Positions 1 to 21,399 of a DNA stretch of 21,399 nucleotides are shown here, in pieces (positions within the stretch are counted from its first letter, which is position 1; every line of letters starts with the position of its first letter). Position numbers and translations under genes: made by a program. The notes below the pieces were generated by a model. It made no database searches. It had not been told where the DNA came from and saw only the letters and a program-made list of their open reading frames with translations. Origin of the DNA: a virus. The stretch is taken from IMG/VR virus record IMGVR_UViG_3300045136_000296, positions 1 through 21,399 of that record, one strand, 5' to 3'.

Positions 1-2
1 AC

Positions 3-167
3 ACGGTCGTCAAGCAGCGGTTGCTCGCGCTCCCTTCCAAGCTGGCACTGCAGCTGTCGTTATTGACGAACCCGGCAGAAATCGAGGCGCTGCTCAGGGA
101 GCAACTCACGGACACTATCAATGAACTCGCCTATGAACAGGAACGGGCAGGGCAAAACGCAGCGTGA
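3..167 (+). CDS. terS: Terminase small subunit, C-terminal end (partial)
   Basis: An open frame enters from the left edge, with its first whole codon at base 3, and runs 54 residues to a TGA at 165-167. It contains the stretch RLLALPSKLALQL followed by NPAEIEALLREQL. This resembles the C-terminal end of Nu1-like phage small terminase subunits, which often read 'ALPSRLAPQL...DPAEIEALL'. The small subunit recognises the packaging site and loads the large subunit. It lies directly upstream of and overlaps the large terminase gene, the usual order. The N-terminal DNA-binding part is outside the window, so the call rests on a short tail plus position. Confidence 0.72.
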   Translation, partial: TVVKQRLLALPSKLALQLSLLTNPAEIEALLREQLTDTINELAYEQERAGQNAA

Positions 168-2085
168 GGTCGCCAGCTGGTATTGGTCGAGTTTGCGTAT
201 CCCGACCCGTCTCACCGTGACCGAATGGGCTGACCGCTATCGGGTGCTCAGTCGAGAGAGCAGCGCGGAACCCGGGCGCTGGTCTACGGCCCGCACCCCC
301 TATCTGCGTGGCATTATGGACGCCCTCACCGACCCCCACTATGAGATGGTCATTTGGGTCGCGTCCACCCAAGTGGGGAAGACGGAGTGTGGGTTGAACT
401 TTGTGGGCTGGATCATGGACCAGGATCCCGGGCCGACGTTGGTCGTCCAGCCGACCCTGGAGTTGGGCCGCGCCTGGTCAAAGGACCGGCTGGCCCCGAT
501 GCTGCGCGACACGCCCCAGCTCGCGGAGAAAATCAGCGGGAAACGCGGTTTACAAGACCTTGACGAGCTGGCGTCCAACGAGCAGCTCCACAAGAGCTTT
601 CCAGGCGGCCACATCACGATCGTGGGCAGCAACAGCACGAGCGGCTTGGCGGCGCGGCCGATCCGCTACGTCATCGGCGACGAGCTCGATCGCTGGGAGG
701 CCGCGGCGGGCGACGAGGGCGATCAGATTGAGCTCGTCAGGCGGCGGACCGAAACCTTTTGGAATCGGAAGATCCTCTTTGTCAGTTCGCCAGGCGTCAA
801 AGGGCTCTCCCGCATCGAACGCTACTATGAGCTGAGTGACCGGCGCCGCTATGAGGTGCCGTGCCCGCGGTGCGTGGCGTCTCAAGTGCTCGCCTGGGAC
901 AACCTCCGCTGGGAGAAGACCAAAACGGGCGCACATCGACCCGAGACCGCGCACTTTGTCTGTGTCTCCTGCCAGCAACGTATTGACGAACGGTGGAAAG
1001 CCCAGCTGCTGGAGGTGGGCCGATGGCGAGCGACCGCCCCGGCTGGCAAAATTGCCGGCTTTCACCTCTGGGCAGCCTACTCGCCCTGGAAAAGCTGGGC
1101 TTCGATCGTGGAAGACTTCCTCCGCACCCATGCGCACAGAGAACCATTCAAGGTCTTTGTAAACACCGTGCTGGCGCAGACGTGGGAAGAACCCGGCGAA
1201 GCCCCGGAGTGGGAGCTGCTCATGCAACGGGCCGAGCCGCGCCAGCAGTGGATTGTCCCGGACGGGGTCTACTTTCTGACCTGTGGCGTGGACGTGCAGG
1301 AGGACCGGCTGGAGGCCTCCGTCTATGGGTGGGGGGCCGACGAGGAGTGCTGGCTTGTCGGGCACGGGATCTTGTACGGCTCCACAGACAAGGACGAGGT
1401 GTACCGCGCACTGGATCAGCTCTTAGCCACGCCTTGGCCACAGCCGACGCAGCAGCGCACGCTGGTGATTCTCGCGACGGCGATCGACTCAGGGTACAAA
1501 ACGCAGGAAGTCTATCGCTATTGCCGCGGGCGCACGAACGTCTTCGCGACAAAAGGGGTCGCGGAACGTACCGCCCCCCCTGTCGGCCGCCCCTCGTTCC
1601 AAGACATCTCGCACCTCGGCCAGCAGGTGAAACGCGGCGTGCGGTTGTGGCCCCTCGGCACGCATGTGCTCAAGAGCACGCTCTATAGCCGGCTGCGCCT
1701 CACCGAACCGGGCCCCCGCTTCCTCCATTTTCCTCACGGACTCGATGAGGAATTCTACCAGCAGCTCACGGCCGAAAAGCTGGTCACTCGCTACGTGAAA
1801 GGGTTCCCGGTGCAGGAATGGCAGAAAACCCGAGCGCGGAATGAGGCGCTCGACTGCCTGGTGGAGGCGTATGCCGCCGCCCTCATTGCGGGGATTGAGC
1901 GGGTCAATTGGGATGCGGCCGCGCGGGCCATGACCCCCTCCGCACCACCGGCACCGCAGCACCCACCCGCTCCCGGGCCGCCGGATCCCCGCGCGGTGGT
2001 CCAATTCGGTCCGCCCACGCTCGGCCGCACACGCCAGATGCGCTCGAGCGGGCACGGGGTGATGAGTGAGCTGCTCAGACGATAA
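121..2085 (+). CDS. terL: Terminase large subunit, GpA family
   Basis: This is the packaging motor ATPase and head-full/cos-cutting nuclease, 654 residues, close to lambda gpA (641). The ATPase half shows a Walker A-type loop ASTQVGKTE at residues 81-89 and a Walker B-type strand YVIGDELD at 183-190. Two CxxC pairs (C248/C251 and C281/C284) form a probable zinc knuckle between the domains, as in the GpA family. The nuclease half has acidic residues in the expected places: D391 in CGVDVQ, D456 in AIDSGY and D578 in ALDCL. The last 50 residues are proline-rich and probably flexible. The start at 121 overlaps the small subunit by 47 bases. A second in-frame ATG at 133 is an alternative start. 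Translational coupling to the small subunit is likely. Confidence 0.97.
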   Translation: MNSPMNRNGQGKTQREVASWYWSSLRIPTRLTVTEWADRYRVLSRESSAEPGRWSTARTPYLRGIMDALTDPHYEMVIWVASTQVGKTECGLNFVGWIMDQDPGPTLVVQPTLELGRAWSKDRLAPMLRDTPQLAEKISGKRGLQDLDELASNEQLHKSFPGGHITIVGSNSTSGLAARPIRYVIGDELDRWEAAAGDEGDQIELVRRRTETFWNRKILFVSSPGVKGLSRIERYYELSDRRRYEVPCPRCVASQVLAWDNLRWEKTKTGAHRPETAHFVCVSCQQRIDERWKAQLLEVGRWRATAPAGKIAGFHLWAAYSPWKSWASIVEDFLRTHAHREPFKVFVNTVLAQTWEEPGEAPEWELLMQRAEPRQQWIVPDGVYFLTCGVDVQEDRLEASVYGWGADEECWLVGHGILYGSTDKDEVYRALDQLLATPWPQPTQQRTLVILATAIDSGYKTQEVYRYCRGRTNVFATKGVAERTAPPVGRPSFQDISHLGQQVKRGVRLWPLGTHVLKSTLYSRLRLTEPGPRFLHFPHGLDEEFYQQLTAEKLVTRYVKGFPVQEWQKTRARNEALDCLVEAYAAALIAGIERVNWDAAARAMTPSAPPAPQHPPAPGPPDPRAVVQFGPPTLGRTRQMRSSGHGVMSELLRR

Positions 2086-2091
2086 GGAGGC

Positions 2092-2358
2092 ATGACGATG
2101 GTGGATTTCCCCCGTGCGCCGGTAGTGACGATTGAATGGGTCGGCCGGTGGAAGCCGCTGTACCGCTACGTCCGTGGGGCCAACTTCGCCGGCGTCTCTC
2201 TCGGCCCGCTGCACATTTGCTGGCGACGCCCGTGGCTTCCTCGTGCTGCCTACCAGATGGGCTGGGACGCCGGCTGGCGCGCCGGCATGGCACGCTCCCT
2301 CTCCTTCGCCCTGCCCAAGAGGGCTCAGAAACCGCCCGGTGAAGACAGAGGGCATTAA
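2092..2358 (+). CDS. Small hypothetical phage protein
   Basis: This 88-residue frame begins six bases after the terminase stop and has a strong ribosome binding site (AAGGAGG at 2084-2090, overlapping the terminase stop). A second in-frame ATG lies at 2098. The protein is basic and rich in aromatic residues, with six tryptophans including WRRPWLP and WDAGWRAG. No transmembrane segment or catalytic motif is visible, and I do not recognise a family. In lambda the slot between the large terminase and gpW is empty, so this is an extra gene. The good start signal and correct spacing are the main support. A role in packaging or head assembly is only suggested by position. Confidence 0.6.
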   Translation: MTMVDFPRAPVVTIEWVGRWKPLYRYVRGANFAGVSLGPLHICWRRPWLPRAAYQMGWDAGWRAGMARSLSFALPKRAQKPPGEDRGH

Positions 2359-2396
2359 CGGAGCACTCTCCCCGCTTGCAACACTCCAATTCGTCT

Positions 2397-2606
2397 ATGC
2401 GCATCTCGTTGAACGATCAGACTGTGCTGCTGCTGCCGCGTGTGGCCGAGATGGTGCAGTCATTGATCCAACGGCAGGGTGAAATCGAGCAATATAGCAG
2501 TGCGGAGATCCGCATTACCTACAGTACCTTTCAAGTCGAAATCCAAGTGATCCCCCCGCCGGAGCGGCGAAAACTTGACAGATCACAAAAATCCGCTATA
2601 GGCTGA
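2397..2606 (+). CDS. Small hypothetical phage protein
   Basis: This frame gives 69 residues from the ATG at 2397; a TTG at 2376 would add seven. Neither start has a clear Shine-Dalgarno sequence, which lowers confidence. The protein has a predicted helix (RVAEMVQSLIQRQGEIEQY) followed by alternating beta-type residues (IRITYSTFQVEIQVI), so it may be a small alpha/beta fold. I do not recognise the family. The last 30 bases overlap a sigma70-like promoter at 2575-2602, so the gene end and the promoter share sequence. Confidence 0.5.
   Translation: MRISLNDQTVLLLPRVAEMVQSLIQRQGEIEQYSSAEIRITYSTFQVEIQVIPPPERRKLDRSQKSAIG
2575..2602 (+). promoter_or_regulatory. Sigma70-like promoter before the gpW-type gene
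   Basis: A perfect -35 box TTGACA at 2575-2580 is followed by a 16-base spacer and TATAGG at 2597-2602, which matches the -10 consensus at four of six positions including TATA. Transcription would start near 2609. It overlaps the end of the small gene at 2397-2606 and precedes an otherwise non-coding 150-base stretch. A second promoter inside a late structural operon is unusual. The match is by eye; experimental start-site mapping would settle it. Confidence 0.55.
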
Positions 2607-2608
2607 AC

Positions 2609-2736
2609 CTGTGAGTCAGTACCGTTGTCACACGGCGGCTCACCGTGAGTGGCAGTTGCAGTAGCTCAGGCGAGGACTCTTCCCACAGAGCCGCCTGTTC
2701 CGGGGCTCATCCCCCCGGGCAGGCGGCTTTTTTATT
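2609..2736 (+). ncRNA. Candidate leader RNA or small RNA ending at an intrinsic terminator
   Basis: A transcript from the promoter at 2575-2602 would be about 125 bases long and would end at the T-run of the terminator. CAGGCG at 2667-2672 can pair with CGCCTG at 2692-2697, with a supporting inner stem CTCT 2677-2680 / AGAG 2687-2690 around loop TCCCAC. The same CGCCTG is also the left arm of the terminator, pairing with a second CAGGCG at 2720-2725. The two hairpins are therefore mutually exclusive, as in attenuators. A 17-codon GTG frame (2611-2664) ends three bases before the first hairpin. Whether this is an attenuator leader, an independent small RNA or neither cannot be told from sequence alone. 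Confidence 0.4.
2687..2736 (+). terminator. Rho-independent terminator upstream of the gpW-type gene
   Basis: The arms AGCCGCCTG (2689-2697) and CAGGCGGCT (2720-2728) are perfectly complementary and can be extended outward by A2687 and G2688. The loop holds a second short GC stem (CCGG against CCGG within 2700-2719). Six T residues (2728-2733) follow, then ATT. This is a textbook strong intrinsic terminator. It sits 24 bases before the next start codon, so it would also stop transcription coming from the terminase genes unless polymerase is made antitermination-proof. Confidence 0.82.
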
Positions 2737-2759
2737 GTGGCCCGGTTGTAAGGGGGCGC

Positions 2760-3374
2760 GTGAAAACGGAACAAGAACTCCTGGATGCCCTGACCCGCGT
2801 GCGGGCACAGATCGCGCGGGCGGAGTCGATCAAGGAGCAACAATACTCCGTCGGCGGCCGTCAGGTGACGCAATTCAGTGCCGCCATGCTCCAGGCACTG
2901 TATGACCGCGAACGCGAACTGGAAGCGCAACTCGACCGCGTCCGCCGCGGCGGGATCCGGGTGCGCTACGGGGTGATCCGGCTCCTGCTGTACGCATTCC
3001 TCTGTGTCCCCTCCCTCGCTCTTGCCCAACAAGTGCCCAAGCTCACTCTCACGTGGACGGACAATGCGGACAACGAGGACGGGTTCAAGATCGAACGCCG
3101 TCTCGGCCAGACTGGTTCGTTCACCCAGATCGGCCAGGTGGGCAAAGATGTCGTGACCTACGCTGACACGCAGATTCTGGTCAACACCGAGTATTGCTAC
3201 CGCGTCCGGGCGTTTAACGCCGGCGGGCAGTCCGCGTACAGCAACATCGCCTGTGGCCTGGTGCCGAGCGCGCCGGCCGCGCCGAGCGGCTTGGGCATCA
3301 AAGTGGAGATCTCGGCCACGGCCACGGACGCCAGCCGCATTGTGGTCGCGCCCCAGATACGAGTCTTCAAATGA
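2760..3374 (+). CDS. gpW-like head-joining domain fused to a fibronectin type III domain
   Basis: The GTG at 2760 has AAGGGGG at 2750-2756 and gives 204 residues. Longer upstream frames would start inside the terminator region and are rejected. Residues 1-72 resemble gpW-type small phage joining proteins: a helix with SIKEQQYSVGGRQVTQ and a second helix ending QLDRVRRGG. Lambda W also lies between terminase and portal. Residues 73-90 form a hydrophobic, signal-peptide-like segment (IRLLLYAFLCVPSLALAQ) with an ALA cleavage-type site at 87-89. Residues 94-167 form an Fn3 domain (LTWTDNADNEDGF, YCYRVRAFNAGGQSAYSN). Residues 168-204 are an unassigned tail. An internal GTG at 2973 (residue 72) could start the secretory/Fn3 part alone, but its ribosome binding site is weak. 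Confidence 0.75.
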   Translation: MKTEQELLDALTRVRAQIARAESIKEQQYSVGGRQVTQFSAAMLQALYDRERELEAQLDRVRRGGIRVRYGVIRLLLYAFLCVPSLALAQQVPKLTLTWTDNADNEDGFKIERRLGQTGSFTQIGQVGKDVVTYADTQILVNTEYCYRVRAFNAGGQSAYSNIACGLVPSAPAAPSGLGIKVEISATATDASRIVVAPQIRVFK

Positions 3375-3688
3375 GCCTCGCGGAATCCCTACGGCACCTC
3401 CTCAGCCCTGTCCTGGGCCCGGCGCTGGCCGATCTCATCGCGGCCGTCGTGACGCGCCTCCTGCGCGAACTCGAGGCCACCAGCATCGATGACGAACTGG
3501 TCCACCTCCTCGCCCAGGTCGTGCGCCGCGTCCACGTACGCCACGCCGACGCCCCGGATGAGTTGAAGCGTCAGTATGCACAGCACGCCGTGCGCGCCGT
3601 CGTGCGCAACCGCACCCACCCGCTGCCGGATTCCGTGCTCAACCTGCTCATCGAAGCCGCCGTCCAGGAGGTGAAGGGGAAGGCATGA
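3371..3688 (+). CDS. Small protein with phage holin LLH-like C-terminus
   Basis: This 105-residue protein starts by ATGA overlap with the Fn3 gene and ends by ATGA overlap with the portal gene, so it is firmly in the operon. The N-terminal part (LLSPVLGPALADLIAAVVTRLL, about residues 10-31) is hydrophobic but contains charge, so it may be a membrane or amphipathic helix. The C-terminal part (DELKRQYAQHAVRAVV ... LPDSVLNLLIEAAVQEVK) resembles the cytoplasmic tail of LLH-type phage holin-like proteins, which end in an 'IEAAV' helix. Function is uncertain, since holins normally sit with the lysis genes. It could equally be a small head accessory protein. Confidence 0.72.
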   Translation: MSLAESLRHLLSPVLGPALADLIAAVVTRLLRELEATSIDDELVHLLAQVVRRVHVRHADAPDELKRQYAQHAVRAVVRNRTHPLPDSVLNLLIEAAVQEVKGKA

Positions 3689-5334
3689 GCACTGCACTGA
3701 CCCCCCGCACCCGGATTCTCGACGCCGCCGGCCGGCCGTGGCGACCGACCGCGACCCAGATGCAACAGCTCATGCGCCTCGCGGGCGAGAGCCCGTTCAA
3801 GGGGGCCTCCAGCGCCCGGCGCGCCGGCGCCCTGTGGTCCGCCTCGTCCGGCTCGGCTGACGCGGACCTCATGCCCTCGCTCGAGGTCCTCCGGGCGCGC
3901 TCGCGGGACCTCAAGCGCAACAACCCGCTTGCCGCCGGCGCGCTGAACACGCTCAGCACCTGCGTGGTCGGTTCCGGGCTGCTCTGCAATCCGGTGATCA
4001 ATCGCCGGTTCCTCGGCTTGAGTGAGCAGGCCGCGCGGGACGCCGAACGCGAACTGGCCGATCTCTGGACCGAGTGGGGCGAGTCGGTCGAGTGTGATCT
4101 CAACCGCGTCTCGGACTGGTACGGGATCCAGCGCCTGGCGTACGAGTCAGAAAAGGAGAGTGGCGATATCCTCGTGCTGGCCCCTGCCGTGAACCGACCG
4201 GGGGCCGCGCTGCAGACGCGTGTGCAGCTGGTCGAGGCCGATCGCGTGGCCAACCCCCCGGGGGTGTGCAACTCGCAGCGTCTCGTCGGAGGGGTAGAAC
4301 TCGATCAATACGGCGCCCCCTTCGCCTACCACGTCCGGACGGTCCACCCCGGCTCCCCCTGGTCCTGGGGGGCACTCTGGCAGAGCCAGCGGATCCGTGC
4401 GTTCGGTGCCGCGACCGGCCGCCGCAACGCCTGGCTGCTCTACCAACGCAAGCGGCCCGGGCAGACCCGCGGCATCCCGTACCTCTCCGTCGTCCTCGAG
4501 CACGCCAAGCAACTCGACCGCTATACCGACGCCGAGCTGGCCGCCGCCGTGGTCGGTGGCTCGTTCACCGTCTTTATCAAGTCGCCCCAGGGCGACGGGC
4601 TCATGCCCCTCGCGTCCGTGCCGCTGCAGCAGAGCGAGGGCACGCCGGCGGCCACCCCGAATGAGATCTTTCTCGACTACGGCGCGGTCGTGGACCTCCT
4701 GCCGGGCGAATCGATCGAGACTGCCGCGCCCAACCGCCCGAACCGCGCCTACGGCGACTTCGTGCGCTCGGTGATCGAGCAGTTCGGCGCCGGGATCAAT
4801 CTGCCCTTTGAACTGCTGCTGAAGCACTTCACCGCCAGCTACTCGGCCAGCCGCGCGGCGCTGCTCGAAGCCTGGCGCTACTTCAAAGTCGAGCGGGGCT
4901 GGTTCGCCGGCCATTTCTGCCAGCCGGTCTACGAGCTCGTGACGACCGAGGCGATCTTACGCGGTCGGCTTGATCTCCCCGGCTACCTCGAGGACCCGCG
5001 GGCCAGGCGGGCGTGGTCGTATGCCGTCTGGACTGGGCCCGCGATGGGACAACTGAACCCGCTGGATGAGGTGGAGGCCGCGCGCGAGCGCGTGACTTTG
5101 GGGATTAGCACGCTCGCCAACGAGGCGGCCGAGATCACTGGCGAATCCTGGGAAGATCTCCACGCCCAACGGGTCAAAGAAGTGGAACAGCGCCGGCGCG
5201 ATCGCCTCGAGCCGGATCCCGACGAGATGCCGGAGCAGCCCGCCCGCGGTCCTTCGTTTCCCATCAGCTACCGCCGGCTGGGGCGCGCGATCGCCCGGGC
5301 ATTGAAGGAGGACCAGCATGGCCTTGCGGCATAA
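3685..5334 (+). CDS. Portal protein, lambda gpB family
   Basis: This protein would form the dodecameric ring at one head vertex through which DNA enters and leaves and to which the neck binds. It has 549 residues against 533 for lambda gpB. Family-like segments are ARSRDLKRNNPLAAGAL (residues 71-87), VVGSGL (94-99), QLVEADRVANP (181-191) and the stretch from INLPFELLLKHF to ASRAALLEAWRYF (about 372-401). The C-terminal DPRARRAW ... GPAMGQLNPLDEVEAA motif is also typical. The C-terminal 70 residues are charged and proline-rich. It overlaps the upstream gene by four bases and the downstream protease gene by 17, suggesting coupled translation. Lambda gpB is processed at its N-terminus; whether that happens here is unknown. 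Confidence 0.96.
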   Translation: MSTALTPRTRILDAAGRPWRPTATQMQQLMRLAGESPFKGASSARRAGALWSASSGSADADLMPSLEVLRARSRDLKRNNPLAAGALNTLSTCVVGSGLLCNPVINRRFLGLSEQAARDAERELADLWTEWGESVECDLNRVSDWYGIQRLAYESEKESGDILVLAPAVNRPGAALQTRVQLVEADRVANPPGVCNSQRLVGGVELDQYGAPFAYHVRTVHPGSPWSWGALWQSQRIRAFGAATGRRNAWLLYQRKRPGQTRGIPYLSVVLEHAKQLDRYTDAELAAAVVGGSFTVFIKSPQGDGLMPLASVPLQQSEGTPAATPNEIFLDYGAVVDLLPGESIETAAPNRPNRAYGDFVRSVIEQFGAGINLPFELLLKHFTASYSASRAALLEAWRYFKVERGWFAGHFCQPVYELVTTEAILRGRLDLPGYLEDPRARRAWSYAVWTGPAMGQLNPLDEVEAARERVTLGISTLANEAAEITGESWEDLHAQRVKEVEQRRRDRLEPDPDEMPEQPARGPSFPISYRRLGRAIARALKEDQHGLAA

Positions 5335-6937
5335 CTCTGAGACCCGCGAGGACGAGCCGCAGTGGAGCGAGTGGCTCGGCCGTCATCGCGCACAGCTGCC
5401 AGATACTGCCTTTGCGGACCCTGACAATCGCGCGTTTCCCCATCACTGGGTCGTGAATGGGTCCGGTGAAGATGAGGACGGCCGCTGGACAGACGGGGAG
5501 ATGTATCTCCACCGCGGCGGCCTCAACGCCGCCTGGGCCGCGGCCATGGGCGCGCGGTCTGCCCAGCGCGCCGCGCCAGAAGTGATTGACCACTTGCGTC
5601 AGCACCGGAGGGCCTTGGGGTTGGAGGACGCTGAAGGTGCGGACGCAGTGAGTGAGGCCGAGGGGGACTCCCCAGGTGTGAGCGACACGCACGCTGCGCA
5701 GGCGAGTGCCCACCCCTCCATCCCCCTCGGGCTCTCACTCCCCCACGTCGCGACACGGCTGTTCCACGCCCCCCTCGCGATCGAGCCCAATAAGCTACGG
5801 GCGATCCTGGCGGCAGTCGGCCCCCGGTTCGGGATCCCCGTGCGCGCGCAAGACGACCCGTTCCCCCCCCGGCGCCGTCCCCCGTACGAGGTCGTGAACG
5901 GCACGGCCGTCATCCCCGTCTTCGGCACGCTCGTGCAGCGTGCCTCGGGGATGGAGGCGCTCTCCGGCCTGACCAGTTATGAGCGTCTCGGCCACGAGCT
6001 CGCGCAGGCGATGGCGGATCCGCAGGTGCGGCGGGTGCTGCTCGAGATCGATTCGCCCGGCGGCGAGGTCGCCGGCCTGTATGAACTGGTCGCGCAGATC
6101 CGCGCCATGCGTCAGCAAAAACCCATTCATGCGCTGGCGAATGCCATGGCCGCCTCGGCGGCGTATCTGATCGGCAGCGCCGCCACGCGGTTCTATGTCA
6201 CGCCGGAAGCCGTGACCGGGTCGATCGGGGTGGTGTACCTGCACGTCGATGCCACGCAGGCGACGGCGAAGGAGGGGTTCCTCGTGACTGAGATTTTCGC
6301 CGGCCGCCACAAGGTAGACACGTCGCCATACCGCGCGCTGGCGCCCGACGCGCGCGCGCAACTGCAGCGCTACGTCAACACCTACTACGACCAGTTCGTG
6401 GGACAGGTGGCGACCTTGCGCCAGCTCGAGCCGGATGACGTCCGCGCGACGGAAGCGGCGCTCTACATCGGCAAAGACGCCGTGGCGATCGGGCTCGTCG
6501 ATGGCGTGCGCCTCAAGCTCGATGTACTCGCGAACCCAGAAGAGGAGGACACCATGGAACGAACACCCAGCCGCCCGGCGGCTGTCCAGACCGCCGCGGA
6601 TCTGCGCGCGGCCTACCCGGAGGTGATTAGGGAGATCGAGGCCTCGGCGCGACAGGCCGAGCGGACCCGCGTCAAGCAGATCCTGGCCTTGGCGGTCCCG
6701 GCGACCCGGGCGACCGCCGAGCAGCTCGCGCTCGAGCAGGACGTGAGTCCCGAGCAGGCGGCCGTGACACTCATCGGTGCCATGCGGACCCAGGCGCGCG
6801 TCGAGGCGTTCACCCAGGACGGGCCGCCCCTCGTGCCCTTCGCCTCGGGCGAGGGGGAGACCCCCGACCCGGAGACCGCAGCCGTCATCGCGTCCGCGCG
6901 CCGCATCGCCGAGCAACGGCAGGCGCGCGGCTGGTAA
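5318..6937 (+). CDS. S49 (SppA-like) head maturation protease with scaffold C-terminus, lambda gpC type
   Basis: This 539-residue protein has three parts. Residues 1-105 form an N-terminal domain with LPDTAFADP, MYLHRGGLNAAW and APEVIDHL; similar small domains are attached to phage proteases and are called DUF6582-like here with caution. Residues 190-400 form the S49 peptidase: IDSPGGEVAG (244-253), probable nucleophile S280 in MAASAAYL, and probable general-base lysine K332 in GRHKVDTSPYRAL. Residues 413-539 are a charged helical scaffold segment that can also be made alone from an internal ATG. Enzymes of this type cleave scaffold and portal inside the prohead. The start at 5318 is preceded by AAGGAGG within the portal gene. 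Lambda gpC is 439 residues; the extra length is mostly the N-terminal domain. Confidence 0.94.
   Translation: MALRHNSETREDEPQWSEWLGRHRAQLPDTAFADPDNRAFPHHWVVNGSGEDEDGRWTDGEMYLHRGGLNAAWAAAMGARSAQRAAPEVIDHLRQHRRALGLEDAEGADAVSEAEGDSPGVSDTHAAQASAHPSIPLGLSLPHVATRLFHAPLAIEPNKLRAILAAVGPRFGIPVRAQDDPFPPRRRPPYEVVNGTAVIPVFGTLVQRASGMEALSGLTSYERLGHELAQAMADPQVRRVLLEIDSPGGEVAGLYELVAQIRAMRQQKPIHALANAMAASAAYLIGSAATRFYVTPEAVTGSIGVVYLHVDATQATAKEGFLVTEIFAGRHKVDTSPYRALAPDARAQLQRYVNTYYDQFVGQVATLRQLEPDDVRATEAALYIGKDAVAIGLVDGVRLKLDVLANPEEEDTMERTPSRPAAVQTAADLRAAYPEVIREIEASARQAERTRVKQILALAVPATRATAEQLALEQDVSPEQAAVTLIGAMRTQARVEAFTQDGPPLVPFASGEGETPDPETAAVIASARRIAEQRQARGW
6544..6548 (+). promoter_or_regulatory. Internal ribosome binding site for the nested scaffold
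   Basis: GGAGG lies inside the protease reading frame, five bases before an in-frame ATG at 6554. Its quality equals that of the best starts in this window, supporting a separate internal initiation event, as for lambda Nu3 within C. Confidence 0.75.
6554..6937 (+). CDS. Nested capsid scaffolding protein, Nu3-like
   Basis: This 127-residue frame is in phase with the protease and shares its stop. It begins at an ATG (protease residue 413) with an excellent GGAGG five bases upstream, just after the acidic linker NPEEEDT. The product is rich in Ala, Glu, Arg and Gln, with a long helix (DLRAAYPEVIREIEASARQA) and a C-terminal helix (ETAAVIASARRIAEQ). This is the expected character of a scaffold that organises capsid subunits and is then digested by the protease. 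In lambda, Nu3 is made in the same way from within gene C. The strength of the start signal and the lambda precedent make this likely, although it is not a separate open frame. Confidence 0.8.
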   Translation: MERTPSRPAAVQTAADLRAAYPEVIREIEASARQAERTRVKQILALAVPATRATAEQLALEQDVSPEQAAVTLIGAMRTQARVEAFTQDGPPLVPFASGEGETPDPETAAVIASARRIAEQRQARGW

Positions 6938-6961
6938 TCACACCCCCGAGCGACAGGAGGA

Positions 6962-7651
6962 ATGACCATGGTGAACTTTCAACCCAGCGGCCTCACCTCA
7001 GCGGTCTACAGCCCCGATACATTGCTCGTCACGGGCCCGTTCGAGACGCGCCAGATTGTCATTGCGCAGAACGCCGGCCAGACCTCACCCCTGCCGCGCG
7101 GTCAGCTGCTCTGTCTCGATGCGAACGGCCGCTATCAGCCGCTCGCCGCGGCGGAGACCACGGTCCTGATCGACGCCGCCGGCGAGGTGATCCGTAATAA
7201 CCTGGCCGGCTCGGAAGTGTCGATCGACGTCGTCACCGCGAAACCGCCCATTCCAGGCACCCTGCAGCTCGCCACGACCGCGGACGGGTCGGCGACCATC
7301 GTCCTCAACCTCGGCACAGACAACGGTCGTGGCGTGGGGAGCGGCGCCGGCGGGCTGTTTTTCGTGGATTACCACACCGGCCGGATCCGCGCCGTGTTTA
7401 CCACCGCGCCCACGGCCTCGCACGACCTGAAGGCCGGCTACAAGCACCGGAACCCGGCCGCCGGCGTGCTGGCCTTGCCGACGGTGGTGCTCGCCGAGGA
7501 GATCGAGGCCGCGAAGATCGCCGCGGGGCATGTCACCACGCTGGGCTACGTCCGCGGGGTGTTCAACAGTCAGGCCCTGGTCGGCTACAGCCCGGGCTAC
7601 GACTACCACCTCAATGCCATCGGCATCTGGGTGAAGACCACCGCGAACTAG
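6962..7651 (+). CDS. Head decoration protein, gpD-like with a large insertion
   Basis: The gene lies between scaffold and major capsid, the exact slot of lambda D, and has AGGAGG at 6955-6960. gpD-type trimers bind the mature capsid and stabilise it. Lambda gpD is 110 residues; this protein has 229. The N-terminal part (PLPRGQLLCLDANGRYQPLA, residues 43-62) and the C-terminal part (AGVLALPTVVLAEEIEAA ... VRGVFNSQALVG, 167-207) match the gpD pattern. Residues about 64-163 look like an inserted glycine-rich beta domain, with GTDNGRGVGSGAGGLFFVDY at 118-137. It would plausibly stand off the capsid surface, which is inference. The stop codon sits in a perfect palindrome at 7639-7660. Confidence 0.85.
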   Translation: MTMVNFQPSGLTSAVYSPDTLLVTGPFETRQIVIAQNAGQTSPLPRGQLLCLDANGRYQPLAAAETTVLIDAAGEVIRNNLAGSEVSIDVVTAKPPIPGTLQLATTADGSATIVLNLGTDNGRGVGSGAGGLFFVDYHTGRIRAVFTTAPTASHDLKAGYKHRNPAAGVLALPTVVLAEEIEAAKIAAGHVTTLGYVRGVFNSQALVGYSPGYDYHLNAIGIWVKTTAN

Positions 7652-7660
7652 TTCGCGGTG
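7639..7660. repeat. Perfect 22-base palindrome over the decoration gene stop
   Basis: The arm CACCGCGAAC ends in CTAG at the centre and is mirrored exactly by GTTCGCGGTG. The TAG stop of the decoration gene (7649-7651) lies at the centre. In RNA it would form a 9-base-pair hairpin with a four-base loop. No T-run follows, so it is not a normal intrinsic terminator. It stands 23 bases before the major capsid start and may stabilise or separate the mRNAs of two very abundant proteins. Confidence 0.8.
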
Positions 7661-7683
7661 AGACGCAAGACGGAGGAGTCATC

Positions 7684-8712
7684 ATGGGTCTCTTTGATAC
7701 GCGCACGATGTTGGAAGCCTTGCGGATCATGAAGCCGCCCCAGGCGTTTCTGCTGGATAAGTTCTTCCGCACCATCACGACGTCCTGGACGGAGTACGTC
7801 GATATCGATGTCGTGAAGGGCAAGCGCAAGATGGCGCCGTTTGTCCACCCGCTCAGCCCGGGCAAGGTCGAAAACCGCGAAGGCTACACCACGATGACTT
7901 TCAAGCCCCCGTACATCAAGCCCAAACGAGTCTCATCCGCGGCCGACTGGCTGAAACGGATGCCAGGGGAAAACCCGTACGCCAACCGCTCGGTCATGGA
8001 GCGGGCGGCGGAGCTGATGAACAAAGACCTCATGGAGATGGACGAGGAGATTACCCGCCGGGAAGAGTGGATGGCCGCCCAGCAACTCACGACCGGGCAA
8101 GTCGTCGTAACCGGCGAGGGGGTCAATGCGACCATCAATTTCCAGTGGAGCACGTCCCACCTCATCGCCAACACCGGCCTGACGGCGAACGGCTGGGACC
8201 AAGCCGGCGCGGACCCCGTCAAAGACATCATGCTGATGTCGCGCCGCATCGTGCAAGACTCAGGGCGGACCCCCGACGTGATGGTGTTCGGGTTCGAGGC
8301 GTGGGATTTGTTCCTCGCCAACACCAAGGTGCAGGAGCTGCTGGACCGCCTCCGGATCACCCCCGGGAACGTGCAGCCTACGGCGTCCCGCACCGGCGCG
8401 CAGCTGATGGCCACGCTGCTTGGTCTCGAAATGTGGCTCTACCTTGAGTGGTATATCGACGACGCCGGCGTCGAGCAGCCGATGATCCCGGCGGATTACG
8501 TGGTCATGGGCAGCACAGCGGCCCGCTGCGAGCGGCACTACGGCGCCATTTACGATCCCAAGGCACTGGCGGTCGGCGACGCCCCGCCGCGGGTCTTTCC
8601 CAAGTCATGGGGAGAAGAGGACCCGCCGGTCCGCTACGTCATGGCGCAATCGTCGCCGCTGCCCGTGGCGCATGAAGTCGATGCCTTCGTACGTGCGGAC
8701 GTGAAAGGATAA
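7684..8712 (+). CDS. Major capsid protein, lambda gpE family
   Basis: This is the shell subunit of the head, 342 residues, almost the same as lambda gpE (341). The N-terminal region carries the family pattern TTSWTEYVDIDVVKGKRKMAPFV (about 32-54, written here with its residues contiguous only for 20: TTSWTEYVDIDVVKGKRKMA). A central segment MDEEITRREEWMAAQQLTTG (about 118-137) matches the gpE helix that precedes the beta domain, and the C-terminal part holds PEVFPKSW-like 'PRVFPKSWGEEDPP'. GGAGG at 7672-7676 gives a strong start. It follows the decoration protein as in lambda. The HK97 fold is expected from family membership, not shown by the sequence itself. Confidence 0.95.
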   Translation: MGLFDTRTMLEALRIMKPPQAFLLDKFFRTITTSWTEYVDIDVVKGKRKMAPFVHPLSPGKVENREGYTTMTFKPPYIKPKRVSSAADWLKRMPGENPYANRSVMERAAELMNKDLMEMDEEITRREEWMAAQQLTTGQVVVTGEGVNATINFQWSTSHLIANTGLTANGWDQAGADPVKDIMLMSRRIVQDSGRTPDVMVFGFEAWDLFLANTKVQELLDRLRITPGNVQPTASRTGAQLMATLLGLEMWLYLEWYIDDAGVEQPMIPADYVVMGSTAARCERHYGAIYDPKALAVGDAPPRVFPKSWGEEDPPVRYVMAQSSPLPVAHEVDAFVRADVKG

Positions 8713-8715
8713 GGC

Positions 8716-8799
8716 ATGCGGGATCCGGTGATGTGGTACGCGCTGGGCATTGTCACCCTGGCACTCGTCTTGTGTGCCCTGCTGGTGTGGTCCTGCTAA
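8716..8799 (+). CDS. 27-residue single-span membrane peptide
   Basis: A short frame begins three bases after the capsid stop, with AAGGATAAGG overlapping the capsid gene end as a ribosome binding site. The product MRDPVMWYALG then continues with a hydrophobic run (IVTLALVLCALLVW) and ends SC. It is one transmembrane helix with a short charged N-terminus. It is followed 15 bases later by the next gene. No family is recognised. Position and start signal support a real gene, but a frame this short could occur by chance. Confidence 0.5.
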   Translation: MRDPVMWYALGIVTLALVLCALLVWSC

Positions 8800-8814
8800 G
8801 CCGGGGGCAGAGCG

Positions 8815-9444
8815 ATGGCCAAGCCGCATCTCACGATTGTCGCCTCGAACATGGACAACCTGCGTGCGCAAATTCGCCAGTGGCCGTCCACGGCCGCAGT
8901 CATTGCCGGCGAGGAACTACTGGCCGAGCTGGCGCCGTTCAAAGAGGAGATGAAACGGCGCTCGACGCAGGGGCCGCTGTTCAAGCGCAGCGGTCGCTTA
9001 GGCGCCTCCTGGGTGGCCGAGGTCCCCGTGCCACGGCGGTTGTCCGACGTGAAAGGGTCCGTCTATGCGCTCGCGGGCTATAGCTACATTCACGAGTTCG
9101 GCGGGCAGATCAGTCCCCCGGCGGGCAAGTCGTGGTTCTTTATCCCCACGATCTACAACCTGAAAAACACCGGTCGGCCGCGCCTCACCGTCGAGCAGGT
9201 GATCAGCCAAGGGGGAAAATTCGGCACGCCACGCGACGTGGATCCGCTCATTCTCAAGAACCTCACCTACGTCACCCGGGCCATGGTCATCGACAAAGAT
9301 GGGTTTCCCATGTTCACCCAGATCAAGCGCGCGACCTATAAGCCGCAGCTTGAGTTCTTCGCGCGGGGCAACACACTGGCCGGTCAGTTACCGAGCCGCA
9401 TGGCCGACCGCCTGGTGCGCTACTGGCAGGCGCCGGTGCTGTGA
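8815..9444 (+). CDS. Head-tail connector / tail completion protein, gpZ or HK97 gp10-like
   Basis: The protein has 209 residues; lambda gpZ has 192. The motif YSYIHEFGGQI at residues 89-99, followed by PPAGKSWFFIP, is characteristic of HK97 gp10/gpZ-like proteins, which commonly contain 'YA.iHEfGG'. Such proteins sit at the head-tail junction and are needed to attach a functional tail. The segment FKRSGRLGASW (56-66) also matches the family's N-terminal part. It follows the capsid genes and precedes the probable tail terminator, as expected. The start at 8815 has a modest purine-rich site (GGGGGCAGAG). Confidence 0.85.
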   Translation: MAKPHLTIVASNMDNLRAQIRQWPSTAAVIAGEELLAELAPFKEEMKRRSTQGPLFKRSGRLGASWVAEVPVPRRLSDVKGSVYALAGYSYIHEFGGQISPPAGKSWFFIPTIYNLKNTGRPRLTVEQVISQGGKFGTPRDVDPLILKNLTYVTRAMVIDKDGFPMFTQIKRATYKPQLEFFARGNTLAGQLPSRMADRLVRYWQAPVL

Positions 9445-9453
9445 GAGGGAGGG

Positions 9454-10014
9454 ATGCCAACGCTGACACCCGAGCCGCTCCGCCTCACACTGGCGCTGCC
9501 CGCGGCGGTGCTCGACCGCTCGCTCGTGCGCGAGCGCATCATGCGCCGTGTGGGCGCACGCCTGGCGCGGATCCGCGTCGCGAACGGCTATCAAACGGAT
9601 CTCGCACAGGCACTGTATTACGGCGCGCTGATCGAGGCGGAACCGCCCGCGTTGCCCGCCCTCAACTACTACGACGGGGATGAGGAAGGAGAGGCGCTGT
9701 ACGGGGTGCGCGAGAAGCGGGTCGAGCTGACCATTGAGGCCTACGATAAGGTCCCGGACGCCACGACGGAGACGCTGCCTGATCACCTCTCGCGGGTGTC
9801 CGGTCGCATGCTAGGCGACATCGAGGTTGCCCTGGTGACAGGACCCACCGGGACTCCGGAGCCGACGTTCGGTGGCCTCGCGGCCGGCCTGCAGTACGCC
9901 TCGAGCCGCCTCATCATCGGCACGCGCCCCCAGCTGTGGGTCGGCTGTGTGAGCAACTGGATCATTACATACCGCACCCGACACGGGAACCCCTACACGA
10001 CGGTGGAGGACTGA
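9454..10014 (+). CDS. Probable tail terminator protein (gpU-like position)
   Basis: This 186-residue protein starts nine bases after the gpZ-like stop, with GAGGGAGGG upstream. It shows VGARLARIRVANGYQTDL (33-50), then a strand-rich middle (REKRVELTIEAYDKV) and a C-terminal strand pair ending WIITYRTRHGNPYTTVED. This layout is typical of tail terminator/completion proteins, which cap the tail tube and join it to the neck. The first 20 residues carry a proline-leucine strand motif (TPEPLRLTLALPAAVL) that matches the six repeats in the tail protein at 17317. That extension is not part of the usual family. Homology to gpU itself is inferred from position. Confidence 0.72.
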   Translation: MPTLTPEPLRLTLALPAAVLDRSLVRERIMRRVGARLARIRVANGYQTDLAQALYYGALIEAEPPALPALNYYDGDEEGEALYGVREKRVELTIEAYDKVPDATTETLPDHLSRVSGRMLGDIEVALVTGPTGTPEPTFGGLAAGLQYASSRLIIGTRPQLWVGCVSNWIITYRTRHGNPYTTVED

Positions 10015-10018
10015 CGAC

Positions 10019-10444
10019 ATGGCCGCGTGGGTCTCGAACTACCTCAAGAAGAAGATCGCTAACGGCGAGGTGCAGCTCGTCGCGCACGACATCCGTGTGC
10101 TGCTCGTCTCTTCGAGCTTTAACGGGAACGCCAACCACGAGTTCGTGGGGAATGTGCCCGTACTGGGTGAGCTGAGCGGCACGGGCTACGTGCGCAAGTC
10201 ATTGGCCAATAAGGTCGTAAACGTCGATACACCAAACAACCGGGCGGAGTTCGACGCGGACGATGTGACGTGGACCGGGATTAACGCCGGGACTGCCGTC
10301 GGTGCACTGCTCATTCGGCATGTCACGAATGACGCCGACTCGCCCATTATCGGGTTCACGGATCAGGGCGGCTTCCCCATTACGACCAACGGGGGCGACG
10401 TTACCATACAGTGGAACGCTGAAGGCATCTTACAGATCGCGTAG
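10019..10444 (+). CDS. Small beta-rich phage protein, paralogue of the gene at 15201
   Basis: This 141-residue protein ends GGFPITTNGGDVTIQWNAEG, a pattern common to a family of small phage proteins of unknown function ('GLPVTPNGGDITVTW'). It also contains YVRKSLANKVV and DDVTWTGINAGT. The second copy in this window at 15201 aligns along its whole length. The gene lies between the probable tail terminator and tail tube genes, with only four bases after the upstream stop. Predicted all-beta character suggests a virion surface or tail component. No enzymatic motif is present. The exact role is unknown. Confidence 0.75.
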   Translation: MAAWVSNYLKKKIANGEVQLVAHDIRVLLVSSSFNGNANHEFVGNVPVLGELSGTGYVRKSLANKVVNVDTPNNRAEFDADDVTWTGINAGTAVGALLIRHVTNDADSPIIGFTDQGGFPITTNGGDVTIQWNAEGILQIA

Positions 10445-10474
10445 GTGCGGAACCGAGAGTGAAGGAGGTTTGCC

Positions 10475-11452
10475 ATGCCATCTGCCGAAAACGCTCGGCT
10501 GCAGATCGAAGCGGGCCAGACCCTGGTCGCCATGGCTCAGCTCACCGACAGTGGGGATCATATCAAGTTTACCGGCGTAAGCGGCCTGTGGTCAGGGGTC
10601 GCCGGCAAAACCCCGGTGATCCGGCCCAACGGCGTGCGCTCTGGCGGGGCGGTGACGCCGAAGAGTGGGGCCAACGATCAGGTGACGGTGGCGGCGCTGG
10701 AAGCGAACTTAAATGGCGCCATCCAGAGCGTGGCCGGCGCGGACGTCTCGATCAGCCGCACCGCCGGTGGCGGCACCTACCAGAAGCACTCGATTATCGT
10801 GAACAATGCAGGCGCGCTGGCCGCGGTCGCCGGCACGGAGGGGGGCGCGTTCAGCACCACACGTGGCGCCGCCGGGGGGCCGCCCTTCATCCCGGTCGAT
10901 GCGGTTGAGGTCGCACAGATCTGGCTGACGTCGGATACGGCCGCGCCGATCCAGGCGAGCGAGATCAAGCAAGTGCAGGGCGAGCATTTCGAGCGGGCAA
11001 ACTTCCCCCTCTATACCATCGACCCCTATAGCGGGGCGGTCTCCTTCGTCTCCGCCCTCCCGCTCTCGCACACGGGCAGCGTACCCAAACGCGTGTACGC
11101 CGAATATTACACGCCGATTTTCGCGCCTGTGCCCAAGGCGCGGGACGTCGTGCTGCCCGAACGCACGTTCTCGATCAACTCGGAGGCGACGTATGACGGG
11201 CCGGAGGCCTCGGCCTCGAGCGCGCTCGCGCAGGGTTCTTTCACCGCCCTCCTGGAGAACGGTATCGATGACCTGTTGGTGCAGCTCGAAGGGCAAAACC
11301 TGTGGTTTAAGTTTTACCCCGACCGCTATAAGTCGGCCTATCACGCGTACCAGGGCATCCTGGGCATCGCCCGCCAGTTTCCGGCTGCCGGCAACCTCAA
11401 TGCGTCGTGCACAGTCACGGCGGCCAAGCAGGGCACCAACGTCGCGGCGTAA
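10475..11452 (+). CDS. Probable major tail tube protein
   Basis: This 325-residue, strand-rich protein has a near-perfect start (AAGGAGG before ATG at 10475). It lies between connector genes and tail assembly chaperones, the slot of lambda V. It contains QVTVAALEANLNGAI, VPKRVYAEYYTPIF, a middle NSEATYDGPEASASS, and a C-terminal segment with LWFKFYPDRYKSAYHAYQG. These fit a phage tail tube with an additional beta domain, and lambda gpV (246 residues) likewise carries an Ig-like domain. The family match is weaker than for the head genes, so order is the main evidence. A capsid fibre or other structural role is the alternative. Confidence 0.68.
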   Translation: MPSAENARLQIEAGQTLVAMAQLTDSGDHIKFTGVSGLWSGVAGKTPVIRPNGVRSGGAVTPKSGANDQVTVAALEANLNGAIQSVAGADVSISRTAGGGTYQKHSIIVNNAGALAAVAGTEGGAFSTTRGAAGGPPFIPVDAVEVAQIWLTSDTAAPIQASEIKQVQGEHFERANFPLYTIDPYSGAVSFVSALPLSHTGSVPKRVYAEYYTPIFAPVPKARDVVLPERTFSINSEATYDGPEASASSALAQGSFTALLENGIDDLLVQLEGQNLWFKFYPDRYKSAYHAYQGILGIARQFPAAGNLNASCTVTAAKQGTNVAA

Positions 11453-11468
11453 ATAGAGGCGACTGCAC

Positions 11469-11933
11469 ATGGGACTCATTGACGTGCACCGGCTGCGCGC
11501 GACCGCGTGGCGCCGGCCGATGAAAGACGTGCCGGTTCCGGAACTGAAAGGCCTGCTCGCCCCTAACGGCAGTGGCCCGCCGGTCGTGCGTGTGCGCGGA
11601 CTCACCGGCAACCAGATGTTCCTTGCGGCGGAGGCCAAAGCCAATCATGCGGTGTTCAAAGTGCTCAAGGACGCCTTCGCGTCCGGGAACGTGGACGAGA
11701 TTAAAGCGGCGATGACGCGTGCCGTGCAGCCGGCCAAGAGCGAAGCGACGGCGGCCGAGACGGCGTACCGCATCGAGATCCTCGTGATGGGCGTGGTCGA
11801 TGAAACCGGCCGCCCGTACCTCGACTATGAGGATGCCGTGCGCATCGCGGAATACTTCCCGACCGCGTTCATTACCCTGACCACGGAGATTTTGTCGCTG
11901 TCCGGGGAGGGCAGCAGCGTGGGGGAATCGTGA
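11469..11933 (+). CDS. Tail assembly chaperone, gpG-like
   Basis: This 154-residue protein sits between the tube and the tape measure, the place of tail assembly chaperones. The middle is helical (ETAYRIEILVMGVVDETGRP) and continues YLDYEDAVRIAEYFPTAFITL, typical of G-like chaperones that contain a 'dyedav.la..f' element. The C-terminus is short and acidic/serine-rich (SGEGSSVGES). The stop overlaps the GTG start of a second small gene, and a run of five G residues lies just before the stop. In lambda, G and T are joined by a -1 frameshift and help load the tape measure protein. The same organisation is suggested here. Confidence 0.78.
   Translation: MGLIDVHRLRATAWRRPMKDVPVPELKGLLAPNGSGPPVVRVRGLTGNQMFLAAEAKANHAVFKVLKDAFASGNVDEIKAAMTRAVQPAKSEATAAETAYRIEILVMGVVDETGRPYLDYEDAVRIAEYFPTAFITLTTEILSLSGEGSSVGES
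11921..11927 (+). promoter_or_regulatory. Possible -1 frameshift site between chaperone genes
   Basis: GGGGGAA precedes the gpG-like stop by three bases. In frame it reads GTG GGG GAA TCG TGA. Slipping back one base re-pairs the GGG codon perfectly and moves translation into the T-like frame, which is open upstream. The second codon would mismatch at one position, so this is not an ideal slippery heptamer. Confidence 0.35.
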
Positions 11934-12109
11934 CGCGCCTGTGGGCGGACCCGCAGGCGCGCAACGCCCTGGCGCTGTGTGAGGCGCGCGGGGCGTTTGT
12001 GTTTCAGGTCGCGCCGCAGTTCTGTCCGTGGGGCCGGCTCACCGCGGTCGAGATCGGCCTCTGGGCGCGGTACTACGAGGACCTCAAAGCACAGCGCAAA
12101 CCGAGGTAG
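11930..12109 (+). CDS. Second tail assembly chaperone segment, gpT-like
   Basis: This 59-residue frame begins with GTG overlapping the gpG-like stop (GTGA) and ends three bases before the tape measure start. It contains two cysteines, APQFCPWGRLTAVEIGLWARYY, and a basic C-terminus. The tryptophan-rich 'lt..E...w..yy' pattern resembles T-like or DUF4035-type segments that follow G in many siphophages. It may be made by coupled re-initiation, as a frameshift fusion with the upstream gene, or both. The short length and GTG start make it easy to miss, but overlap on one side and tight spacing on the other support it well. Confidence 0.72.
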   Translation: MTRLWADPQARNALALCEARGAFVFQVAPQFCPWGRLTAVEIGLWARYYEDLKAQRKPR

Positions 12110-12112
12110 CCG

Positions 12113-14854
12113 ATGGCCGACGCACGGCGCGTGATTGAACTGGTCTTCGGTGCCGCCGATCAGACCTCGCAGGTCGTCGATCACATGTCCTCGAGCCTGG
12201 ACACCTTCGCCGGCAAGGTGTCCAATATTACGCAACCGGTCGCGACCCTGACCACCAACCTGCTGGCCTTTGAGGCGGCGGTCGGCGCGAGCGCGCTGGC
12301 CGTGGGGGCCTTCGCCACCACGCAGGCCGCGCAGTTCGATTCCCAGATCCGCGAGATCGTCACCCTCGTGAACGGCAGCACCGCGGAGGTACAGGCGCTG
12401 GGGAAGGAGATTCTCGCGCTCGGACCCCATTCCGCCTTCTCGTTCGATACCCTGACCAACTCGGTCTATAAGGCGGTCTCTGCCACCGGCGATCTCGGCG
12501 CCGGCGTGCAGGTGGTGCAGCAAGCCGAGCAGCTCGCCATCGCCGGCCGCGCAGAATTGAACGACACCACACTGCTGTTGGTCTCGACCCTCAATGCCTA
12601 CGGGTTGGGGATGGACCAAGCCGCTCGCGTGTCTGACATTTTCTTTGCCGCCGTGCAGGGTGGGCAGACCACGGTCAGTGAACTCGCCTCGAGTATGGGG
12701 CAGGTTGCCCCGACGGCCGCGGCCGCGGGCGTCAGCATCGACGAACTCGCCGCCGCCGTGTCCTTCCTCACCAAGAACGGGTTAGGGACGAGTGAGGCCG
12801 TCACGGGCCTCAAAGCGGCCCTGTCGAACGTCATCCAGCCGACCAAGGAGGCCGAGGAGACAGCCCAAGCCCTCGGGATCCAGTTCGACGCGAACGCCCT
12901 CGCGAGCAAGGGGCTGGCGGGGTTCATCGCGGAATTAGCGCAGGCAACCGGTGGCAGTATCACCGAGATGGGGAAGTTCTTCGGCTCGGTCGAAGGGCTG
13001 AATGCCGTGATGGTGCTGGCGCAGGGCAGCGCGCAGGGGTTCGCAGCCCAGGTCGATGCGATTGGGAATTCTTCCGGCAGCACGCAGAAGGCCTATGAGC
13101 TGATGGTCGATACCGTCACCGTGCAGACGCAGCGCATGCTGAATGCCATTCAGGCGGCCGCCATCACGATCGGACTCCAGCTCCAAGAGCCGGTGGCTCA
13201 GGTCGAGGCCGCCATCGCGAACGTATTCGCGGCCATTCAGCAGGCCGCCAGTAGCGGGGCCTTTGATCCGCTGATCGATGCCCTGACGTCCGGGCTTAAC
13301 ACCATCGCCGGCGTGCTCAATGAGATTGCGAAAAACCTGCCCGCGGCCCTGGCGACTCTTGACTACTCCGCGTTCATTGCGTCGCTCGAAGAACTCGCGG
13401 CGACCATCGGGCTGGTGTTCGAGGGGGTAGATATCTCGACGCCTGAAGGCCTCGCCGCGGCGTTGCAATCGGTCGTGAATGTCGGCACGACCCTGATTAA
13501 CGTGACCACCGGCATCGCCGAGAACGTCGTCCCGGTCATCCGTCAGTTCATTGACTGGGCGTCGGCCGCCGGGAACGTCGATAAGGAGACGGCCCAACTC
13601 ATTGGGAATGCCAGCGGACTGCTGACCCTGATCAACAGCACCCTGCCGGCGGTCCAGGGGTTGGCCGGCGGCATGGAATTTCTGGCCTATACGATGGGCG
13701 GCAGTGTGCTGCTCAAAGCTGTGCAAGGGCTCCTTCCCGCGTTGGGCACGGGCGGGCTGCAGACCGTGGTGGCGGCGCTGGCGTCGCCGGCGGGCATTCT
13801 GGCCCTCGGCGGCGCGGCGCTGATCGTGACCGATCAACTGTTCAATTGGACCGGTGCCGTGAATGATGTCATTGACGCCGGCCTCCGGTTACTCACTACC
13901 ACCAACGAGTCGGCGTCGCGGTATGGCGAGCTCGCGCAGGCGACGGAGGCCGTGACCGGCGCCCACGGCGCGCTCCTCGGCGGTCTGCTGGCCGCGATCG
14001 AGGCAGAGCAGCAGGCGGCAGCCCAGGCCGCCCAGAACCGTGCGGAATTTGCCGAGTGGGCCCAGCTCGCGGATGAATTAGGCGGGCAGCTCAAGTTCAC
14101 GGCCGATGGCCTGATCGAGCTCACGTTCGCGCAGCGGGAAGCTGACGTGGCGGCCAAAGAGACCGCCTTGACCTTCCGGGACAGACTCATGCCCTCATTG
14201 GTGGAGACCAAGATCAGCGCCGACTTGCTCAAAGACGGTTTCATCCTGGTCGATAATACGGTCACCGGCACCCTCGATACGTTCACCAAATATTCGCACG
14301 CCGTCTCCCAGGCTTCGGAGGAGGAAAAGAAAAAACGCGACGAGGCGGAACTCACGGCCGAGAAGCAAGAAGAGTTACGGCTGAAGACCGAAGAGCTCAA
14401 CCTGGAGTGGGAAAAGCTGGCGAGCCAGGAGCGACAGGTGACGCTCCAGGTCCTCGGCGACATCCGCGTTGCCGAGATCCAGGCCCAGGCCGAACAGGTG
14501 ATCGCGGCCTTCGAGTCGATCGGTGAGACGGTCAAGAGCACCGGGGAACTCATCGGCGAGCTCGCCGGGCTGTTTGTTGAGGCGGAAGGGTTTGAGCAGA
14601 CGGAACTCCTGCGCCTGCTCAACGAAGAGAACCAGCGGCGTCAGGAAGCCCTCGACCTGCAAAAGAAGCTGGTCGAAGCGCAGGTGGCCTACCTGGAAGC
14701 GACCGCGGAGCGGCTCAACCAAGGCGAGGCGCTCATCACCATTGAAGCCGGCGGCCTCGAGCACGACCTTGAGCATTTATTGTTCGAGATCCTGTCGCGG
14801 ATCCAGATCAAAGCGTCTGAAGCAGGGCAGAATTTCTTATTAGGGCTACAGTGA
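12113..14854 (+). CDS. Tail tape measure protein, TP901 type
   Basis: This is the longest head-to-tail gene, 913 residues. It sets tail length and is a scaffold for tube assembly. The N-terminal third carries the TP901 core pattern: FDSQIREIVTLVNGSTAEVQ, TTLLLVSTLNAYGLGMDQAA, VSELASSMGQVAPTAAAAGV and a following SIDELAAAVSFL ... GTSEAVTGLKAALSNVI. A hydrophobic region lies at about residues 523-582 (including PAGILALGGAALIV), as in tape measures that act in the cell membrane during DNA entry. Two charged helical segments follow at about 740-802 and 830-900. At about 0.15 nm per residue the tail would be near 137 nm, a family rule of thumb. No peptidoglycan-hydrolase motif is seen. The start at 12113 has only a weak ribosome binding site. 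Confidence 0.95.
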   Translation: MADARRVIELVFGAADQTSQVVDHMSSSLDTFAGKVSNITQPVATLTTNLLAFEAAVGASALAVGAFATTQAAQFDSQIREIVTLVNGSTAEVQALGKEILALGPHSAFSFDTLTNSVYKAVSATGDLGAGVQVVQQAEQLAIAGRAELNDTTLLLVSTLNAYGLGMDQAARVSDIFFAAVQGGQTTVSELASSMGQVAPTAAAAGVSIDELAAAVSFLTKNGLGTSEAVTGLKAALSNVIQPTKEAEETAQALGIQFDANALASKGLAGFIAELAQATGGSITEMGKFFGSVEGLNAVMVLAQGSAQGFAAQVDAIGNSSGSTQKAYELMVDTVTVQTQRMLNAIQAAAITIGLQLQEPVAQVEAAIANVFAAIQQAASSGAFDPLIDALTSGLNTIAGVLNEIAKNLPAALATLDYSAFIASLEELAATIGLVFEGVDISTPEGLAAALQSVVNVGTTLINVTTGIAENVVPVIRQFIDWASAAGNVDKETAQLIGNASGLLTLINSTLPAVQGLAGGMEFLAYTMGGSVLLKAVQGLLPALGTGGLQTVVAALASPAGILALGGAALIVTDQLFNWTGAVNDVIDAGLRLLTTTNESASRYGELAQATEAVTGAHGALLGGLLAAIEAEQQAAAQAAQNRAEFAEWAQLADELGGQLKFTADGLIELTFAQREADVAAKETALTFRDRLMPSLVETKISADLLKDGFILVDNTVTGTLDTFTKYSHAVSQASEEEKKKRDEAELTAEKQEELRLKTEELNLEWEKLASQERQVTLQVLGDIRVAEIQAQAEQVIAAFESIGETVKSTGELIGELAGLFVEAEGFEQTELLRLLNEENQRRQEALDLQKKLVEAQVAYLEATAERLNQGEALITIEAGGLEHDLEHLLFEILSRIQIKASEAGQNFLLGLQ

Positions 14855-15201
14855 TGCGCGTCGTCCTCTCCACGCTGACCTACGATCCGCAGGGATACAT
14901 CGAGCTGCACCTCGACCCCCGCTCTGAACTCCTGCCCCGCGAGCGGCGGGTCACCCGGGTCGAGACCTTGGACGGCGGCGTGCAGCTCGACGATAACGGC
15001 ATGACGCATGGCGACCGCACCTTTCGCCTCGTCGTCGCGGTCAACAAAGCGCAGTGGCAGCAGCTCACGGCGCTGCATGATAATTACTCCCTGTTGCACT
15101 GCGCGACCGAGGAGGGGCTGTTTCTCGTCGCGCCGCAGCGGCTGGTGCACCAGGCCGGTCGTGCGTATCTCACCGTACTGGTGAAAGCAAAGGAGGGCTG
15201 A
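14854..15201 (+). CDS. Small tail tip-associated protein, function unknown
   Basis: The gene starts at ATG 14854, overlapping the tape measure TGA as TGATG; a GTG at 14851 is possible but the TGATG form matches the next junctions. The 115-residue product is strand-rich: MRVVLSTLTYDPQGYIELHL, GVQLDDNGMTHGDRTFRLVV and a C-terminal GLFLVAPQRLVHQAGRAYLT. There is no catalytic motif. In lambda this position belongs to gpM, a small tail tip protein, but I see no clear similarity. It probably contributes to the tail tip or to fibre attachment; that is inferred from position only. Confidence 0.72.
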   Translation: MRVVLSTLTYDPQGYIELHLDPRSELLPRERRVTRVETLDGGVQLDDNGMTHGDRTFRLVVAVNKAQWQQLTALHDNYSLLHCATEEGLFLVAPQRLVHQAGRAYLTVLVKAKEG

Positions 15202-15623
15202 TGGCGGCTGGCGTGTATCCCTACGCACGACAGGACTTCGTCACCGGCGCGCTCGCGTGGACAGCCGCGACGCCACTGAAGGTGCTCCTCGTGAAAGACA
15301 CCTTCCTCTACTCCCCGAGCCATCGCTACGTCTCCGGCATTGTGACGTATGAAGTCGCTGGCGCGAACTACAGCCGCAAGAGCCTCGACGGTATCAGCAC
15401 CAGTGTTGACACCGTTGCCGACACCGTGCGCCTGCTTGCTCATCCGCTCACCTGGCCAGCACTGAACGTTGGCACGATCGGCGGCATGGTGGTGTTCGTG
15501 CAAGGCAGTACGGACGCGGATTCGCGCTTGGTCGGCTACACGACCGACGGCTTCCCGCGCGACAGCAACGGAGGCGATGTCACCCTGGCCTGGGATGTGA
15601 CCGGGCTTGCGCTGCTGGTGTGA
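15201..15623 (+). CDS. Small beta-rich phage protein, paralogue of the gene at 10019
   Basis: The 140-residue product aligns with the protein at 10019: YSRKSLDGISTSVDT against YVRKSLANKVVNVDT, TDADSRLVGYTTDGFP against NDADSPIIGFTDQGGFP, and NGGDVTLAWDVTG against NGGDVTIQWNAEG. The start forms a TGATG overlap with the upstream gene and has AGGAGGG at 15191-15197. Two diverged copies in one late operon point to an old duplication or separate acquisition, with probable roles at different places in the particle. No function is established by sequence. Confidence 0.77.
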   Translation: MAAGVYPYARQDFVTGALAWTAATPLKVLLVKDTFLYSPSHRYVSGIVTYEVAGANYSRKSLDGISTSVDTVADTVRLLAHPLTWPALNVGTIGGMVVFVQGSTDADSRLVGYTTDGFPRDSNGGDVTLAWDVTGLALLV

Positions 15624-15659
15624 GGTTGCGGTGGTCGCCGTCAGGGAAAAGGTGGCGTG

Positions 15660-16781
15660 ATGGCATACGTGGATTATCCTATCGGCATTTATTACCCGAG
15701 TTTTCCCGTAGGATGGGGAAACGCCGTCAACCGTACTTTAGATAGTGCGAATGAGCGGTGGGCGTTTATCTTTCGCGCGCCGAAGACCGGCACCCTTGAT
15801 CGTTTTGAGGCGGCTATAACGGTTTCTACTTTTAACGCTGCCAGCCGGATTCGTTTCTCGTTTCAAGACATCGACAGTAACGGTGTTCCCGATGGAATCG
15901 CGGACCAGTACCGCATCTTTGCAATGAGCGCGGGTACGGCGCAATGGATTGTTCCCCCTGGCCCAATGACATCGGACGGTACGGATCTCGGAACCAAGCG
16001 AAGCGTGACGCGCGGCGATTGGGTGGCGTGTGTCATAGACTATAACGTCTTCACTTCAGGCGACTCTATTATCGTGCTCTGCGATACCGTGGGGACCGAC
16101 TCTATTGCAAAGGACGGTTACTACGTGGCTGATGACCTCACCGGAGGGGGAACGTGGTCCCGCTTAACGTCCGGTAAACCGCGCCTCGCGTTGCGCTATG
16201 TCAACGATGACTATCCCGTTGTCGTGCCGGGGATTGTGTTGCCACACAAAGCATCCGGGGTTGTTCATGTGGAATCCGGTACGACTCCCGATGAGTTTGG
16301 GAATCGTTTCGTGCTCCCGTTTGCCTGCAAGGTCAGTGGGGTATGGGCATACTGGGATCAGGAAGGCAGCACGGGCACCGGCACGTTCAAAATTTACGAC
16401 AGTAGTAACAACGTGATAGCGTCATACGACGTGGAGTCCGCCAAGACCGCCAGCCAGGGCAGCGGCACCATCGATTACCCGACCATGTTTTTGTTCAACA
16501 GCGATGTGGAGCTTGCCGCCAACACGCTCTACCGTATCGTACTGGAGGGCACACACGCGTCTATCGGGTATGATCTCCTGTATTACGACGTGGACCGCAA
16601 CGAGATCTTGAGCCAGGGGCTCAGCGGAGACCGGACCTGCTACGCCACGCAACGCACGGATGGTGGCTCATGGACCGACATGAACACTCGTCAAGCGTTT
16701 ATGGGTGTGGTGATCTCTGCGATTGATATCGGCGCGAGCGGGCTGCTCGGTGGTTCACTCTTGAACCGGGGGTTGAACTGA
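15660..16781 (+). CDS. Putative tail fibre or receptor-binding protein, AT-richer than neighbours
   Basis: This 373-residue protein starts at ATG 15660 (GTG 15657 is an alternative). It appears to hold two beta-sandwich-like units. The first is about residues 1-175, with AFIFRAPKTGTLDRFEAAIT and RIRFSFQDIDSNGVPDG. The second is about 190-350, with VLPFACKVSGVWAYWD, GTFKIYDSSNNVIASYDVES and VELAANTLYRIVLEG. The second unit resembles jelly-roll modules seen in exported and virion surface proteins. The C-terminus (DIGASGLLGGSLLNRGLN) is glycine-rich. The early part of the gene is near 47% GC (15661-15720), well below the flanking genes, a sign of recent acquisition. It is coupled to the next gene by TGATG. 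Confidence 0.65.
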   Translation: MAYVDYPIGIYYPSFPVGWGNAVNRTLDSANERWAFIFRAPKTGTLDRFEAAITVSTFNAASRIRFSFQDIDSNGVPDGIADQYRIFAMSAGTAQWIVPPGPMTSDGTDLGTKRSVTRGDWVACVIDYNVFTSGDSIIVLCDTVGTDSIAKDGYYVADDLTGGGTWSRLTSGKPRLALRYVNDDYPVVVPGIVLPHKASGVVHVESGTTPDEFGNRFVLPFACKVSGVWAYWDQEGSTGTGTFKIYDSSNNVIASYDVESAKTASQGSGTIDYPTMFLFNSDVELAANTLYRIVLEGTHASIGYDLLYYDVDRNEILSQGLSGDRTCYATQRTDGGSWTDMNTRQAFMGVVISAIDIGASGLLGGSLLNRGLN

Positions 16782-17320
16782 TGCAACAGATTTTTCGTAG
16801 TGAGCCGGAGGCCGCCCGCCGGCGGATCCCGTTTCGCATGGTTGATAGCGCCGACGGCAAGACGGCCAAAACTTGGCTCACGTTCGCGGCGGCCGACGTC
16901 AAAGTGAGCAAGTCTGGTGCGGCCGAGGCGAATAGCGCCGGCACAGTCACCGAGGTCGCCGGCGGCACATACTACTATGAGCCAACCGTGGGGGAGGTGG
17001 ACACCCTCGGGTACTTGCAGTTGCGTGTCGTGAAGAGCGGTGCGCTCGACTTCGTGGCGGTTGTGCAGATCGTAGAGGAAGGGACACGTGGCGCCGTGGC
17101 CACGGACGCCGGCAACGGCGCGACTAGCTTCAAAACGGACCTCGCAGACACGACCAATGACGTCCACAAAGATAAGCTCTGCCTCTTTCTCACCGGGGCT
17201 CTGGCCGGGCAGGTGAAGCGGGTCACGGCGTTCAACGGCAGCACGAAATTTCTGACCGTCGCCGGCGGGTACACAGGCACGCCGGCGAGCGGGGATAAAT
17301 TTCGCCTCATCAACCAATGA
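16781..17320 (+). CDS. Tail tip or baseplate-associated beta protein
   Basis: This 179-residue protein is joined to its neighbours by TGATG and ATGA overlaps. The N-terminal part (RRRIPFRMVDSADGKTAKTW ... VTEVAGGTYYYEPTVGEVDT) resembles small adaptor domains found in phage baseplate/upper-fibre proteins, where 'DADGK' and 'Gy..l.i...ga' recur. The C-terminal part (KDKLCLFLTGALAGQVKRVT, then GGYTGTPASGDKFRLIN) looks like a separate small barrel, a pattern I associate with phage fibre attachment proteins. No enzymatic site is visible. An adaptor between tail tip and fibres is an inference. Confidence 0.65.
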   Translation: MQQIFRSEPEAARRRIPFRMVDSADGKTAKTWLTFAAADVKVSKSGAAEANSAGTVTEVAGGTYYYEPTVGEVDTLGYLQLRVVKSGALDFVAVVQIVEEGTRGAVATDAGNGATSFKTDLADTTNDVHKDKLCLFLTGALAGQVKRVTAFNGSTKFLTVAGGYTGTPASGDKFRLINQ

Positions 17321-18546
17321 GCCGGATTCTTTTCGATCAGTTTGACGTTGCCGGCCAGGCGACCGTCACGCCCGCGGCGTTGGTGGTTGCCCTGAGTCTG
17401 ACCACGCCGACCATCCAGAACCTCTCGCATCAGCGTCTCTTCCCACAGCCCCTGAAAATCACCCTCACACCGGCCACACCGCTGATCTCCAACTCGCGCC
17501 CTCTCCCCCCGCCGCTGCGGCTGACGATGTCCATCCCGACGCCGACGGTCAAGCGCGGGACCCGCTTCGTCTATCCGCCCCCGCTCGCCCTCTCACTGGC
17601 GCTCCCGCCGCCGGCGGCCTGGACCGGCCGTGTGCTGCGCCCGGATCCGCTCAGGCTCACCCTCACGCTGCCGCCACCCACGCGCCTCTCGACCACCGAG
17701 CAGAAGGTCACGCCGGCGCCGCTGGTGGTCGGTCTGAGCCTGCCGGCCCCGCAGGTCATGCCAGGGCCGGTCACGTTCGCTGTGCGTTCCATGCCCATGC
17801 GCGTGTGGGTGCAACCGCCAACCTCCGCGCCCGCGCCGGCCATTGGCCCGATCCGGCTCGTGCACGTCACATACCACGCCGAATTCTCTGCCACGGGGCT
17901 CACCCCCGCGGTGCAGAGTATTCCTGTCAGCTCTGCTACTGGCACACTCAAAAATGACTTTGCGCTCCGCCCAAAGGTCACGCGCACCGTCAATCAATAC
18001 GGTCACATCGTGAAAACAGAGGTCACGCCGGCCACGCCGACCGACGCGGATTACGACACGCTCTCACTGGTCATCCCCAACGGTGCGCAGTGGTTGCCGA
18101 TTGTCACGAGTCTTTTTCTCTCCTCAACGCGGTGGGTTGTGTTGGCAGAACTCCGCCGGTACAGCGACGGTTCGGTCGTGCGTGTCCCGCTCATGGGCGC
18201 GACGCCAAAGACGTTCAGCAGGCAGCGCACGGCGCGCGGCTACCAGATCCAGATGCAGTGCGGGAGGGCGCTCAACCACCAGGGCGGGCCGCTCGTCGAT
18301 CTCACGCCGCCGGACGTCGTGCAGTACCGGGTCGATGAGGGCGGACGCGCCACGTGGCAGATCGTGGCAAACTTTTCCATCCGCCCGCTCTCGACCATTC
18401 GCTGGAGCGGCCAGACCTACCAGATCCGCGACGTGCAATTCGCGCTGGGGCCGCGCCGCCGGGAGATGACACTTATACAACTCTTCCCGAGCGATATCCC
18501 GCAGCCAACGATTGTCCAACAAAGCGCGAGTGCGGGAGCGACGTAA
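17317..18546 (+). CDS. Tail protein with six proline/leucine strand repeats
   Basis: The 409-residue product overlaps its upstream neighbour by ATGA and its downstream neighbour by TAATG. Residues 18-146 hold six copies of a motif of form P-x-P-L-x-L-x-L-x-L-P-x-P, with the leading prolines at 19, 43, 64, 87, 109 and 133. Examples are RPDPLRLTLTLPPPTRL and YPPPLALSLALPPPAAW. A weaker seventh may start at 149. After residue 175 a different part begins (IGPIRLVHVTYHAEFSATGL), ending in strand-rich GGRATWQIVANFSIRPLSTI and YQIRDVQFALGPRRREMTLI. The C-terminal half resembles small phage tip proteins that bind the larger central fibre. The repeats may form an extended stalk. Function is not established. 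Confidence 0.68.
   Translation: MSRILFDQFDVAGQATVTPAALVVALSLTTPTIQNLSHQRLFPQPLKITLTPATPLISNSRPLPPPLRLTMSIPTPTVKRGTRFVYPPPLALSLALPPPAAWTGRVLRPDPLRLTLTLPPPTRLSTTEQKVTPAPLVVGLSLPAPQVMPGPVTFAVRSMPMRVWVQPPTSAPAPAIGPIRLVHVTYHAEFSATGLTPAVQSIPVSSATGTLKNDFALRPKVTRTVNQYGHIVKTEVTPATPTDADYDTLSLVIPNGAQWLPIVTSLFLSSTRWVVLAELRRYSDGSVVRVPLMGATPKTFSRQRTARGYQIQMQCGRALNHQGGPLVDLTPPDVVQYRVDEGGRATWQIVANFSIRPLSTIRWSGQTYQIRDVQFALGPRRREMTLIQLFPSDIPQPTIVQQSASAGAT
17370..17757 (+). repeat. Six tandem 21-24-residue coding repeats
   Basis: These are the coding repeats for the proline/leucine strand motif in the tail protein above. The period is 24, 21, 23, 22 and 24 residues. Nucleotide identity is modest, so the repeat is better seen in protein than in DNA. 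Confidence 0.72.
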
Positions 18547-21260
18547 TGGGCCGTGCACGGATCATCTCTCATCTCGGCGAAGCGCAGTACCAGGTGCGCT
18601 ACCTCTACAACGTCGCGGCGGTTGAGGCGGAGGAACAGCGGCTGGAAGAGCGGGCAGAGGTCATTGAAGCGGAGCTCAGACCCCAGGCCGAGGACGAGCT
18701 TGCCGCGGCAGAGCAAGCACTGAGTGACGCCCGGGCCGCGGTGAATACCGCGATCAGGAAGTACGAGGGACAGCCGACGCCGGAGATGCAGGCAGAGATG
18801 GCTGCGGCCGTCAGTGGCATCGGCACATTACGCACGACACTCGATAGTGTAGAAACCGGCCTGCTCAATGTCAGCGTCTCGGTTGCGACCTCCCGCGCAG
18901 CGCTGCCGGGCGGCGCTCCCCCCTCAGTCATCCAAGCCTACGACAGTTTACAGAACGGTATCACGACCGCACAAAGCGCGCGCAACGACGAGGAGACGTC
19001 CGTCGCGGCACTGCAGGGTACGATCTTGGAGATCAGCAACGCGATCGCCGGCGAGCCGGACATGAGCGGTGTGCGCGCACAGATGGCGACCGCGCTCGAT
19101 CAACTAAGCCAGAGCCAAGTCCAACATAGTCAGGCGGGGGCTCGGCTGGCGGACGTAGAGACCTTGCTCGACGCGGCGCGTGATACGCTCCCAAGCGACC
19201 CTGCCTATGACACGGCACGGGAGCATCTGGAGAGCGCGGCCAGTGCGCTTGCTACGGCACGGGCGTCCCACAGTGGGATGAACTATGGCAGTGTCAGCGC
19301 CGCGCTGGCGACCGCCGACCGTCTCATGCAGCCGGGCAGTGAAACCGCGAGACAAGAACTGATGGCCGCCCTGGCCCAGCAGAATGAAGCGTCTGCGGTT
19401 GCCCAAGAGGCGACCGCCGCACTCAACGAACTGGAGGCAGAGCTGGGGCAGATTGACGCCAGGCTTATCGAGCTGGCGCAGATCGCGCGCGAGGAGACGA
19501 AGACCGTGTGGTGTGCAGACTATTCGACCGAGCTGCAACCCGAGACCGAGGTGGGCACGCTCGAGGTGCCGGGCGAGCTCACCGAGATCCTTGTGCACCC
19601 TGACCAACCCAACGGCAAAGCCGGCAACGCGGCCTGGCAACCGCCGCGCGATGGGGCGATGACGCCGGTGCAGGCCATGTCCCCAGCGCAGGTCTTTTAC
19701 AACTGGTGCATGGCACCGGGCTGGCAACGCTTTCGACCGACCTTCCGATTTGCCCGGGTCGAAGCGGTGAATGACGATGGGACGCTGAAGCTCGCGTGGC
19801 TGCCTCCGAACACCAGCAAATACAGTGAGCATCGCTCACTCCTGCACGGCGCGCCGCTCGACATCACGCCCAAGACGCTGGACGACGCGGACATTCCGCT
19901 CGACAAGGTGCCGGTGACCTACATTGACTGCCACGCCGCGGCGTTTGTAGCCGGCGATGAGGTTGTGGTGGAGTTCGAGGCGCAAGACCCCGAGCGCCCG
20001 CGGGTCGTCGGCTTCCGCAAGAACCCGCGGCCCTGTGGCAGTGTGATCGGCACTCCGACTGGCACCGTACAATTCGTTTCAACCCAATGGACCTTCACGC
20101 CGAAGACTGTATTGTATGGCGCCGTCAACTGGCGGGGCGCCAACAATCAGGTGGTGAGTTGGCACGCCTCCAGCCATCGCGTGTTCAACCGCCTCCGTCC
20201 GACGGTACGAGAGGACTCGGGGCAGCTCAGCGGGCGCATTTATCTCGGTGGACGCCTGGCTGCCGAAGCGCCCGCGGAAATCGTGGGGGCGGCGATTCAA
20301 CGCCTGGACACCGGGTCGTATTTGGTCGCGGTGTCCAGCCAGTCCGAGGTCGATGAGTCGTATGAAATGACCGGCGGTAAAGAAGTCGTGTACCGCAAGC
20401 TACTTCCTGACGGGCCGTGGGAAGTGGTCGCGGAGGTCTCCTGGCCGGATGCGTGGTGGCGGCGTCCGTCCGGGGCGGAGTACTATGGCTCGGTGCTCTA
20501 TGGGCTCTGGCACTTCAACCCGTCAGGCACGGAAGCGGTGAGCGTTCGGCAGCTTTTTACGACTTCACCCGGCGGTGGCGATAGTCTGGAGTTGAGGGTT
20601 TACCAACTCACCGTCGGCGCGGGCGCAACAATCTCAGAGTTTGGGTCTGCCCCGTCCGGCGTGATCGCGGCGGACTATAATAGTGCCGGGAATTTGGTGT
20701 TTGCGACCTTTGGCCCAGGACCCACGATCCGCCTGCCGAGTTACTCGTTCAGTGTCAACCGCCACTTCTTGGCGTATATGGACCTGCGCTACGAGATTGC
20801 CGTGACAGTCGAGTTGACGGCCGGCGCAGACCCAACAGGAACCGCAACACTCCACACGCCACTGTTCACGGCACCGTTGGTATCCACGTCTCTAGACTCC
20901 ATTTTTGGTCACGAATTTAACGAGACTAACGGCACAGATGATGCGGGACATTTTTTTACGTTTCGCGGCCCCTTTTCTCCGTTAGCGGACGAAGAGGGGG
21001 CGTTTCCGAAGTTTCACACGATCTTCCAGAGCAACGGTGGTCGGATCTTTTTGGACGAGTTCGCGTGGGTGGCGGCCGATCAGAATGGTCACTTTGTGGT
21101 CGCGCTGGCGCCCTTCCTGAAGGGCTACACGCAGGCGAATGGTGTCCAGGTTGTCAATGAATATAGCGATCGCCTGATTCGCGGATTCAGTCGCACTGGC
21201 GATGTGCGACAAGATATTGCCGGGGCACTGTTAAATAATTACCCCATAGGATCGATATGA
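18546..21260 (+). CDS. Large tail tip protein: coiled coil, tip domain and fibre-like C-terminus
   Basis: The ATG at 18546 overlaps the previous stop as TAATG and gives 904 residues; upstream in-frame starts lie inside the previous gene. Residues about 20-320 are Ala/Glu/Gln-rich and strongly predicted coiled coil (AAVEAEEQRLEERAEVIEAE). Residues 320-500 carry features I recognise from large phage tail proteins: VWCADYSTELQPETEVGTLE, YNWCMAPGWQRFRPTFRFAR and DEVVVEFEAQDPERPRVVGF followed by NPRPCG. Residues 500-904 are strand-rich, without repeats that I can name, and may bind the receptor. The final 380 bases are AT-richer (near 45% GC at 20881-20940). This appears to take the place of lambda J in function, though the sequence does not resemble J. 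Confidence 0.8.
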   Translation: MGRARIISHLGEAQYQVRYLYNVAAVEAEEQRLEERAEVIEAELRPQAEDELAAAEQALSDARAAVNTAIRKYEGQPTPEMQAEMAAAVSGIGTLRTTLDSVETGLLNVSVSVATSRAALPGGAPPSVIQAYDSLQNGITTAQSARNDEETSVAALQGTILEISNAIAGEPDMSGVRAQMATALDQLSQSQVQHSQAGARLADVETLLDAARDTLPSDPAYDTAREHLESAASALATARASHSGMNYGSVSAALATADRLMQPGSETARQELMAALAQQNEASAVAQEATAALNELEAELGQIDARLIELAQIAREETKTVWCADYSTELQPETEVGTLEVPGELTEILVHPDQPNGKAGNAAWQPPRDGAMTPVQAMSPAQVFYNWCMAPGWQRFRPTFRFARVEAVNDDGTLKLAWLPPNTSKYSEHRSLLHGAPLDITPKTLDDADIPLDKVPVTYIDCHAAAFVAGDEVVVEFEAQDPERPRVVGFRKNPRPCGSVIGTPTGTVQFVSTQWTFTPKTVLYGAVNWRGANNQVVSWHASSHRVFNRLRPTVREDSGQLSGRIYLGGRLAAEAPAEIVGAAIQRLDTGSYLVAVSSQSEVDESYEMTGGKEVVYRKLLPDGPWEVVAEVSWPDAWWRRPSGAEYYGSVLYGLWHFNPSGTEAVSVRQLFTTSPGGGDSLELRVYQLTVGAGATISEFGSAPSGVIAADYNSAGNLVFATFGPGPTIRLPSYSFSVNRHFLAYMDLRYEIAVTVELTAGADPTGTATLHTPLFTAPLVSTSLDSIFGHEFNETNGTDDAGHFFTFRGPFSPLADEEGAFPKFHTIFQSNGGRIFLDEFAWVAADQNGHFVVALAPFLKGYTQANGVQVVNEYSDRLIRGFSRTGDVRQDIAGALLNNYPIGSI

Positions 21261-21399
21261 AGGGGGCGGTGATGGTGTCGGCGTGGGACAGGTTGAAGGT
21301 CCGCGGTCCGGATCTCCCGTGGCCGCTGTCTCTCGCTGTATTCGATGCCGCCGTGAATCTGGGCCTGGTGGAGTCGGGAAAAATACTCCAGGCGCCAGT
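21257..21399 (+). CDS. Start of a GH108-like muramidase, apparently lacking the usual N-terminal half (partial)
   Basis: The ATG at 21257 overlaps the tail gene stop as ATGA with AGGA before it; ATG 21272 behind AAGGGGG is an alternative start. The visible 47 residues contain DLPWPLSLAVFDAAVNLGLV and ESGKILQ. In GH108 muramidases of phages this stretch lies in the middle of the protein, after the catalytic EGGY motif, and reads 'dlP..lal.vfD.avN.G...a.kllQ'. No EGGY-bearing segment exists upstream in this frame, since a TAA lies at 21236-21238. The gene could be a truncated or remodelled lysis enzyme. The right edge of the window cuts it off. Confidence 0.6.
   Translation, partial: MKGAVMVSAWDRLKVRGPDLPWPLSLAVFDAAVNLGLVESGKILQAP

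Follow-up and report, generated by a model that had tools for sequence, protein, structure and literature searches.

Phages use processive antitermination to overcome terminators that lie ahead of genes. The sites recognised by the different Q proteins are unrelated to each other. In the lambda pR'-tR' region, a promoter, a short leader and an intrinsic terminator stand just 5' of the late genes and give a short RNA as a constitutive by-product; in Stx phages, processing of this terminated RNA yields StxS (PMC7873438). A second arrangement is that of PalpB-tB in Pseudomonas aeruginosa, where the terminator lies 54 nt after the transcription start and is bypassed by the DNA-bound antiterminator AlpA (PMC7969949). 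IsrK of the Salmonella prophage Gifsy-1 is a short RNA with its own terminator, and part of the transcription continues past this terminator into the phage genes that follow (PMC4825925).

The locus described here has the anatomy of the lambda region, i.e., a promoter, a short leader and an intrinsic terminator just 5' of late genes, and the terminator falls within the range of about 50–300 nt after the promoter that is typical of a lambda-type gate. Unlike at lambda pR', however, the TerS and TerL genes as well as two small ORFs are located 5' of the unit, and no Q-family gene was recognised among the left-arm proteins scanned. PalpB-tB is similar in that an intrinsic terminator lies about 50–100 nt or less after the promoter, but the only candidate relative is a weakly matched HTH_17/excisionase-like protein (nt 5318–5866 of the longer assembly G001, see below), and the published AlpA-binding motif, GGGACG-N5-GGTA (PMC7969949), is absent from the leader promoter (spacer GATCACAAAAATCCGC). 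With neither a Q-family protein among those scanned nor the AlpA motif to point to, membership in either type of gate is not claimed. The likeness to IsrK consists of a short RNA that is ended by its own terminator, with phage genes downstream, but no sequence relation was found, and it is head genes that follow here in place of anrP. A leader, a candidate antiterminator strand and a terminator are also shared with attenuators that have mutually exclusive hairpins, but the present leader shows no sensor and no signature of a leader peptide.

The phage and the locus

The window (the whole stretch of DNA that was analysed) comprises 21,399 nt, positions 1–21,399 of the virus record IMGVR_UViG_3300045136_000296, one strand. 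A second, longer assembly (G001, 35,121 bp) agrees with the window over the whole length of the latter except for a single mismatch and a 22-bp indel, and the leader sequence is identical in the two. The longer assembly encodes an integrase, an HTH repressor, regulators of CII-like and excisionase-like type, proteins similar to DnaD and ParB, TerS, TerL, portal, an S49 protease, the major head protein and the tape measure. This gene content shows the phage, which is uncultured, to be temperate. Its TerL is of the lambda GpA type and, apart from one near-identical assembly, the relatives found are no more than about 46% identical in TerL. Scans with TerS, TerL, the portal and major head proteins and the products of the 69-aa ORF and of the first gene after the terminator returned no close relatives; the matches were to the same phage in the second assembly, to distant relatives or to FN3 domains only. 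The features of the locus are as follows.

121–2085, + strand: terminase large subunit (GpA ATPase and nuclease domains)
2397–2606, + strand: 69-aa ORF, function not assigned; its 3' end carries the promoter
2575–2602, + strand: sigma70-type promoter (−35 TTGACA, 2575–2580; 16-nt spacer; −10 TATAGG, 2597–2602)
2608–2734, + strand: predicted short transcript of about 124–127 nt (start at 2608–2611 deduced from promoter spacing, end from the T-run)
2689–2734, + strand: intrinsic terminator, stem AGCCGCCTG/CAGGCGGCT with inner CCGGGG/CCCCGG, then TTTTTTATTG; unidirectional
2760–3374, + strand: first gene after the terminator, GTG start, Shine-Dalgarno AAGGGGG at 2750–2756; weakly gpW-like domain and FN3
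3685–5334, + strand: portal protein, lambda family

Promoter and terminator

The original prediction had placed a promoter (TTGACA, 16 bases, TATAGG), a leader of about 125 bases and a strong terminator 5' of a gpW-like gene. The coordinates bear out each of these elements, although TATAGG does not end in the T that is usual for a −10. Read with a spacer of 18, the −10 becomes TAGGCT (2599–2604), which does have this T. The promoter overlaps the last codons of the 69-aa ORF, and the GC content around it is 45–48% per 40 bases, compared with 64% overall. It is the only match of at least 10/12 on either strand of the window, and is not listed by a stricter scan of 9/12 in which the last T of the −10 is required. 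An exact TTGACA-N15–18-TATAR occurs once in the window and in none of 100 shuffles; the looser 10/12 rule finds a match in 19.5% of + strand shuffles of the window. The longer assembly has four matches of at least 10/12, all on the + strand, at 1499, 2680, 3771 and the leader promoter. The match at 3771 is divergent from the HTH repressor and that at 1499 lies just 5' of a GTG start with a Shine-Dalgarno sequence; judged from this gene arrangement, both are sites where real promoters are expected. Neither the window nor the longer assembly has a match of at least 10/12 that lies 3' of the terminator.

On its own, the terminator hairpin has a folding energy of −32.2 kcal/mol (z = −5.4 against shuffles), and the T-run is present on the + strand side of the hairpin only. 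With a score of 28.8, it is the only strong terminator (score of at least 18) on either strand of the window, and also the only one in the 35 kb of the longer assembly, where it lies in a gene gap on the same strand as the promoter and about 85 bp from it. Strong terminators arise about 0.025 times per window shuffle.

The scanner thresholds were picked with this case in view, so the frequencies describe rarity and are not formal p-values: a promoter (10/12) with a strong terminator at 40–300 nt was found in none of 200 window shuffles and nowhere in 136 TerL-related loci (2.29 Mb, both strands counted), although the same scan of these loci returned 80 promoters (10/12) and 23 strong terminators. 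The portal gene could be placed in 124 of the loci, and 118 of these terL–portal intervals have no terminator-like hairpin scoring at least 14. The remaining six, near-identical to each other, carry a weak hairpin (score 15.0 versus 28.8 here), and this Serratia-type hairpin between TerL and portal was rejected as not comparable to the leader terminator. The elements of the locus, their uniqueness and their order are directly observed, and by sequence the promoter, leader of about 125 nt and terminator make up a complete, self-contained small transcription unit.

A proposed default-off gate between packaging and head genes

The tentatively favoured explanation is that the unit acts as a self-contained transcription gate, off by default, which separates the packaging genes from the head–tail genes. 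Host RNA polymerase would start a transcript at about 2608–2611, and the very strong intrinsic terminator would end nearly all of it at about 2734, yielding an RNA of about 125 nt. Transcripts coming from the packaging genes would likewise be halted at 2689–2734. Head, tail and later genes would be expressed only when RNA polymerase is altered to read through, and the most economical means would be a processive antiterminator loaded at or 5' of the leader promoter, by analogy with lambda pR'-tR'.

All head and tail genes lie beyond a strong terminator in sense orientation, and since no 10/12 or better promoter match is found after it, the head genes are probably transcribed through the terminator. 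Its position implies either that it is leaky, that a promoter was missed, or that RNA polymerase is made to read through. Gates of the same anatomy are known and phages make use of processive antitermination, which argues for the gate, as does the rarity of the promoter–terminator pair. Against it, a PHROGs scan of left-arm proteins gave neither a Q-family member nor any other named antiterminator, although several small proteins of this arm are unassigned. The location of TerS and TerL 5' of the unit, which differs from lambda pR', the missing AlpA motif and the imperfect −10 also count against it. If the gate works as proposed, it would place a late-gene checkpoint between the packaging and head genes and not ahead of the whole late operon, and would imply an unrecognised antiterminator in the left arm. 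The expected decoupling of packaging from head genes agrees with the position of the unit, which would separate the two gene sets. A small phage RNA had also been suggested originally, and a short RNA of about 125 nt is probably the default product of the unit; if stable, it would be a new prophage sRNA. In our ranking, the gate is followed by a small RNA 'moron' as the main rival, then by a plain transcript boundary and lastly by an RNA switch.

The main rival is rather unlikely, and supposes a non-coding moron, that is, an sRNA gene with its own promoter and terminator that was inserted in the late operon, is active in the prophage and acts in trans on host or phage mRNAs, with late transcription reading through it. 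The autonomous promoter and terminator, the lineage-specific position and the lack of any sizeable protein within the unit are all in keeping with such an element, as is the fact that the site is free in related phages, where none of the 124 terL–portal intervals has a comparable unit. Phage sRNAs of similar length are also known, with StxS at 74 nt, IsrK at 217 nt and SprY at about 125 nt (PMC12197685).

The folding of the leader speaks against the moron. Leader and terminator together fold at −64.2 kcal/mol (z = −4.7), but the leader without the terminator (2609–2688) is no better than shuffles (z = −0.3), so the excess stability is due to the terminator. A compact three-way-junction RNA (5' CUGUGAGUC closing on GACUC...CACAG) was dropped for the same reason, as shuffles fold as well. 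Nor was a homologue of the leader found when phage, plasmid and E. coli DNA was searched, when viral_contigs was scanned for the exact promoter pattern, or in five genomes carrying related TerL genes. As regards a possible antisense target, there is no exact complement of at least 11 nt elsewhere in the phage, and a tRNA/tmRNA search gave nothing credible. The sequence alone does not separate the moron from the default-off gate.

A plain boundary is less likely again. The terminator would then merely end the packaging-gene transcript, or be a relic, and the promoter-like sequence would be incidental. This fits with the ease with which a 10/12 promoter match arises by itself in window shuffles (19.5%) and with the missing last T of the −10, but not with the exact −35 and TATAR, found in none of 100 shuffles, or with the pairing of this promoter to the only strong terminator, which was seen neither in 200 shuffles nor in 2.29 Mb of related loci.

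Candidate antiterminator pairings

In a cis-acting attenuator, the leader itself would form an antiterminator under some signal, possibly translation of a small ORF, upon which transcription would continue. The features that bear on this are the following.

2611–2664, + strand: 17-codon GTG ORF (VSQYRCHTAAHREWQLQ-stop); its first base coincides with the predicted transcript start or is no more than about 3 nt from it, and the ORF ends just before the first CAGGCG
2634–2641, + strand: GGCGGCTC, best candidate antiterminator strand; perfect 8-nt complement of GAGCCGCC (2688–2695) in the terminator 5' arm
2667–2672, + strand: CAGGCG, antiterminator strand of the original prediction; 6-nt complement of CGCCTG (2692–2697), chance-level

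The original prediction took the layout to be that of an attenuator, in which the first of two CAGGCG copies (2667–2672 and 2720–2725) pairs with the CGCCTG between them (2692–2697). All three motifs are present at these positions. The window holds 44 occurrences of CAGGCG and its complement, however, so that the repeated 6-mer is weak evidence, and since upstream complementarity of at least 6 nt to the terminator 5' arm is found at 18 of 77 terminator-like sites in related loci, the pairing is ordinary. The 8-nt complement GGCGGCTC/GAGCCGCC, a better partner that the original prediction overlooked, is less common, having an equivalent at 1/77 terminators, in 0.7% of leader shuffles and in 2.2% of real windows (p about 0.01–0.02, after the fact), but the duplex energy of the leader with the terminator 5' arm reaches only the 6.7% level (windows).

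In favour of an attenuator, the two antiterminator folds differ by only about 2 kcal/mol or less from the best structure as long as the nascent chain ends at 2700–2717. Once the terminator 3' arm is complete, the terminator is ahead of either fold by about 15–20 kcal/mol and termination is therefore the expected default; any RNA switch would have to be kinetic and factor-assisted. An Rfam search of the leader gave nothing above the gathering score and no known ligand aptamer. The 17-codon ORF has neither a Shine-Dalgarno sequence nor a run of regulatory codons, and is a weak candidate for a leader peptide; its translation would be leaderless, and the leaderless type described in mycobacteria (PMC4633059) was considered and is not supported for 2611–2664.

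An attenuator built on either pairing is improbable. The CAGGCG antiterminator finds no support, being at chance level and opposed by a far more stable terminator, and what stands of the proposed attenuator layout is a unit lying between packaging and head genes. Also unlikely is a true RNA switch within the late operon of a lambda-type phage, in which competition between the 8-bp antiterminator (2634–2641/2688–2695) and the terminator would let a signal adjust the output of the head genes independently of that of the packaging genes.

Neighbouring genes and assembly differences

The gene that follows the terminator (2760–3374) is identical in both assemblies. Its product has a head–tail adaptor domain of about 72 aa, weakly similar to gpW (PHROG head-tail adaptor, E 0.005), so the predicted gpW-like gene does have an adaptor match, but a weak one and in a protein fused to FN3. 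The adaptor domain runs in frame, with no stop, into a signal-peptide-like stretch (VIRLLLYAFLCVPSLALA) and the FN3 domain, so that either the fusion is an unusual one or a stop codon has been lost.

Between this gene and the portal gene lies a weakly matched holin-like ORF (window nt 3371–3688; PHROG 608, E 9.5e-5; Pfam Holin_LLH below cut-off), at a distance from the place where lysis genes usually lie. Located 5' of the terminase genes (nt 10789–11396, longer assembly) are two small unassigned ORFs, both rich in cysteine and zinc-finger-like, which are candidates for an unrecognised late regulator. The two assemblies also differ near the right end of the window: a 22-bp stretch (19620–19641) is missing from the second assembly, and a single ORF of 968 aa (window nt 18354–21260) is represented there by two ORFs of 428 and 533 aa.
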